64,000 bases of DNA from Lachnospiraceae bacterium (lineage in GTDB: Bacteria > Bacillota > Clostridia > Lachnospirales > Lachnospiraceae): positions 62,001 through 126,000 of the forward strand of contig JAUNGG010000003.1 in assembly GCA_030524635.1 (NCBI GenBank), given 5' to 3'. Of this stretch, positions 1-64,000 are shown piece after piece (within the stretch, counting starts at the first letter, position 1; every line of letters starts with the position of its first letter). The notes beneath the pieces were generated by a model. That model worked only from the letters and a program-made list of their open reading frames with translations. It did not search any database and was not told the DNA's origin. The position numbers and the translations under genes are program-made.

Positions 1-455
1 CCTGCATTGACACGGCCGGACAGCCTTTCAGCCGTCATGAACCATTCTTTAGCAAATTTAACAAGCTGATGAAGGTCACCGACCTCCTTCTTCTGGATAT
101 TAAGCATATGGATCAGGAACAGCATAAGCGGCTGACCGGATGTCCCAACGACAATATCCTGGACATGGCACGGTATCTGTCAGATATGGGCAAGCCAGTT
201 TGGATCCGCCATGTGCTGGTGCCGGAGCGGAGCGATTATGATGAATATTTAAAGCGGCTGGATGAATTTGTCCGCTCGCTGAAGAATGTGCGGCGTTTTG
301 AAGTCCTTCCTTACCACACGCTGGGAATCTTTAAATGGGAAGAGCTGCGGATTCCCTATCCATTGGCAGGAATTGACCCTCCGGCCAAGGAGCGGGTGGC
401 TTATGTGAATGAACTGCTTCATACGGCGGATTATCGGGGGTATTTGGAGGATTGA
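1..455 (+). CDS. pflA: Pyruvate formate-lyase activating enzyme, C-terminal part (5' truncated by window edge)
   Basis: The reading frame is open from the window edge (first full codon at base 3) to a TGA at 453-455, about 150 residues. It contains LLLLDIKHMD, a mid-barrel motif of glycyl-radical activases, then GKPVWIRHVLVPE and FEVLPYHTLGIFKWEEL, which match the C-terminal half of PFL activase. These enzymes use a 4Fe-4S cluster and SAM to place the glycyl radical on pyruvate formate-lyase in the cytosol. The CxxxCxxC cluster motif would lie upstream of the window, so it cannot be checked. The internal ATG at 69 is not a real start because the homologous sequence continues upstream of it. 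Another glycyl-radical activase is possible, but the tail fits PflA best. Confidence 0.85.
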   Translation, partial: CIDTAGQPFSRHEPFFSKFNKLMKVTDLLLLDIKHMDQEQHKRLTGCPNDNILDMARYLSDMGKPVWIRHVLVPERSDYDEYLKRLDEFVRSLKNVRRFEVLPYHTLGIFKWEELRIPYPLAGIDPPAKERVAYVNELLHTADYRGYLED

Positions 456-480
456 TTTTTATTATTTGGCGAAGGGTCCG

Positions 481-617
481 CATCGGGCGGGGACAGCTCC
501 CTGTTCAGCGCGCTCTCGCTCTGTTCAGCGCGCAGCGGTACATAAGGCGCGTGGGAGACCGCGCCTAAGTGCCGGCGGGCTGAAAAGGCATTCACAGGGA
601 GCTCTCCCCGCCCGATG
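481..617. repeat. Large palindromic element, 24-bp arms
   Basis: Bases 481-504 and 594-617 are reverse complements at 23 of 24 positions. They enclose an 89-base loop with further structure: the 13-mer CTGTTCAGCGCGC occurs twice (501-513 and 521-533), and AGGCGCG/CGCGCCT arms form an inner hairpin near 545-567. The element follows pflA and precedes that gene's probable terminator. It has no convincing reading frame. It looks like a mobile palindromic unit (MITE or REP-like) or a structured RNA; the sequence alone does not decide between these. Confidence 0.75.
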
Positions 618-711
618 CTGTTTTATTGGCGGAAGATGGGGGCTTGTTGAGGCTGTTTTGCTGGCAGAGGATAGCGCTTTGGGGGATGTTATGATTGGAA
701 TGGAATGTAGA

Positions 712-755
712 AGGTGACTTTGCATTGTTAAAAAACAGACAAAGTTGCCTTTTTT
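712..755 (+). terminator. Probable Rho-independent terminator after pflA
   Basis: Imperfect 11-bp arms at 712-722 and 740-750 (9 of 11 paired) are followed by a run of six T. It lies about 260 bases beyond the pflA stop, after the palindromic element. Confidence 0.5.
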
Positions 756-756
756 C

Positions 757-785
757 TTGTGCAGCGAAAGGGATTCGCGTATAAT
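757..785 (+). promoter_or_regulatory. Candidate sigma-A promoter for the molybdenum hydroxylase gene
   Basis: TTGTGC (757-762), 17 bases, then a perfect TATAAT (780-785), about 60 bases before the ATG at 844. The -35 box is weak. The stretch 456-843 otherwise holds only the palindrome and the terminator. Confidence 0.45.
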
Positions 786-843
786 CATAGGGCAGAATAT
801 GGTAAAACAGACATGAGATAAGGGATATGGCGAGGAAAGAGGC

Positions 844-3714
844 ATGAATCAGGTTCATTTTATTTTAAATGGAACACAGCATACGGCGGAGTTTGAGGAT
901 GGGGAAACGTTGCTGAAATATTTAAGGAATACAGTTTGCCTGAAAGGGACGAAGGAGAGCTGCGGGATTGGACAGTGCGGTGCCTGCAGTGTGCTGATCG
1001 ATGGAAAGCTGCGGCGTTCCTGCGTGACCTTGATGAAAACGCTGGAGGGAAAGCAGGTAGAAACGATAGAGGGGATCGGGATCAATGGGGCGCTTACTGT
1101 GATTCAGCGTTCCTTTTTGGATATGGGAGCGGTGCAGTGCGGTTATTGCATTCCTGGAATGGTGATTGCGGCCAAAGCTCTCCTTCTGGAGCATCCGGAG
1201 CCTACGGATGAGGAGATCAAGGAGGGATTAAAGCATAATTACTGCCGCTGTACTGGATATGTGAAGATTATTGAGGCGGTGAAGCTGGCAGCAGCCCGGA
1301 TGAAGGCTGGGGAAGGAAAGCAGGCCGGGGAAGGGAAGCTGGCTGGAGAGCAGAAGCAGACCGGGAAGCAGGCGAGGGAGAAAAAGCAGATGGAGAGGGA
1401 GGATCTTCTGGAACAGGAGGAGATCGACCGGTTCCGTTCCGGCGAGCATACCACCATCACGGCGGGAAGCGGGGAGAAGGTTCCCAAGCTTCGGGGCAAT
1501 GCTCTGGGAAAATCCATTTGGGATGTGGATGGCCCGGCGAAGGTGACCGGATCTTTGAAGTTCTGTGATGATTTTGAAGCAGATGAATTTGGCGAAACAG
1601 AAATGCTCCACGGTGCCTTTGTCTGGGCGCCGGCGCCGAAGGCAAGGATCCTTAAGCTGGATCTGACTGCGGCAAAGCAGGCGCCGGGAGTGCGGCGCAT
1701 TATCACCTGGAAGGATGTGCCGGGAGATGGATTGGTTGGAACCTGGACGCCGGAACAGCCGGTATTTTGTAAGGATCAGGTGAATTTCCTGGGGGATGTG
1801 CTGGCTCTTGTGGTGGCGGACACGGAAAAGCAGGCCAGAGCGGCGGCTTTGCTTGCCCGGATCGAATATGAGGAACTGGAGGGCGTCTACACCATCCCGG
1901 AGGGCTATGCCAGGAAAAGCTTTCTTCTGCATACCGGGCGGAATGCAGGCAATGTGGAACGGGCAAAGGAGAAGCCGGATGTGGTCAAGGTAAAGGTGTC
2001 CAAGGAGATGGAGCGGCAGGAGCATGCCTGTATGGAAACGGAATCGGCCATTGGTTATGGGCACGGGGATGCAGTGACTGTGTATTCCTGCACCCAGTCG
2101 CCATTTGAGATCCGGCGGATGCTGGTGCCCATCTTAAATCTTCCGGAGGAGAAGATCCGAATTGTGGCCACTCCTTTAGGAGGCGGGTTTGGCAGTAAAT
2201 GTGATTCGGTCCTTGAGGCCCAGGCGGCGGTGGCCGGGCTGGTGATGCAGAAGCCGGTAAAGGTAACATTGACCAGAGCGGAGTCCCTGATCGCCTCCTC
2301 CAAACGGCATGGCTACCACACCGACTATGAGATCGGTTTTACCAGAAATGGGAAGTTTGAATATCTGGACTGCCGGATGTTTTCTGACGGGGGCCCATAC
2401 ATGACAGAAAGCTACGGAACGCTGATGACAGGGTGTTTGATGGCAGGCGGGCCTTATACAGTGGAAAATATCCGGATCGAAGGCAGCGCGATCCGCACCA
2501 ACAATGTGCTGGGCGGTGCATTCCGGGGATACGGCATTAATCAGGCGGCGGTCTCCATCGAGACAGCGGTGGATATGATGGCAGAAAAGCTTCATATGGA
2601 TCCTTTTGAGATCCGGAGGAAAAATGCAGTCCGGGCAGGCAGCTATTCTGTGGGCGGCGAGTTGTTAACAGACAGCGTAGGCCTTCTGGATACCATTGAC
2701 CAGTGTGAGGCGAAGCTGAAGGAGGCGCTGAAGGAGTATGAGGGCATGTATCCGAAAGGCAGCAAGGTGTTGGGATATGGAGTGGCCAGCGGCTTTAAGA
2801 ATGTTGGGGTAGGAAAAGGCATTTTTACCGATGATGGTGCCTGCAAGCTGACATTGCAGGGAGATGGGCGGATCCAGATGATCTGTTCCGGAACAGATAT
2901 GGGACAGGGCTTTCGGACTGCCATGGTGCAGATCGCGGCGGAGGCCCTGAACCGGGATGTGGCGGATTTCGACATTTTGATCGGTGATACGCAGATTACT
3001 GTTCCAACCGGCCAGTCGGTCAGCGAGCGTCAGACCCTGTGCGGCGGACGGGCGGTCTACGAAGCCTGCCAAAATCTGAAGCAGGAGCTGGAACAAAATC
3101 CCTGGAAGCCGGGAGAGATCCGAAAGGCTCAGTATTACTATCTTTCTCCGCCTACCTTCGCCATTGGAGACTACGAAGGGGCCAGGGCGAAGGGCGTTCC
3201 CTACCGGAATTTTCCGGCTTATGCCTATACCACTCAGGCGGTTATCGTTGAGGTGGATAAGGAAACGGGAGAGACGAAGCTTTTGAAGGTGATCGCAGCC
3301 CATGATGTGGGAAGGGTGATCAATCCTCTGAAGATAGAGGGACAGCTTCAGGGTTCCTGTTCTATGGGACAGGGATATGCTCTTACAGAACAATATCCCT
3401 GCAGGGATGGCTACCCGATGGTGAAGCAATACCGGGAGCTGGGGCTTCCAAAAGCAGAGGATACGCCAGATTATGAGATGATCCTGATTGAAAATCCGGA
3501 GCCAACTGGTCCTTTTGGGGCCAAGGGGATCTCGGAGGTGGCCACGGTTCCCATCACTCCGGCTATTTTAAATGCAATCTACAATGCAATTGGGGTTCGA
3601 ATCAACCGGATACCGGCTACGCCGAAGATCATACGGGATGCGATCCGAACAGGAAGCTGCCAGGTGCCGGCGATGGATGAAATGATCGATAAAATGGAGC
3701 AGTCAGCCCAGTGA
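844..3714 (+). CDS. Molybdenum hydroxylase of the xanthine dehydrogenase family, fused 2Fe-2S and molybdopterin domains
   Basis: A 956-residue cytosolic enzyme. A plant-type 2Fe-2S domain has Cys40, 45, 48 and 60 in ESCGIGQCGACSV. A helical 2Fe-2S domain has Cys99/102 in QCGYCIPGM and Cys134/136 in CRCTGY. A Lys/Gly/Glu-rich linker (about 153-200) of imperfect repeats follows, then the hammerhead and molybdopterin-binding domains with GGGFGSKCD, GGAFRGYG and GTDMGQGF. The catalytic Glu is probably E898 in GAKGISE. There is no FAD domain, and no FAD-subunit gene lies nearby. This layout fits Mop-type aldehyde oxidoreductases and the selenium-dependent xanthine dehydrogenase family. The substrate (xanthine, another purine or an aldehyde) is not settled. 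The gene stands alone between a terminator on each side. Confidence 0.85.
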   Translation: MNQVHFILNGTQHTAEFEDGETLLKYLRNTVCLKGTKESCGIGQCGACSVLIDGKLRRSCVTLMKTLEGKQVETIEGIGINGALTVIQRSFLDMGAVQCGYCIPGMVIAAKALLLEHPEPTDEEIKEGLKHNYCRCTGYVKIIEAVKLAAARMKAGEGKQAGEGKLAGEQKQTGKQAREKKQMEREDLLEQEEIDRFRSGEHTTITAGSGEKVPKLRGNALGKSIWDVDGPAKVTGSLKFCDDFEADEFGETEMLHGAFVWAPAPKARILKLDLTAAKQAPGVRRIITWKDVPGDGLVGTWTPEQPVFCKDQVNFLGDVLALVVADTEKQARAAALLARIEYEELEGVYTIPEGYARKSFLLHTGRNAGNVERAKEKPDVVKVKVSKEMERQEHACMETESAIGYGHGDAVTVYSCTQSPFEIRRMLVPILNLPEEKIRIVATPLGGGFGSKCDSVLEAQAAVAGLVMQKPVKVTLTRAESLIASSKRHGYHTDYEIGFTRNGKFEYLDCRMFSDGGPYMTESYGTLMTGCLMAGGPYTVENIRIEGSAIRTNNVLGGAFRGYGINQAAVSIETAVDMMAEKLHMDPFEIRRKNAVRAGSYSVGGELLTDSVGLLDTIDQCEAKLKEALKEYEGMYPKGSKVLGYGVASGFKNVGVGKGIFTDDGACKLTLQGDGRIQMICSGTDMGQGFRTAMVQIAAEALNRDVADFDILIGDTQITVPTGQSVSERQTLCGGRAVYEACQNLKQELEQNPWKPGEIRKAQYYYLSPPTFAIGDYEGARAKGVPYRNFPAYAYTTQAVIVEVDKETGETKLLKVIAAHDVGRVINPLKIEGQLQGSCSMGQGYALTEQYPCRDGYPMVKQYRELGLPKAEDTPDYEMILIENPEPTGPFGAKGISEVATVPITPAILNAIYNAIGVRINRIPATPKIIRDAIRTGSCQVPAMDEMIDKMEQSAQ

Positions 3715-3781
3715 ATCGTTTCCTTTCGCTGGAACAGATGCAGTGCAGAACTGCAAATCAGCCAAAAAGCAGATTCAAAAG

Positions 3782-3823
3782 ACAGACGGTTAATCACAAT
3801 CATAAGGTTAGCCGTCTGTTTTT
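3782..3823 (+). terminator. Rho-independent terminator after the molybdenum hydroxylase gene
   Basis: 12-base arms at 3782-3793 and 3808-3819 (11 of 12 paired), a 14-base loop, then a T-rich tail. It lies about 70 bases past the stop at 3714. Confidence 0.8.
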
Positions 3824-3872
3824 ATTACATAGGCCACTTTGTCTCCTATGTAATCGATTCAGATAAAACTGC

Positions 3873-3938
3873 TTGACACATAATATTATATGCTGTATAG
3901 TATTGATATAGATATTATATAATGTATAATATACTATA
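3873..3938 (+). promoter_or_regulatory. Strong promoter with AT-rich inverted repeats, probable PadR operator
   Basis: A consensus TTGACA (3873-3878), exactly 17 bases, and TATAGT (3896-3901). Overlapping and following the -10 box are perfect 8-base inverted arms TATAGTAT (3896-3903) and ATACTATA (3931-3938), with ATATTATA-type repeats between them. PadR regulators commonly repress their own operon from such sites, and a PadR gene starts at 4033. That this is its operator is inference. Confidence 0.7.
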
Positions 3939-4032
3939 AAAAATAATATTGCACAGAAATATAACAACAGGAAACGATTGTCACGATACTGAGCTTCTGT
4001 TCGGACGGAGCAGAAAAAGGAGGGGTGAAGAT

Positions 4033-4353
4033 ATGGTTTTTAATACAGGCGCAGCCCTGTTGGATGCCATTGTTTTGGCAGTTGTATCAAAAGATCTGGA
4101 GGGAACGTATGGGTATAAGATCACCCAGGATGTGAGGGCGGTGATCGATATCTCAGAATCTACCTTGTATCCGGTGCTTCGAAGGCTTCAGAAGGATGAA
4201 TGCCTGGAGGTTTATGACCAGGCCATCGATGGCAGAAACCGGCGGTATTATCAGATTACAGAACGAGGAAGAGCGCAGCTGAATCTGTACCGCGGAGAAT
4301 GGGGAAACTATTCTCAGAAAATATCCCGCATTTTTGAGGAGGCTAAGGTATGA
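4033..4353 (+). CDS. PadR-family transcriptional regulator
   Basis: A 106-residue winged-helix protein. ISESTLYPVLRRLQKDECLE is the PadR recognition region, followed by a wing around GRNRRYYQITERGRAQL. I chose the ATG at 4033 because AGGAGGGGTG lies just upstream (4019-4028). A longer TTG-started version from 3949 would add an N-terminus unlike the family. The stop overlaps the next start by four bases (ATGA), so translation is probably coupled. PadR genes next to DUF1700 and DUF4097 genes form a common Firmicutes cassette, in which the regulator is thought to sense envelope or drug stress. The inducer is unknown. Confidence 0.9.
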   Translation: MVFNTGAALLDAIVLAVVSKDLEGTYGYKITQDVRAVIDISESTLYPVLRRLQKDECLEVYDQAIDGRNRRYYQITERGRAQLNLYRGEWGNYSQKISRIFEEAKV

Positions 4354-5279
4354 GAAGGGATGAATTTATGAGAGAGCTGGAATATCTGCTGCAGGATATT
4401 TCAGATGAGGATAAAGCAGATGCCATTGCCTATTACCAGGATTATCTGGATGAGGCAGGACCGGAGCATGAGGAAGAGGTGATTCGGGGCTTTGGAAGTC
4501 CGGAGCGGATCGCTGCCATCATCCGGGCTGATTTAAACGGAAATCTGGAGGAAGGCGGAGAATTTACCGATCAGGGATACGAGGATGAGCGGTTTCGGGA
4601 ACCTAATTTCCAGTTGGTGAATCGTCTGGATCTGCCGGAGTCAGCAGAGGAGGCAGAGCAGACAAACGGAAGGAATCAGGCAGGCGGAGCAGGCTGGGCG
4701 GGCGGAAGCAGCCGGTCGCAAGGAACCAGTCGGGCTTCTGGAGAATCTGGGGCAGGTGGAAGGTCCGGCAGTTTTCAATATGGCGGACGTTGGCATGATC
4801 GCGCTGCAGCTTCTTCGGCCGGTTCGTCTGGCACCGGCGGGGAGACTCCCAGATCCGGCAGGCCAAGATGGGCATGGTGGCAGATCCTGGGGATGATTCT
4901 GCTGGGCTGCATTGTAATTCCCATTGTGATTCCTCTTTTGTTAGGCTTAGGCGGGGGTGCAATCGGCCTGATCGCCGGGCTGGGAGGAGGCGCGGTAGGA
5001 CTTTTGGCCGTTCTGATCAGTGTAACCATTGCATTGGCTGCGGTGACCTTCGCACTGCTGCTGGCTGGTGTACTGCTTATTTTATTTGGAATCGGATATC
5101 TGGCAAATCCGGCCCAGGGCTTTTTGTACATTGGAACCGGAGTGGGGATTCTGGGGCTTGGATTTTTGTGCCTGGCATTGTGCGGGCTGTATTATGGAAA
5201 GTTTCTGCCCTGGCTGGGAAGGAGTATTATCAATTTTATCAGCCGGCTGCTTCATAGAAAGGGGGCTTCTGTTGTATGA
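4350..5279 (+). CDS. DUF1700 (HAAS-domain) membrane protein
   Basis: A 309-residue protein. Residues 1-65 form an acidic helical HAAS domain (MRELEYLLQDI, DEAGPEHEEEVIRGFGSPE) typical of proteins partnered with PadR regulators. A Gly/Ser-rich low-complexity linker runs from about 100 to 170. Three to four hydrophobic Gly-rich membrane segments follow from about 177 to 290. It overlaps padR upstream and the DUF4097 gene downstream, so it is the second gene of a tightly coupled operon. Its biochemical role is unknown. In the family, the HAAS domain is proposed to pass a membrane signal to the PadR protein. Confidence 0.85.
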   Translation: MRRDEFMRELEYLLQDISDEDKADAIAYYQDYLDEAGPEHEEEVIRGFGSPERIAAIIRADLNGNLEEGGEFTDQGYEDERFREPNFQLVNRLDLPESAEEAEQTNGRNQAGGAGWAGGSSRSQGTSRASGESGAGGRSGSFQYGGRWHDRAAASSAGSSGTGGETPRSGRPRWAWWQILGMILLGCIVIPIVIPLLLGLGGGAIGLIAGLGGGAVGLLAVLISVTIALAAVTFALLLAGVLLILFGIGYLANPAQGFLYIGTGVGILGLGFLCLALCGLYYGKFLPWLGRSIINFISRLLHRKGASVV

Positions 5280-6121
5280 AATTTGTAAAATATACCGCTG
5301 TTTTGGGAGCCGTTCTGACGGTTTTAGGCTTTGGAACCGCTCAGGCGGCAAAGGTGAACGGAGGCGTCTGGGATGGAAATACGATTCAAAGTCAATCTAT
5401 GGTAATCCCCAATATTTTGTCCCGTCATCATTTCAGGCGGGAATACCGAATCTCGGAGGACGCATACACCGGGGAATGGGTGGATGACAATACCCTGCGT
5501 TTTCCAGTAGTAAGTGAGCTGAGTCTGGAGCTGCTTCGGGGGAATGTGACAGTGATTACCGGGGAAGGAAAGGAGATCCTGGTGATCTGTGATTCTCTTA
5601 AGACCAGAAAAAATGAGATGCTGTTTTATCAGGAGGATGATGAGATGAAGCTGCAGATCGGAAAATCGGAAGGATCTGCACCATCAGTAACGGTAGTGCT
5701 GCCGGAGGACCATCGTTTTCAGGAGGTGGATCTTGAGATCGCGGCAGGAAGCTGTAATCTACTGGAGCTGATGGCCAATGAATTGAAGCTTCAGGTGGCA
5801 GCCGGAGATCTTGTGATCCAGAATGGTAAGATAGCGGAAGCTGATTTTGAATGTGCAGCTGGAGCAATCTCTTACACAGGGCAGATCATGGATGAGGCGG
5901 ATGTGGACTGTGCAGCCGGAAGCATTCACCTGGCCTTGTATCAAAAAGAAGAGGATTTCAACTATGAAGTGGAAGGAACTGGCGGGCAGATCCAAATCGG
6001 TGATACCTCCTTGTCTGGCGTTATATTCCAGAAGGAGCTGGATCACCGTGCAGCTAGAACCATGGAACTGCAGTGTGCAGGCGGCCAGATCCAGGTGTCA
6101 TTCTTGGAAAATGGGATATAA
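5276..6121 (+). CDS. DUF4097-like secreted beta-repeat protein
   Basis: A 281-residue protein with an N-terminal hydrophobic segment and a likely signal cleavage near AQAA (residues 22-25). The rest is beta-rich repeats such as LEIAAGSCNLLEL, LQVAAGDLVIQ, FECAAGAISY and VDCAAGSIHLA, the parallel beta-helix pattern of DUF4097/DUF4098 proteins. The start overlaps the DUF1700 stop in ATGA. It probably acts outside the membrane as the third part of the PadR-DUF1700-DUF4097 cassette. No enzymatic motif is visible. Confidence 0.8.
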   Translation: MKFVKYTAVLGAVLTVLGFGTAQAAKVNGGVWDGNTIQSQSMVIPNILSRHHFRREYRISEDAYTGEWVDDNTLRFPVVSELSLELLRGNVTVITGEGKEILVICDSLKTRKNEMLFYQEDDEMKLQIGKSEGSAPSVTVVLPEDHRFQEVDLEIAAGSCNLLELMANELKLQVAAGDLVIQNGKIAEADFECAAGAISYTGQIMDEADVDCAAGSIHLALYQKEEDFNYEVEGTGGQIQIGDTSLSGVIFQKELDHRAARTMELQCAGGQIQVSFLENGI

Positions 6122-6135
6122 AGGAGTGTTTTGTT

Positions 6136-6327
6136 ATGATGGATGGAAGAAAATTATATCGTTCTGAGAGAGATAAGATGCTGTTTGGAGTATGCGGAGG
6201 AATTGGAGAATATCTGGGAATCGACCCTACCTTGGTCCGGCTTTTGTGGGCGTTAGTTGCCTGCTCCGGGCCAGGCCTGATCGCTTATCTGGTTGCGGCC
6301 ATTATTATTCCGCTGCCTCCGGTATAA
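6136..6327 (+). CDS. PspC-domain small membrane protein
   Basis: A 63-residue protein. KLYRSERDKMLFGVCGGIGE, then YLGIDPTLVRL and a hydrophobic C-terminal helix, are the signature of the PspC domain. The ATG at 6136 follows AAGGAGTG (6121-6128), 14 bases after the DUF4097 stop. PspC proteins sit in the inner membrane and take part in envelope-stress responses, which fits its place as last gene of this cassette. Confidence 0.9.
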   Translation: MMDGRKLYRSERDKMLFGVCGGIGEYLGIDPTLVRLLWALVACSGPGLIAYLVAAIIIPLPPV

Positions 6328-6343
6328 GTGGTGGAAAATGGGT

Positions 6344-6520
6344 TACACTCCTAGTGTGCTGTCTGCATTATATTCAGGCGAACCTCCTTGCCTAAATTTC
6401 CATCAGACTGCGTTGTCGGCGGTCAACGATGCCACCGCATCGCTTCCCTTCTCCGCCTTGCTGATGAAAATTTATTCTTGGGAGTTTCACCAGATATAAT
6501 GCAGACAGCACACCAGTGTA
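6344..6520. repeat. 177-bp nested palindromic element
   Basis: The outer arms 6354-6373 and 6494-6513 are perfect 20-base reverse complements, and TACACT/AGTGTA (6344-6349, 6515-6520) extends them past a small bulge. A second stem pairs 6393-6406 with 6461-6474 (13 of 14). The apex (6407-6460) is GC-richer. The element fills the gap between pspC and the SASP-like gene and ends 9 bases before the latter's ribosome site. It has no transposase or plausible ORF. It looks like a MITE-like unit or a structured RNA. Confidence 0.8.
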
Positions 6521-6549
6521 GTTATTGCAAAAAGGAGTGTTGGAACGAT

Positions 6550-6765
6550 ATGCCGAAAAGTAAAAAAGATAAGGATTCCTTTGACCCAAAGAATATGAAG
6601 CCGGAGGACGTGCTGAAATTTGAGATTGCAACGGAGCTGGGGCTTGCAGACAAGGTAATTGCCGGAGGCTGGAGAAGTCTGACAGCAAAGGAAAGCGGGC
6701 GCATCGGAGGGCTGATCACAAAAAAGAAAAAGGAACTGCAAAAAGATTCACAGGTGTCCCTGTGA
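6550..6765 (+). CDS. Small acid-soluble spore protein-like, alpha/beta type
   Basis: A 71-residue basic protein. VLKFEIATELGLADKV matches the first SASP helix (KYEIAxELG), and ESGRIGGLITKKKKE matches the second (GxVGGxxTK). The start at 6550 has AAGGAG at 6531-6536. Such proteins coat spore DNA and protect it in the dormant spore. It is a divergent member, with a glycine-tryptophan spacer between the helices. A palindromic element lies directly upstream, so its promoter must be inside or beyond that element. A spore function is inferred from the family. Confidence 0.75.
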   Translation: MPKSKKDKDSFDPKNMKPEDVLKFEIATELGLADKVIAGGWRSLTAKESGRIGGLITKKKKELQKDSQVSL

Positions 6766-6773
6766 TTATAACA

Positions 6774-6819
6774 AAGACGGCGTACAGCAGGAGAGATGGC
6801 TGTGCGCCGTCTTGCTATT
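6774..6819 (+). terminator. Rho-independent terminator after the SASP-like gene
   Basis: 15-base arms at 6774-6788 and 6799-6813 (14 of 15 paired) enclose a 10-base loop, followed by a short T-rich stretch. It separates this gene from the cobalamin operon. Confidence 0.8.
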
Positions 6820-6934
6820 TTGCGGGGGGTATGATAAGATAATTGGTATCGATTCTGCGCGGACAAAGGAGAAACTGAGGAAACTGTGAAGGCGCGAAGC
6901 GGCTGCGTCCGCGCTGCAGAAAGGCAAGGAGTAT

Positions 6935-8077
6935 ATGGATTGGAAACCAGAGGGGAAGATTGCCATTATTTGTTTTACCAGAGAAGGCGCCAGAATCTGC
7001 AGGCAGATCATGAAGGGTCTGAGGGAGGATGGAATCTGCTGTGAGGGATATGGGAAAAGCCGCAGCTTTTCCGCAGAGGATTTGGCACGGGAAGAGGAAA
7101 ATGAACGGCTGCTGCCAGTGCAGGAGCCGCTGACGGAGTGGACCGGGAGGCAGTTTCAGCAGTCGGCAGGCCTGATCTTTGTGGGAGCGGCAGGAATTGC
7201 AGTCCGCGGGGCAGCGCCGTGGATCGCAGATAAATTTCGTGATCCGGCGCTGGTTGTTGTGGATGAAAAAGGGCAGTTTGCGATTCCTGTCTTATCGGGT
7301 CATGTAGGCGGCGCTAATGATCTGGCGTGGCGGATCAGCCGGTATGTGGGAGCAGTTCCTGTGATCACTACAGCCACCGATGTTGAGAACCGGTTTGCTG
7401 TGGATGTTTTCGCCAGAGAGCGACACCTTTGGATCTCGGACCGGGAGGAAGCAAAACAGATCTCAGCGGATATTCTGGAAGGGAGGCCGGTGGGGTGGTT
7501 TTCCGATTTTTCAACAGCGGGAGAGATCCCAAAGGGATGTGTGAAGGATCAGAAGTGCCGCCACAATATCTCCATCGGTATTTATGAACGCAGGCTGGAT
7601 GACGGCAGGGAGCCGGAGGATGAGCGTGCCGGCATTCTTTATCTGGTGCCGAAGGCTGTTACGCTGGGAATCGGGTGCCGGAAAGGAATTGGAAGAGAGA
7701 TCCTGAAGCAGGAGGTTTTGGGAGCATTAAAGGCTCATGGCATTCTGCCCCAATCCGTCTGCCGGGTGGCTACCATTGATGTGAAGCAGAAGGAGGATGC
7801 TCTGCTGCACTTATGTGAAACCATGGGATGGGAATTCTGCAGCTTTTCCGCAGAGGAGCTGAAAGCTCTGGATGGAGCGTTTGCCCATTCTGATTTTGTA
7901 GAGCGGACAGTGGGAGTTGGAAATGTGTGTGAGCGGGCAGCGGTGCTGGGAAGCGGACATAGGCAGGCATCATCATTGATATTGAGAAAACAGCAGCTAA
8001 ATGGTGTAACATTGGCAGCAGCAGGAAGCATTAAGGTGACAGAGGGAGCAGCGTGGAAGACCAGTATACTTATGTGA
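6935..8077 (+). CDS. cbiG: Cobalt-precorrin 5A hydrolase
   Basis: A 380-residue cytosolic enzyme of anaerobic cobalamin synthesis that opens the delta-lactone of cobalt-precorrin-5A and releases acetaldehyde. The N-terminal CbiG domain shows FVGAAGIAVRGAAPWI and PVLSGHVGGANDLA. The C-terminal CbiG domain starts at about residue 245 with VTLGIGCRKGIG. The ATG follows AAGGCAAGGAG. It is the first gene of the run cbiG-D-L-F-H-JE. The leader from 6820 shows no cobalamin riboswitch that I can recognise. The stop lies inside the next gene's start region, a 25-base overlap. Confidence 0.93.
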   Translation: MDWKPEGKIAIICFTREGARICRQIMKGLREDGICCEGYGKSRSFSAEDLAREEENERLLPVQEPLTEWTGRQFQQSAGLIFVGAAGIAVRGAAPWIADKFRDPALVVVDEKGQFAIPVLSGHVGGANDLAWRISRYVGAVPVITTATDVENRFAVDVFARERHLWISDREEAKQISADILEGRPVGWFSDFSTAGEIPKGCVKDQKCRHNISIGIYERRLDDGREPEDERAGILYLVPKAVTLGIGCRKGIGREILKQEVLGALKAHGILPQSVCRVATIDVKQKEDALLHLCETMGWEFCSFSAEELKALDGAFAHSDFVERTVGVGNVCERAAVLGSGHRQASSLILRKQQLNGVTLAAAGSIKVTEGAAWKTSILM

Positions 8078-9264
8078 ATCAGAAAAAACTGAAAAAGGGA
8101 TTTACCACCGGAAGCTGCGGGGCGGCCGCTGCGTTGGCAGCAGCTGTCCTGCTTTTTGAAGGGGAAGAGCTGAATCAGGTGAATCTAATCACACCGAAAG
8201 GGGCAGAGCTTCGGATTCAGATCGCTGAGGCGGAGTCTGGTGATGATTTTGCCCAGTGTGGTGTGATCAAGGATTCCGGTGATGATCCGGATATTACAAA
8301 TGGGGCGATGGTGACGGTGCGGATCTCCCGGCATGCAGAGGAGGAAATCCGTACCGATGGAAAATGGTACCTGGATGAGCAGGAAGGCTTCTCCTTATTT
8401 CTCCGTGGCGGGGCCGGAATCGGCATGGTGACCAGGGCAGGCTTAAGCTGTCCTCCCGGAATGTGGGCCATTAATCCAGTTCCAAGGAAAATGATATTCC
8501 AGCAGGTAGCAGCCGTCTGCCGGCGCTGCAGCGTGGCTGGCCCGGTTTATATTACCATAGAGATACCGGAGGGGATCCGTCTGGCGGAAAAGACCTTTAA
8601 CCCTCAGCTTGGGATCGTGGGCGGACTGTCAGTGCTTGGCACCAGCGGGATCGTGGAGCCCATGAGTGAAGCGGCATTGGTGGAAACCATCCGTCTGGAA
8701 ATCCGCCAGAAGGCAGCGGAAGGCATCCGAAACCTGCTGGTAGTCCCTGGAAATTATGGGGAGCGGTTTGTTTCGGAGCATATGAGGCTGTCCCTGAAGG
8801 ATGGGGTAAAATGCAGCAACTTTATTGGAAATACCATCGATATTGCGGTGGAGTCTGGAATCGAGAAGCTGCTTTTCGTGGGCCATGCAGGAAAGCTTTT
8901 AAAGATCGCAGCCGGTGTGATGAATACCCATTCTTCCATGGCTGACGGCCGAATGGAATGTCTGGCAGCCTACGGGGCAGCCTGCGGAGCTGATCAGGAA
9001 ATGGTACAGCGGATTTTAAACTGCATCACAGTGGATGAGGCGCTGGGGATCCTGGAGGAGAGAGACGGTCTGCGGGAGGCGGTTATGGAGATGGCTATGA
9101 GGCGAATGGATGCCCACTTAAAGCGGAGGGCCGGAGCTGAACTTCAAATTGCAACGGTAATGTTTACCAATGACAGAGGAATCCTGGGGGCGACCCCGCA
9201 GGCGGAGGAGATGATCCGGCTGATTAGGAGCGCTGGAGATACCAAAGGAGAAAACAAGGCCTGA
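8053..9264 (+). CDS. cbiD: Cobalt-precorrin-5B C1-methyltransferase
   Basis: A 403-residue enzyme that methylates C1 of the corrin ring with SAM. LKKGFTTGSCGAAAALAAA near the N-terminus is the CbiD signature. GAGIGMVTRAGL and AINPVPRKM follow, and then FIGNTIDIA and VGHAGKLLKIAAG in the C-terminal half. The start is a GTG at 8053 inside the cbiG end, so the two are likely translationally coupled. The length is slightly above the usual 360-380. Confidence 0.93.
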   Translation: MEDQYTYVNQKKLKKGFTTGSCGAAAALAAAVLLFEGEELNQVNLITPKGAELRIQIAEAESGDDFAQCGVIKDSGDDPDITNGAMVTVRISRHAEEEIRTDGKWYLDEQEGFSLFLRGGAGIGMVTRAGLSCPPGMWAINPVPRKMIFQQVAAVCRRCSVAGPVYITIEIPEGIRLAEKTFNPQLGIVGGLSVLGTSGIVEPMSEAALVETIRLEIRQKAAEGIRNLLVVPGNYGERFVSEHMRLSLKDGVKCSNFIGNTIDIAVESGIEKLLFVGHAGKLLKIAAGVMNTHSSMADGRMECLAAYGAACGADQEMVQRILNCITVDEALGILEERDGLREAVMEMAMRRMDAHLKRRAGAELQIATVMFTNDRGILGATPQAEEMIRLIRSAGDTKGENKA

Positions 9265-9326
9265 AAGAAGCTTAAGAGAGCAGAGCCATTCTAATTGATA
9301 AAGGATGAATAAAGGAGAGTTTTAGA

Positions 9327-10007
9327 ATGCAAAAAGGAAAACTGTATGGCGTCAGCGTAGGACCTGGAGATCCGGAGCTGATGACCTGCAAGGCTGTTCG
9401 GATCATAAAGGAGGCGGATGTGATTGCGCTGCCTCATGCAAAAAAGGAGGCTTGTGTAGCCTATCAGATTGCCGGGCAGGCAGTACCCCAGATTCAGGAT
9501 AAGGAGTGCCTTTTGATTCCCATGCCCATGACCAAGGATCAAAAACGTCTGGAGCAGAGTCACCGGGAAGGGGCGGAGAAAATCGCTGCCTGCCTGGAGC
9601 AGGGAAAATCTGTGGCGCTTTTGACTCTGGGTGATGTGTCGGTGTATTCCACCTGCTGGTATTTATACCGCCTGGTGAAGGAGGCTGGCTGGGAGGGAGA
9701 GCTGATCAGCGGTGTCCCTTCTTTTTGCGCAGCGGCTGCCCGGCTGGACCGGGCATTGGTCAGCGGGAGCCAGGAGCTTCATGTGCTCCCTGCCTCCTAC
9801 CAGATCCAGGAGGGCTTAAAGCTTCCTGGCGTTAAGGTGTTAATGAAGGCCGGAAAGCAGGTAGATTCGGTAAAGCAGATGATCCTGGAACAGAAGCTTG
9901 CTGCCTGCGGGGTACAGCGCTGCGGCATGGAGGGCGAGAAGCTTTATCGGAATGCAGAGGAGATCGAGGAGGATGCAGGATATTATTCCCTGTTTTTCGT
10001 AGAGTAG
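9327..10007 (+). CDS. cbiL: Cobalt-precorrin-2 C20-methyltransferase
   Basis: A 226-residue tetrapyrrole methylase. GKLYGVSVGPGDPELMTCKA is the N-terminal signature, and LTLGDVSVYSTCWYLYRLV marks the CbiL/CobI subgroup. The active-site loop is ISGVPSFCAAAARL. The enzyme adds the C20 methyl that is later lost in ring contraction. The start has AAAGGAGAG upstream (9311-9319). It is 62 bases downstream of cbiD on the same strand. Confidence 0.93.
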   Translation: MQKGKLYGVSVGPGDPELMTCKAVRIIKEADVIALPHAKKEACVAYQIAGQAVPQIQDKECLLIPMPMTKDQKRLEQSHREGAEKIAACLEQGKSVALLTLGDVSVYSTCWYLYRLVKEAGWEGELISGVPSFCAAAARLDRALVSGSQELHVLPASYQIQEGLKLPGVKVLMKAGKQVDSVKQMILEQKLAACGVQRCGMEGEKLYRNAEEIEEDAGYYSLFFVE

Positions 10008-10095
10008 CGGAGAGCAAATATCCTTTTGAATATTTGGAAAATCATGGATAATACAGCTGCGAAAGAACAAAATCGCTGCGGGAAAGGAACATAGT

Positions 10096-10857
10096 ATGGT
10101 ATATATCGTAGGTGCAGGGCCAGGGGCGGAGGATTTGATTACAGTGCGGGGCTTAAAGCTTCTGCAGAAGGCAGATGTGGTGATCTATGCAGGCTCTCTG
10201 GTAAATCCTGGTTTATTGAAAGAAACGAAGGAAGGATGCAGGATCCATGACAGCGGGAAAATGACCCTGGAGGATGTGATGCAGGAGATCGAAGGTGCAG
10301 AGCAGGAAGGCCTTATGACCGTGCGGCTGCACACCGGCGATCCTTGTATCTACGGTGCCATTCGGGAGCAGATGGATGCCATGGATGCCAGGGGCATTTC
10401 CTATGAGATCTGTCCAGGAGTCAGCTCCTTCTGCGGGGCGGCCGCTGCCCTTCCCATGGAATATACGCTGCCGGAGATTTCCCAGAGTGTGGTGATCACC
10501 AGAATGGAAGGAAGGACCAGTGTGCCGAAGAGGGAGAGCATCCGTTCCTTTGCAGCCCATCAGGCTACCATGGTGATCTTTCTGAGCGCCGGAATGCTGA
10601 AGGCATTGTCAGGTGAATTGATGGCCGGCGGATATGACAGCGCCACTCCGGCAGCCATCGTTTATAAGGCAACCTGGCCGGAGGAGAAGGTGGTGCGCTG
10701 TACCGTGGGCAGCCTGGCAGAGGCCGGAGAGCGGGAAGGGATCCGAAAGACAGCGCTGATCATTGTGGGAAATACTGTGGCACAAAGCGGGTATCTGCGC
10801 TCAAAGCTGTATGATCCGGAGTTTGAAACAGAATTCCGCAGAAGCAGTCATTCATAA
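10096..10857 (+). CDS. cbiF: Cobalt-precorrin-4 C11-methyltransferase
   Basis: A 253-residue tetrapyrrole methylase. It starts VYIVGAGPGAEDLITVRGLK, then LQKADVVIYAGSLVNP and VRLHTGDPCIYGAI, which mark CbiF/CobM. The active-site stretch is ICPGVSSFCGAAAAL. It transfers a methyl from SAM to C11. GGGAAAGGAAC lies before the ATG. The following 274 bases carry inverted repeats but no terminator with a T-tract. Confidence 0.93.
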   Translation: MVYIVGAGPGAEDLITVRGLKLLQKADVVIYAGSLVNPGLLKETKEGCRIHDSGKMTLEDVMQEIEGAEQEGLMTVRLHTGDPCIYGAIREQMDAMDARGISYEICPGVSSFCGAAAALPMEYTLPEISQSVVITRMEGRTSVPKRESIRSFAAHQATMVIFLSAGMLKALSGELMAGGYDSATPAAIVYKATWPEEKVVRCTVGSLAEAGEREGIRKTALIIVGNTVAQSGYLRSKLYDPEFETEFRRSSHS

Positions 10858-10923
10858 GGCTGCCAAACGGTTACGTTCACAGGGAGCCTGCAAACAGCAG
10901 CGCCGGGAAGCAGACATTGTATT

Positions 10924-11070
10924 CTGCAGGGTAACTGTTTAGTAGGTCTGCGCGCTGCTGCGCTGACCGTAAGATAACTTGGGCCAGAAGGCAAAAATCC
11001 CATCGGCGTAAGCTGATTTTAAATGGATTTTTGCTCGTAACTGTGAGGGTACGGAACAGTTACCCTGCAG
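10924..11070. repeat. 16-bp perfect inverted repeat flanking a structured cbiF-cbiH intergenic region
   Basis: CTGCAGGGTAACTGTT (10924-10939) and AACAGTTACCCTGCAG (11055-11070) are exact reverse complements. The right arm overlaps a copy of the 27-nt hairpin family (11037-11063), so its second half can pair either locally or with the distant left arm. AAAATCCCAT/ATGGATTTT gives another short stem inside. It probably forms a structured segment within the cbi mRNA. Confidence 0.6.
11037..11063. repeat. 27-nt hairpin repeat, copy 1
   Basis: GTAACTGT (11037-11044) and ACAGTTAC (11056-11063) are perfect inverted arms around an 11-base loop. The unit differs from the copy at 47784-47810 at one base. 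It lies in the cbiF-cbiH intergenic region. Confidence 0.75.
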
Positions 11071-11131
11071 GGATGGCGATATCGCTTTCGACGCAGAAAT
11101 GGAAAGAAAATGGAAAGGAAAGAGAACGCAC

Positions 11132-11914
11132 ATGGCAGATTTATATGTGGTTGGCATTGGGCCGGGGGCCTATGAGAAAATGACAATGGAGGCGGTCCAG
11201 GCCCTTGAGGCCTGCCAGGTGATAGCCGGGTATACGGTGTATGTAGAGCTGGTGAGAGAGCATTTTCCAGACAAAGAGTACCTTTCTACACCCATGCGTC
11301 AGGAAGCAGAGCGGTGCCGGATGGCGCTGGAGCAGGCCGGGAAAGGAAAAACCACTGCCATGGTGTGCAGTGGTGACAGCGGCGTGTACGGCATGGCCGG
11401 GCTGGTATTGGAACTGCTTCCCCTGTATCCTGGCGTAACGGTGAAGGTGATTCCAGGCGTGACAGCCGCGCTGGCAGGCGGTGCGGTGCTGGGGGCGCCT
11501 CTGACCCATGATTTTGCTGTGATCAGCTTAAGCGATCTGCTGACACCTATGGAAAAGATCCAGGCCAGACTGCGGGCAGCCGCTTTTGCTGATTTTGCAG
11601 TGTGCCTTTATAATCCATCCAGCAAAAAGCGGAAGGGCTATCTGAAGATGGCATGTGAGATCCTGATGGAATACCAGCCTGCCCATACGGTCTGCGGGAT
11701 CGTGTCCAATATCGGCCGCCAGGGTCAGGCAATGGAGATCATGACCCTTGGGAAACTGGCGGAAAAAGAGGTGGATATGTTTACCACCGTGTTTATTGGG
11801 AATTCCCAGACGCGGCAGATCGGAAGCTTTATGGTGACGCCCAGAGGGTATCGGATCGAGGGGCAGCAGATGGGAAGCAGGCAGCAGATGGAAGAAAATG
11901 GGTTACGGAAATGA
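11132..11914 (+). CDS. cbiH: Cobalt-precorrin-3B C17-methyltransferase
   Basis: A 260-residue tetrapyrrole methylase. ADLYVVGIGPGAYEKMTMEA, VIAGYTVYVELV, VCSGDSGVYGMAGL and IPGVTAALAGGAVLGAPLTH are CbiH/CobJ signatures. It catalyses C17 methylation linked to ring contraction. I chose the ATG at 11132 because GGAAAGGAAAGAG precedes it. An in-frame ATG at 11099 would add 11 basic residues not seen in the family. The stop overlaps the cbiJE start in ATGA. Confidence 0.93.
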   Translation: MADLYVVGIGPGAYEKMTMEAVQALEACQVIAGYTVYVELVREHFPDKEYLSTPMRQEAERCRMALEQAGKGKTTAMVCSGDSGVYGMAGLVLELLPLYPGVTVKVIPGVTAALAGGAVLGAPLTHDFAVISLSDLLTPMEKIQARLRAAAFADFAVCLYNPSSKKRKGYLKMACEILMEYQPAHTVCGIVSNIGRQGQAMEIMTLGKLAEKEVDMFTTVFIGNSQTRQIGSFMVTPRGYRIEGQQMGSRQQMEENGLRK

Positions 11915-13452
11915 ATTTAAACAATATAAAGCTAGGAATATTTGGAGGAACATCGGAAGGGAGATTATTGGCGGAATTTTGCCAGCAGCAGGGAATTCCG
12001 GCAGTTGTATCTGTGGCAACCGAATATGGAAGCCAGCTTTTAAAAGAAGACGCTGGTCTGAAGGTACATACCGGCAGGATGGAACGTCAGGAGATGTGCA
12101 GATGGATAAAGGATAATGGATTTGTCCATGTGGTGGATGCCACCCATCCTTATGCGAAGGAGGCTTCCGAAAATATCAAATGGGCCTGCGAAGCGGCCGA
12201 TATCCCGTATCACCGCCTGGTGCGGAGCGGGAATGGGGAAACAGACCGGACCCAGGAGGACTTGAAGAAGAGAAGGACAGAGGAAGAAATTCACTGGGTC
12301 AGTACTGTGGAGGAAGCGGCGGATTTTTTGTCGATGGAATTTTTGAAGTACCCGGAACGAACAGCCCTGATCACAACAGGAAGCAAGGAGCTTTACCGCT
12401 TTGCCGCCATTGAACAGGCAGAGGAGCGGCTGTATGCCAGAGTTCTCCCATCCATAGAGGGGATTAAGGCCTGCCTGGATGCAGGTCTTAAGGGAAAGCA
12501 TGTAATTGCCATGCAGGGGCCCTTTTCCTATGAGATGAATCTGGCAATGCTTCAGTCAACAGGAGCATCTTATCTGATTACCAAGGAATCCGGGAGAGCC
12601 GGTGGTTTTCAGGAAAAGGCAGATGCCGCTTTGGCTGCAGGATGTCAGCTGATAGTGATTGGAAGGCCGGTACAGGAGCAGGGGATGAGCCTTTCGGAAA
12701 TGGAGGGCTGGCTGAAAGATACGTTTTTGAGAGCAGTGCCTGATCAGGCAGAAAGAGGAAGCGGTTCAGAAGAACGGGAAATCACCTTGATCGGAATCGG
12801 AATGGGGAGTCTGGGACAGATGACGTTTGATGGAATTTGGGCCCTCTGGAACAGTGATGCCATCCTTGGCGCTTCCCGGATGGTGGAAAGCGGAAGGGCG
12901 ATGCTGGAGCAGCTTGCTGCCATGGGATTTGGCAGAGCGGAAGAAGCCCTGAAAAGCTTCTGCGTCACCTACCGCCCGGAGGAGATGATTGCCTGGCTGG
13001 ATGATCATCCAAAGGTGAAGCATCCGGTTATTTTGTATTCTGGCGATGTGGGATTTTACAGCGGTGCAGAACGGTTTGCGGAGATGATATCCAGAAGACC
13101 ATGCCAATATCGCTGCCGGATGCTTCCGGGGATCTCGTCCATGGCCTATTTTGCAGCCAGATTAGGGCGGAGCTGGGATCAAGCGGTGGTGGTAAGCCTT
13201 CATGGGAGGGAGGATCATGAGAGCTGGGATCTGGCAGATGGGAGAGATCGGTTTCTTTTGCTGGATGGCCCGCAGAAGCTTCATGAAGTTTGCCGGAGGC
13301 TGATGGAACAGGGGCAGTCGGAGGCCAGAATCTGGATTGGGGAGCGGCTTTCCTATAAGGAGGAGCGGATTTTTTCCGGTACTCCTGGAGAGCTTGTGGA
13401 TGGAGAGTTTGGCCGGCTTTCCGTGGCCTGGATCGTTCCGGACTCTCCATAA
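11911..13452 (+). CDS. cbiJE: Fusion of cobalt-precorrin-6A reductase (CbiJ) and cobalt-precorrin-7 C5-methyltransferase (CbiE)
   Basis: A 513-residue two-domain protein. Residues 1-260 are CbiJ/CobK: LGIFGGTSEGRLLAEFC, then VDATHPYAKEASENI, and ALITTGSKELYRFA. A linker follows at about 265-285. Residues 288-513 are CbiE: ITLIGIGMGSLGQMTFDGIW, then ILYSGDVGFYSGAERF and LPGISSMAYFAARLG. The usual fusion partner of CbiE is CbiT (as in CobL). Here CbiT is a separate gene about 4.9 kb downstream, past unrelated genes. The domains act two steps apart in the pathway. ATGA overlap couples it to cbiH. Confidence 0.92.
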   Translation: MNLNNIKLGIFGGTSEGRLLAEFCQQQGIPAVVSVATEYGSQLLKEDAGLKVHTGRMERQEMCRWIKDNGFVHVVDATHPYAKEASENIKWACEAADIPYHRLVRSGNGETDRTQEDLKKRRTEEEIHWVSTVEEAADFLSMEFLKYPERTALITTGSKELYRFAAIEQAEERLYARVLPSIEGIKACLDAGLKGKHVIAMQGPFSYEMNLAMLQSTGASYLITKESGRAGGFQEKADAALAAGCQLIVIGRPVQEQGMSLSEMEGWLKDTFLRAVPDQAERGSGSEEREITLIGIGMGSLGQMTFDGIWALWNSDAILGASRMVESGRAMLEQLAAMGFGRAEEALKSFCVTYRPEEMIAWLDDHPKVKHPVILYSGDVGFYSGAERFAEMISRRPCQYRCRMLPGISSMAYFAARLGRSWDQAVVVSLHGREDHESWDLADGRDRFLLLDGPQKLHEVCRRLMEQGQSEARIWIGERLSYKEERIFSGTPGELVDGEFGRLSVAWIVPDSP

Positions 13453-13466
13453 AGTGTTTCGCACTG

Positions 13467-13506
13467 TAGCAGCACGGGAATCGTATCATGGATTTCCGTG
13501 CTGCTA
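13467..13506 (+). terminator. Hairpin at the end of the first cbi gene block
   Basis: TAGCAGCACGGGAA (13467-13480) pairs with TTCCGTGCTGCTA (13494-13506) with one interruption. There is no clear T-tract, so termination is uncertain. It lies 14 bases after the cbiJE stop and marks the edge of the accessory region. Confidence 0.45.
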
Positions 13507-13516
13507 TTGCTTGAAA

Positions 13517-13857
13517 TCAACCCATATCGAAACTTTTTTTGATTGAGGCAATCCATTTTTCGATTGCTTCCACAAGAACAAATTGCTGCCGCAAGACTGC
13601 CATGCCTGTTTGGGGAATCTCTGGCATATCTTCTTTTTCTCGAAGATTTTCTTCTAGATACGATTTCAAGGTTTGTATATTTTTTTCAATGTCTGCAATA
13701 CATGTCTTTTGATTTTCGGGAGATAGACTATCTAAGTTTACAATCACAGCATTAAAATCTAAAAAGATATTAATTGGCTTGTTGGAAATTTCATACATGA
13801 GCCGATTAAATTCCTGTTCGCCTTTATTTGTCAGGGAATATACCACTTTTTCCGGCT
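13517..13857 (-). pseudogene. C-terminal remnant of a PadR-type regulator
   Basis: The reverse strand reads PEKVVYSLTNKGEQEFNRLM and then a helical tail of about 95 residues (LDSLSPENQKTCIADIEKNI). This matches the last strand of a PadR winged helix plus the C-terminal dimerisation region. Immediately upstream is an in-frame TAG (13856-13858), and the DNA-binding part is absent. The 109-residue ORF begins with GTG and is unlikely to be a functional regulator. It abuts an opposite-strand MATE remnant, which points to a deletion or recombination scar. Confidence 0.6.
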
Positions 13858-13992
13858 ATTTGGGGAATTAGTGGAATCCTATATGCACAACCCATTGCAG
13901 ATATGATTTCAGCCATTGTCACAGTGTTTATGGCAGTATATTTACACAAGGAGTTGATGATAACAGAAGGAAACTATGAGAATCAAGAGTAA
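13849..13992 (+). pseudogene. C-terminal remnant of a MATE-family efflux transporter
   Basis: The forward frame ending at TAA 13990-13992 reads FPAIWGISGILYAQPIADMI and then a hydrophobic stretch AIVTVFMAVYLHKEL, the last membrane segments of MATE exporters. There is no start codon or N-terminal part. The homology begins where the antisense PadR remnant stops. MATE and PadR genes often neighbour each other, so both ends may come from one lost locus. The piece cannot encode a transporter. Confidence 0.6.
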
Positions 13993-14139
13993 ATATTGGC
14001 AACGGCAAAAGGGCGGCTATTTTGTCTTTTGAGCTGGAAAGAGAAAAGAACCGGAATATTAAGGGAAAAGTAAAGTATAGAAGAGTGCCCTGTGTTATAT
14101 TAGTAGTTAGAGAAGCAAAGCTTGGAGGGAGGCGTATAT

Positions 14140-14391
14140 ATGATTACCATCTTTAATTCTGAATGTGCATATTCCGGGTATGATCTGAAAAAGTTTAATG
14201 AAATGCGGAATAATCTGGAAAAAAATCACATCAAATATAAATATAAGGTGCGGAATCGAATGGCACAGTGGTCAGGCCGGGGAACGCTGCGGGGACGGAT
14301 GGGAAGTCTGGGAGCTTCCTCTGAATTCATGTATGAATATGAAATATTGGTTCATAAAAAGGATTATGGTAAAGTCAAATCCGTTCTATGA
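14140..14391 (+). CDS. Small conserved-looking hypothetical protein
   Basis: An 83-residue basic protein. The ATG at 14140 has GGAGGGAG at 14124-14131. The N-terminus MITIFNSECAYSGYDLKKF and the C-terminus YEIEILVHKKDYGKVKSVL-like (read YEYEILVHKKDYGKVKSVL) are predicted strands and a helix around an Arg-rich middle. The arrangement loosely recalls short DUF2007-type domains that end in a K/E-DYxKA element. I do not recognise the family. It is preceded by about 150 bases of noncoding AT-rich sequence and followed by a weak hairpin near 14415-14455. Confidence 0.6.
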   Translation: MITIFNSECAYSGYDLKKFNEMRNNLEKNHIKYKYKVRNRMAQWSGRGTLRGRMGSLGASSEFMYEYEILVHKKDYGKVKSVL

Positions 14392-14576
14392 AAAATTTTT
14401 GTAAACTTATAAAAACACGTCGTATGGGATTTATGGTTCCGGTACGGCGTGCTTGTTGGCTGCTGTCGGCAGTGTTTGGAGCTTGCAAGCTGATCTCCTT
14501 TGCGGAAAGATTTTGTTGAACGAATCCGCCCATCTGCTTGCAACGGGACGGAGCCGATGTTAGAATAGGATTATAA

Positions 14577-15710
14577 ATGAAAGCAGTATTCTTTTACAAA
14601 GGAGGTGTTTGCGCGGAGGTGAAGGACAAAGAGAAGATGTTTGAAAAGAGGTTGCCAAAAGGTGATGGAAAAGTTGCTGGACAGGGTACGAAAAAAGACA
14701 CGGTCACCACACTTTTGTTTAAAACGAAAAATGAGAACTTTGCCGAACTTTTTAATCGGACGCTGCTGACACAGGAGCCTGTATCGCCGGATGAATTGGA
14801 AGATGAGGACATCAAAGAAGCTGCTTATCTCAGGATCACAGAAAATGGCGGCGGAACATCACTTGTACAGTACCGGGATGTGGTAAAGGGAGTGAAAAAC
14901 GGCAGGACCTTTGCCGTTTTGGGAGTGGAGAACCAGTCAGAAATAGATTATTCCATGCCCTTCCGGGTGCTTGAAATTGACTTTGTCAATTACGCCCGTC
15001 AGATGCGTATCATAAGAGATAGGCATGAGGCAGAATGGAAGGATGAGAAGGGGCGCAGGCACAAACCTGAAAATATTACTGTCGGAGAATACCTGGGCAG
15101 ATTCTTAAAGACAGACAAGATAATCCGCTGTGTGACGCTGGTTGTTTACTGGGGAGAGAAGCCCTGGGATGGTCCGTCCAGGCTGTCAGATATTTTCCAA
15201 GGAGAATCAGATATTTCAGGCACTGTGCAGCTGAACATGAATGTTCTGGACGTCTGCCGGATGCCGGACGAAGAAATCTGCAGTTACACCAGCGAATTGA
15301 GGACTGTATTTGGATTTAAGAAATACGCCAGGGATAAGGATAAGCTAAGGGAATTTATGGATCATAATCAGGAGTATTTCCGCAACGTATCTGAGACAGC
15401 GCTGAATGCGTTGGGTGAACTGACGCATTCGCCGGAACTGCAGGAAATAAGAACACCGAAATACCAGACGCAGGAAGGAGGCTTCGATATGTGCTTGGGA
15501 ATTCAGGAAATGATGAAAGATAGCAAGATGGAAGGGATCAAAGAAGGGATCAAAGAAGGAATCAAGGAAGGCGAGATGAAGAAGGCCAGAGAAACCACAT
15601 ATGAGCTTTCTGATATGGGGCTTTCGGTTGACAAGATTGCAAAAGCTGTAAAGGTCAGCTTAGAAACCGTAACGAAATGGCTTGCAGAACGGACGGTTAT
15701 TGCAAGATGA
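14577..15710 (+). CDS. Rpn-family PD-(D/E)XK nuclease / putative transposase
   Basis: A 377-residue protein of the recombination-promoting nuclease family. The catalytic region includes FAVLGVENQSEIDYSMPFR, with the E-x-Q pair, followed by LEIDFVNYARQM, and TLVVYWGEKPWDGP further on. The C-terminus carries a GIKEG repeat (15531-15572 in DNA) and a helix-turn-helix-like end, LSVDKIAKAVKVSLETVTKW. The start is uncertain: ATG 14577, GTG 14619 and ATG 14637 all have purine-rich sequence upstream, and AAAGGAGGT (14598-14606) favours 14619. RpnA in E. coli is a DNase that promotes recombination. Its host role here is unknown. It lies in the accessory patch that splits the cbi genes. Confidence 0.8.
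   Translation: MKAVFFYKGGVCAEVKDKEKMFEKRLPKGDGKVAGQGTKKDTVTTLLFKTKNENFAELFNRTLLTQEPVSPDELEDEDIKEAAYLRITENGGGTSLVQYRDVVKGVKNGRTFAVLGVENQSEIDYSMPFRVLEIDFVNYARQMRIIRDRHEAEWKDEKGRRHKPENITVGEYLGRFLKTDKIIRCVTLVVYWGEKPWDGPSRLSDIFQGESDISGTVQLNMNVLDVCRMPDEEICSYTSELRTVFGFKKYARDKDKLREFMDHNQEYFRNVSETALNALGELTHSPELQEIRTPKYQTQEGGFDMCLGIQEMMKDSKMEGIKEGIKEGIKEGEMKKARETTYELSDMGLSVDKIAKAVKVSLETVTKWLAERTVIAR
15531..15572 (+). repeat. 12-bp tandem repeat inside the Rpn gene
   Basis: Three to four 12-base units of the form GAAGGGATCAAA encode GIKEGIKEGIKEG. The unit number could change by slippage without breaking the frame. Confidence 0.8.
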
Positions 15711-15809
15711 CACAGCCTATTATGTTTTTACTGGATTTATCGGATATGGAAATTAAAGATTATCGACAGAAGCTTTCTGTTGGGAATAAACGATGCGGGG
15801 GGATGCTTC

Positions 15810-16847
15810 ATGCGAAAGATTTACAGAATTATTTGTATTTTTTTAAGTGCTTGCCTGTTGCTTTGTCTGGTATCCTGCGGGACAGATGATGGAGGCCGGA
15901 AGAGCAAACAGACCGTTTCCTCACAGAATTCTGATAAGACAGGGAACGAAGACAATCAGAGTATACTTAGGCAGGCCGCGTCTGAACAGACAGTATCCGA
16001 ACCTAAAGTGACGAAACAGGCAAAGATAGATCGGGAAACCGCTGCCCGGGCTGCGAAGGTAATGTCTGCTGGGGCAGACCATACAGTTGCACTGCGTTCC
16101 GATGGCACGGTAATGGCTACAGGGGAAAATCATGCCGGTCAGTGTGAAGTAAGCGGCTGGACGGATATTGTGGCGGTATCGGCAGGGGGCAATCATACCT
16201 TGGGGTTGTGTGCTGACGGCACAGTGGTGGCCGTGGGGAATGCCGAAGCCTGTGATGTAAGCGGCTGGACAGATATCATCGCTATATCGGCAGGAGCCTT
16301 ATATTCGGTGGGCTTGCGCACCGACGGTACAGTGGTGGCCACGGGATACAATAAAGATGGAGCATGTGATGTCAATGAGTGGAACGATATTGTGGCGGTG
16401 TGTTCTGAGGGCAGCTGCACCCTGGGATTGCATTCGGATGGCACGGTAATCGTTGCAGGCAAGGACGAGTCGGAACAGTTTGATGTGTCCGACTGGACGG
16501 ATATCACAGCCATATCTGCCAGATCCGGTATCGCAATGGGTCTGCGTTCCGATGGCACGGTTGTGCTTACAGGTCGTGAATGGAATGTGACCAATTGGAC
16601 GGATATCGTGGCTGTTGCTGTCGGAAGCGGTTTCGCCTTGGGTCTGCGTTCTGATGGTACAGTGATGGCCGCCGGGGGAAACGGAGATGGTCAACTGGAG
16701 GTATCTGACTGGACGGATCTGGTAGCAGTGTCAGCTGGAAAAGGCCATACGGTGGGGGTGCGTTCGGATGGCACCATGCTGGCCGTCGGGTATAATGGGG
16801 AAGGTCGCTGTGAGGTATCTGACTGGACGGATATCATGGTGCCTTAA
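15810..16847 (+). CDS. RCC1-type beta-propeller lipoprotein
   Basis: A 345-residue predicted lipoprotein. The N-terminus has a signal peptide with lipobox LVSC, giving Cys23 as the lipidated residue. A Ser/Thr/Gln-rich spacer follows to about residue 85, then seven RCC1-like repeats of about 38-41 residues. Each repeat has a core like ALRSDGTVMATG, a G-rich turn and a conserved (S)xWTDIxA. The ATG at 15810 has GGGGGGATG upstream. Seven repeats are the usual number for a closed RCC1 propeller. It probably sits on the outer face of the membrane as a binding protein. Ligand and function are unknown. Confidence 0.8.
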   Translation: MRKIYRIICIFLSACLLLCLVSCGTDDGGRKSKQTVSSQNSDKTGNEDNQSILRQAASEQTVSEPKVTKQAKIDRETAARAAKVMSAGADHTVALRSDGTVMATGENHAGQCEVSGWTDIVAVSAGGNHTLGLCADGTVVAVGNAEACDVSGWTDIIAISAGALYSVGLRTDGTVVATGYNKDGACDVNEWNDIVAVCSEGSCTLGLHSDGTVIVAGKDESEQFDVSDWTDITAISARSGIAMGLRSDGTVVLTGREWNVTNWTDIVAVAVGSGFALGLRSDGTVMAAGGNGDGQLEVSDWTDLVAVSAGKGHTVGVRSDGTMLAVGYNGEGRCEVSDWTDIMVP

Positions 16848-17140
16848 TAGGATAGAACTTGAAGAATTAGGTATATTGTACGGCAGGGATTGTATTTTTG
16901 TAGATAATGTTATTCAAACGGGTTCGACACTTAAAGTTCCGGGAGAAATAAATGGCAGTCTTGCAAGTAAAATTCAGGACAATATATGGATTCCATACGA
17001 ACTTGTGTGATGCCTCTCTCTTTGTCATTCAAGATAGTGAATACTTGAAAAGAATACCGATTCGATACGACTACAAAAAATATAATTTAGTCAACTACAA
17101 AATAAAATGCGATTTTCTAAATACCAGAAAAAAGAAATAA
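16848..17140 (+). pseudogene. Frameshifted, AT-rich coding remnant of unknown family
   Basis: After the lipoprotein stop, one frame reads RIELEELGILYGRDCIFVDN through ASKIQDNIWIPYELV and ends at 17010. An overlapping frame continues CDASLFVIQDSEYLKRIPIR to a Lys-rich end at 17140. Together they look like one ORF broken by a single frameshift near 17000. There is no start or ribosome site. The stretch is more AT-rich than its neighbours. I do not recognise the family, and chance ORFs remain possible. Confidence 0.35.
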
Positions 17141-17156
17141 TAATATCATATTCGCT

Positions 17157-17197
17157 AATACGCCGCGCATCCACAAAAAGGATAGCTGCGGCGTATT
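17157..17197. terminator. Hairpin between the remnant and map
   Basis: Perfect 10-base arms AATACGCCGC (17157-17166) and GCGGCGTATT (17188-17197) around a 21-base loop, 13 bases beyond the map stop. No T-tract on either strand, so termination is only likely. Confidence 0.5.
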
Positions 17198-17210
17198 CTG
17201 GTCTGCCTGA

Positions 17211-18083
17211 TTAATAAGCCAGCACTTCATGTCCCGTTTCTGTCACCAGTACCTGGATTTCCCACTGGGCGGATGGCTTTCGATCTTCCGTATACACGGT
17301 CCAGCCGTTTGCATCATCTACAAAGATCTCATGGGTTCCCATATTGATCATAGGTTCGATGGTGAAGATCATGCCTGGAACCAGAAGCATCTCAGTTCCT
17401 CTTTTTGCAATATATCCCACCCACGGATCCTCATGGAATTCCAGGCCCACGCCGTGGCCGCCGATCTCGCGGACGACGGAATAACCATTTTTGACAGCAT
17501 GGTCATTGACAGCCTGAGCCATATCTCCTAAGAAGCCCCATGGCTTTACCTGCTCTAAGCCTAACTCCACACATTCCTTTGTAACTTGAACCAGGCGTTT
17601 CTTTTCCTCCGATACGTTTCCGATGCAGAACATGCGGGAGGAATCGGAGAAGTAACCGTGGTAGATGGTGGAAACATCAACATTGATGATATCGCCGTCC
17701 TTTAATACATCGTCAGGAGAGGGGATGCCGTGGCATACCTGGTCGTTGATGGAGGTGCAGACACTGTTTGGAAACCCCTCAAAATTCAAAGGAGCCGGAA
17801 TTCCTCCTGCCTGGGTGGTCTGATCATAGACCCACTGATCGATTTGCTCTGTGGTGATGCCTTCCTTGATGTGGGCGGCAACATAATCCAGAACGGCGAT
17901 GTTGATCTTCGCACTCTGGCGGATCGCCTGGATCTGGGCCGGTGTCTTTATAATTTTATGGGAGGGCACGATACAGCCTTTTCTTCGGTAGGATTCGATC
18001 TTTTCATCAAATTCCAGGTGACATTTTTTATATTTCTGACCGCTTCCGCACCAACAAGGGTCGTTTCTTCCAATAAGTTCCAT
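17211..18083 (-). CDS. map: Methionine aminopeptidase type I with N-terminal SEC-C zinc motif
   Basis: A 290-residue cytosolic metallopeptidase that removes the initiator methionine from nascent proteins. Residues 6-22 form a SEC-C motif (NDPCWCGSGQKYKKCH). The peptidase fold follows, with GDIINVDVSTIYHGYFSDSS (two metal-binding Asp), GHGVGLEFHEDP, MIFTIEPMIN and a final Glu in QWEIQVLV. SEC-C-carrying MetAPs are common in Firmicutes beside simple MetAPs. AGAAAGGAAG precedes the ATG. It is a single gene antisense to the surrounding cobalamin genes and lies in the region that separates cbiJE from cbiT. Confidence 0.92.
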   Translation of the reverse strand: MELIGRNDPCWCGSGQKYKKCHLEFDEKIESYRRKGCIVPSHKIIKTPAQIQAIRQSAKINIAVLDYVAAHIKEGITTEQIDQWVYDQTTQAGGIPAPLNFEGFPNSVCTSINDQVCHGIPSPDDVLKDGDIINVDVSTIYHGYFSDSSRMFCIGNVSEEKKRLVQVTKECVELGLEQVKPWGFLGDMAQAVNDHAVKNGYSVVREIGGHGVGLEFHEDPWVGYIAKRGTEMLLVPGMIFTIEPMINMGTHEIFVDDANGWTVYTEDRKPSAQWEIQVLVTETGHEVLAY

Positions 18084-18128
18084 CTTCTATCTTCCTTTCT
18101 AACTTGCTGATTTTCCAGCATCGTTACC

Positions 18129-18165
18129 AGTATAGCACAAAATTGGAAAATATGTTTCCAATTTT
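18129..18165 (-). promoter_or_regulatory. map promoter region with a perfect 11-bp palindrome
   Basis: On the reverse strand TATACT (18134-18129) is a good -10 box about 45 bases before map. Just upstream, AAAATTGGAAA (18139-18149) and TTTCCAATTTT (18155-18165) form a perfect inverted repeat with a 5-base centre, covering the expected -35 region. It may be an operator; the regulator is unknown. Confidence 0.45.
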
Positions 18166-18190
18166 AATGATTTGATAAATTTTATTAGAA

Positions 18191-18221
18191 TTAACAGAAA
18201 TGGCTCATTCTATGATATACT
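18191..18221 (+). promoter_or_regulatory. Weak candidate promoter for the second cobalamin gene block
   Basis: TTAACA (18191-18196) and TATACT (18216-18221) are 19 bases apart, longer than the ideal 17. They lie about 140 bases before cbiT, in the divergent region with map. Confidence 0.35.
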
Positions 18222-18238
18222 CAAAAGAGGGGGACGAG

Positions 18239-18316
18239 ATGTTGGACCAGCGGCTGCAGCAAGAGCAGGCAGCCGTGAAGGGATCAGAATGGTTGCATCC
18301 CACAGGATCGTTATGA
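18239..18316 (+). CDS. Possible 25-residue leader ORF before cbiT
   Basis: ATG at 18239 follows GAGGGGGACG, a good ribosome site, and the frame runs 25 codons to TGA at 18314-18316. The peptide begins MLDQRLQQEQAAVKG. Short stems (GGCTG/CAGCC, GGGAT/ATCCC) overlap it. It ends 44 bases before cbiT. It could be a leader peptide, a remnant or chance. Confidence 0.25.
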   Translation: MLDQRLQQEQAAVKGSEWLHPTGSL

Positions 18317-18360
18317 AATGTTATGGAAATATGGAAATATGGTAAAGGAGAGAATGGAAC

Positions 18361-18966
18361 ATGCGGGATTGTGTATTTATCAGAGGCAGCCTTCCCATGA
18401 CAAAAAGCGAGGTGAGAGCTGTTTCGTTATCAAAGCTGGAGCTGACCCGGGGAGCCATTTTCTGGGATGTAGGAGCCGGGACTGGCTCGGTAGCAGTGGA
18501 AGCGGCCGTTCTTCTGGGACAGATGGGAGCCGGGACGGACAGCGCTGTTTATGCCATTGAAAAAGAACCGGAAGGGATTCGGCTGATCCGGCAGAATCAG
18601 GAAAGGCTGGCTCCTGGATTTTGCAATTTTCATCTGGTAGAAGGAAAGGCACCGGAAGTCCTAAAACCGCTTCCGCCGCCCAGCCATGTATTTATCGGCG
18701 GCTCCGGCGGGGGGCTGCGGGCAATCATACAGTCAGTCCTGGAGAAGAACCCGAAGGCCAGGATCGTGATCAACACGGTGACCATAGAAACGCTGACGGA
18801 ATGTATGGAACTGATCCGGGAATTGGAATGTTTAGAATACGAGATCGTTCAGGTGGCTGTGTCACGGATGGAGCGGGCCGGAAGGTATCATCTGCAGAAG
18901 GCTCAGAATCCGATCTATGTGGTTACCCTGCAGGGAAAAGAACCTGGAAGCCAGATCATGATGTAG
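18361..18966 (+). CDS. cbiT: Cobalt-precorrin-6B C15-methyltransferase (decarboxylating)
   Basis: A 201-residue SAM-dependent methylase that methylates C15 and decarboxylates the C12 acetate side chain. VFIRGSLPMTKSEVRAVSL is the family N-terminus. IFWDVGAGTGSVAVEAAVL is the SAM-binding motif I, and VFIGGSGGGLRAII is the later glycine loop. The ATG follows AAAGGAGAGAATGGAAC. The gene resumes the cobalamin series after the accessory region and is not fused to CbiE, as is common elsewhere. Confidence 0.92.
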   Translation: MRDCVFIRGSLPMTKSEVRAVSLSKLELTRGAIFWDVGAGTGSVAVEAAVLLGQMGAGTDSAVYAIEKEPEGIRLIRQNQERLAPGFCNFHLVEGKAPEVLKPLPPPSHVFIGGSGGGLRAIIQSVLEKNPKARIVINTVTIETLTECMELIRELECLEYEIVQVAVSRMERAGRYHLQKAQNPIYVVTLQGKEPGSQIMM

Positions 18967-19025
18967 GAAAATATTAAAAGTAATTTCAAAAAATATTGAG
19001 AAACAGTGAGGAATAATCAGGAGAA

Positions 19026-20621
19026 ATGGACAGGATGGATTGGAAACAGATTCCTAGAATATTACTGGCAGCAACCTCCAGCGGAAGCGGGAAAACGGTG
19101 ATTACCTGCGGATTGCTGGAGGTGTTGAAACGGCGGGGGCTGGATCCGGCAGCTTTTAAATGCGGGCCGGATTATATCGATCCTATGTTTCATCGGGAGA
19201 TCCTTGGGGTGGAAAGCGGAAATCTGGATGGATTTTTTCAGAACAGAGAGCTGATGAGGGAAAGCTTCCTCTGGGGCTGCCGGGAAGCCAGGGTCGCTGT
19301 GATTGAGGGTGTTATGGGATATTTTGACGGGCTGGGCGGAGTGACCAGCCGGACCAGCAGCTGGGAAACAGCCAGGTGGCTGGAATGTCCGGTGATTCTG
19401 GTGGTAGATGGAAGAGGAGCCAGTCTTTCCATTGCAGCAGCCGTGCAGGGTTTTCTGGAGTTTTGGCCGGAGGACCCGGCGGAGAAGGCGGAGTTGGAAG
19501 GGCAGCAGACGGAAGATGGGAAGCTTTTCTCAGAGCCATTGAAAGAAGAAAGTTCCAGACAAAGACCTGGCAATGGCATCTGCGGAATTTTATTAAATCG
19601 GGTTTCCCCAGGGATGTATCCTATGCTGAAAGAGATGCTGGAGAAACGATTTTCCGTTCCAGTGGTGGGGTATGTGCCAAAGCTGGACTGGCTCTGCCTG
19701 GAAAGCCGTCATCTGGGGCTTAAGCTTCCAGGTGAGATCGCAGATCTGAAGGATCAGGTGGAGCGGTTTGCCCGGAAGCTGGAAGAAACGGTGGATATGG
19801 AGCTTCTGCTTAAGATCGCCGGGCTGAATCCGGATCAGACCGCTGCAGGCAGGGATGCCGATACAGACAAAGCAGAAAAAGCAGACATCAAAGCTGATGG
19901 GGATGGAATCACGGAGGGCCATAAGGCATCTGGTATCTTGTGCCGGACGCGGCAGCCGGAAGGGCGCAGAGAGGTTACCATCGGAGTTGCCCGGGATGAA
20001 GCATTCTGTTTCTATTACCGGGATAATCTCAGGCTGCTGCAGCAGGCAGGCGCCAGGCTGGAGTTTTTCAGTCCCATTCATCACAGCGGCCTTCCAAAAG
20101 GAGTGGATGGGCTGCTGCTGGGCGGCGGTTATCCGGAGCTGTATGCCAGACAGCTTGGCGAAAATACCGATATGCGCAGAGCGATCCGGCAGGCGGCCCA
20201 AGATGGAATGCCTGTATTAGGCGAGTGCGGCGGATTTTTGTATCTGCAGGAGTGGCTGGAGGATGAAACAGGAGCTGTCTATCCCATGACAGGGGCTTTA
20301 GCGGGAAGTGGCTTCGGCACCGGAAAGCTGGGGCGCTTTGGATATGTGACGTTATGGGCAAAGGAGGATGGCATATATTTTCGGAAAGGAGAGCAGATCC
20401 GGGCCCATGAATTTCATTACTGGGATTCTGGCTGCTGCGGCAGCTATATGGAGGCAAAAAAGCCGATCGGGAGCCGGAAATGGCTCTGTATGCGCCAGGA
20501 GGGACGGATCCTGGCTGGATTTCCTCACCTGTATTATCCCTCCTTTCCGGAGCTGCCCAGACGGTTTGTGGAACAATGCCGGGAATACCAGGTTCATTCA
20601 CTGGGAAACCGTGAACCATGA
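19026..20621 (+). CDS. cbiA: Cobyrinate a,c-diamide synthase
   Basis: A 531-residue ATP- and glutamine-dependent amidotransferase that amidates side chains a and c of cobyrinate. The P-loop is AATSSGSGKTVITCGLLE near residue 12, followed by AFKCGPDYIDPMFH and VIEGVMGYFDGLGG. The C-terminal glutaminase domain has ITIGVARDEAFCFYY-type sequence (read VTIGVARDEAFCFYY), LGGGYPEL, and the nucleophile Cys in PVLGECGGFLYLQEWL. It is longer than typical (about 460), owing to charged insertions near residues 155-180 and 270-300. It starts 59 bases after cbiT. Confidence 0.93.
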   Translation: MDRMDWKQIPRILLAATSSGSGKTVITCGLLEVLKRRGLDPAAFKCGPDYIDPMFHREILGVESGNLDGFFQNRELMRESFLWGCREARVAVIEGVMGYFDGLGGVTSRTSSWETARWLECPVILVVDGRGASLSIAAAVQGFLEFWPEDPAEKAELEGQQTEDGKLFSEPLKEESSRQRPGNGICGILLNRVSPGMYPMLKEMLEKRFSVPVVGYVPKLDWLCLESRHLGLKLPGEIADLKDQVERFARKLEETVDMELLLKIAGLNPDQTAAGRDADTDKAEKADIKADGDGITEGHKASGILCRTRQPEGRREVTIGVARDEAFCFYYRDNLRLLQQAGARLEFFSPIHHSGLPKGVDGLLLGGGYPELYARQLGENTDMRRAIRQAAQDGMPVLGECGGFLYLQEWLEDETGAVYPMTGALAGSGFGTGKLGRFGYVTLWAKEDGIYFRKGEQIRAHEFHYWDSGCCGSYMEAKKPIGSRKWLCMRQEGRILAGFPHLYYPSFPELPRRFVEQCREYQVHSLGNREP

Positions 20622-20664
20622 CGGCACAGAAGGACATAAATGAATAAAAAGGGGCTGAAGGAAT

Positions 20665-21831
20665 ATGATAACATTAGATGAGACAATAAAGAAGATCAGC
20701 GGTCTGGATCAGGCCGCGATGAAGCAGGCGGAGCAGAGGTGGGACAGCGTGGCGAAGCCCTTAAAGAGCCTGGGGCTTTTGGAGGAGGCTTTGATCCGGA
20801 TTGCCGGGATCACAGGCAGCAGCCGGATTTCTCTGGAGAAGAAAGCGGTGACGATTTTTTGCGGGGACAATGGGGTCGTGGAGGAAGGCGTTACCCAGAC
20901 CGGCCAGGATGTAACGGCAGTGGTAACAGAGAATTTTTCCATTGGAGACAGCTGTGTCTGCATTATGGCGGAGCAGGCAGGTGCCTGGGTATTTCCCGTG
21001 GATATGGGGGTATGCCGGGAGCTTTCCGGATATGGGGAATTTGTGGAAAATAATGACCGTCTGGTCTTGATTGATTCCGAAGCTGGGAGGATGACCAACG
21101 GCAGGGAAAAAGAAGCTGCAGACGGTCAGATCCGGTACCCCATCTGGAATCAGCGTCAGATGGCAGGCACACGGAATTTTACCAGGGAACCGGCCATGGA
21201 CTATGAAACGGCGGTGAGGGCAGTGGAAAGCGGAATCCGCCTGGCAGGACATTTGAAGGAACGGGGATACCAGATCATTGCAACGGGGGAGATGGGGATT
21301 GGAAATACTACCACAAGCAGCGCGGTTATCTCCGTTCTTCTGGGCATTGAACCGGAACTGGTGACGGGAAGAGGTGCCGGATTAAGCTCGGAAGGTTTAA
21401 GCAGAAAGATACAGGCGATTCACAAGGGGATCCAGAAGTGGAACCCGGATCCGGCTGATGGGATTGATGTGCTGGCCAAGGTGGGCGGCCTGGATCTGGC
21501 GGGGCTTGCCGGAGTATTTTTAGGCGGGGCATATTACCGGATCCCGGTGGTGATCGATGGCCTGATCTCCTCTGCAGGGGCGCTTGCGGCGGCAGCGATC
21601 TGCCCGGCAGCCAGGGAGTATATGCTGGCCTCCCATGTGTCGGCAGAGCCGGCAGGAGGGCTGGTTTTAAAGGAGCTTGGATTGACTCCGATCATCCATG
21701 GAAACATGTGTCTGGGAGAAGGAACCGGGGCTGTGGCGCTGCTGCCGCTGCTGGATATGGCGGCTGCCGTGTATCACAAAATGAGTACATTTTCAGAGAT
21801 CCAGATTGAAGAATATCATCCCCTGGAGTGA
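20665..21831 (+). CDS. cobT: Nicotinate-nucleotide-dimethylbenzimidazole phosphoribosyltransferase
   Basis: A 388-residue enzyme that makes alpha-ribazole phosphate, the lower-ligand nucleotide of cobalamin. TIFCGDNGVVEEGVTQTGQD and GEMGIGNTTTSSAV are family motifs, and the catalytic Glu lies in GNMCLGEGTGA near the C-terminus. It is slightly longer than the usual 350 because of an insertion around residues 135-160. It lies 43 bases after cbiA. No terminator is visible before the chaperone genes. Confidence 0.93.
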   Translation: MITLDETIKKISGLDQAAMKQAEQRWDSVAKPLKSLGLLEEALIRIAGITGSSRISLEKKAVTIFCGDNGVVEEGVTQTGQDVTAVVTENFSIGDSCVCIMAEQAGAWVFPVDMGVCRELSGYGEFVENNDRLVLIDSEAGRMTNGREKEAADGQIRYPIWNQRQMAGTRNFTREPAMDYETAVRAVESGIRLAGHLKERGYQIIATGEMGIGNTTTSSAVISVLLGIEPELVTGRGAGLSSEGLSRKIQAIHKGIQKWNPDPADGIDVLAKVGGLDLAGLAGVFLGGAYYRIPVVIDGLISSAGALAAAAICPAAREYMLASHVSAEPAGGLVLKELGLTPIIHGNMCLGEGTGAVALLPLLDMAAAVYHKMSTFSEIQIEEYHPLE

Positions 21832-21906
21832 AATGGATTCTCGAAATGGATGAAGGAAGTTTTAAGCAGAAGCAGGATGATATGTGAGTAAGGAGAGGGT
21901 AGGATT

Positions 21907-24900
21907 ATGGAAAAAGAATTAATCTTTCATATTCTTGGAATACCGGAAACAAAGGATGAAGCGGAGATTAAAATGGCGTATATGAGGCTGTTAAAATCCG
22001 CAAACCCGGAGGATGATCCGGAAGGGTTTAAGCGTCTGCGCCAGGCCTATGAGGAGGCAGTTCATCTGGCGGGACAGCCGGAGGAAAAGGAATCAGAAGA
22101 AGGAGAGGAAGGACCGAAAAGCGAGATCGATCTGTGGCTGGAGCGGGTGGATAGGCTGTATCAAAACCTGTTAATCCGGGCAGATCCGGCACGTTGGGAG
22201 GAGATATTGTCTGACCCGGTGTGCCAGGAATTAGATACGGCGCTGGAGGCAAGGGAGCGGTTTTTGGCGTATCTGATGAATCATATCCGTCTGCCTCATA
22301 CGGTCTGGAAGCTGATGAATGAACGGCTGGAGATCCTGGCAGATCTGGAGGAATTAAAGCAGCATTTTCCCGCAGATTTTTTGAATTATGTGACCTATTA
22401 TATAGCAAATGAGACCTTTATTCCCTATGAATATTTTGAGTACCGGGGACTGGATGAGGAGAGTGTTGATGGGGATGCCTATATTAACGGATATCTTGGG
22501 GTAAAGCAGCGGATCGACCGGGGAGAAACGGAAGGGTGTCTGCAGGCATTAAATGATCTGGAGGCATTTGAGCTCTATCACCCTTATGAGGATGTGGAGC
22601 GTATCCGGCTGTACTACGAACAGGGGGATGAAAAGAAGGCATCGGCGCTGGCCAACCGGCTGCTGGAGCAGTACCCTGACGACAATTACATCGTCTATTT
22701 TGCAGGAGAAGCAAAATGGAGAGCCGGGGAAAAGGAGCAGGCTTATGAGCTGTGGAACCGGATCTTAAAGGAAAACCCCAGCCATTATTCCGCAAAATTC
22801 GGCGTGGCCCGCTATCTGATGGAGATTCAGGATTACGATCAGGCAAGGGAGCGGATGCTGGAGCTTTTAGAGACAGACAACCGGGATGAGGCAGTGGAGG
22901 AGCTGGTGCGCAAGGCTAACGATGCCCTGATCCAGGAGTTTTCCAGCAAGCTGGAGCAGGGGGAAGAGGATCCGCGCCTGCCAGAAGGAGAGCTGGTGAT
23001 GAAGCTGGGCTGGTGTCTGTTCCAGAATGAGCGCCTAAAGGAGGCGGACAAGCTTCTGGCGGGCTATGAACCTGGACCGGAGCAGGAGTATATGTACCAT
23101 AACCTGTATGGGCGTGTCTTATATCAGATGGATAAGCAGGAGGAGGCACTTCCTCATCTGCAGCGCTGGCTGGAGCTTTTAAGGGAGCTGACGGATGATG
23201 GAACAGAGGAGACCAGAAAGCGGATGTCACGGCACGGCAGCGCCTGTTATCTTTTAAGCGGCTGTTATTATTCCCTGGAGCGGCAGGAAGAAGCGGAAAG
23301 CGTCTTAAAGGAGGGCATCGAGGCAGCCGGCAGCGTCAGGGAACGACTGGAATACATGCAGTATCTGGCCAATATCCTTCAGTGGACCAAGCAGTATGAA
23401 AAATCCATTGATGTCTGTGACCAGATCCTCCAGGAGAGTGAGCAGTATTATCCGGCTTACCTGACCCGGCAGGAGGCCTGCTATCACCTTAGGAAGGGGC
23501 AGCAGGTGGTGGATGATTACTACCGGGCGATCAATATTTATCCAGGTTATTATAAACCGTATCTGCTGGCGGCGGAGGTATTTTTCTTCTATGACCAGTA
23601 TAAGGATGCTAAGGGCGTAATCGAGCGGGCCAAGGAAAATAACGTGGAATTTTCTCTGAAAATGAAGCTTTTTGAGGCAAAGATCCTGCGGAATCTGGCA
23701 GAAAGCCGGGAGGATAGAGATACTGCGCGAAAGCTTTTAGAGGAGATTACGAAGGCTCTTGCCAAGGAAAGCAGCCGTGAAGGCTGTGATATTGAGGACC
23801 TGTCCGAGGTGGCTTATGAGAAAGGGCTTTTGTGGTGGGATGATGATGAATTTGATTCCTCCTTAGCCTGTCTTGCACAGGCCATTCAAGAGAATCCAGA
23901 GCGCCTTCAGTACCGTCTGATCCGCGGTGATGTATACCTGGAGATGAAGCGGTATGAGGAGGCTCTTGCCGAGTACGATGCAGCGGAGCCGGACTACGGG
24001 AAACGGCCGGGCATTCATTACAGTAAGGGTCTGTGTCTGGAGGAGCTGAACCGGAAGGATGAGGCAGCCGGACAGTACAGGAAGGTGCTGGAGCTTCAGG
24101 AAGGGGGCTACCGGGATGCATTTGAAAAGCTGTCGGATTACCATAAGGACCGGTATGTGGATTTCGGAGGTCAGGAGGACCTTGAAAAGGCTCTCTACTA
24201 TATCAACCAGCAGCTTGCGGTGAAGGAAAACTGCTATTATCTGGTGTGCCGCGGCCTGATCTATGATGAAGCCATGGATCAGGAGCATGCGATCCAGGAC
24301 TATAAAAAAGCGCTGGAATACTCACCGGAGAAGTGGGTGGTGTGGAACAATATGGCGTGCAGCTACAAGTATTTAAAGCAGTATGATAAGGCCATAGAAT
24401 GCTGCGAGAAGGCTCTTGAACTGTTAGGTGACCGGAAGGAGAGACTGCCTTACCGGAATCTGGCAGACTGCTATAAGGCTTTGGGCCAAAAGGAAAAGGC
24501 CATCGAATGCTACCAAAAGGGACTGGAGGCAGCGCCGGAGCATGCTTACTTCTGGGAAGAAATCGGCGATCTGTATTACGATCTGGGACGGTTTAAGGAG
24601 GCGCTGGCAGCATATGAGCATACCAAGTCCAGGACGAACCATTATAAGGATATCGGTGATGTATGGCTGAAGCAGGGCGATCTGGAAAAATGCATCTGCT
24701 GCTATGAGGAAGGGATCCGGCTGGCTGATGACTCCCAGAAGGCGGCAAGACTCAGCGGCCTTGGCGACCTTTACTTAGAGGAACTGCGGGATTTTGAGAA
24801 GGCAGCGGAATGCTACCAGGAGGCGGCTTCCATTGAAGAGGACCGGTATGAGCGGTTTGATTATAAACGGTTCCTGGCCAGGGCATACTACATGATGGGG

Positions 24901-25266
24901 CGGTTCCAGGAGGCGAAGGAGCAGGCACAGTCAGCGCTGGATGACTTCCATGAATCTGGTCGGAATGAGGCGGATTACCTGGCGTTTACGGCTTATGCGC
25001 CTGCCAGAAAAGCAACCTTCGGATGGCTGTACCTGTGCCTTGGGGATATGGAAAAGGCACGTCAGTTCTTCACGGAGATGGATCAGATTCAAAAGTGCAA
25101 GAGCTGCCGGTTTAAGGGCTGTTTTGAAAGCTTTTTGTACCTGGCTTACCTGGATGAATTCCAGGGAGATAAAGAGCAGGCAGCAGAAAAGTTTCAGATG
25201 ACGCTGAAGCTGAATCCGGAATGCAGGGAGGCGTCCTGCGGGCTGGAGTTTTTAAACGCAAGGTAA
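21907..25266 (+). CDS. Large TPR-repeat protein with degenerate N-terminal J domain
   Basis: A 1119-residue cytosolic protein. Residues 1-60 resemble a J domain (LIFHILGIPETKDEAEIKMA, then FKRLRQAYEEAV), but the HPD tripeptide that stimulates Hsp70 is replaced by NPEDD. From about residue 200 to the end, the protein is tetratricopeptide repeats, clearest around WNNMACSYKYLKQYDKAIEC and YRNLADCYKALGQKEKAIEC. There is no signal peptide or membrane segment. The ATG follows AAGGAGAGGGTAGG. The gene is 75 bases after cobT and 94 before an HscC-like Hsp70, which suggests a dedicated co-chaperone. This resembles the DjlB/DjlC-HscC pairing in E. coli. Clients are unknown. Confidence 0.8.
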   Translation: MEKELIFHILGIPETKDEAEIKMAYMRLLKSANPEDDPEGFKRLRQAYEEAVHLAGQPEEKESEEGEEGPKSEIDLWLERVDRLYQNLLIRADPARWEEILSDPVCQELDTALEARERFLAYLMNHIRLPHTVWKLMNERLEILADLEELKQHFPADFLNYVTYYIANETFIPYEYFEYRGLDEESVDGDAYINGYLGVKQRIDRGETEGCLQALNDLEAFELYHPYEDVERIRLYYEQGDEKKASALANRLLEQYPDDNYIVYFAGEAKWRAGEKEQAYELWNRILKENPSHYSAKFGVARYLMEIQDYDQARERMLELLETDNRDEAVEELVRKANDALIQEFSSKLEQGEEDPRLPEGELVMKLGWCLFQNERLKEADKLLAGYEPGPEQEYMYHNLYGRVLYQMDKQEEALPHLQRWLELLRELTDDGTEETRKRMSRHGSACYLLSGCYYSLERQEEAESVLKEGIEAAGSVRERLEYMQYLANILQWTKQYEKSIDVCDQILQESEQYYPAYLTRQEACYHLRKGQQVVDDYYRAINIYPGYYKPYLLAAEVFFFYDQYKDAKGVIERAKENNVEFSLKMKLFEAKILRNLAESREDRDTARKLLEEITKALAKESSREGCDIEDLSEVAYEKGLLWWDDDEFDSSLACLAQAIQENPERLQYRLIRGDVYLEMKRYEEALAEYDAAEPDYGKRPGIHYSKGLCLEELNRKDEAAGQYRKVLELQEGGYRDAFEKLSDYHKDRYVDFGGQEDLEKALYYINQQLAVKENCYYLVCRGLIYDEAMDQEHAIQDYKKALEYSPEKWVVWNNMACSYKYLKQYDKAIECCEKALELLGDRKERLPYRNLADCYKALGQKEKAIECYQKGLEAAPEHAYFWEEIGDLYYDLGRFKEALAAYEHTKSRTNHYKDIGDVWLKQGDLEKCICCYEEGIRLADDSQKAARLSGLGDLYLEELRDFEKAAECYQEAASIEEDRYERFDYKRFLARAYYMMGRFQEAKEQAQSALDDFHESGRNEADYLAFTAYAPARKATFGWLYLCLGDMEKARQFFTEMDQIQKCKSCRFKGCFESFLYLAYLDEFQGDKEQAAEKFQMTLKLNPECREASCGLEFLNAR

Positions 25267-25360
25267 GGAGAGCTATATTTCCAATGCGTTTCGTGTTCCG
25301 GCGGTTCGGCGAAGGCTATGATAGAAAATTATGATAGATACATAAAGGAACGAGGATACA

Positions 25361-27052
25361 ATGATAATAGGAATTGATTTAGGAACGACAAACAGCCTGG
25401 CGGCTTATTTTACAGAGGAGGGCCCGAAGATCATCCCAAACCGGCTGGGAAAGCGGCTGACTCCCTCTGTGGTCAGCATGAATGAGGAGGAGCAGATCTA
25501 TGTGGGAGATTCTGCCCTGGAGCGGGGACTTCTGTACCCCCAAAGTGCAGCCAGCGTATTTAAACGGGATATGGGAAGCCAGAGGAAATTTAACCTGCTC
25601 CACAAGACCTTTACAGCAGAGGAGCTATCCTCCTTTGTGCTTCGCGCGCTGAAGGAGGATGCAGAAAATTACCTGGGGGAGGCGGTGACGGAGGCGGTCA
25701 TCAGCGTGCCGGCTTACTTTAATGATGCCAGGCGGCGTGCCACGAAGAAGGCAGGAGAGCTGGCTGGTCTTAAGGTGGAGCGGATCATCAGTGAGCCTAC
25801 GGCGGCGGCCATCGCCTATGGACTGTACCAAAGCCAGAAACGGGCCCGGTTCCTGGTGTTTGACTTAGGCGGAGGAACCTTCGATGTGTCCATTCTGGAG
25901 CTGTTTGACACGATCCTGGAGGTCCGGGCTGTGGCAGGAGATAATTTCCTGGGCGGCGAGGATTTTACGGCGGTTCTTGAAGATCTGTTTTTCGAAAAAT
26001 ATCCTCAGTTTGACAAGCTGACTCTGGATGAGAAGACCATGCGCCATATCCACAAGCAGGCAGAAGGCTGCAAGATCGGATTTTCCAATGGGCGAACCTC
26101 CTCCATGAGCTGTAAGATCGGAGAAGAGCAGTTTACCATGGAGGTGGAGCTTTCCAAATATGAGGATGCCTGCAGGGAGCTTTTGGAGCGGATCCGTCAG
26201 CCCATCAAGCGCAGCCTGTCCGATGCCCATATCCGGCTGTCGGATATTGATAAGGTGGTGCTGGTGGGAGGAGCCACCAAGAGTCCGGTGATCCGCCGGT
26301 TTGTCAGCAAGCTGTTTAAGACGCTGCCGGACACCAATGTGAACCCAGATGAGGCAGTTGCCCTGGGAGCTGCCATCCAGGCAGCCATGAAGGAGCGGAA
26401 GGAGGCCATTAAGGAGGTGATCCTGACGGATGTATGCCCCTTTACCCTGGGAACGGAAGTGGTCCGGGAATGGGAGAAGGGATACTTTGAGCGGGGCGTA
26501 TTCTGCCCTATCATCGACCGGAATACGGTGATCCCCACCAGCCGGACGGAGCGGCTGTATACGGCCCATGACAATCAGACAAAGCTCCGCATCAATGTAC
26601 TTCAGGGAGAAAGCCGGTTTGCGGCCAATAATCTGTCCCTGGGGGAGATTTTGATTGAGGTTCCCTCGGGAAAGGCGGGGGATGAGGCGGTAGATGTGAC
26701 CTATACTTACGATATTAATTCCATCCTGGAGGTGGAGGTTAAGGTGCTGTCCACCAATCAGGTGACGAAGCAGGTATTCCAGGGACGTGATGTGGACATG
26801 ACGGAGGAGGAGATCAGGGAGCGGTTTGAAACCTTATCTTATCTGAAGATCCACCCAAGAGACCGGGAGGAGAACAAGTATCTGCTTCTTCGGGGAGAGC
26901 GGATCTATGAAGAGAGCCTGGGAGAGAAGCGGCTGTATATTGAGGCGGCTCTCCATAAATATGAAAAAGCGCTGGATTCCTATGACACAGCGCTGATCGA
27001 GGAGGCCAAGAAGGAGTTTAAAGAGTTTTTGGAGGAGCTGGAGGAGTTTTAA
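25361..27052 (+). CDS. HscC-like Hsp70 chaperone
   Basis: A 563-residue Hsp70. The ATPase domain has GIDLGTTNSLAAYF, AVISVPAYFNDARRRATKKA, SEPTAAAIAYG and FLVFDLGGGTFDVSIL. The substrate-binding domain shows LRINVLQGESRFAANNLSLG, and the helical lid is short. The length fits the HscC class (about 556) rather than DnaK (about 610-640). GGAACGAGG precedes the ATG. The stop is one base before the cobU start, and the J/TPR gene is upstream. The gene is thus embedded in the cobalamin operon. Whether it serves B12 enzymes or is a passenger is unknown. Confidence 0.85.
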   Translation: MIIGIDLGTTNSLAAYFTEEGPKIIPNRLGKRLTPSVVSMNEEEQIYVGDSALERGLLYPQSAASVFKRDMGSQRKFNLLHKTFTAEELSSFVLRALKEDAENYLGEAVTEAVISVPAYFNDARRRATKKAGELAGLKVERIISEPTAAAIAYGLYQSQKRARFLVFDLGGGTFDVSILELFDTILEVRAVAGDNFLGGEDFTAVLEDLFFEKYPQFDKLTLDEKTMRHIHKQAEGCKIGFSNGRTSSMSCKIGEEQFTMEVELSKYEDACRELLERIRQPIKRSLSDAHIRLSDIDKVVLVGGATKSPVIRRFVSKLFKTLPDTNVNPDEAVALGAAIQAAMKERKEAIKEVILTDVCPFTLGTEVVREWEKGYFERGVFCPIIDRNTVIPTSRTERLYTAHDNQTKLRINVLQGESRFAANNLSLGEILIEVPSGKAGDEAVDVTYTYDINSILEVEVKVLSTNQVTKQVFQGRDVDMTEEEIRERFETLSYLKIHPRDREENKYLLLRGERIYEESLGEKRLYIEAALHKYEKALDSYDTALIEEAKKEFKEFLEELEEF

Positions 27053-27053
27053 C

Positions 27054-27749
27054 ATGTTTCATCTGGTAACCGGAGGCAGCGGAAGCGGAAAATCAGAATA
27101 TGCAGAGGGGCTGATTATGGAATCGGGAGCCGCAAGGCGGTTCTATCTCGCCACCATGGAGGTTTACGGAGCTGAGGGGAGGCGGAAGGTGGAGCGGCAC
27201 CGGAGGCTGCGCGCCGGCAAGGGCTTTGAGACCATCGAGTGTCCCAGAGGGCTGGCAAAGATCGGTCTGGATAAAGGGAACGATTTTGGCCAGGATCTGG
27301 ACCAGGAGTGCAAACGGGATTCTGCTCCGGCGGCAGACAAAAGCAGAACGGAATGTGCCGTGCTGCTGGAATGCATGTCCAATCTGGCTGCCAATGAGCT
27401 ATTTGGCGCGGGGGAGGAAGCACAACCGGGACCACAACCAGGTGTGCTGCCCCTTTCCTCTGCGCTGCAGCGGATAAAAAAGGGGATCCTGCATGTACAG
27501 TCCCAGTGTGAGCTTCTGGTGGTGGTGACCAATGAAGTCTTTTCAGACGGCATGGATTATGGGCCGGAAACCAACGAATACATCCGGCTTCTGGGCCAGA
27601 TCAACTGCTGGATGGCCCAGCAGGCAGACAAGGTGACGGAGGTGGTATACGGTATTCCGGTTGCAGTAAAGAACGGTGATGCCGTTTCTGCCCCTCTGTC
27701 CGCGGAAAGCCGTCTGGAGGACCGGATGAAGGAGGAGGGAAGAGTATGA
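27054..27749 (+). CDS. cobU: Adenosylcobinamide kinase / adenosylcobinamide-phosphate guanylyltransferase
   Basis: A 231-residue bifunctional enzyme that phosphorylates adenosylcobinamide and then attaches GMP. The P-loop is GGSGSGKS (residues 7-14). The guanylylated His is probably H49 in VERHRRLR. LLECMSNLAANELF and LLVVVTNEVFSDGMDYGPET match the later family motifs. An insertion of about 40 residues (about 72-112), rich in charged residues and Asp/Ser, makes it longer than the usual 180-190. It starts one base after the Hsp70 stop and overlaps the rpiR-type gene in ATGA. Confidence 0.9.
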   Translation: MFHLVTGGSGSGKSEYAEGLIMESGAARRFYLATMEVYGAEGRRKVERHRRLRAGKGFETIECPRGLAKIGLDKGNDFGQDLDQECKRDSAPAADKSRTECAVLLECMSNLAANELFGAGEEAQPGPQPGVLPLSSALQRIKKGILHVQSQCELLVVVTNEVFSDGMDYGPETNEYIRLLGQINCWMAQQADKVTEVVYGIPVAVKNGDAVSAPLSAESRLEDRMKEEGRV

Positions 27750-28642
27750 TTTTAGAACGGCTGAAATCCATGGAAGGATTTACCCACCAGGAGCAGGCAG
27801 TAGCGAAATATATTTTGGATAGTATGGAGAATATTCAGAAGATGTCCTCAGAGGAGCTGGCGAAGGCCTCCTTCACCAGCAAGGCCACTGTAGTCCGTCT
27901 GTGCAAAAAGGTAGGCGTGGAGGGCTATCAGGAGCTGAAGTTCCAGCTGGTCTCGGAGATGGTGGAGAATATCCGGGTAAATCAGCTGTTAAACAAGGAG
28001 CCGATCACAGAAAAAAGCAGCTACCAAGACATTCTGGATACGCTGCCTAAGCTATATGATAAGGCGATCACGGACACCAGGATGTGTATGGATAAAAATG
28101 TGATGATCCGCATTTTCAACCGGATCAAGGCGGCAGCCAGGATTGATATTTATGGAAGCGGCATCAGCTTTATCCTGGCTCAGTCAGCAGCCTTTAAATT
28201 TGCCACGCTGGGGATGGAGTGTGATGCCCATGAATCGGTAAACGCCCACTATCTGTCAGCGGCAAAGAAGAAAAAATCCGTTTCCTTTGTGATCACCTTT
28301 ACCGGAGCCAACCGGTCCATGACAGATGTGGCCCGTTATCTGAAGCTGACTACCGATACCTATGTGGTGGGAATCGTGGGGCGGCATCACGATGAGATCC
28401 AGAAATGGTGCGATGAGATCGTGGAGATCCCATCCCGGGATTCCCTGTTAAGCTTAAAGGTGGTCACCTCGTTTACGGCAACCACCTACGTGCTGGATAT
28501 TTTCTTTTCCATGTATCTGGCCCAGCATTATGAGAGCCATGTACAGTCATCTCTGGAGATGGTATGCCACGAATCGCTCAGAACCACCGTGGATTACTGG
28601 AATCTGAGAGAGCTACCAAAAGAGGATGGAGGGCCAGAGTAA
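27746..28642 (+). CDS. RpiR/MurR-family transcriptional regulator
   Basis: A 298-residue protein. An N-terminal HTH_6 domain reads FTHQEQAVAKYILDSMENIQ, then ASFTSKATVVRLCKKVGVEG. A sugar-phosphate-binding SIS domain runs from about 125 to 260 (IDIYGSGISFILAQSAAFKF). These regulators sense phosphosugars and often control PTS genes. It overlaps cobU by four bases, so it is transcribed with the cobalamin genes. Its probable target, the beta-glucoside PTS at 30.5 kb, is separated from it by a reverse-strand operon. A dyad upstream of the PTS gene is a candidate site. Confidence 0.9.
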   Translation: MILERLKSMEGFTHQEQAVAKYILDSMENIQKMSSEELAKASFTSKATVVRLCKKVGVEGYQELKFQLVSEMVENIRVNQLLNKEPITEKSSYQDILDTLPKLYDKAITDTRMCMDKNVMIRIFNRIKAAARIDIYGSGISFILAQSAAFKFATLGMECDAHESVNAHYLSAAKKKKSVSFVITFTGANRSMTDVARYLKLTTDTYVVGIVGRHHDEIQKWCDEIVEIPSRDSLLSLKVVTSFTATTYVLDIFFSMYLAQHYESHVQSSLEMVCHESLRTTVDYWNLRELPKEDGGPE

Positions 28643-28653
28643 GGGAAATCCGG

Positions 28654-29490
28654 CTAAGCCTGCTTATCTTTCGAAAAATGCAGGCAGTTTTTCGGGCAGG
28701 ACTGGATGCATTTTCCACAGCGGATACATTCCGGTGAACAGGATATTTCAGTCACGGAAAGTGCCAGGGGACACGCCTTTTCACAGGCGGCGCAGGAAAT
28801 GCAGCGTTCCTTCTCCCAATGGATCTGCACAAGGCTGAAGCGGTTAAACCAGCCGTAAACAGCCCCTAAGGGACATAAGTACTGGCAGAAGGGTCGGAAG
28901 ATCTTTACCGAGAGAAGTAAGATCAAAAGGAGCAGGCCAAGCTTCCAGAAAAACAGGGCTCCAAGCTGGCTGCGAAGCAGTTGATTGGTACTGATCAGCG
29001 GCAGTGCACCCAGCAGGGTGCCGGAGGGACATAAATATTTGCAGAAAGCAGGCACCTTTGCAAAGCCGCCGAATAAAAACAGGGAGCCGATGCATACCAG
29101 CAGAAGGAGGACCATGTATTTCCCGTACTTCAGAATCTCATGGAAGGGCAAGCGCTTTCTTTTTTTCAAAACAGGAATCCGGTACAGCAGATCCTGCACC
29201 AGCCCAAAGGGGCACAGCCATCCGCAGACAAACCGCCCCAAAAGGCTGCCGAACAGAAAGAGGAATCCCAGTACGCCAAAAGGGATCCTGACGGTCTGCT
29301 GGTTTAATAAGGCCTGAAGCGCTCCAATGGGGCAGGAGGCAATGGCGCCGGGACAGGAATAGCAATTTAATCCTGGAAGGCAGGCATATTTCAGCTTGCC
29401 CTGATAGATTTTTCCGTGTAAAAAACCATATGTATATCCATTTGTGAGAATCGTAAACAATATTTGTACGGTCAGACGTATTCGTTTCAT
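28654..29490 (-). CDS. NapH/YccM-like 4Fe-4S membrane protein
   Basis: A 278-residue polytopic protein with about five membrane helices. It has paired CxxxC motifs in loops: CYSCPGAIASCPIG, FVCGWLCPFGLVQD, KYLCPSGTL and QYLCPLGAVYGW. Two ferredoxin clusters are at the C-terminus (CISCAACEKACPLA and CIRCGKCIQSCPKNC). This is the architecture of membrane quinol-side electron carriers such as NapH and CcoG. The ATG at 29490 is 4 bases beyond the stop of the CXXC mini-gene, so translation is probably coupled. A TTG start at 29508 is less likely. With the upstream TlpA lipoprotein, it probably moves electrons across the membrane to an extracellular thiol partner. That is inference. Confidence 0.85.
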   Translation of the reverse strand: MKRIRLTVQILFTILTNGYTYGFLHGKIYQGKLKYACLPGLNCYSCPGAIASCPIGALQALLNQQTVRIPFGVLGFLFLFGSLLGRFVCGWLCPFGLVQDLLYRIPVLKKRKRLPFHEILKYGKYMVLLLLVCIGSLFLFGGFAKVPAFCKYLCPSGTLLGALPLISTNQLLRSQLGALFFWKLGLLLLILLLSVKIFRPFCQYLCPLGAVYGWFNRFSLVQIHWEKERCISCAACEKACPLALSVTEISCSPECIRCGKCIQSCPKNCLHFSKDKQA

Positions 29491-29494
29491 CTTT

Positions 29495-29647
29495 TCACCC
29501 GATTCCAATGCATTCCAGGCAGATCATCACTGCCTTTTTCCAGATCACAGTAAGCTGACCCTGGGAAGCGCCGATGCCAAGGAACAAGAGTCCGGCGATC
29601 GTTCCCCACAGCCATGAGTATTGGTTACGGTTCTTCCAAAAGCTCAT
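29495..29647 (-). CDS. 50-residue CXXC membrane mini-protein (CD1871A-like)
   Basis: Reading the reverse strand from ATG at 29647 gives 50 residues. There is a basic start (MSFWKNRNQYSW), one hydrophobic helix (LWGTIAGLLFLGIGASQG), and then AVMICLECIGIG at the end. This matches the small CD1871A-type CXXC-motif proteins of Clostridia. The start lies inside the last codons of the tlpA-like gene in another frame, and the stop is 4 bases before the 4Fe-4S gene. The gene therefore bridges the two tightly. It is short enough to be missed by automatic calling. Its function is unknown; a redox or structural subunit is likely. Confidence 0.8.
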   Translation of the reverse strand: MSFWKNRNQYSWLWGTIAGLLFLGIGASQGQLTVIWKKAVMICLECIGIG

Positions 29648-30239
29648 TGATTCGTTCCTCCCATGCCGATTTCTCCATAGAACCTACCACAGTGTCTACG
29701 ATTTTTCCGCTGTTATTGATAAAAAAGGTAGTTGGCACAGCCGTTACGTCAGTAAGAAGTGCATCGTACAGCGATTGATTTAAAAGCAGATGAGGATAGT
29801 CCGCGCCGGTCCGTTCCACTAAATCTGCTGCCAGCGCTGCTGCATCCGGATCTCCGTTTTCCTGCACATCACTGATGATTCCAATCAGCTGGAATTCTTC
29901 CGGATCGTATTCACCGGCCAGCTGGCCAAGGTCCGGCATCTCGCTTAAGCATGGGTTGCAGTAGGTCGCCCATACATTGACCATCGTAAGCTTTGATTCT
30001 GAAAAAACAGCAGATGAAACGGTATTTCCATTCAGATCCTGTGCTTCAAAAATAAGCAGCGATGAAAGCTCCTTTGCCTTTGGAGATGCTGCAGGCTGTG
30101 CTGCCTGAGGGGAATTGCTCTCTGTTTTCTGGGCAGAGCTGTCCGCTGCTTTCAGGCTGCTGCCTGGAGCGGCACATCCGCTTAACAAAACAGCGGACAG
30201 AAGGAATGGCAGCAGACGTACGTGATTGCGTTTCTTCAT
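29625..30239 (-). CDS. TlpA-like thioredoxin-fold lipoprotein
   Basis: A 204-residue lipoprotein. The lipobox is LLSGC (Cys22), a Ser/Ala/Gln-rich tether follows to about residue 57, and then a TlpA/ResA thioredoxin fold. The active site is WATYCNPCLSEMP (Cys94 and Cys97), and the cis-Pro loop is VTAVPTTFFINN. It would act outside the membrane as a thiol-disulfide reductant. It is the first gene of a three-gene reverse-strand operon with the CXXC mini-protein and the 4Fe-4S membrane protein, which could supply its electrons. Confidence 0.9.
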   Translation of the reverse strand: MKKRNHVRLLPFLLSAVLLSGCAAPGSSLKAADSSAQKTESNSPQAAQPAASPKAKELSSLLIFEAQDLNGNTVSSAVFSESKLTMVNVWATYCNPCLSEMPDLGQLAGEYDPEEFQLIGIISDVQENGDPDAAALAADLVERTGADYPHLLLNQSLYDALLTDVTAVPTTFFINNSGKIVDTVVGSMEKSAWEERINELLEEP

Positions 30240-30410
30240 GTATGATCCTCCATATTTTTCAAAATAAAATCGTTGGTTTCCTGGTTATCATAAGAACAGA
30301 ACGTTCTTGATATCCAATATAAAGAGAAAGCCATATCATGTCAAGTGAGAAATAACCGGAAATTGGAAGAAGGAATTACGATTCGCAGCCCACATTCCGG
30401 GAAGCTGGAC

Positions 30411-30457
30411 CATTGTTTCAAAAAGCAGGTTTTTTTCAAAGGAATTTTGGAACAATG
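30411..30457 (+). promoter_or_regulatory. Dyad upstream of the beta-glucoside PTS gene
   Basis: CATTGTTTCAAAA (30411-30423) and TTTTGGAACAATG (30445-30457) are inverted at 12 of 13 positions, 21 bases apart, with A5/T7 runs between them. It lies about 100 bases before the PTS start, so it could be an operator for the nearby RpiR regulator. I see no BglG-type antiterminator hairpin. The rest of the gap 30240-30555 shows nothing clear. Confidence 0.5.
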
Positions 30458-30531
30458 AACCAATCAGCTTTTTCCATACTGTTGTGATACTCTTTCCTTG
30501 CCGAAAAAAGCCAGAACCAATACGGTAATAA

Positions 30532-32514
<1,983 letters not shown>

Positions 32515-32528
32515 GCAGAAGATAAGTG

Positions 32529-32556
32529 GTTACTGTGAACGCACGTGAACAGTAAC
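32529..32556. repeat. 28-nt hairpin repeat, variant with compensated arms
   Basis: GTTACTGT (32529-32536) and ACAGTAAC (32549-32556) flank a 12-base loop. Compared with GTAACTGT/ACAGTTAC in the other copies, the third base of one arm and its partner are both exchanged, so pairing is kept. It lies between the PTS and glucosidase genes. Confidence 0.6.
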
Positions 32557-32587
32557 GATAAGTGGAAAACATAAGCGAAAAATTTGA

Positions 32588-34021
<1,434 letters not shown>

Positions 34022-34045
34022 TTTGTACAGACATGTGATTTTGGG

Positions 34046-34088
34046 AAATGCCCGGAAATCAGAAAGTGAAGCTGATTTCCGGGCATTT
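34046..34088. terminator. Bidirectional terminator between the glucosidase and upp
   Basis: Perfect 17-base arms (34046-34062 and 34072-34088) with a 9-base loop and A/T-rich ends sit between two convergent genes. Confidence 0.9.
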
Positions 34089-34107
34089 CTGATTTGTATG
34101 GAATGGT

Positions 34108-34737
34108 CTATTTGGTTCCAAAGATCCGGTCGCCGGCATCCCCAAGTCCCGGGCAGATGTAAGCGTCCTGATTCAGGCAGCGGTCTAAATGTCCCACATA
34201 GATCTGGATGTCCGGATGTGCCTCATGAAGCCGTTGTAAGCCTTCTGGTGCAGCGATAATGGACATAAACTTGATATTCCGTCCGCCGTGCTCCTTGATA
34301 AAGTTTACGGCTGCTACAGCAGAGCCGCCGGTGGCCAGCATCGGGTCAGTAACCACGATGGTACGCTGCTCGATGGGAGACGGAAGCTTGCAGTAATATT
34401 CGTGAGGCTCATGGGTCGCCTCATCCCGGTACAGACCGATATGGCCTACCTTGGCGCTTGGAACCAGGGCCAGGATGCCGTTCACCATGCCAAGGCCTGC
34501 CCGCAGGATGGGAACAACTGCCAGCTTCTTTCCGGCGATCATAGGGGTCATGCAGGTTTCAATGGGAGTTTCTACCTCTACATCCTCTAAAGGAAGGTCA
34601 CGGAGCGCTTCATAGCCCATCAGCATGGCAATCTCCTCGATCAGGGACCGGAATTCGCTGGTGCCGGTCTTCTTGTCACGGAGAAGAGATATTTTGTGCT
34701 GGATCAGCGGGTGGTCAAAAATGGTAACATTTTCCAT
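34108..34737 (-). CDS. upp: Uracil phosphoribosyltransferase
   Basis: A 209-residue cytosolic enzyme that makes UMP from uracil and [19 protein letters not shown], the PRPP-binding [17 protein letters not shown] and the uracil-binding [16 protein letters not shown] are all present. The length matches the family. It is a single reverse-strand gene with AAAAGGAGAAAA before its ATG. The gap to cbiB (about 180 bases) must hold both divergent promoters; neither is clear to me. Confidence 0.97.
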
Positions 34738-34917
34738 AAGACAGTTTTCTCCTTTTGCATTTTCATTCGTTTCGTTAATGCTGCAGTTATTTTATCAAAT
34801 TTGCAGGGAAATGGCAAGCCGTCTGTGTCTTTTCCAGATGATCATAAAAAGTCTGTAGAATATCTTAATAATCTATGTTATGATAAAGGATGATTTAAAA
34901 GGAACAGGAGGGGCGTC

Positions 34918-35892
34918 ATGTTTCGACTGAGCGCATTGACTGCCGGTGTCTTATTAGACTGGATTTTTGGTGAGCCTTCTGTCCTGGTTCACCCGGTTAT
35001 TCTGATCGGGAAGCTGATCTCTCGTACTGAGAGCTGGCTTCGCAGGCTGCGTCCCGGCAGGGAGAAGAGCAGCGGATATCTGTTGGTATTGATAGTAATC
35101 TTTTGTTCCATGGCGGTTCCTGGATTGATTCTGCTGGCGGTTTCCCGGCTGGAGAAGGGACAGGGCTCCATTACCTGGTGTCTGACTGCATTTTGGAGCT
35201 TTCAGCTTCTGGCAGCGAAAAGTCTGTATCAGGAGAGCGGAAAGGTGAGAAAGGCACTGGAGGTGTCTGACCGGGAGCAGGCCAGGCGATGTGTGTCCAT
35301 GATCGTAGGACGGGATACGGAGCGTCTGGATGAGGCTGGCATTACCAGAGCGGCGGTAGAAACGGTGGCGGAGAATACGTCGGACGGTGTGATTGCACCG
35401 CTGCTTTTTATGGCATTGTTTGGAATCCTGGGCGGATTCTTTTATAAAGCGGTGAATACCATGGATTCCATGGTGGGCTATAAAAATGAGAAGTACCTGC
35501 TTTTCGGCCGGGCAGCCGCCAGGCTGGATGATCTGTGCAATTTTCTTCCGGCCAGGATCACAGGATGCCTGCTTACGGCAGCCGCCTGGATCTTAGGGAT
35601 GCTGGATCCGGCCTATGACGGGAAAAATGCCTGGTGCATTTACCGGAGGGACCGGAGGAATCATGCAAGTCCTAATTCGGCCCATGGGGAAGCGGCCTGT
35701 GCAGGAGCGCTGCATGTCCGCCTGGCAGGGGATGCCTGGTATTTCGGACAGCTTCACAAGAAGCCTTATATCGGTGATGATGACCGGCCCATAGAGGCAG
35801 AGGATATCCGAAGGGCTGGCAGGCTGATGGCAGCGGCAGAGCTTCTTGGGCTTTTGCTTTGCTGGATTATTTGTTTGGAGATCACAGTATGA
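34918..35892 (+). CDS. cbiB: Adenosylcobinamide-phosphate synthase
   Basis: A 324-residue polytopic membrane protein that joins adenosylcobyric acid to aminopropanol phosphate. LDWIFGEPSVLVHPVILIGK at the N-terminus, AVETVAENTSDGVIAPLLF and KAVNTMDSMVGYKNEKYLLF are CbiB signatures. ATG follows AACAGGAGGGGCG. It overlaps cobS in ATGA and starts the third B12 gene group in the window (cbiB-cobS-cobU-like). Confidence 0.95.
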   Translation: MFRLSALTAGVLLDWIFGEPSVLVHPVILIGKLISRTESWLRRLRPGREKSSGYLLVLIVIFCSMAVPGLILLAVSRLEKGQGSITWCLTAFWSFQLLAAKSLYQESGKVRKALEVSDREQARRCVSMIVGRDTERLDEAGITRAAVETVAENTSDGVIAPLLFMALFGILGGFFYKAVNTMDSMVGYKNEKYLLFGRAAARLDDLCNFLPARITGCLLTAAAWILGMLDPAYDGKNAWCIYRRDRRNHASPNSAHGEAACAGALHVRLAGDAWYFGQLHKKPYIGDDDRPIEAEDIRRAGRLMAAAELLGLLLCWIICLEITV

Positions 35893-36689
35893 ATGTACTA
35901 TATGGATTATTAATTGCAGTGTCCATGTATTCCAAGGTACCGGTGCCGCTGGTAGAGTGGACGAAGCCCAGGATGCGGTATGCCATGTGCTGGTTTCCGG
36001 TGGTGGGGCTGGTGTGCGGCGGTCTGCTGTGGCTGTGGTTTTGTGTTTCTGGAAGCTTTGGCTTCCATCCCGTGGCAGCCGGACTGCTGGGAGTCTGCAT
36101 TCCAGTTCTGGTGACGGGAGGCATCCATCTGGATGGCTTTCTGGACACGTTGGACGCAAGAAGTTCTTATGGTGATAAGGAGAAAAAGCTGGAGATCTTA
36201 AAGGATCCCCATACCGGTGCATTTGCCATCATCGGAGCCTGTGTTTATTTTATGCTTTATGCAGCCTGCCTGGTCCAGCTTTTTATGGATGGAAGGCAGA
36301 TGGGGCAGGAGCGGATGGTAGCAGCATTCTGCCTGGTGTTTTCCCTGGAGCGGGCGTTCAGCGGCTTTTCTGTTGCCAGCTTCCGGTGTGCGAAGAACAG
36401 CGGGCTGGTTCACACCTTTTCCGATGGGGCCCACAAGCAGGTGACCAGGATCGTGCTGCTTCTCTGGATGGCTGTACTGTTTGTGCTGCTTGTTCTTACA
36501 GGATGGCTGCCGGCAGCGGCGGTGTTTGGTACAGGCGGTGCGGTATTCTGGTATTACTGGCATATGTCAAAGAAAGAATTTGGCGGGATCACCGGCGATC
36601 TGGCCGGGTGGTTTCTGCAGGTATTTGAATTGACGGCTTTGGCGGCTTTGATGGTATGTGCCAGATGGATGGCAGGTCAGGCCGGCTGA
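35889..36689 (+). CDS. cobS: Adenosylcobinamide-GDP ribazoletransferase (cobalamin synthase)
   Basis: A 266-residue membrane protein that joins adenosylcobinamide-GDP and alpha-ribazole, the last assembly step. YSKVPVPLVEWTKPRMRYAM, FPVVGLVCGGLLW and GGIHLDGFLDTLDARSSYGD (an acidic metal-binding segment) are CobS signatures, and ILKDPHTGAFAIIG follows. The ATG at 35889 overlaps the cbiB stop. An upstream in-frame start at 35859 lies inside cbiB and is less likely. Confidence 0.95.
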   Translation: MNVLYGLLIAVSMYSKVPVPLVEWTKPRMRYAMCWFPVVGLVCGGLLWLWFCVSGSFGFHPVAAGLLGVCIPVLVTGGIHLDGFLDTLDARSSYGDKEKKLEILKDPHTGAFAIIGACVYFMLYAACLVQLFMDGRQMGQERMVAAFCLVFSLERAFSGFSVASFRCAKNSGLVHTFSDGAHKQVTRIVLLLWMAVLFVLLVLTGWLPAAAVFGTGGAVFWYYWHMSKKEFGGITGDLAGWFLQVFELTALAALMVCARWMAGQAG

Positions 36690-36700
36690 AGGAGGTGGAG

Positions 36701-37147
36701 GTGATCAGATTCGTAATCGGTGGAATACACCAGGGAAAACGGGCATTTGCCTGCCGGCAGTTTCCGGCATTCTGTGAACAGATGGAGAGTCAGATGGCAG
36801 AACCGGGGAAGGAGAAACTGGATGTCAGTGATTTTCTGGACGGAAAGCTGGTTTCCTGGGAGGAATTCGTACATGGAAGATATACCTGCAATCTTCATCA
36901 GATGATCCGCCGCAGGCTGGAGGCAGGAGAGAGGGCAGCAGAGCTGGAAGCTGGAATGGCCAGAGACCTGATCCAGGCATGTCCGGACCGGATCCTGATC
37001 ACAGATGAAATCGGATACGGGATCGTCCCCATTGACCCTTTTGAGCGGGAATACCGGGAATTAACCGGCCGGATCTGCTGTCAGCTGGCAGCGGAAGCAA
37101 AGGAGGTCTGGAGGGTGACGGCAGGGATCGGAATCCGGATCAAATAA
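36701..37147 (+). CDS. Degenerate CobU-like protein
   Basis: A 148-residue protein related to CobU. The C-terminal half, RILITDEIGYGIVPIDPFER and then LTGRICCQLAAEAKEVWRVT, matches the end of CobU. The N-terminus MIRFVIGGIHQGKRAFACRQ keeps the place of the P-loop but has GGIHQGKR, with Arg for the usual Ser/Thr. The RHRxxR segment with the guanylylated His is missing. The start is GTG at 36701 after GGAGG (36691-36695), 11 bases beyond cobS. A full CobU is encoded at 27054. This copy may be a regulatory or accessory relative, or decaying. Confidence 0.65.
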   Translation: MIRFVIGGIHQGKRAFACRQFPAFCEQMESQMAEPGKEKLDVSDFLDGKLVSWEEFVHGRYTCNLHQMIRRRLEAGERAAELEAGMARDLIQACPDRILITDEIGYGIVPIDPFEREYRELTGRICCQLAAEAKEVWRVTAGIGIRIK

Positions 37148-37221
37148 TGACTGAAAGTAAAGCTGCGGATGCAAATTATGAAGGAGCTGCAAAAATATAA
37201 AGTAAGAAAGGAAGGATTCAT

Positions 37222-37812
37222 TTGGGAGCTGGAATCAATACCAATCAAATTGCAGAAGAAACATTAAAGGAAATCAAGAATCAGACCAGGCAGGTAGTTC
37301 AGGAGCTGTTTGAGAAGGCAAAGCTGAAGGAGGGCCAGATTTTGGTAGTTGGCTGTTCCTCCAGTGAGATCGCAAGCTCCAGGATCGGCTCTTTCTCCAG
37401 CCAGGAGATCGGAGAGGCTGTTTATCAGGTGGTGGCAGAGGAGTGCAGGCAGAATGGCATTTATCTGGCTGCCCAGTGCTGTGAGCATTTAAACCGGGCG
37501 CTGATCTTAGAGGAGGAGGCTGCAAAGCTGTACGGCTACGAGCCAGTCAATGTGGTGCCGCAGTTAAAGGCAGGAGGCTCCTTCGCAACGGCTGCCTACA
37601 CCGGAATGGCCAGTCCGGTGGCGGTGGAGTGGATCGATGCCCACGCTGGTATTGATATCGGAGATACTCTGATCGGGATGCATTTACGGCAGGTGGCCGT
37701 TCCCGTGCGGATCAGCACGAAGGAGATCGGCGGCGCACATGTAGTCTGCGCCAGAGTAAAGCCCAAGTTTATCGGCGGGATACGGGCTCATTATGATGAG
37801 AGCAAGCTGTAA
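37222..37812 (+). CDS. TIGR01440/UPF0340 family protein
   Basis: A 196-residue cytosolic protein of a conserved Firmicutes family with no known function. ILVVGCSSSEIASSRIGSFS, LAAQCCEHLNRALILE and MHLRQVAVPVRI are family motifs. The start is TTG at 37222, with AAAGGAAGGA upstream, since no ATG lies nearby. It follows the B12 genes by 74 bases and ends before a strong terminator. Any link with cobalamin is only by position. Confidence 0.85.
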   Translation: MGAGINTNQIAEETLKEIKNQTRQVVQELFEKAKLKEGQILVVGCSSSEIASSRIGSFSSQEIGEAVYQVVAEECRQNGIYLAAQCCEHLNRALILEEEAAKLYGYEPVNVVPQLKAGGSFATAAYTGMASPVAVEWIDAHAGIDIGDTLIGMHLRQVAVPVRISTKEIGGAHVVCARVKPKFIGGIRAHYDESKL

Positions 37813-37903
37813 GGAGCATCGGAGAAGGCCTGGAAGCGGCTGTGCAATGAAAATAAGATGATACAGCCGGGGAGGCAGTAAGAACTGCAAATCATAGATC
37901 AGG

Positions 37904-37952
37904 AATCCTGGTACAGGGAAATTTTACAACCCTGTACCAGGATTTTTCTTTT
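37904..37952 (+). terminator. Strong Rho-independent terminator before the ugp operon
   Basis: Perfect 15-base arms (37904-37918 and 37930-37944), an 11-base loop, and a long T-rich tail. Confidence 0.92.
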
Positions 37953-37953
37953 T

Positions 37954-38002
37954 TCACCAGGATTTTACATGGAATTACCAAGGATTTACCAGGATTTTCC
38001 CA
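37954..38002 (+). promoter_or_regulatory. Pho-box-like tandem 11-bp direct repeats upstream of ugp
   Basis: Five hexamers recur with a period of 10-11 bases: TCACCA (37954), TTACAT (37965), TTACCA (37975), TTACCA (37986) and TTCCCA (37997). GGATTT or GGAATT precedes four of them in phase. PhoP/PhoB sites are tandem direct repeats with this period, and the next operon imports glycerol-3-phosphate. A possible -10 box is at about 38032-38039. No -35 consensus is present, as expected for an activated promoter. The assignment is inference. Confidence 0.55.
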
Positions 38003-38149
38003 ACGTAAGGTGGCTGGAATCTCCTTCATCCGATAAACTAAGGTCAGGATTTGGCGGAGCAGGCAGGAATGCAGCAACGCCGGAATCCAGGCAGATATGC
38101 CGCATGAAAAACTGTGCGGCAGGATAAAACGAATAAGAGGGAGGCAATT

Positions 38150-39304
38150 ATGGCCAGCTTGACACTTAGAAATGTGTGCAAATCTTATCCCAATGGATTT
38201 CACGCAGTAAAGGATTTCAGCCTGGATATTCAGGATGGAGAATTTATTATCTTCGTCGGTCCCTCCGGCTGCGGAAAGTCCACCACTCTGCGGATGATTG
38301 CAGGATTGGAAGACATTTCCTCCGGGGAGCTTTGGATCGACGATCAGCTTGTGAATTTCCTGGAACCAAAGAACCGGGATCTGTCCATGGTTTTCCAGAA
38401 CTATGCGCTCTATCCCCACATGAGCGTGTATGACAATATGGCCTTCAGCCTGAAGGTCCGCAAAATGGATAAGGCTGAGATCGACAGGAGAGTGCACGAG
38501 GCAGCCAGGATCCTGGAGATCGAGCATCTTCTGGACCGGAAGCCCAGCGCCTTGTCCGGAGGACAGAAGCAGAGGGTTGCCATCGGCAGCGTGATCGTCC
38601 GCCAGCCCAAGGCATATCTGATGGATGAGCCTCTGTCCAATCTGGATGCAAAGCTGAGAACCCAGATGCGGGTGGAGCTTTCCAAGCTTCATGAGCGGCT
38701 GAAGGCCACCATCATCTATGTGACCCATGATCAGGTGGAGGCTATGACCCTGGGAACCAGGATCGTAGTGATGAAGGCCGGGATCATCCAGCAGGTGGCG
38801 TCTCCGTCAGATCTGTATCAGAATCCGGTGAATCAGTTTGTGGCCGGATTTATCGGCTCACCAGCTATGAACTTTATTGAAACGAAGGTAGAGCGGCAGG
38901 ACGGTGACGTTTACTTAAGCTTCAGCGGCCAGCGCATTAAGATGAATGCCAACTGTTCCAGAAAGCTTCTGGATAACGGTTATCTGGGCCGTGAGGTCAT
39001 CTTAGGGATCCGGCCGGAGGATCTGCACGATGAGCCGTTATTTGAGGGCAATCCTGGGTATACGGAGAATCAGATCTGCTTTCCGGTACAGGTTCGGGAA
39101 ATGCTGGGAGCGGAGGTTTTGCTCCACGGAGAACTGAACGGAACCACTCTTGCAGCCAAGTTAAGGCCCGGATGTCCCATCCAGGCAGGAGAAACTGCCC
39201 GGCTGTACGTAGATATCAGCCGTATCAAGCTGTTTGATACCAGAAGTGAAAACAATCTTTTATATGTAAGGAGTCAATACGATGAAAACATCCGGATTTC
39301 ATGA
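38150..39304 (+). CDS. ugpC: Glycerol-3-phosphate-type ABC transporter ATP-binding protein
   Basis: A 384-residue ATPase of the UgpC/MsmK/MalK class. Walker A is GPSGCGKSTT (from residue 37), the signature is LSGGQKQRVAIG, and Walker B is YLMDEPLSNLDAKLR. A C-terminal regulatory beta domain starts at about 240. AGAGGGAGGCAATT precedes the ATG at 38150. It is first in an operon with two permeases, a binding protein and a phosphodiesterase. The neighbour gene, not the ATPase itself, points to a glycerol-phosphate substrate. The stop overlaps the next start by 23 bases. Confidence 0.88.
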   Translation: MASLTLRNVCKSYPNGFHAVKDFSLDIQDGEFIIFVGPSGCGKSTTLRMIAGLEDISSGELWIDDQLVNFLEPKNRDLSMVFQNYALYPHMSVYDNMAFSLKVRKMDKAEIDRRVHEAARILEIEHLLDRKPSALSGGQKQRVAIGSVIVRQPKAYLMDEPLSNLDAKLRTQMRVELSKLHERLKATIIYVTHDQVEAMTLGTRIVVMKAGIIQQVASPSDLYQNPVNQFVAGFIGSPAMNFIETKVERQDGDVYLSFSGQRIKMNANCSRKLLDNGYLGREVILGIRPEDLHDEPLFEGNPGYTENQICFPVQVREMLGAEVLLHGELNGTTLAAKLRPGCPIQAGETARLYVDISRIKLFDTRSENNLLYVRSQYDENIRIS

Positions 39305-40157
39305 TCTTGAAAAAAAGCTGGGGCCATATACCTATGTTCTTCCAGCCATGGCGGTCTTTGCAGTTTTTCTGTTTTATCCCTTTTTTAAGACCATTTACTT
39401 AAGCCTGTTCAAGACTAATAAGATGGGAGAGGCCAAGCTGTTTTACGGTCTGGGCAATTACCGGGATCTGCTGACCTCACAGTCCTTTTACAACAGTATT
39501 TTTGTCACTCTGATCTTCGTTCTGATCGTGGTAGCGGGGAGCATGCTTCTGGGCCTGACGGCAGCTGTGCTCTGCAACCGTTCCTTTCCCGGCATCCGCA
39601 TTTTCAGCACCGCCTACGCCCTGCCTATGGCCATTGCCTCCAGCTCGGCGGCCATGATCTTTAAGATCATGCTTCATCCTTCTATTGGAATCGTAAATAA
39701 GCTTTTGGGGCTGAATATCAACTGGATCTCTGATCCAAGATATGCTTTGGTTTGTGTGGCTCTTCTGACGGCCTGGCTAAACAGCGGAATCAATTTCCTG
39801 TATTTCAGCGCCGGCTTAAGCAACATCGATGAAAGCATCTATGAGAGAGCCTCTGTAGATGGAGCAAACGGCTTTCAGCAGTTCTGGAGCCTGACGCTGC
39901 CAGGGTTAAGTCCGATTATGTTTTACACGCTGGTGGTCAATATTATTCAGGCATTCCAGGCATTCGGCCAGGTAAAGGTGCTGACCCAGGGAGGCCCGGG
40001 AGAATCCACCAACCTGATCGTATATTCCATTTACCGGGATGCATTCTTTAACTACCGGTTCGGCAGTGCAGCCGCCCAGTCGGTTCTGCTTTTTGCCATG
40101 ATCATGGTGCTGACCCTGATCATGTTCCGGATTGAAAAGAAGGGGGTAAGTTATTAA
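39282..40157 (+). CDS. ugpA: ABC transporter permease (UgpA-type)
   Basis: A 291-residue permease with six hydrophobic helices. The ATPase-contact loop ERASVDGANGFQQFWSLTLP (EAA motif) is at about 187-206, and YTYVLPAMAVFAVFLFYPF is the first helix. GTAAGGAG lies before the ATG, which is inside the ugpC end. It shares its last base with the next start (A of TAATG). Confidence 0.85.
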   Translation: MKTSGFHDLEKKLGPYTYVLPAMAVFAVFLFYPFFKTIYLSLFKTNKMGEAKLFYGLGNYRDLLTSQSFYNSIFVTLIFVLIVVAGSMLLGLTAAVLCNRSFPGIRIFSTAYALPMAIASSSAAMIFKIMLHPSIGIVNKLLGLNINWISDPRYALVCVALLTAWLNSGINFLYFSAGLSNIDESIYERASVDGANGFQQFWSLTLPGLSPIMFYTLVVNIIQAFQAFGQVKVLTQGGPGESTNLIVYSIYRDAFFNYRFGSAAAQSVLLFAMIMVLTLIMFRIEKKGVSY

Positions 40158-41071
40158 TGAATCAGACATTTGCTGCTGAAAATCAGGCAATGAAAAAAAG
40201 TCAGGAGGAAATCTTAAGGCTGCAGCAGGAGGCCAACGCAAAGGCTCTTGCCAGAAGGCGTGTGGAAAAAGGGACGCTGGTGGTGCTGAATATTTTGATG
40301 GCGGTAGTTATTCTGCTTCCGCTGCTGTATGCGGTCAGCATTGCATTCATGCCCTCCAGCGAGCTGTTTACTACGGAAATCAATCTGCTGCCTACGCACC
40401 CCACCCTGGAAAACTTCTCCCAGGCGCTGGTAAAGGTGCCGCTGGCCCGGTTTGTGATCAATTCCTTCCTGGTGGCCGGCTGCATCACCATCGGACAGAT
40501 CATTTCCTGCTCCCTGGCTGCCTTTTCCTTCTCCTTCCTGGATTTTAAGGGGAAGAATGTGATCTTTATGCTGGTCATGGCCACCATGATGATTCCGGGG
40601 GAAGCTACCATTATTTCCAACTATCTGACAGTCAGCAAGCTGGGCTGGCTGGATTCCTACCATGTGCTGATCATCCCTTACCTGACCAGCGCCACCGGAA
40701 TCTTCCTGTTCCGTCAGTTTTATATGACCTTCCCCATCTCTTTATATGAGTCGGCGAAGATCGACGGCTGCACCAACCTGCGCTTTATCTTTACCATTCT
40801 GATTCCGCTGACCAAATCAGGAATCGGGGCCATGGCAGTATATACCTTTATCAATGCCTGGAACATGTACATGTGGCCTCTGCTGGTAACCGGCTCCAAT
40901 GAGCTGCGCACCGTTCAGATCGGAATCGGCATGCTGGACAGCGTGGATTCTCAGTCCATTACCTTGATGATCGCAGGCGTGGTCATGATCATTATTCCGT
41001 CCATTTCCATCTTTATTATCGGGCAGAAGCAGCTGATCCGGGGAATGTTTTCTGGTGCGGTGAAGGGATAA
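40157..41071 (+). CDS. ugpE: ABC transporter permease (UgpE-type)
   Basis: A 304-residue permease. A charged Gln/Lys-rich N-terminus is followed by six helices. The EAA loop is YESAKIDGCTNLRFIFTILI, followed by PLTKSGIGAMAVYTF. It overlaps ugpA by one base and precedes the binding-protein gene directly. Confidence 0.85.
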   Translation: MNQTFAAENQAMKKSQEEILRLQQEANAKALARRRVEKGTLVVLNILMAVVILLPLLYAVSIAFMPSSELFTTEINLLPTHPTLENFSQALVKVPLARFVINSFLVAGCITIGQIISCSLAAFSFSFLDFKGKNVIFMLVMATMMIPGEATIISNYLTVSKLGWLDSYHVLIIPYLTSATGIFLFRQFYMTFPISLYESAKIDGCTNLRFIFTILIPLTKSGIGAMAVYTFINAWNMYMWPLLVTGSNELRTVQIGIGMLDSVDSQSITLMIAGVVMIIIPSISIFIIGQKQLIRGMFSGAVKG

Positions 41072-41127
41072 TGGAAAAAGGCAGGCAACAGTTACATAGA
41101 AAATTACAAAAAAGGAGATATGATACC

Positions 41128-42579
41128 ATGAAACGAAATATGATTGCATTGATTACAGCTGCGGCTTTGGCTGCAGGCTCTTTGGCGGGCTGCGGCTCGG
41201 GAAGCGGAACCGGGAACGGAAATAACGGCACCAGTACCGGCAGCGCTTCCTCTGACACGGCAGCGGGAAGCACTGGAAACGCCCAGGGAGCGGCAGGAAC
41301 AGACACCTCTGCAGGTACTCAGGCATTGTCCTCAGATGTTTCTGTCCAGGGGCAGACCATCACCTTCTGGCATTCCATGGGCGGCGTCAACGGCGAGGCC
41401 ATCGACTATCTGGTGAACAAATTCAACACAGAAAACGATTTGGGAATTAAGGTAGAGGCCCAGTACCAGGGCTCCTACGATGACGCGATCAACAAGCTGA
41501 GAAGCGCCCAGATCGGAAATATGGGCGCGGATCTGGTTCAGATCTACGATATCGGCACCCGCTTTATGATCGATTCCGGGTGGGTGATCCCCATGCAGAA
41601 GCTGATCGATGGGGATGGCTGGGATATCAGCCAGATCGAGCCTAATATTGCAGCCTACTATACGGTGGGAGATACCTTGTACTCTATGCCCTTTAACTCC
41701 TCCACACCGATCCTGTATTACAATAAAGACATGTTTGAAAAGGCCGGTATCACAGAGATTCCGGACAGCCTTCCTGCCATCGCAGAGGTGGGGGATACTT
41801 TAATGCAGAAGGGCGGCGCAGATGAGGTAATTTCCCTGGCAATCTACGGATGGTTCTTTGAGCAGTTCACCTGCAAGCAGGGGCAGAATTATGTGAATAA
41901 CGGAAATGGGCGCCAGGATGTGGCGACGGCGGTTGAGTTTGATTCCAACGGTGCCGGCGTCAAGACACTGGCTGCCTGGAAGGCTCTTTCTGAAGCCGGA
42001 TATGCGCCTAATGTAGGGCGGGGCGGTGATGCAGGTCTTGCGGATTTCAGCTCCGGAAAATCTGCCATGACCTTAGGCTCTACCGCATCTTTAAAGCAGA
42101 TCTTAAATGACGTAAACGGCAAATTTGAGGTAGGCACCGCATATTTTCCAAAGGTAAGCCCGGAGGATCAGGGCGGTGTGTCCATCGGCGGCGGTTCTCT
42201 GTGGGCATTAAACAATGAAGATCCGGCGAAGGAAAAGGCAGTGTGGGAATTTGTCAAGTTCCTGGTGTCCGGTGAGAGCCAGGCATACTGGAATGCCCAG
42301 ACCGGATATTTCCCAGTGACCACTGCGGCTCATGAGGATCCGGTATTCCAGGAAAATATCAAAACCTATCCCCAGTTTATGACAGCCATTGACCAGCTTC
42401 ATGATTCCACCCCGCAGTCCTCAGGTGCATTGTTATCGGTGTTCCCGGAGGCAAGACAGATCGTGGAAACGGAGATCGAAAACATGTTAAACGGCAATGG
42501 CAGCCCGGAGGATTCTGTGGCAAAGATTGCCAAGGAGATCAACCGCTCCATTGAAGATTATAACTTATTAAATGAGTAG
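41128..42579 (+). CDS. ugpB: ABC transporter solute-binding lipoprotein (UgpB-type)
   Basis: A 483-residue lipoprotein. The lipobox is GSLAGC (Cys22), then a Ser/Gly/Thr-rich tether, and then a family 1 binding fold that starts with ITFWHSMGG. GVSIGGGSLWAL, near residue 370, is a UgpB-like ligand-loop segment. AAAAAGGAGATATGATACC precedes the ATG at 41128; the in-frame ATG at 41071 would abolish the signal peptide. The substrate, sn-glycerol-3-phosphate or a glycerophosphodiester, is inferred from the phosphodiesterase next door. Confidence 0.85.
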   Translation: MKRNMIALITAAALAAGSLAGCGSGSGTGNGNNGTSTGSASSDTAAGSTGNAQGAAGTDTSAGTQALSSDVSVQGQTITFWHSMGGVNGEAIDYLVNKFNTENDLGIKVEAQYQGSYDDAINKLRSAQIGNMGADLVQIYDIGTRFMIDSGWVIPMQKLIDGDGWDISQIEPNIAAYYTVGDTLYSMPFNSSTPILYYNKDMFEKAGITEIPDSLPAIAEVGDTLMQKGGADEVISLAIYGWFFEQFTCKQGQNYVNNGNGRQDVATAVEFDSNGAGVKTLAAWKALSEAGYAPNVGRGGDAGLADFSSGKSAMTLGSTASLKQILNDVNGKFEVGTAYFPKVSPEDQGGVSIGGGSLWALNNEDPAKEKAVWEFVKFLVSGESQAYWNAQTGYFPVTTAAHEDPVFQENIKTYPQFMTAIDQLHDSTPQSSGALLSVFPEARQIVETEIENMLNGNGSPEDSVAKIAKEINRSIEDYNLLNE

Positions 42580-42590
42580 AGGAAACGAAC

Positions 42591-43355
42591 ATGAAAACAA
42601 AGGTTTGGGCGCATCGGGGAGCTTCCGCCTATGCGCCGGAAAATACCATGGAGGCATTTGAACTGGCCTGGAAGCAGAAAGCAGATGGGATCGAACTGGA
42701 CGTCCAGATGACCCGGGACGGGAAGCTGGTGGTCATTCATGATGAGACCATCGACCGGACCAGCGATGGAACCGGATATGTGAAGGACTATACCCTGGCA
42801 CAGCTTCGGGATTTTACCTTCAACCGGCTTCATCCCCAATACATCCGGGCCGGAATTCCAACCCTGGAGGAGGTATTTGATTTCCTGAAGGAAACCGATA
42901 TGACAGTCAATGTGGAGCTGAAAAACAGCATCATCCATTATCCCCTTCTGGAAGAAAAGGTGCTTACTATGGCTGAGAAGATGGGACTGGAGGACCGGGT
43001 GATCTATTCCTCCTTCAACCATAAAAGTGTTGTGAAGATCAAAAAAATGTCACCAAAATCCGAGACAGGGCTCCTGTATTCAGACGGCTGGCTTCGGGTC
43101 CCGGCTTACGGAAAACGGCTTGGAGCGGATGCCCTTCACCCTGCTCTTTATCATGTCAAGGACACAAAGCTGATTGAAAAAAGCCATGAAAAGGGGCTGA
43201 AGGTCCATATCTGGACGGTAAATCAGAGAGAGGATATGGAGCTTTTGGTAAGGCAGCAGGCAGATGCCATCATTACCAATTACCCGGATCTTTGCCGGAG
43301 TGTGGTGGATACCGGAGGAGAAGAAAATTCTGCGGGCGATAAAAAGGCGCGGTAA
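42591..43355 (+). CDS. ugpQ: Glycerophosphodiester phosphodiesterase
   Basis: A 254-residue cytosolic GDPD. WAHRGASAYAPENTMEAF and IELDVQMTRDGKLVVIHD give the conserved metal and catalytic residues (HRG, E-x-D and HD), and VNVELKNS follows. It hydrolyses glycerophosphodiesters to glycerol-3-phosphate and an alcohol. It is 11 bases after the binding-protein gene, which supports the ugp assignment of the whole operon. Confidence 0.92.
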   Translation: MKTKVWAHRGASAYAPENTMEAFELAWKQKADGIELDVQMTRDGKLVVIHDETIDRTSDGTGYVKDYTLAQLRDFTFNRLHPQYIRAGIPTLEEVFDFLKETDMTVNVELKNSIIHYPLLEEKVLTMAEKMGLEDRVIYSSFNHKSVVKIKKMSPKSETGLLYSDGWLRVPAYGKRLGADALHPALYHVKDTKLIEKSHEKGLKVHIWTVNQREDMELLVRQQADAIITNYPDLCRSVVDTGGEENSAGDKKAR

Positions 43356-43371
43356 TTTCATTACCGCAGGG

Positions 43372-43410
43372 CGGCATAGCTGAAAGGCTATGCCGTTCTG
43401 CTTTTTCTTT
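43372..43410 (+). terminator. Terminator of the ugp operon
   Basis: Perfect 9-base arms CGGCATAGC (43372-43380) and GCTATGCCG (43387-43395), a 6-base loop and a T-rich tail. Confidence 0.85.
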
Positions 43411-43501
43411 GTTTTCTCTTAATTCGAAACGCCCCTGGTATTCGCCGCAAATCAGCCGTTAAGTTGGCCTATTTTCAAAGGACGCAGCAGATATCATCCC
43501 G

Positions 43502-44632
43502 TTACATTACAATCAATTCATACTCCCGGCTGCCCAGTCCGATCTTGGCAGCATGGTCTAAGCAGGTGCGCCATTCTGATTCCGGCGCAGAGTTGGTAAA
43601 GTGGTCATGATGATCCACAAAGTCCGGTGCTGCCATATGGTCAGAAAGCTGGCTGTGAGGCAGAGGTGCTGCCGCAAGACAGGCATCCACGCAGGCCTGA
43701 TCCAGTGCTAAAGGATCGAATGATGCAAACATGCCGATGTTCGGCAGGATGGGAGCGTCATTTTCCCCGTGGCAGTCACAGTTGGGAGATACATCTACCA
43801 CTAAGGAGATGTGGAAGCAGGGACGGCCATCCACCACTGCCTTGGTGTATTCTGCCATCTTACAGTTTAAGACCTCATTGGCATTGCTGTTGTTGAATTC
43901 AATGGCGTCGAAATTGCAGGCGCCCAGACACCGGCCGCAGCCCACACAGTTATTCTCATCCACTGTCATCTTCCTGCGTCCCTCATCGAATACCAGGCCG
44001 CCGTTGGCACATTCTCTCTGGCAGCGGCGGCATCCGCGGCAAAGATCCTCCACGATATGCGGGGTACCGTTGCTGTGCTGCTCCGTCTTTCCGGCTCTGG
44101 AGCCGCAGCCCATTCCAATGTTCTTGATGGCTCCGCCGAAGCCGGTCATCTCATGACCCTTAAAGTGGGTAAGACTGATGAAAACATCAGCATCCATCAC
44201 AGCACGTCCGATCTTTGCCTCCTTCACATATTCGCCGCCCTCTACCGGAACTGCGATATCGTCCGTTCCCTTTAAGCCGTCACCGATCAGGATGGGACAT
44301 CCTACGGTCAGCGGAGTAAAACCATTTTCCCAGGCACACTGCAGATGCTCCAGAGCATTTTTCCGGCTGCCGGGATACATGGTATTGCAGTCGGTTAAGA
44401 AGGGCTTGCCGCCTAACTCCTTTACCACATCTGCCACTGCCTTTGCATAGTTAGGGCGCAGATAACTGATATTGCCCAGCTCACCAAAATGGAGCTTAAT
44501 TGCTACAAATTTTCCGTCCATGTCGATCTGGTCGATTCCGGCGCGGCGGATCAGCTTTTTCAGCTTGGTTGGAAGTCCGTCACCGAAGGCGACCGTGCGG
44601 AAATCAGTAAAATAAACCTTTGATTTTTCCAT
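43502..44632 (-). CDS. DUF362 protein with two 4Fe-4S clusters
   Basis: A 376-residue cytosolic protein. The DUF362 domain comes first, with KLHFGELGNISYLRP and FISLTHFKGHEMTGFGGAIK. Two ferredoxin-type motifs follow at about 190-240 (CRGCRRCQRECANGG and CVGCGRCLGACNFDA). Family members occur widely in anaerobes and are presumed to be redox proteins, but no activity is established. It is a single reverse-strand gene, unrelated in function to its neighbours as far as I can see. AAGGAGTGAC lies before its ATG. Confidence 0.88.
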   Translation of the reverse strand: MEKSKVYFTDFRTVAFGDGLPTKLKKLIRRAGIDQIDMDGKFVAIKLHFGELGNISYLRPNYAKAVADVVKELGGKPFLTDCNTMYPGSRKNALEHLQCAWENGFTPLTVGCPILIGDGLKGTDDIAVPVEGGEYVKEAKIGRAVMDADVFISLTHFKGHEMTGFGGAIKNIGMGCGSRAGKTEQHSNGTPHIVEDLCRGCRRCQRECANGGLVFDEGRRKMTVDENNCVGCGRCLGACNFDAIEFNNSNANEVLNCKMAEYTKAVVDGRPCFHISLVVDVSPNCDCHGENDAPILPNIGMFASFDPLALDQACVDACLAAAPLPHSQLSDHMAAPDFVDHHDHFTNSAPESEWRTCLDHAAKIGLGSREYELIVM

Positions 44633-44804
44633 TATGTAGTCACTCCTTGCTTGATTGTGATGATCGAAGGCATTTTAGACCTTCTGTTTCTTGCTTTTAT
44701 AGTATAGCATGAAATCGGTGAAATGCCGATAGAAAGTTTTTTGGTCCTGTACTGGCCTGCATGATTAGGTATGATATCGGCTGATCATGTATATAATTCT
44801 AAAA

Positions 44805-44920
44805 TAGCCGAAACTCAAACTTGCAATCCTGCTGGAACTCGGCTAACATGTAATTATACTACAAACCGAAGCTTTGCGCTTCTGGACCGAGCCTCCGTGC
44901 CGAGAGGGAAGGGTGCGGTT
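44805..44920. repeat. Structured intergenic element upstream of the sulfatase maturase
   Basis: TAGCCGA (44805-44811) pairs with TCGGCTA (44839-44845). AACCG (44864-44868) pairs with CGGTT (44916-44920) around a GAAGC/GCTTC hairpin (44868-44882). Small ORFs on both strands here look non-coding. Further on, GGTGGTACC (44992-45000) recalls part of a T-box. The gap 44633-45036 holds no gene that I can support. Confidence 0.4.
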
Positions 44921-45036
44921 ATAAGTATGAAGCCGAAGGTTGGTGTGATCGACAGAGATCATTTTGTAGTTCCGATCTGGACCATATAAAAGGTGGTACC
45001 ATATTTTGTATGAATGGAAATCGGGAAGGAGACAAC

Positions 45037-46143
45037 ATGCCGCCAATTACAATTTTGATGAAACCAGCGTCAGGCAACTGCAACCTGCGCTGTGAGTATT
45101 GCTTTTATTATGATACCATGGAGAAACGGGAAAAAGCTTCCTATGGAATGATGAGTGAGGAGACGCTTAAGGCGGTGATCCGGCAGGCTCTTGCCTTTGC
45201 AAAGGGAAGCTGTACCATCGCTTTTCAGGGCGGGGAGCCGACGCTGCGGGGGCTTGATTTTTACCGGAAGGCAGTGGAGCTGGAGGAGCAGTATAATAAA
45301 AATCATGTCCAGATCTTTCATACCATCCAGACCAATGGCTATTGCCTGGACCGGCAGTGGGCGGAATTTTTCCGGGATCAGCATTTCCTGGTGGGGGTAT
45401 CGTTGGACGGAGGGCCGAAGCTCCATGATTATTACCGGAAAACGCCCAGAGGAGAAGGCAGCTTTTACAAGGTGATGGAGCATGTGGAGCTGCTGAAAAA
45501 GACGGGGGTGGAGTTTAATATCCTGTCGGTGGTGAATGGGAGGACTGCTCCTCAAATTGGGAAAACCTATGAATTTTACCGGAAAAACCACCTGGATTAC
45601 CTCCAGTTTATTGCCTGTCTGGATCCTTTCGGGGAGGAGCCGGGAGGAAGGGAATATTCGCTGACGCCCAAGGCCTTCGGAAAATTTTTAATTGAGCTGT
45701 TTGATCTGTGGTACCGCGATCTTTTACAGGGCAGGCAGCCTTATATCCGGCAGTTTGAGAATTATATTGCAGTTCTTCTGGGGCAGATGCCGGAATCCTG
45801 TGATATGAGAGGGATCTGCGGGCTGCAGTATGTGGTGGAAGCGGATGGTTCCGTGTACCCTTGTGATTTCTATGTTCTGGATAAATACCGACTGGGAAAT
45901 TTCAGGGAGAATACCGTGGAGGAGATCGACCAGATGCGGGAGAAAATCGGATATATCCAGGAATCTCTGCATAAAGAGGCTGCCTGTGATACCTGCCGCT
46001 ATGGAGCTCTCTGCCGCGGAGGCTGCAGGAGAAACCGCCGGAGGGAGAACGGCTATCATCAGTATTTCTGCCGGTCCTACCAGATGTTTTTCGATGCGTG
46101 CCTTCCGCGGCTTGTGGAGATCGCCCGCAGAGTCAGCAGGTGA
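45037..46143 (+). CDS. Anaerobic sulfatase-maturating enzyme (radical SAM)
   Basis: A 368-residue cytosolic radical-SAM protein that converts the active-site Cys or Ser of sulfatases to formylglycine. The SAM cluster motif is CNLRCEYCFYYD (Cys15, 19 and 22). FQGGEPTLRGLDFY and IQTNGYCLD follow. A SPASM domain binds two more clusters, with CDMRGICGLQYVV, VYPCDFYVLDKYRLGN and CDTCRYGALCRGGCRR. The ATG at 45037 has GGAAGGAG upstream. A sulfatase of the cysteine type is encoded 9 kb downstream, its likely client. The gene converges on yesN with a 16-base gap. Confidence 0.92.
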   Translation: MPPITILMKPASGNCNLRCEYCFYYDTMEKREKASYGMMSEETLKAVIRQALAFAKGSCTIAFQGGEPTLRGLDFYRKAVELEEQYNKNHVQIFHTIQTNGYCLDRQWAEFFRDQHFLVGVSLDGGPKLHDYYRKTPRGEGSFYKVMEHVELLKKTGVEFNILSVVNGRTAPQIGKTYEFYRKNHLDYLQFIACLDPFGEEPGGREYSLTPKAFGKFLIELFDLWYRDLLQGRQPYIRQFENYIAVLLGQMPESCDMRGICGLQYVVEADGSVYPCDFYVLDKYRLGNFRENTVEEIDQMREKIGYIQESLHKEAACDTCRYGALCRGGCRRNRRRENGYHQYFCRSYQMFFDACLPRLVEIARRVSR

Positions 46144-46159
46144 TCATGATCTTGTCATG

Positions 46160-47767
46160 CTAAGGAGTGCGGCCCGCCTGCTCATACTCCCTGGGAGACT
46201 GGCCGGTCACCTTGCGGAATACCTTGCTGAAATAGTAGGCGTTTTCAAATCCAAGCATATCGGCAACCTCATAGATCAGATACTGGTGAGTGTCGATCAG
46301 CTTCATGGCCTCCTCAATCTTCACCTGGGCAATATAGTCAGACAGCGTCATATCCGATACTTTCCGGAATGTGTTGCTTAAATGGCCGGGGCTGATGTTA
46401 AGATGGTTCGCAATATCAGATAAGGTCAGCTTTTCCCGGTAATGCTCCCGTACATACTGCTTTGTCTGGCAGACCAGCTTATCAAGAGGCTTTTCCCGCC
46501 GCTCCTCCATCAGCAGGCAGAGCTGCTTGCTGAAGCTGTCCAGCCAGATTAGGATGTCCTGAAGGCTGATCAGCTGTTTGACGTGCTCAACGATGTCTAA
46601 TGTATCTGGGAAAATATGGCTGTAACGGCTTCCTTCATTTAAAAACAAGCCATTCAGATAGGTATACAGGTTGATGCAGGCGCTGACAGCCTGGGAGTGG
46701 CTGGGATGGTATTCATGGAACAGGTCAGCCAGCTCGGCAAAAATACTTTTCAGCTGGCTGCTGTTGTTCTGGGTGACGGCGCTGGCGATGGGACGCTTCA
46801 GCAGGTTGATATTGAAGTCCCGGTGGGCTGCGGAGGGCGGGGTCTGCTGGTCATAAAATATGACGGGAGAGCTGGAATCGTAATAGTAGTGCTTCATGGC
46901 GTCCCGCGCATGTGCCGCTGCCTGGGGAAGATACTGGATTCCCTCAGGGGCATCGCAGATCCCGAATACCGCCTTCAGCCCGAAATAGATGTTTAAGGTG
47001 CCGTTTACCTTGCTGCAGAATTCACTTAAGGCCGCTTTGGCATAGTCTGCCGTCTTTAAGCATCCAGTCAGCAGAATGCAGTTTTCCGCAGAAAATAATA
47101 TGGTAAATGCCTGGAAATAACGGGAACAGATACCGGACAAAATATCAGTAAGCTGCTGCCGGATAAAGGGAAAATCGTAAGGATCGAAGGTGTTAAACCG
47201 GATCTGCTCCGGCTGCATGGTAAACTGGATCACCAGCGGATACGGATAGCGGGCGGAAAGCTCCTCTGGGATAACCAGCTCTCCGGTTCCCGGGCCGAGG
47301 AGAAGCTGGTAAAAAATGTTCTGCTCCAGCTGGCCGGCATTGTCTCGCAGAAGTTGGTCATAGAGCTGGCGATTCTGGTGGCTTTCCTGCTGGTCGCAAA
47401 AGCGTTTGGCACGGTCAAGAGCATCGCACAGCTGTTCCGGCTCCAGATTCAGCTTCACAAGGTAGTCGATGGCGCCCAGGGATACCGCCTTTCTGGCAAG
47501 CTGAAATTCCTCCAGGTTGGTGAGAATGATAAATGCAGGGTGATAGCCCTGCCTGCGGCATTCTTCCATCAGCTCCAGGCCATTCATAACAGGCATGCGG
47601 ATGTCTGTGATGACAATATCCGGCAAAACCTCGTGAATCAGCTCTAATGCTTTCGGCCCATTGGTCGCCTTGCCAACAACGGTGCAGTCCCAGTCCTCCC
47701 AGCGGATCAGGGAAACGATTCCTGCCAGGATCAGCGGTTCGTCATCGACCAGTACGATTCGATACAT
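46160..47767 (-). CDS. YesN-type response regulator with AraC DNA-binding domain
   Basis: A 535-residue regulator. The receiver domain (1-120) has the phospho-acceptor D55 in IVITDIRMPVMNG. A long middle region follows. A C-terminal AraC domain (about 430-530) has LTLSDIANHLNISPGHLSNT and VADMLGFENAYYFSKVFRKV. It is transcribed after its kinase partner, with a 50-base gap that carries a copy of the hairpin repeat. The divergent solute-binding gene is the probable target. The signal is probably a carbohydrate sensed by the kinase. Confidence 0.92.
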   Translation of the reverse strand: MYRIVLVDDEPLILAGIVSLIRWEDWDCTVVGKATNGPKALELIHEVLPDIVITDIRMPVMNGLELMEECRRQGYHPAFIILTNLEEFQLARKAVSLGAIDYLVKLNLEPEQLCDALDRAKRFCDQQESHQNRQLYDQLLRDNAGQLEQNIFYQLLLGPGTGELVIPEELSARYPYPLVIQFTMQPEQIRFNTFDPYDFPFIRQQLTDILSGICSRYFQAFTILFSAENCILLTGCLKTADYAKAALSEFCSKVNGTLNIYFGLKAVFGICDAPEGIQYLPQAAAHARDAMKHYYYDSSSPVIFYDQQTPPSAAHRDFNINLLKRPIASAVTQNNSSQLKSIFAELADLFHEYHPSHSQAVSACINLYTYLNGLFLNEGSRYSHIFPDTLDIVEHVKQLISLQDILIWLDSFSKQLCLLMEERREKPLDKLVCQTKQYVREHYREKLTLSDIANHLNISPGHLSNTFRKVSDMTLSDYIAQVKIEEAMKLIDTHQYLIYEVADMLGFENAYYFSKVFRKVTGQSPREYEQAGRTP

Positions 47768-47783
47768 AGTAGTTCCTCCTTTT

Positions 47784-47810
47784 GTAACTGTGAGGGTACT
47801 GAACAGTTAC
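47784..47810. repeat. 27-nt hairpin repeat, copy 2
   Basis: GTAACTGT (47784-47791) and ACAGTTAC (47803-47810) flank an 11-base loop. 26 of 27 bases match the copy at 11037. It lies between the kinase and regulator genes. Confidence 0.75.
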
Positions 47811-47817
47811 CTCCTTT

Positions 47818-49611
47818 TTAATATTCCAGGGGAAGTGAGATGGTAACGGTAGTATAAGCCCCCACTTCACTGGTAATGCTCAGTCCGTATTCCTCCCCAT
47901 AAACCAGCTTCAGGCGGCGGTCTACGTTAGGAAGGCCGATCCCGCTCATATAGCTTTTGGTCACCCGCGAGGTGTCGGTGAGCATTTTCTGAATATTCTC
48001 TTCACTGATCCCCACTCCATTATCGGTAACAGTAAGATAGAGGGTCTGATCCTGGGAAAAAATGCGGATTCGGATCAGTCCCGGATTGCAGCTTGGCTCG
48101 ATGCCGGAGAAAATGGCGTTTTCCACAATCGGCTGCAGTGTCAGCTTGATGATGCGTGCCTGGGCAAGGGAGGGATCCTCTAATTCAATCTCCAGATCGA
48201 ACAGTTCAATATATCGGATTTTCTCAATAATTACATAATCATGTAAGAAGTCAAGCTCCTGCTGGATGGTAACCTTTTCATTGAAGCCCTTTGCCATATT
48301 TTTTAATAGAGAAGAAAGGGCGGTTACTACCTGTACAATGCCGTTGTTGTGCTGCATTTTGGCGATCCATTTGATGGAGTCCAGGGTGTTGTAAAGGAAG
48401 TGGGGGTTGATCTGTGCCTGCAGCATCTTAATCTCCAGGTCTTTTTTCTCCTTTTCCGCCTGAATTCGGTTTTCCAGAAGCTCCTGGATATGACTGCTCA
48501 TCCGGTTAATGCGTTTTCCAATCCAGCCGATCTCATCATCGGATTCGATCTCCGGATTGGGGGTGAAATTGCCGGTTGCCACGGTGTCCAGATGATGATT
48601 CAGCCGCTCAATGGGCAGTGTCAGGTACCGGGAAAACAGCATGGACAGGAAAAATCCGATCCCAATACAAAAGACGAACACCAGTCCCACAGTGCGCTGT
48701 ACGATGTGAAAGTCAAGAGGCATATCGGCTATAGGCAGGACCTCATACAGAACCAGATCACACACCGGCATCTGGTTCCAGGTTAGGACGCAATCCTGGC
48801 CGGACAGATACACCAGACTGCTGCCTGCCTGGGCAAAGGGGTCTGCCTGCAGGTTCTGACGGATGATCTGGCAGATGGCTTCATTATCATAATCGGAAAG
48901 ATTCCGGCTGGCGATGACTTCATTCTCTGCTGTGATCACGGCCAGACGGCTGGATTTTGGAACCACGGCCAGGGTGTCCTGAAACAGCCGCGGTGAAATG
49001 GCAAGGAAGACCCAGGCATCCTCCGGATGGTCCGAGGAATGGTAAGACAGAGGACGCAGCAGGGGAAGAAGCTTTGGTTCTGAGTAGCTGCCGAGTGCAA
49101 AGGGATTATCCACCATGGAGAGGGAGAACTGATTGGACTCCTGATGGAGAAGTTCAGAAAACCAGGGAGCTGCCATGATCTGTTCGGCATCATTTCCATT
49201 TCCTGGAGCACTGCCGCCCTGGATCAGAAGATTTTTCTGGTTGTACAGGGTGATCTTATATAAGTATTGACTGTATCCGGATATGGCGCAGAAGTCCCGG
49301 AGGACATTGGCGGCGTAAAGTGCCGATTGTTCCTTGGATACCGGAAGGTAATCCTTATAGGAAGTAAACAGAAACAATGTCTGCCGGCTGGTGCAGTTCT
49401 GCACTATATTAATCATTTCATCGCAGGCAACGGTCAGGCGGGAAGACAAAAGCTCCAGACGGCTGTCTGAATTGACGGTTTCACTGCGGATCACATCTTT
49501 TTTATATGACATGTAATTGTAGATGCTGATAAATCCGGCAATGCAGAAGATAATCAGCATATTGCACAAAATCATGCGTGCGCTAAACGTCCTTGGCAAC
49601 TTCTTTTTCAT
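47818..49611 (-). CDS. YesM-type sensor histidine kinase
   Basis: A 597-residue membrane kinase. A first helix lies at about 12-31, a large extracellular sensor domain runs to about 300, a second helix is at about 306-327, and a HAMP segment follows. The phospho-His is H404 in LQAQINPHFLYNTLDSIKW, the LytS/YesM HisK pattern. The ATPase domain ends in GIGLPNVDRRLKLVYGEEYG. It is divergent from the ABC transporter and carbohydrate genes at 49.9 kb and cotranscribed with the response regulator. Confidence 0.92.
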   Translation of the reverse strand: MKKKLPRTFSARMILCNMLIIFCIAGFISIYNYMSYKKDVIRSETVNSDSRLELLSSRLTVACDEMINIVQNCTSRQTLFLFTSYKDYLPVSKEQSALYAANVLRDFCAISGYSQYLYKITLYNQKNLLIQGGSAPGNGNDAEQIMAAPWFSELLHQESNQFSLSMVDNPFALGSYSEPKLLPLLRPLSYHSSDHPEDAWVFLAISPRLFQDTLAVVPKSSRLAVITAENEVIASRNLSDYDNEAICQIIRQNLQADPFAQAGSSLVYLSGQDCVLTWNQMPVCDLVLYEVLPIADMPLDFHIVQRTVGLVFVFCIGIGFFLSMLFSRYLTLPIERLNHHLDTVATGNFTPNPEIESDDEIGWIGKRINRMSSHIQELLENRIQAEKEKKDLEIKMLQAQINPHFLYNTLDSIKWIAKMQHNNGIVQVVTALSSLLKNMAKGFNEKVTIQQELDFLHDYVIIEKIRYIELFDLEIELEDPSLAQARIIKLTLQPIVENAIFSGIEPSCNPGLIRIRIFSQDQTLYLTVTDNGVGISEENIQKMLTDTSRVTKSYMSGIGLPNVDRRLKLVYGEEYGLSITSEVGAYTTVTISLPLEY

Positions 49612-49837
49612 ATAATTTTATCCTCCCTTATCCATATATCATACACAAAATCAGCGTTTTTGACAATCAAACCTCAGGAAAAGTGAAAATAGTAACAGAA
49701 TATTGAAAAAGTAAAAGTTTTTCAGAGGGAGGCGGTCCGGAAAAACAGCAAAAAAGAAAGCTTTTTCTGCAAATCATTGATTTAGAATTGTCTGCGGTTT
49801 TGATAAGATATAGGAGAAGTTAAGGTACTTGTACGGG

Positions 49838-49851
49838 TTATGATATCATAA
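49838..49851 (+). promoter_or_regulatory. 14-bp perfect palindrome before the carbohydrate ABC operon
   Basis: TTATGATATCATAA is self-complementary and lies 35 bases before the solute-binding gene's ATG. It is in the divergent region with the YesM kinase. It could be an operator or sit near the transcript start. The assignment is weak. Confidence 0.3.
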
Positions 49852-49885
49852 ATCAAAGAAATACAATGTGGGAGGTTATTTTATA

Positions 49886-51226
49886 ATGAGAAAGAAACAA
49901 GCAGCAGCAATGATGGCAGTTGTAATGGCATGCACCGGTCTGACAGCATGCGGCGGCAGCTCTTCCAAGCCGGCAGAAAATACAGGGGGCAAAGCACAGG
50001 CGGGGAACGAAACACAGGCCGCTTCCGGCGGTACGGCAGAAAAGAAGGTTCTGTCTGTAACCACCTGGGATAATGAATCCACACCTCAGTTCCAGGCCGT
50101 AATCGATGCATATGAGGCCAAGAATCCGGATGTAGAGATCAAGATCATTGATACCTCTGCTGATGAGTACAATAACTCTTTAGGAATCAGCTTATCTGCT
50201 GCTCAGGCGGACCCGGATGTGATCTGGGTGAAGGATATGGGCTCCATGCTTCAGATGGCGGATAAGAAGCAGCTGCTCCCCATCGATGAGTTTATTGAGA
50301 AGGATGGCTTTGACTTATCCATCTACAAGGGCGCGGCAGAGCAGCTTCAGTACAACGGCACATCCTATGCCCTGCCATACCGGAATGACTGGTATGTGCT
50401 GTACTACAATAAGGATCTGTTTGACGCGGCAGGCGTTGAATATCCGTCCAATGATATGACCTGGGAGGAGTACTACGAGCTGGCTGCAAAGATGACCAGC
50501 GGCGAGGGCAGCTCCAAGGTTTACGGAAGCCACAATCACACCTGGCAGGCGCTGGTAACCAACTGGGCTGTTCAGGACGGAAAGCATACCGTAGTGGAGC
50601 AGGATTACAGCTTCCTGACCCCGTGGTATGAGGAGGCGCTGGCTCTCCAGGACAACGGCTACATTCAGGATTATTCCACTTTGAAGACGGCAAATATTCA
50701 TTACAATTCTGTATTTAAGAACCAGCAATGTGCCATGATGCCGATGGGTACCTGGTTTATTGCTACCATGATGCAGTCACAGGCCTCCGGCGAGACCGAT
50801 TTCAACTGGGGAATTGCGAAAATTCCGCATCCTGCTGATACGGAAGCCGGCTATACCGTAGGCGCATTAACTCCCATTGCAATCAGTGCATTTACAGACG
50901 AACCGGAGTTATCCTGGGATTTTGTAAAGTTTGCAGCATCTGAGGAAGCAGCAGAGCTTCTTGCGGCAGAAGGCGTGTTCACCGGTATTCAGACCGAGGA
51001 ATCCTTAAAGGCCATTGCCTCCGCAGAATATTTCCCGGAAGGCGACAGCAATGTGGAAGCGCTGAGCTATGTGCACTACAGCTTTGACCGTCCATTGGAT
51101 CCGAAGATCGAGGAGATCCGCACCGTCTTAGATGAGGTACACGAAATGATCATGATCCACTCCTATACGGTAGAGGACGGCATGAAGGAGCTGCAGGAGC
51201 GTGTTGCTGAGATCAAGGAATGGTAA
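49886..51226 (+). CDS. Oligosaccharide ABC transporter solute-binding lipoprotein
   Basis: A 446-residue lipoprotein. The lipobox is LTAC (Cys22), followed by a Gly/Ala/Gln-rich tether and a type 1 sugar-binding fold that begins VTTWDNESTPQF. YALPYRNDWYVLYYNKDLFD is a typical ligand-cleft segment. GGGAGGTTATTTTATA precedes the ATG. It is followed by two permeases and then catabolic enzymes. The likely substrate is an unsaturated, sulfated uronyl disaccharide, inferred from those enzymes. No ATPase gene is in this operon; a shared MsmK-type ATPase such as the one at 38.1 kb could serve. Confidence 0.88.
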   Translation: MRKKQAAAMMAVVMACTGLTACGGSSSKPAENTGGKAQAGNETQAASGGTAEKKVLSVTTWDNESTPQFQAVIDAYEAKNPDVEIKIIDTSADEYNNSLGISLSAAQADPDVIWVKDMGSMLQMADKKQLLPIDEFIEKDGFDLSIYKGAAEQLQYNGTSYALPYRNDWYVLYYNKDLFDAAGVEYPSNDMTWEEYYELAAKMTSGEGSSKVYGSHNHTWQALVTNWAVQDGKHTVVEQDYSFLTPWYEEALALQDNGYIQDYSTLKTANIHYNSVFKNQQCAMMPMGTWFIATMMQSQASGETDFNWGIAKIPHPADTEAGYTVGALTPIAISAFTDEPELSWDFVKFAASEEAAELLAAEGVFTGIQTEESLKAIASAEYFPEGDSNVEALSYVHYSFDRPLDPKIEEIRTVLDEVHEMIMIHSYTVEDGMKELQERVAEIKEW

Positions 51227-51338
51227 TCAAAAATCGCAGCTGTAAAGAGATTAAGCAGCCGTAAGGAAAGTAGGAAAGCGGACATCGCGCCCCTGAGGGA
51301 TCGTGATTGTCCGCTTTCTAAAAAACAGGAGGGCTTCT

Positions 51339-52259
51339 ATGAGCAATGAATCAAAAAATGTCCTGGCAGCATCCAAACGCAGGCGCTTTATCCGGAATCA
51401 GATGATCGGCTACGGCTTTATCCTGCCGAATCTGATCGGATATACGGTATTTGTATTTATACCGGTTGTCTTTTCTTTTGTATTAAGTGTTATGAGCTGG
51501 GATGGCTCCCAGAGACCGATGGAATTTGTAGGACTTGCCAATTTTATTGATGTGTTCGGGGACAAGGTGTTTGTCGGTGCACTGAAGCATACCATCAGCT
51601 ACGCCTTGATGACCGTTTTGCCTACGCTGGTGCTTGCGCTGCTTCTGGCAGTGCTGCTGAACAGCAAAATCAAGGGCGTATCCATATTCCGTGTGGCATT
51701 CTATTTTCCTTACATCGCATCCATCGTAGCAGTGGGCGCCGTTTGGAACATGCTGTTCCAGCCGGATTTCGGCCCGATCAATGAGTTTCTCAAGTTTATC
51801 GGAATTTCCAATCCGCCCCGGTGGGTGGTTGATAAAAACTGGGCAATGGTTGCCGTATCGATTGTCAGTGTCTGGAAGTATATGGGCTATTATATGATCG
51901 TGTACCTGGCAGCACTTCAGGGCATTTCCACCTCCCTGTATGAGGCAGCAGGAATTGACGGGGCAAACAGCTGGCAGAAGCTGTGGTATATCACCGTGCC
52001 CATGCTGACTCCAACCACCTTTTTTGTTCTGATCATGCTGACCATCCAGTGCTTTAAGGTATTTGATCTGGTTTACGTTATGACAGGCGGCGGTCCAGGC
52101 AATGCAACGAAAACGCTGGTTAACTATATTTATGAAAAAGCATTTACAAGCTGGGAATTTGGCCCGGCCAGCGCGGCGGCCATTGTTCTGTTTGCCATTG
52201 TGCTGGTTATCACCCTGATCCAGTTCTCAGGGGAAAAGAAATGGTCTAAGGATATGTAA
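51339..52259 (+). CDS. Sugar ABC transporter permease 1
   Basis: A 306-residue permease of the MalF/UgpA class with six helices. The EAA loop is YEAAGIDGANSWQKLWYITV, followed by PMLTPTTFF. The ATG at 51339 has CAGGAGGGC upstream; an in-frame start at 51303 has none. It is 112 bases after the binding-protein gene. Confidence 0.88.
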   Translation: MSNESKNVLAASKRRRFIRNQMIGYGFILPNLIGYTVFVFIPVVFSFVLSVMSWDGSQRPMEFVGLANFIDVFGDKVFVGALKHTISYALMTVLPTLVLALLLAVLLNSKIKGVSIFRVAFYFPYIASIVAVGAVWNMLFQPDFGPINEFLKFIGISNPPRWVVDKNWAMVAVSIVSVWKYMGYYMIVYLAALQGISTSLYEAAGIDGANSWQKLWYITVPMLTPTTFFVLIMLTIQCFKVFDLVYVMTGGGPGNATKTLVNYIYEKAFTSWEFGPASAAAIVLFAIVLVITLIQFSGEKKWSKDM

Positions 52260-52273
52260 AAGGGGGAAACGTG

Positions 52274-53101
52274 ATGGAACAGAAAAGAAAAGTTACGAAA
52301 CTGGTGCTGTACAGCTTCCTGATTGTCTTATCGCTGTTTATGCTGGTTCCATTTTACTGGATGGTGATTTCATCCCTGAAGCTGAATAAGGATGTATTCT
52401 CCATTCCTATGAGATGGTGGCCGGAAACCCTGCACCCGGAAAACTATCAGATCATCTGGCAGAAGCTTCCTCTGGTGACCTTTTTCCTGAACACGGCGAA
52501 GCTGACCATCTGCACCACTGTCATTCAGCTGTGCACCAGCTGCTTTGCGGCATACGGCTTTACAAAATGTCATTTTAAAGGAAGAGATACCATCTTTCTG
52601 ATGTATGTAACCACCATTGCCGTGCCCTGGCAGGTATATATGGTGCCTCAGTTTATTCTGGTTTCCAAAATGGGGCTGAATGATACCCATCTTGGCCTGG
52701 TACTGATGCAGGCATTCTCCGCATTCGGAGTATTCCTGATCCGCCAGTTTTACATCAGTATCCCGGATGAGCTGTGTGAGGCGGCAAGAATCGACGGATT
52801 AAATGAATTCGGCATTTTCCGGAAGATCATCTTCCCGTTAGGAAAGCCGGCTATGGCTACCCTGACAATCTTTACTTTCACCAATGTGTGGAATGACTTT
52901 ATGGGACCATTGATCTATTTAAAGACCAAGGAATTAAAGACGGTTCAGCTGGGTATCCGGATGTTTATTTCCCAGTTCGGCGCAGATTACGCATGGATCA
53001 TGGCAGCCTCTGTGTGCTCCCTGATTCCTGTGGTGATCGTGTTCTTAAGTTGTCAGAAGTTCTTCGTGGAGGGCGTGGCAGCCAGCGGTATTAAAGGTTA
53101 A
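52274..53101 (+). CDS. Sugar ABC transporter permease 2
   Basis: A 275-residue permease of the MalG/UgpE class with six helices. The EAA loop is CEAARIDGLNEFGIFRKIIF, followed by PLGKPAMATL. AAAGGGGGAAACGTG precedes the start (GTG 52271 or ATG 52274). It is the membrane partner of the 51.3 kb permease, 14 bases away. Confidence 0.88.
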   Translation: MEQKRKVTKLVLYSFLIVLSLFMLVPFYWMVISSLKLNKDVFSIPMRWWPETLHPENYQIIWQKLPLVTFFLNTAKLTICTTVIQLCTSCFAAYGFTKCHFKGRDTIFLMYVTTIAVPWQVYMVPQFILVSKMGLNDTHLGLVLMQAFSAFGVFLIRQFYISIPDELCEAARIDGLNEFGIFRKIIFPLGKPAMATLTIFTFTNVWNDFMGPLIYLKTKELKTVQLGIRMFISQFGADYAWIMAASVCSLIPVVIVFLSCQKFFVEGVAASGIKG

Positions 53102-53131
53102 TTGATATGAAAAAAAGCGGAGGAAATGAAA

Positions 53132-54310
53132 ATGGCCCAGACATTAGAGGGAATTTTAAGCTATCCGTCCATGGATGCGGGAGAAGCCAAAGAGGCGCTG
53201 AACCGTGCCGTGGCGATTGTAAAGGAAAATCTTGGAACATTCACCGATCATTTCCAGTCTTCCAACAGCTTCAACGGGTTTTACCAGCCCACGGAAAATG
53301 TGGAGTGGACCACCGGCTTCTGGACCGGTGTGATCTGGCTGGCCTATGAAGCGACCGGGAATGAAAACTTTCGGAAGGCAGCGGAAATCCAGGTGGAAAG
53401 TTTCCTGGAACGGATCCAGAAGAAGATCGATGTGAATCACCATGACATGGGATTTCTGTTCAGTTTATCCTGCGTGGCAGCTTATAAGCTGACCGGCAAT
53501 GAGCATGGAAAAAAGGCGGCGCTTCTGGCGGCTGATCATCTGGCGGAGCGTTACCGGGAGAAGGGGAAATTCCTGCAGGCCTGGGGAAATGTGGGAGAGC
53601 CCAGGGAGTACCGGCTGATCATTGACTGCCTTTTAAATCTGCCTTTGCTTTACTGGGCATCGGAAGTAACCGGAGAGCCCCGCTATGGACAGATGGCGGA
53701 GAATCATATTCGCACAGCTATGAAGTGCATCCTGCGTCCGGACCATTCCACCTATCACACCCATTTCATCGATATTGAGACCGGAGAGCCTACCTACGGT
53801 GTGACTCATCAGGGCAACCGCAACGGCTCTGCATGGGCCAGAGGGCAGGCCTGGGGCGTGTACGGCATCGCCCTCAGTTACCGGTATTTAAAGGAAGCAT
53901 CCTATATCGATCTGTTCTGCAAGGTGACGGATTACTTCCTCTGTCATCTGCCGGAGGATTTGATCCCCTACTGGGATTTTGATTTTGACACCGGAAGCAC
54001 GGAGCCAAGGGACTCATCGGCAGCGGCAATCGCCGTCTGCGGTATGCTGGAGATGGCAAAGTATCTGGATGAGGAACGGGCAGCGTATTACCGCCAGGCG
54101 GCATGCCGCATGCTTCGTGCGCTGATCGATCAGTGCGGCAACCGGGATATCCGTCAGTCAAACGGGCTTCTGCTCCACGGCACCTATGCCCGTGATTCGA
54201 AGGAAAACACATGCGCAAACCGGGGCGTGGACGAGTGCAATACCTGGGGGGACTATTTCTATATGGAAGCGCTGACCCGCATGGTGAAGGACTGGAAGCT
54301 TTACTGGTAA
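53132..54310 (+). CDS. GH88 unsaturated glucuronyl hydrolase
   Basis: A 392-residue cytosolic enzyme with an (alpha/alpha)6 fold. It removes 4,5-unsaturated uronic acid from disaccharides made by polysaccharide lyases. NVEWTTGFWTGVIWLAYEAT, the catalytic Asp candidates D105 in NHHDMGF and D165 in RLIIDCLLNLPLLYWA, and NGSAWARGQAWGVYG match Bacillus UGL. There is no signal peptide. The ATG at 53132 is 8 bases after GGAGGA; ATG 53126 is too close to it. It lies after the ABC genes and before a sulfatase. Confidence 0.92.
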   Translation: MAQTLEGILSYPSMDAGEAKEALNRAVAIVKENLGTFTDHFQSSNSFNGFYQPTENVEWTTGFWTGVIWLAYEATGNENFRKAAEIQVESFLERIQKKIDVNHHDMGFLFSLSCVAAYKLTGNEHGKKAALLAADHLAERYREKGKFLQAWGNVGEPREYRLIIDCLLNLPLLYWASEVTGEPRYGQMAENHIRTAMKCILRPDHSTYHTHFIDIETGEPTYGVTHQGNRNGSAWARGQAWGVYGIALSYRYLKEASYIDLFCKVTDYFLCHLPEDLIPYWDFDFDTGSTEPRDSSAAAIAVCGMLEMAKYLDEERAAYYRQAACRMLRALIDQCGNRDIRQSNGLLLHGTYARDSKENTCANRGVDECNTWGDYFYMEALTRMVKDWKLYW

Positions 54311-54372
54311 TCCTTACGGGCCGCAGAGAAGGCATACCATATGGAAGATATTAAGAGAAAGGGCGTGAAGGG

Positions 54373-55773
54373 ATGAAAACAAATCTGATCTATATTTTTG
54401 CGGATCAGTGGCGGTATCATGCGCTGGGCACATCGGGACAGGATCCGGTGCAGACACCGTGCATGGATCGCTTTGTGCAGGAGGGATTGAATCTGACCAA
54501 TGCGTACAGTACATTCCCTCTCTGCACGCCCCATCGGGGCAGTCTGATGACCGGAAAGTATCCCTTTTCCATCGGTCTCTGGACCAACTGCAAGATCGGG
54601 CTGGAGGAAGTGATCATGCTGAAGCCTCAGGAGACCTGCATCGGAAATGTATTAAAGGACCATGGGTACCGCACTGGATATATTGGAAAATGGCATCTGG
54701 ATGCATCGGAGCAGAATTTTACCAGCCATCCGGAGAGCGGAGCCAGGGACTGGGATGCCTACACCCCGCCGGGAGAGCGCCGTCAGGGCTTTGATTACTG
54801 GCTGTCCTACGGGGCCTGCGATGAGCATCTGGATCCCCATTACTGGGAGGATACACCGGAGCAGATCCGGCCGGGAAAATGGTCGGCGGAGTACGAGACG
54901 GACAAGGCCATCGAGTTTATCAAGGCCAACCAGGGAAAGGATGAGCCATTTGCCCTGTTTCTTTCCTACAACCCGCCTCATCTTCCTTATGAGCTGGTTC
55001 CGGACCGCTATTATGAGAAGTTTCGTGATCTTGAAATTCCATGGAGGGACAATGTGCCGGAAGAAAAGAGGACGCCGGAGATGGAGGTGATCGCACGGCA
55101 GTATTTTGCTGCGGTTTACGGCATTGATGAGCAGTTCGGCCGGGTGATGGAGACGCTGAAGGAGGCGGATCTGGAGGAGCAGACTCTGGTGGTGCTTTCT
55201 TCCGATCACGGGGAGATGATGGGTTCTCACGGTTTGATGAGCAAGAATATCTGGTACGAGGAGGCAGTTCACATTCCCCTGATTCTGCGCCAGAAGGGGC
55301 GGATTAAGCCCGGTACCTGTCCGGTGCTGGTGGCAAGTCCGGATCATATGCCTACTCTGCTGCAGCTTCTGGAGCTTCCGGTTCCCAATACCTGTGAGGG
55401 CTATGGCCATGGGGCATCGATTTTAAACGGAGAAGATCCTGACGCACCGGAATGGATGTTTCTCTGTTCCTATCCGGGCGGAGCAGATATGGTAGGAGAA
55501 TTTGCCAAGCGCGGACTTACCCATAAGGCATATGGATGGAGAGGCATTCTCACAGACCGGTATACGTACGTGGCGTGCAATGGATATGCGCCGGATGCTG
55601 CACCGTCAGAGCTGCTTTACGACAGAAACGCGGATCCCTTCCAGATGAATCCGCGGGTAATCCGGGCAGATGAGACGGATCAGCAGGTGACTGTGATGCG
55701 CAGCCGACTGGAAACTTATCTGGAGAAGCTGAAGGATCCCTTTTTATGCAGATGGAAAGAGGAGAAGGTATGA
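54373..55773 (+). CDS. Cysteine-type sulfatase
   Basis: A 466-residue sulfatase. The formylglycine site is C51 in FPLCTPHRGSLMTG (C-x-P-x-R). Metal ligands are visible in IFADQWRYHALG near the start and LSSDHGEMMGSHGLM further on. YIGKWHLD is another family motif. No signal peptide is present, so it acts in the cytosol, unlike the exported sulfatases of Bacteroidetes. Activation needs the maturase at 45.0 kb. It probably removes sulfate from an imported glycosaminoglycan disaccharide. Whether it is 2-O, 4-O, 6-O or N specific cannot be told. Confidence 0.92.
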   Translation: MKTNLIYIFADQWRYHALGTSGQDPVQTPCMDRFVQEGLNLTNAYSTFPLCTPHRGSLMTGKYPFSIGLWTNCKIGLEEVIMLKPQETCIGNVLKDHGYRTGYIGKWHLDASEQNFTSHPESGARDWDAYTPPGERRQGFDYWLSYGACDEHLDPHYWEDTPEQIRPGKWSAEYETDKAIEFIKANQGKDEPFALFLSYNPPHLPYELVPDRYYEKFRDLEIPWRDNVPEEKRTPEMEVIARQYFAAVYGIDEQFGRVMETLKEADLEEQTLVVLSSDHGEMMGSHGLMSKNIWYEEAVHIPLILRQKGRIKPGTCPVLVASPDHMPTLLQLLELPVPNTCEGYGHGASILNGEDPDAPEWMFLCSYPGGADMVGEFAKRGLTHKAYGWRGILTDRYTYVACNGYAPDAAPSELLYDRNADPFQMNPRVIRADETDQQVTVMRSRLETYLEKLKDPFLCRWKEEKV

Positions 55774-57827
55774 AATTTGTGGTAAAAGAGCCGGATTATG
55801 AGAAAAGCCCATATACTGGCATGGGGCGTCATCATTATATGGAATTATGCCATTTCCTGTTAGAAGGCGTTTTCCGGCATGTGAAGCATAGGGAAGATCC
55901 TATCCTGTTTCTGAGAAAAGAAACACATGTCAGCTACCCCCAGCCGGGACAGCCCTCCTGGCGGCTGGCGGCTGAAAAATTCGAGGGGCTGGCAAGAAGC
56001 TTTCTGATCGCGGCGCCGCTGCTGGCGGCAGAGCCTGAGGCAGCAGTGGGCGGACGGTCGGTAAAGGAGTATTACCGAACACAGATCCTCCGGGCGGTTA
56101 CGCCTGGAACTCCCAGCTATCTGATGACCATTGAGGAGATCCGTCCCCAGGGGCTGCCAGGGGAGCTGGCGTTCCAGCATACCTGCGAGTGTGCTTCGCT
56201 GGTGATCGGGCTCACCTTCTGCAGGTCCGTGATCTGGGATACCTACAGTAAGGAGGAGAAGGACCGGATTGCAGCGTATCTTGGCGGCTTCGGACATTCT
56301 CATACGGGACACCATAACTGGCGGCTGTTCAATATGCTGATTCTGGGATTCCTGGACCGGGAGGGATATCCCATTGACCAGGATATGATGCGGGATCATG
56401 CCCAGACGATCCTTTCCTATTATGCCGGAGACGGCTGGTACCGGGACGGCCATCTGTTTGACTACTATTGTCCATGGGCATTCCAGGTATACGGCCCGCT
56501 GTGGAACCAGTGGTACGGATATGAAAAGGAGCCGTGGCTGGCGCAGCGCATCGATCAATATTGCCGTGAGTTTGTGAAAACATATCCAGCCTTCTTTGAC
56601 CGGCAGGCGCATGTGACCATGTGGGGAAGAAGCGGAAGCTACCGCTGTGCCGCATCGGCACCTCTGGCTGCCGTGTATCTGCTTGCCGATCCCAGGCAGG
56701 AGCCGGGCTTTGGCGGGCTGGCCAGAAGAATCATATCCGGCTCTGTTCTGCAGTTTGTCAGCCGGGAGGAATGCTTCTACGAGGGCGTTCCTCATCTAGG
56801 CTTTTACGGTCCCTTTGCGCCTATGGTTCAGGCCTACAGCTGTGCGGCCAGCCCCTTCTGGCTGGCAGATCCGCTGCTGTGCCTGACCTTCCCGGAGGAT
56901 CATCCCTTCTGGACTGAAGTGGAAACAAATGGAATCTGGGACAGAAACGCTGGGAATGAGGATGGGGCAGAGGCTTCGGCTTTTGTCCATACCGCAGTCC
57001 TTGACGGGCCGGGAATCGTGGCGGATGCTCATACAGCCAGTGGGCTTACGGAATTCCGCACCGGAAAGGTGCTGATGAAGCAGGATAATCCTGGCCTGGC
57101 CGGATACATGCGTCTGGCATTTAACAGTCATTTTCCTTGGGAAAAGCTGGATTTCAACGGCAATGGAGAGGCGATGCAGTATCTTTTAAAATATGAAGAA
57201 GAAGCCGCAGGAAGGATCCCTAATATCTGCATGTATGCCGGAGTGCGGGATCAGGTGCTGTACCGAAAGGTATATTTTGATTTCCAGTTTACATTCCAGG
57301 ATCAGGCCTCCATTGCCCTTGCAGATTTTCCAACAGCACTGGGAACGCTCCATGTTGACAAGGTGAGGATTCCCAGAAAGCCGTATTGTCTGACCTTAGG
57401 AGCCTATGGCCTTCCGGTACAGGGCCAGGTGGAGATAAAGGAACGCCAATGTCCGCTGACCGGAGCCAGGGCGGTGATCGCCGCTTCCAAGTGGGGGCAG
57501 GTGGCAATGGCAGTGTATGCCGGATTTGACGAACTAAAGTGGGAAAGAAGACATGGCATGAGCGCGGTGGAAGAGGAGAGCGTGCTGATCTACGGTGTCA
57601 GCCGGAAATCCCGCTATTATGAATATTCGCCGTATCTGATGATCAGCGCCGTGCTGACGAAGCCAGATGCATCGGAATGGACGGAGGAGGAACTGTTTCC
57701 GGTAGAACGGATTACGATGACAGACCGTGAAGGCTGCGGCGGCTACGGCCCAGTCAGGATTCATATGAAGGATGGGACGGAATATCAGGTCGCCTATGAA
57801 GGGATGGAAGGAAAACTTCAGATTTAA
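55770..57827 (+). CDS. DUF2264-family protein
   Basis: A 685-residue cytosolic protein with a DUF2264 domain. Trp/Tyr/His-rich stretches such as TGHHNWRLFNMLILGFLDRE, YAGDGWYRDGHLFDYYCPWA and WGRSGSYRCAASAPLAAVYL suggest an (alpha/alpha)n toroid as in lyases and glycosidases. The C-terminal part is beta-rich. The ATG at 55770 overlaps the sulfatase stop in ATGA and follows GAGGAGAAGG. By context it probably acts on uronic-acid-containing oligosaccharides, as a glycosidase or lyase. The reaction is unknown. Confidence 0.8.
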   Translation: MKFVVKEPDYEKSPYTGMGRHHYMELCHFLLEGVFRHVKHREDPILFLRKETHVSYPQPGQPSWRLAAEKFEGLARSFLIAAPLLAAEPEAAVGGRSVKEYYRTQILRAVTPGTPSYLMTIEEIRPQGLPGELAFQHTCECASLVIGLTFCRSVIWDTYSKEEKDRIAAYLGGFGHSHTGHHNWRLFNMLILGFLDREGYPIDQDMMRDHAQTILSYYAGDGWYRDGHLFDYYCPWAFQVYGPLWNQWYGYEKEPWLAQRIDQYCREFVKTYPAFFDRQAHVTMWGRSGSYRCAASAPLAAVYLLADPRQEPGFGGLARRIISGSVLQFVSREECFYEGVPHLGFYGPFAPMVQAYSCAASPFWLADPLLCLTFPEDHPFWTEVETNGIWDRNAGNEDGAEASAFVHTAVLDGPGIVADAHTASGLTEFRTGKVLMKQDNPGLAGYMRLAFNSHFPWEKLDFNGNGEAMQYLLKYEEEAAGRIPNICMYAGVRDQVLYRKVYFDFQFTFQDQASIALADFPTALGTLHVDKVRIPRKPYCLTLGAYGLPVQGQVEIKERQCPLTGARAVIAASKWGQVAMAVYAGFDELKWERRHGMSAVEEESVLIYGVSRKSRYYEYSPYLMISAVLTKPDASEWTEEELFPVERITMTDREGCGGYGPVRIHMKDGTEYQVAYEGMEGKLQI

Positions 57828-57831
57828 TAAA

Positions 57832-57886
57832 AAGGAGGTTCACCACTCATGTCCTTGTGCATGAAAGTGGTGAACTTCCTTCTTTA
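57832..57886. terminator. Terminator between the DUF2264 and kinase genes
   Basis: 16-base arms (57832-57847 and 57866-57881, 15 of 16 paired) enclose a loop that itself can pair TCATG/CATGA. The hairpin lies between convergent genes and ends in TCTTTAAA. Confidence 0.75.
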
Positions 57887-57897
57887 AAATATGCATC

Positions 57898-57924
57898 GTA
57901 AGGTTTCAGTACCTTCACAGTTCC
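57898..57924. repeat. 27-nt hairpin repeat, diverged copy in reverse orientation
   Basis: 22 of 27 bases match the reverse complement of the 47784 copy; the core CAGTACC-TCACAGTT is kept. It lies just before the 3' end of the kinase gene, between convergent genes. Confidence 0.45.
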
Positions 57925-57930
57925 TCTGCA

Positions 57931-59067
57931 TCAATGAAACGCGGCGGCAATGTCTGCAACCATTTGGTGCATCTGATCCCACTTTTTTTCCATATCGGCA
58001 ACCAGGGCGAACTGAGAGCGGCAGCGGTCCAGGTTCTGTCCTTCCCGGTGAGTGCGGAAGTAGGTGTCGCCCTGCAGGTAGTCGGTCAGAAACCGCATGC
58101 CGCATTCCAGGGTCATCAGCTTTGCGCCCATAGGCAGCATGGTAAGCTCCAGATCGGTCAGACTTCCCTCACAGCCATCCAGAAACCCTTTGGTGTAGGT
58201 TTTAAATAATTCCAGGGACAGGGAAACCTTGGAAAGATCCTGCTCGTCCTCCTCGCCGGTGTTTGCGCCGAATCGGATGGAATCACCGTAGTCGAAGACG
58301 GAGGCTCCCGGCATGATGGTGTCCAGGTCGATGACGCAGAGTGCTTTTCCTGTTGCATCATCCAGCATGATATTGTTTAATTTGGTGTCATTGTGGGTGA
58401 CACGGCGGGGCATACGCCCGTTATTTAAAAGGTCCATAATGACCGGAATATCACATTCCCGTTCCAGAACGAACCGGATCTCCTCCTGTACCTGGCCGGC
58501 ACGGCCGCAGGGATCTTTCTGGACTGCTTGTAGGAAGGTCTGAAACCGGACAGGCGTGTTGTGGAAATCCGGAATGGTTTCCATCAGTTCCGCCACAGGG
58601 TATCCGGCAAGCAGGCGCTGGAAATGACCGAATGCCCTGGCGCTTTGATAGAAATCTTCCGGCCTTCTTACTACATCATAGGTGGAAGCATCCTCAATGA
58701 ACCGGTAGATGCGCCACCAGAATCCGGCGCTGTCACAATAGCAGCAATCTCCGCTTTTTGCAGGGATCAGCGTCAGGGTTTCACGGTCCGGGTCGCCGCC
58801 CTTTGCAAGAATTTCCCTGCGAAGAAACTGGGTTACACCTGAGATATTCCGCATCAGTCCTTTTGGATCCTGGAATACATGGGTGTTGATGCGCTGGAGA
58901 ATAAAGCGCTGACGGTTATTTTCTGTGTCCATGGTAAGACAGAAGGTGTCATTGATATGTCCATTGCCGTAACGGCAGCACTCTGAAACGGTGCCGGGAA
59001 GCAAAAAAGCCTGTATCGCTTCCTGGATCTGCCTGCATGGCCCCACTGCAAGTTCTGTGAAATTCAT
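57931..59067 (-). CDS. Phosphotransferase, probable N-acetylhexosamine kinase
   Basis: A 378-residue APH-fold kinase. YGNGHINDTFCL and RFILQRINTHVFQDP at the N-terminus match NahK-type anomeric kinases. The catalytic loop is VTHNDTKLNNIMLDD, and the metal Asp lies in CVIDLDTIMPG. It probably forms a sugar-1-phosphate from GlcNAc, GalNAc or a related sugar. GGAAGGAGGATTAATC precedes the ATG at 59067. It is cotranscribed with the nucleotidyltransferase directly upstream, 2 bases away. Sugar specificity is inferred from family and context. Confidence 0.8.
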   Translation of the reverse strand: MNFTELAVGPCRQIQEAIQAFLLPGTVSECCRYGNGHINDTFCLTMDTENNRQRFILQRINTHVFQDPKGLMRNISGVTQFLRREILAKGGDPDRETLTLIPAKSGDCCYCDSAGFWWRIYRFIEDASTYDVVRRPEDFYQSARAFGHFQRLLAGYPVAELMETIPDFHNTPVRFQTFLQAVQKDPCGRAGQVQEEIRFVLERECDIPVIMDLLNNGRMPRRVTHNDTKLNNIMLDDATGKALCVIDLDTIMPGASVFDYGDSIRFGANTGEEDEQDLSKVSLSLELFKTYTKGFLDGCEGSLTDLELTMLPMGAKLMTLECGMRFLTDYLQGDTYFRTHREGQNLDRCRSQFALVADMEKKWDQMHQMVADIAAAFH

Positions 59068-59069
59068 GA

Positions 59070-59999
59070 TTAATCCTCCTTCCATAACCGCTTCGGATAT
59101 TGTCCCTGATCCTTCAGGGCATGGATCGCGGCAGATACCTTTTCCTTATCTTCCTTATAGGTGACCCCATACCAGCTGTCCATAGAGGTCAGTACCTTCA
59201 CATCTGCCTTGCCTTCTTTCAGCATTTCGTCTACAATAAATGGGAGAAAGTACTCGCATTTCAGAGGATTTACCGGAAGCTGCTGATCCAGGAAATCGGC
59301 AAAGCGCTGTTTTAAGGCTGTGAAGATACTGGGGGTGAAGCCCCACAAATTCATGGAAACCGTGGTATCTTTGGAAAGAGGATTCCAGGTCATGCCGTCA
59401 TCCGAACTGTAGCAGGCAATGCCGCCGCGCTTTTCAATGCGGGTGCGCTCCCGGATATCCGTCAGCATTCCGTTTTCATTTATCGAACAGATCCCCCGGG
59501 CCACATGACCATGATCGGTCAAGGTCTTATAAAGCTCATAGCCTACCATGGTATAATGGCAGATATGATCATCCTCCATGGAACAAAGCTGGCGATAGAT
59601 TGCGGGGAATGCAGACTTGCCGTAATAATCATCGGCGTTGATCACTGCGAAAGGAGTCTGGATATAGGGCGCACAGCAGAGAATCGCATGTCCTGTCCCC
59701 CATGGCTTTTGACGGCCTTCCGGCATTCCATAGCCCTCTGGCAGAAGGTTCAGCTCCTGGAAAACGTATTCCACCTGGATCTGCTTGGCGATCCGGTTTC
59801 CGATCTGCTCCCTGAACTCCTTCTCGATGGCATGCTTAATGATAAAAACGACTTTTTCAAAGCCGGCTTCTATGGCATCATAGATGGAAAAATCAATGAT
59901 CAGATTTCCGTATTCATCGATCGGATCGATCTGCTTTAATCCGCCGTAACGGCTTCCCATTCCTGCTGCCATGATGACTAAAACTGGTTTCTGGTCCAT
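59070..59999 (-). CDS. Sugar nucleotidyltransferase
   Basis: A 309-residue NTP-transferase. The nucleotide-binding MAAGMGSRYGGLKQIDPI, INADDYYGKSAF with its metal Asp pair, and HVARGICSINENGMLTDI are visible. It probably activates a sugar-1-phosphate with UTP or another NTP. Together with the adjacent kinase, it forms a two-step salvage of a free hexosamine to a nucleotide sugar. It lies at the end of the carbohydrate locus, read toward it. The exact sugar and nucleotide are unknown. Confidence 0.85.
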   Translation of the reverse strand: MDQKPVLVIMAAGMGSRYGGLKQIDPIDEYGNLIIDFSIYDAIEAGFEKVVFIIKHAIEKEFREQIGNRIAKQIQVEYVFQELNLLPEGYGMPEGRQKPWGTGHAILCCAPYIQTPFAVINADDYYGKSAFPAIYRQLCSMEDDHICHYTMVGYELYKTLTDHGHVARGICSINENGMLTDIRERTRIEKRGGIACYSSDDGMTWNPLSKDTTVSMNLWGFTPSIFTALKQRFADFLDQQLPVNPLKCEYFLPFIVDEMLKEGKADVKVLTSMDSWYGVTYKEDKEKVSAAIHALKDQGQYPKRLWKED

Positions 60000-60140
60000 A
60001 GTGAATCCCCCTTATCATTCGGATTTATTGTGCTGCGTTTACGGTTCAGACAGGTGTGTGCATTTGCAGCACGAATTGTTATGATCATTATAAAAAATAA
60101 GGCGGAAGGCAGCTATGGAAGATCGAATTAGAATTAGCAT

Positions 60141-60162
60141 AATCAGATGAAATATTCTGATT
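60141..60162 (+). promoter_or_regulatory. Small dyad in the divergent region before the PocR/AraC gene
   Basis: AATCAGA (60141-60147) and TCTGATT (60156-60162) are inverted around 8 bases, 45 bases before the regulator's ATG. A possible AraC-type or self-regulatory site. Confidence 0.3.
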
Positions 60163-60206
60163 TTATAGATATACAGATGAGCAGAACGATTACTAAATAA
60201 TTACAA

Positions 60207-61040
60207 ATGGAGAACGATATGAAGGAGATTGATAGGAACCTGACAGAGGCCATGCGGCAGCTTTACCTGGTATCCGGCTTCCGTATGAGCCTGTTTGACG
60301 CAGAGGGGAAGCTTCTGTGTATTTATCCGGAGAAAGCAAATCCTTTCTGTGAACGGATCCAGCAGGAGGAGCAGGGGCTGGCCTGCTGCCTGCAGTATGA
60401 CCGGAGAGCACTGGAACGTGCGCGGCAGACAGGGGAAATCTGGATCTACCGGTGCCATTGTGATCTTTATGAAGCGGTAGCGCCGCTGTACGATTTCGGT
60501 GTACTTTCAGGATATCTGATGATGGGACAGGTGCTGGATACCTCCAGAACCAGCCGAAGGAGCGTACTGGAGAAAGCATCCGGATACGGTATTGATTCCC
60601 AACAGTTAGAAAAGGCGGTTCGGAAGATTCCATGCCGGACAAAGGAGCAGATTCAGGCGTGTATTTCCATTATGAAGATGTGTGCAGGCTACTTATCCCT
60701 GTCCAACTATCTTCGTGCGGAATGTCGGGATCTGACCAACAATGTCCGGGCGTATTTAGACAGCCATTATCGGGAGCATTTGACACTGGATCAGCTTTGT
60801 GAAGAGTTTTACTGCAGCCGGGCGACTCTGACCTCCTCCTTCCGCCGGGATTTCGGGGAAAGTGTGATGGAGTACCTGTCTCAGATCCGGATGGAGACCG
60901 CCATGGACCTTTTACAGCGCACCGATCAGCGGATCGGGGAGATCGCTGTGCTGTGCGGGTACCCGGATCAGAATTATTTCTGCAGGCTGTTTAAGCGATA
61001 TTATGGAAAAACGCCAGGGGAGGCGAGGAAGGGGAGATAA
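60207..61040 (+). CDS. AraC-family regulator with PocR sensory domain
   Basis: A 277-residue regulator. Residues 10-165 form a PocR domain, with LYLVSGFRMSLFDAEGKLLC, CDLYEAVAPLYDFGVLSGYL and MMGQVLDTSRTS. The AraC DNA-binding domain (175-277) has LTLDQLCEEFYCSRATLTSS and IGEIAVLCGYPDQNYFCRLF. PocR domains bind small ligands such as propanediol-type molecules or sugars. It is divergent from the kinase/nucleotidyltransferase operon, which it may control. An in-frame ATG at 60219 is an alternative start. Confidence 0.9.
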   Translation: MENDMKEIDRNLTEAMRQLYLVSGFRMSLFDAEGKLLCIYPEKANPFCERIQQEEQGLACCLQYDRRALERARQTGEIWIYRCHCDLYEAVAPLYDFGVLSGYLMMGQVLDTSRTSRRSVLEKASGYGIDSQQLEKAVRKIPCRTKEQIQACISIMKMCAGYLSLSNYLRAECRDLTNNVRAYLDSHYREHLTLDQLCEEFYCSRATLTSSFRRDFGESVMEYLSQIRMETAMDLLQRTDQRIGEIAVLCGYPDQNYFCRLFKRYYGKTPGEARKGR

Positions 61041-61049
61041 GGATCGGGT

Positions 61050-61089
61050 TCAAAAAATAAAGCCGGGAATCTGTTTCCAGATTCTCGGC
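61050..61089 (-). terminator. Terminator at the end of the Rpn fragment
   Basis: Arms 61062-61073 and 61078-61089 (11 of 12 paired) with a 4-base loop. On the reverse strand the hairpin is followed by TTTATTTTTT, so it terminates reverse-strand transcripts; it may also serve the AraC gene from the other side. Confidence 0.7.
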
Positions 61090-61107
61090 TCGCGGGAATA
61101 CGGTTTC

Positions 61108-61275
61108 TTATATAGTCTTGTCTGCGTTCAGTTTCTTTACTTCGTCAAGAGAAAGCCCAGAAATAGCGGCTATCTCATCCAGCGCATATTTTCCTGCTTT
61201 CAACATGCGAAGCGCAACTTCCATCATGCCCTCTTTAAGTGTCTGGTTTCTCATATCCTCCATAGCCTTACACAT
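61108..61275 (-). pseudogene. C-terminal fragment of an Rpn-type nuclease
   Basis: The reverse strand reads 55 residues from ATG 61275. It starts MCKAMEDMRNQTLKEGMMEV and ends with a helical element, AGKYALDEIAAISGLSLDEV, as at the C-terminus of Rpn/PD-(D/E)XK transposase-like proteins. AAGGAGGG precedes the ATG. The frame stays open a short way upstream (KQSKEGIAV), but the catalytic domain is missing. It is probably the remnant of a deleted copy; translation as a small protein cannot be excluded. Confidence 0.6.
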
Positions 61276-61460
61276 GACTGCGATTCCCTCCTTGCTTTGT
61301 TTAAATTTTAGAAGCTTGCTCGATAAAAATCAGGTTTATTGTACTGCATTGACCAGGGAAAGGAAAGCTTTTATTTTTGGGGGCGGTATGATATAGTATT
61401 GATATGATAATAGATATGGAACCTGTGGATTTGATCTGAACGTTTATAAGGAAAACTATT

Positions 61461-63272
61461 ATGAGCATCAAACTGCGCCTTATTATCGCATTTACCTTTT
61501 TTATCCTTTCCCCTCTGCTTGTTTTGACGGAGTACAGCAATCAAGTGTCCTCAAAGGCGCTGATGGAACAGGTCAGTCAGGCCAAGGTGCAGGCAGTGGA
61601 GGGTTATTCCAGGGATGTGGATGATGTGCTGATGGATATGAGCCGTCTGCTGATCAATATGTCCGCTGACAACAATATCCGCCATCTGATTACAGATGAA
61701 CTGGAATGTGAAAACCGGGAGGACAAGCAGTTCCGTTACCAGCAGCTTCAGCGTTTTAATAACTGTCTGGAAGGAGCAAGAATGTCCTTAATGAAAAATC
61801 CCTTCCTGCTGATGATTATCCCAAAGGAGGGAAAATGCTTTGGAAGCAGGGAAAACATGGAGGAACATGCTGCCAGAATCCGGGCTGCCGACTGGTATCC
61901 GGAGTTGATTCTGCAGAAGGATATGCAGATCAAATGGCTGGATCCTGTGGAGAGTCAGGAACTTTTGGGGAGCGAGGTTTTCTGTGCGCTGATACCGGTG
62001 AAGAAGAGTGCATCCTCTGTAAGTAACATAGGAGTGATCTATATTGAGATCTCAGAACGGTATATCTACAGTATGATGGCGGGAAGTGCAGGAGAGAGTC
62101 CGCTGTTTCTGGTGAATCAAGATGGGTGTATTATTTCTGCAAAGAATCCCCAGATGCTGGGGAAGAAATTTTCGCTTGTGGAGTTTGATGATCGTTTTGA
62201 TGTAAATGGCTGGAAGGCGGCTGCAGATCAGGGAACGAATATGATGGTAGTTTATTCCTCCGGAATGATAGATCGCTGGCGGGTGGCATCGGTGGAAATC
62301 TATGAGACGGTATTTTCTAAGGTAGTTGCAGCGCGCCGCCAGATTTTTAAGATAACCTTTGCACTGGCTGCTGTTTTCATGGTGGTAGCCATGGGAATCT
62401 CCCGGCTTATCAGTGATCCGGTGATCCAATTAAGTCAGAAAATGCATCTGGTAGAACAGGGAGATCTTTCAATCCGGGTGAAGGAAAAAGGAGCCAGAGA
62501 GATACGGGTTCTTCAGGGAAGCTTTAACCGCATGCTGGATCGGATCGTCGGGCTGATGGAGGAGGTTCAGCTTCAGGAGAGAAAGAAGCGGGAGGCAGAG
62601 ATCGATGCGCTTCAGGCCCAAATCAATCCTCATTTCCTGTTTAATGTGCTGAGCTCAATCCGATGGGCGGCAGCCGCCAATGAACCTGTGGTGGAGGATA
62701 TGGTTCTGGATCTTTCTGCTCTTCTAAAAATGACAATGAAAAAAGGAGCAGATCTGGTTCCGATTAAGGAGAGTGTTCAGATTCTGGAAAAGTATGTGCA
62801 TCTTCATAATCTAAGGCAGCACCGGAAGGTCAGCCTGAAGGTTTTTGTGGATGAGCGTGTGAGGGAGCTGCTTCTGCCGAGACTGCTTTTACAGCCGTTG
62901 GCTGAAAATTCCATTATTCACGGTCTGGGGAATAAGCTGGAGGATGGACATATCGAGGTACGGATATTTGCCCAGGATGAAATGTTGAGAATCCGGGTGG
63001 CAGATGACGGAATCGGATTCATGCCGGATTTTGATATTGATAAGGACCGGGAGGAAAAGAAGCGGAGTCAGGCATCCTTTTCCAGCATTGGCCTTGTGAA
63101 TGTAAGAGACCGGGTTCGGTTATATTACGGGGAGGAGTCCCAATTTCTCTGCTATAATCGGATGGAGCATGAGGAATGTGCAGGTGCTGTTGTGGAACTG
63201 GCAGTTAGCTTGGAGAAGGTGAAACGGCAGGAGGAAGTGCCGGAAATCGGTAAGGAGAAGGCAGGATGTTAA
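61461..63272 (+). CDS. YesM-type sensor histidine kinase (second)
   Basis: A 603-residue kinase. The first helix is at about 5-23, an extracellular dCACHE-like sensor runs to about 290, the second helix is at about 296-316, and a HAMP segment follows. The phospho-His is H391 in ALQAQINPHFLFNVLSSIRW. The ATPase domain includes VADDGIGFMPDFD and SIGLVNVRDRVRLYYGEES. Its end overlaps the response regulator start by 7 bases. The locus is separate from the 46-49 kb pair, and its targets lie beyond the window. Confidence 0.92.
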   Translation: MSIKLRLIIAFTFFILSPLLVLTEYSNQVSSKALMEQVSQAKVQAVEGYSRDVDDVLMDMSRLLINMSADNNIRHLITDELECENREDKQFRYQQLQRFNNCLEGARMSLMKNPFLLMIIPKEGKCFGSRENMEEHAARIRAADWYPELILQKDMQIKWLDPVESQELLGSEVFCALIPVKKSASSVSNIGVIYIEISERYIYSMMAGSAGESPLFLVNQDGCIISAKNPQMLGKKFSLVEFDDRFDVNGWKAAADQGTNMMVVYSSGMIDRWRVASVEIYETVFSKVVAARRQIFKITFALAAVFMVVAMGISRLISDPVIQLSQKMHLVEQGDLSIRVKEKGAREIRVLQGSFNRMLDRIVGLMEEVQLQERKKREAEIDALQAQINPHFLFNVLSSIRWAAAANEPVVEDMVLDLSALLKMTMKKGADLVPIKESVQILEKYVHLHNLRQHRKVSLKVFVDERVRELLLPRLLLQPLAENSIIHGLGNKLEDGHIEVRIFAQDEMLRIRVADDGIGFMPDFDIDKDREEKKRSQASFSSIGLVNVRDRVRLYYGEESQFLCYNRMEHEECAGAVVELAVSLEKVKRQEEVPEIGKEKAGC

Positions 63273-64000
63273 AAATCGTAATCGTGGATGATGAGGTAAA
63301 CATTGTGGAGGGATTGAAAAAGACAATTCCTTGGAAGGAGCATGGCTGTCAGGTGGTGGGAACTGCTTATGACGGGATCGAGGCTATGGAGGTGGCCGAA
63401 CAGGCAGCGCCAGATATCTTGATTGCAGATATTACCATGCCTGGAATAGATGGTCTGGAGCTTGCGAAAAAGCTTAAGCCCAGATTTCCGGCCATGCAGG
63501 TTATCTATCTCACCTGCCATGATGATTTTGAGATTGCCCGCAGTGCATTTCGCACAGGGGCCTGTGATTATATCGTGAAAGAGACCATGACCAGAGAGGA
63601 GTTGTACCATTCAATCCAGAAGGCTCGGCAGGAGATCGAAAGCTACCGGGAAAATATGCTGAATAAAGCGGTGGTGTCTAATGAATTAAAAACACTGCCG
63701 TATGGGTTGGATTTTAGCAGGGGTGATTACACGATGGTGCTTCTTAGTATCCTGCCGGAACGGGAGGATGAACTTGAAGGGACGGCGCCTGACAGGCTGA
63801 AGCAGTTGGTCCTTCAGTGGCAGGACAGCTTTCTCTTCAGGCGGACCGACTATGAATCGATCATTATGCTGAAAAATGGCGGGAACGATCCGCGACAGCA
63901 TATTCAGGAGTTAGCCGGGGCAGTGGGACAGGAATTGGAGAAAACACGGATTTTGACTCATTTTTATGCCAGTGTGGAGATTTGTACGGAGGAGAATTTA
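63266..64000 (+). CDS. YesN-type response regulator, N-terminal part (truncated by window end)
   Basis: The frame opens at ATG 63266, inside the kinase's last codons, and runs 245 codons to the window edge without a stop. The receiver domain has MLKIVIVDDEVNIVEGLKKT, D55 in ILIADITMPGIDG and the conserved Lys in CDYIVKETMTREEL. The DNA-binding domain would lie outside the window. It pairs with the preceding kinase. Confidence 0.92.
   Translation, partial: MLKIVIVDDEVNIVEGLKKTIPWKEHGCQVVGTAYDGIEAMEVAEQAAPDILIADITMPGIDGLELAKKLKPRFPAMQVIYLTCHDDFEIARSAFRTGACDYIVKETMTREELYHSIQKARQEIESYRENMLNKAVVSNELKTLPYGLDFSRGDYTMVLLSILPEREDELEGTAPDRLKQLVLQWQDSFLFRRTDYESIIMLKNGGNDPRQHIQELAGAVGQELEKTRILTHFYASVEICTEENL

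Follow-up and report, generated by a model that had tools for sequence, protein, structure and literature searches.

A three-gene locus of Clostridia as a candidate NapH-like electron wire to an external thiol protein

Trans-membrane systems of the NapH-like kind have been described with flavinylated outputs, and their use is said to extend to reductases as well as oxidases (PMC8238504). CcdA-eTrx systems are found in anaerobes, for example, the msrAB-ccdA-eTrx system of Fusobacterium (PMC12288474), and TlpA-like families containing selenocysteine (Sec) are also known (PMC13188914). For the locus described here, a thiol output is proposed.

The window, i.e., the whole stretch of DNA that was analyzed, covers 64,000 nucleotides from a Lachnospiraceae bacterium and holds three genes in succession on the minus strand, coding for a TlpA-like lipoprotein, a 50-residue protein of the CD1871A family, and a polytopic NapH-like 4Fe-4S protein (Table 1). 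A sequence-only reading had described them as chained by an overlap and a 4-base gap, with the small gene beginning inside the end of tlpA in a different frame, and the sequence confirms both points. The ATG of the small gene (at 29647) lies 23 nt inside the end of tlpA in the other frame, giving a 23-nt overlap, and 4 nt (29491-29494) separate its stop codon from the NapH-like ATG. A start offset of 22 nt into tlpA is seen again in 40 loci. For the NapH-like gene, an alternative open TTG start at 29508 would give a protein of 284 aa. Cobalamin genes (CobU, CbiB/CobD, and CobS, at window positions 27054-27749, 34918-35892, and 35859-36689) are found on both sides of the region; between them lie PTS, GH1 (beta-glucoside type), and RpiR-type regulator genes, as well as the triad.

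Table 1. Features of the triad in the window, and one variant locus from another genome.
Feature	Position	Strand	Remarks
tlpA-like gene	29625..30239	-	TlpA-like thiol-disulfide lipoprotein, 204 aa, lipobox LLSGC; Pfam AhpC-TSA (PF00578) 46.3 bits, Redoxin (PF08534) 39.8 bits
TlpA active site, C94-N-P-C97	29949-29960	-	sequence, alignment
CD1871A-family gene	29495..29647	-	50 aa; NCBIfam NF040920 48.8 bits, cut-off 32
CD1871A C43-L-E-C46, then terminal IGIG	29510-29521 (CLEC)	-	CXXC kept 141/141
Shine-Dalgarno GGGAGG of the 50-aa gene	29657..29662	-	9 nt 5' of ATG
NapH-like polytopic 4Fe-4S gene	28654..29490	-	278 aa from ATG; Pfam Fer4_5 75 bits, Fer4 28.7 bits
Promoter-like TTGACA-17-TATATT, 5' of tlpA	30316..30344	-	11/12 matches, consensus scan only; 3 sites in region vs 2.6 expected
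First predicted external loop, C37/C43/C46/C53	29332..29382	-	all four invariant, 139 relatives
Second predicted external CX3CP, C150-KYL-C154-P	29026..29043	-	C150 139/139, C154 138/139 relatives
Cytosolic CX3CP, C89/C93	29209..29226	-	25/25 clade members and 20/20 paralogues
Partner cytosolic CX3CP, C202/C206	28870-28887	-	
C-terminal 2[4Fe-4S] ferredoxin-type domain, eight cysteines C230-C265	28696..28803	-	Pfam Fer4
L186:33-3393, NapH-like + FMN_bind, Oxidored_molyb, and ApbE genes	G214:C1:2232500-2237000		

The assignment of the small protein to CD1871A relies on an NF040920 match spanning positions 5-38 of 38. Whole-genome and GTDB searches yielded 141 CD1871A loci, many of them from related species, so that counts over these loci are not independent. 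Relative to most of the homologues compared, changes in the 50-aa gene fall mostly at third codon positions; this bias, together with the NF040920 score and the 141 conserved loci, rules out a chance ORF or an artefact. The gene had been called missed, which holds at most for this assembly, as the family is named and annotated by RefSeq/PGAP in other genomes. In Peptoclostridium acidaminophilum, for instance, RefSeq annotates CD1871A next to a 4Fe-4S protein, and TlpA follows at a distance of one gene. Plasmid carriage was rejected, the single match being to a large replicon of this species. Judging from its number, the founding gene CD1871A would lie within the conjugative transposon CTn5 of C. 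difficile 630, which comprises CD1845-CD1878a (PMC3158075). No paper naming CD1871A or the triad was found in a literature search that was thin on subscription journals, in agreement with the earlier remark that CD1871A-type proteins lack a known function. CD1871A is thus a named but uncharacterized family, for which the constant partners and the proposed role are new here.

The 50-aa protein begins with a positively charged stretch, followed by a single membrane helix and a further predicted helix that bears CLEC. In the C-terminal half of CD1871A, both cysteines, one lysine, and two glycines are invariant in 141/141 proteins, and the conservation of the CXXC motif, on which the sequence-only reading had been staked beforehand, thereby holds throughout. 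The chain ends at a fixed place, with CLECIGIG in 103 of the 141 proteins and close variants in the others. Net charge is higher before the membrane helix than after it in 122/141, and the positive N-terminus predicts that the CXXC faces outside.

The co-occurrence of the three genes, put forward with the original observation, was borne out across genomes. The NapH-like type adjoins CD1871A in 141/141 loci, and TlpA shares the locus in 131/140, with three different gene orders, one locus cut by a contig end being excluded from the denominator. In 112 of these loci TlpA was seen at once, in 4 it contains an in-frame TGA, and in 15 it is displaced, lying either downstream of NapH or some 4 kb upstream, on the far side of an ABC transporter; 9 of the 140 loci have no TlpA nearby. 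A first tally of 29 TlpA-less loci among the 141 was rejected, since it included 4 predicted selenoproteins cut at the TGA and 15 loci with TlpA downstream or farther upstream. At the genome level, the NapH-type profile splits 199 genomes of the phylum into 31 scoring over 220 bits and a remainder under 112 bits. CD1871A is present in 31/31 genomes of the first group and neither gene is found in the other 168 (0/168), corresponding to a Fisher p of about 5e-37 over the 199 genomes with kinship ignored. Three genomes that had seemed to hold the NapH type without CD1871A turned out to carry divergent CD1871A proteins in these loci, with CLSCIGxx or CFSCIGLE. Overall, the three genes appear to occur almost always together in Clostridia.

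No further neighbor of the triad is conserved. The next commonest gene, found in 15/80 loci (L086:7052-8356 and 14 others like it), resembles an FAD-dependent oxidoreductase and lies directly 3' of the NapH-like gene. In another locus (L185; G214:C1:2791500-2797500), an ORF at 2373-3704 separates the CD1871A and NapH-like genes, and its sequence, judged by eye, resembles that of a group II intron reverse transcriptase. No CD1871A-NapH fusion protein was noticed.

The lipoprotein belongs to the TlpA/ResA/DsbE type, as both Pfam scores exceed their cut-offs and the lipobox and CNPC site are present. It is neither ResA, DsbE, nor StoA proper, given NCBIfam scores of 56.4, 50.1, and 43.4 bits for cut-offs of 170, 123, and 210, respectively. 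In eight loci (L035, L043, L044, L048, L053, L054, L055, and L061), an in-frame TGA occupies the place of the first active-site cysteine of TlpA, and the frame stays open past it in all eight. These TlpA partners are predicted to be UxxC selenoproteins, in which Sec replaces the first active-site cysteine. SelB scores over its cut-off in 8/8 of the genomes concerned, but not in the window genome.

These neighborhoods bear on the possibility that CD1871A serves the NapH-like protein as a subunit for assembly or stability, acting, for example, in Fe-S or metal insertion outside the cell, and that TlpA keeps its cysteines reduced instead of accepting electrons. Thioredoxin-like proteins maintain reduced cofactor-site cysteines in other assembly systems, and the link between CD1871A and NapH is tighter than that of either with TlpA, as the 9/140 loci devoid of a nearby TlpA indicate. 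Nevertheless, no other conserved electron acceptor adjoins the pair, which would leave the complex without an output, and the predicted Sec-TlpA suggests catalysis. This explanation is, therefore, considered the least probable of all, and very unlikely in itself.

The 4Fe-4S protein belongs to the Fer4_5 family (PF12801), which it matches in two stretches well above the gathering cut-off of 22 bits. Its scores for the NapH/MauN models fall short (82.8 bits for TIGR02163, cut-off 213; 68 bits for NF007013, cut-off 234), which makes it, by profile comparison, a relative that is neither NapH nor MauN. Sequence matches in the PDB cover the C-terminal ferredoxin-type domain only, and no PDB relative of the membrane part was found by sequence, Foldseek, or VIA-align (the latter covering mainly residues 175-365). 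The twelve cytosolic cysteines, belonging to the two CX3CP motifs and the ferredoxin-type domain, are kept by 20/20 paralogues examined. The clade linked to CD1871A differs by additional cysteines: positions 37, 43, 46, 150, and 154 hold cysteine in 25/25 clade members vs. 0/20 paralogues, C53 being less clade-specific (cysteine in 7/20 paralogues). As the positively charged loop 95-124 is placed inside, the six extra cysteines are predicted to lie outside, in two external loops.

The number of these cysteines raises the question of whether the CXXC of CD1871A is itself part of a cluster. The six of NapH and the two of CD1871A add up to eight external cysteines, a number that would suffice for two 4Fe-4S clusters. 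On the cytosolic side, two CX3CP motifs are believed to form a cluster together, and the external CX3CP stands alone. The CXXC could, thus, provide two ligands of an external Fe-S cluster shared with C150/C154, CD1871A being structural and the cluster itself feeding TlpA; two invariant cysteines suit ligands as well as a dithiol. Two groups of variant loci argue against the CXXC as an obligatory ligand. The first consists of loci in two genomes (L186 in G214 and L187 in G333), where an additional NapH has the full set of six external cysteines; its neighbors are ApbE, a lipoprotein with FMN_bind, and a molybdopterin-domain protein, with CD1871A absent nearby. External cysteines can, thus, exist without an adjacent CD1871A. 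These NapH proteins fall inside the CD1871A-linked clade, with an exact position that is weakly supported (node supports <=0.95), and the arrangement looks like an exchange of output module, possibly giving a flavin-output version. In the second group (L180-L183 and L192), CD1871A has CLSCIGIQ, and the external CX3CP is replaced by FSKLCFVG, with the loss of one external cysteine and no adjacent TlpA, so that CLSC is retained although a supposed co-ligand is gone. Moreover, dithiol relays usually have a CXXC beside a thioredoxin-fold partner. The shared-cluster explanation is, therefore, doubtful, while being the least improbable of the alternatives to a redox dithiol that would take electrons from the NapH-like protein.

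The contact between the two membrane proteins was modeled with AlphaFold2 on a relative (L082), in which CD1871A and NapH can be joined in frame by natural stop read-through, through a linker of about 24 residues. The joint fold has a pLDDT of 79.9 and a pTM of 0.78, and it shows the CD1871A membrane helix followed by a second helix ending in CLEC. The small protein had been described as a one-helix protein ending in CLECIGIG; the ending stands, and in the model the CLEC, eight residues from the end, is borne by a second helix after the membrane helix. The pLDDT of the CD1871A membrane helix rises from 81/76 alone to 95/95 with NapH, a weak hint of docking. That of the tail drops in the joint fold (68 with NapH vs. 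81), which may stem from the artificial linker.

Thioredoxin-like proteins outside the cytoplasm can draw their electrons from CcdA/DsbD. With DsbD_TM (PF02683), no CcdA was detected in the window genome (94% complete; E<=10), which contains one strong TlpA of the triad kind, and none of the three triad proteins matches this model. More broadly, CcdA is rarer in the genomes that have the pair, with 12/31 compared with 126/168 of those without it (p = 2e-4, uncorrected for phylogeny). This fits a triad that would replace CcdA. The opposite direction has also to be considered, in which TlpA would oxidize surface thiols and electrons would move inward, first to CD1871A, then to the Fe-S protein, and finally to an acceptor in the cytosol. 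TlpA/ResA-type proteins act as reductants, and ferredoxin-type clusters are of low potential. Furthermore, Sec predicted at the attacking position and a genome without detected CcdA suit a need for reductant. An inward flow thus has only a slim chance of being correct, even though sequence does not reveal direction and the double use of NapH-like systems, with reductases and with oxidases (PMC8238504), would accommodate it.

The extra external cysteines, the CXXC predicted outside, the predicted Sec-TlpA, and the absence of detected CcdA all point the same way as an electron flow to an external thiol protein. The suggestion, drawn initially from gene layout, of electron transfer through the membrane to an external thiol-disulfide protein is, in this sense, supported, the evidence being comparative throughout. 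We consider it somewhat probable that the triad forms one extracytoplasmic thiol-reducing module, in which Fe-S centers would pass ferredoxin-type electrons to the dithiol of CD1871A, which would hand them on to TlpA. The nine TlpA-less loci, the CLSCIGIQ subgroup, and the CcdA found in 12/31 genomes are counted against this best explanation, as are the lower confidence of the CD1871A tail in the joint fold and the negative structure searches with the membrane part.

According to this mechanism, the electrons would be of low potential, with ferredoxin or flavodoxin as their probable source. Their entry point would be the cytosolic 2[4Fe-4S] domain of the NapH-like protein, from where clusters in its CX3CP motifs would lead them across the membrane to at least one outer-face cluster carried by the six clade-specific cysteines. 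The membrane helix of CD1871A would anchor it beside the NapH-like protein, so that the cysteine pair of its C-terminal CLECIGIG could convert cluster electrons into a dithiol. This dithiol would reduce the lipoprotein TlpA, in its Cys or Sec form, which would in turn reduce disulfides or other oxidized targets at the cell surface. The module would, thus, be a trans-membrane analogue of ferredoxin:thioredoxin reductase (FTR), able to stand in for CcdA/DsbD. A more specific and more general version is, in our judgment, evenly balanced between right and wrong: the CD1871A tail would be an Fe-S-to-dithiol converter, taking single electrons from the external cluster and passing them in pairs to TlpA, in a ferredoxin-driven alternative to CcdA/DsbD that would be widespread in Clostridia and have exchangeable dithiol and flavin outputs.

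Compared with known systems, the triad may be best described as a NapH-like electron wire whose output would be a thiol. With the flavinylated NapH-like systems it shares the Fer4_5 membrane protein family and putative Fe-S centers across the membrane, but its output would consist of a CXXC mini-protein and TlpA, with six extra external cysteines. FMN_bind (PF04205) is absent from the triad and from the eight neighboring proteins scanned, which sets it apart from the flavinylated systems proper. Like CcdA/DsbD with TlpA or eTrx, the triad is proposed to feed electrons to an extracytoplasmic thioredoxin-like protein; unlike its ferredoxin-type Fe-S carrier, CcdA uses membrane dithiol exchange from cytosolic thioredoxin. 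The proposed logic, with an Fe-S center beside a dithiol turning ferredoxin electrons into thiol electrons, is that of FTR, although FTR is soluble and unrelated in sequence, and no FTR model is among the Pfam or NCBIfam matches listed (25 of 28 for the Fe-S protein). DUF4266, found with DsbD, DUF3570, and ApbE (PMC8238504), differs by a CXC rather than a CXXC, by its other partners, and by the absence of an Fe-S membrane protein. The closest likeness of the 50-aa protein is with the NF040920 family, with the same CXXC and C-terminus. Strict anaerobes need reduced external thiols, and some of them, including the window genome, have a TlpA-type protein with CcdA/DsbD undetected. If the proposal is true, the module tells where the electrons of TlpA originate in such anaerobes and ties ferredoxin metabolism to surface thiol chemistry. 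The CD1871A family would gain a first concrete, testable role, and NapH-like electron transfer would widen from flavin to thiol outputs.
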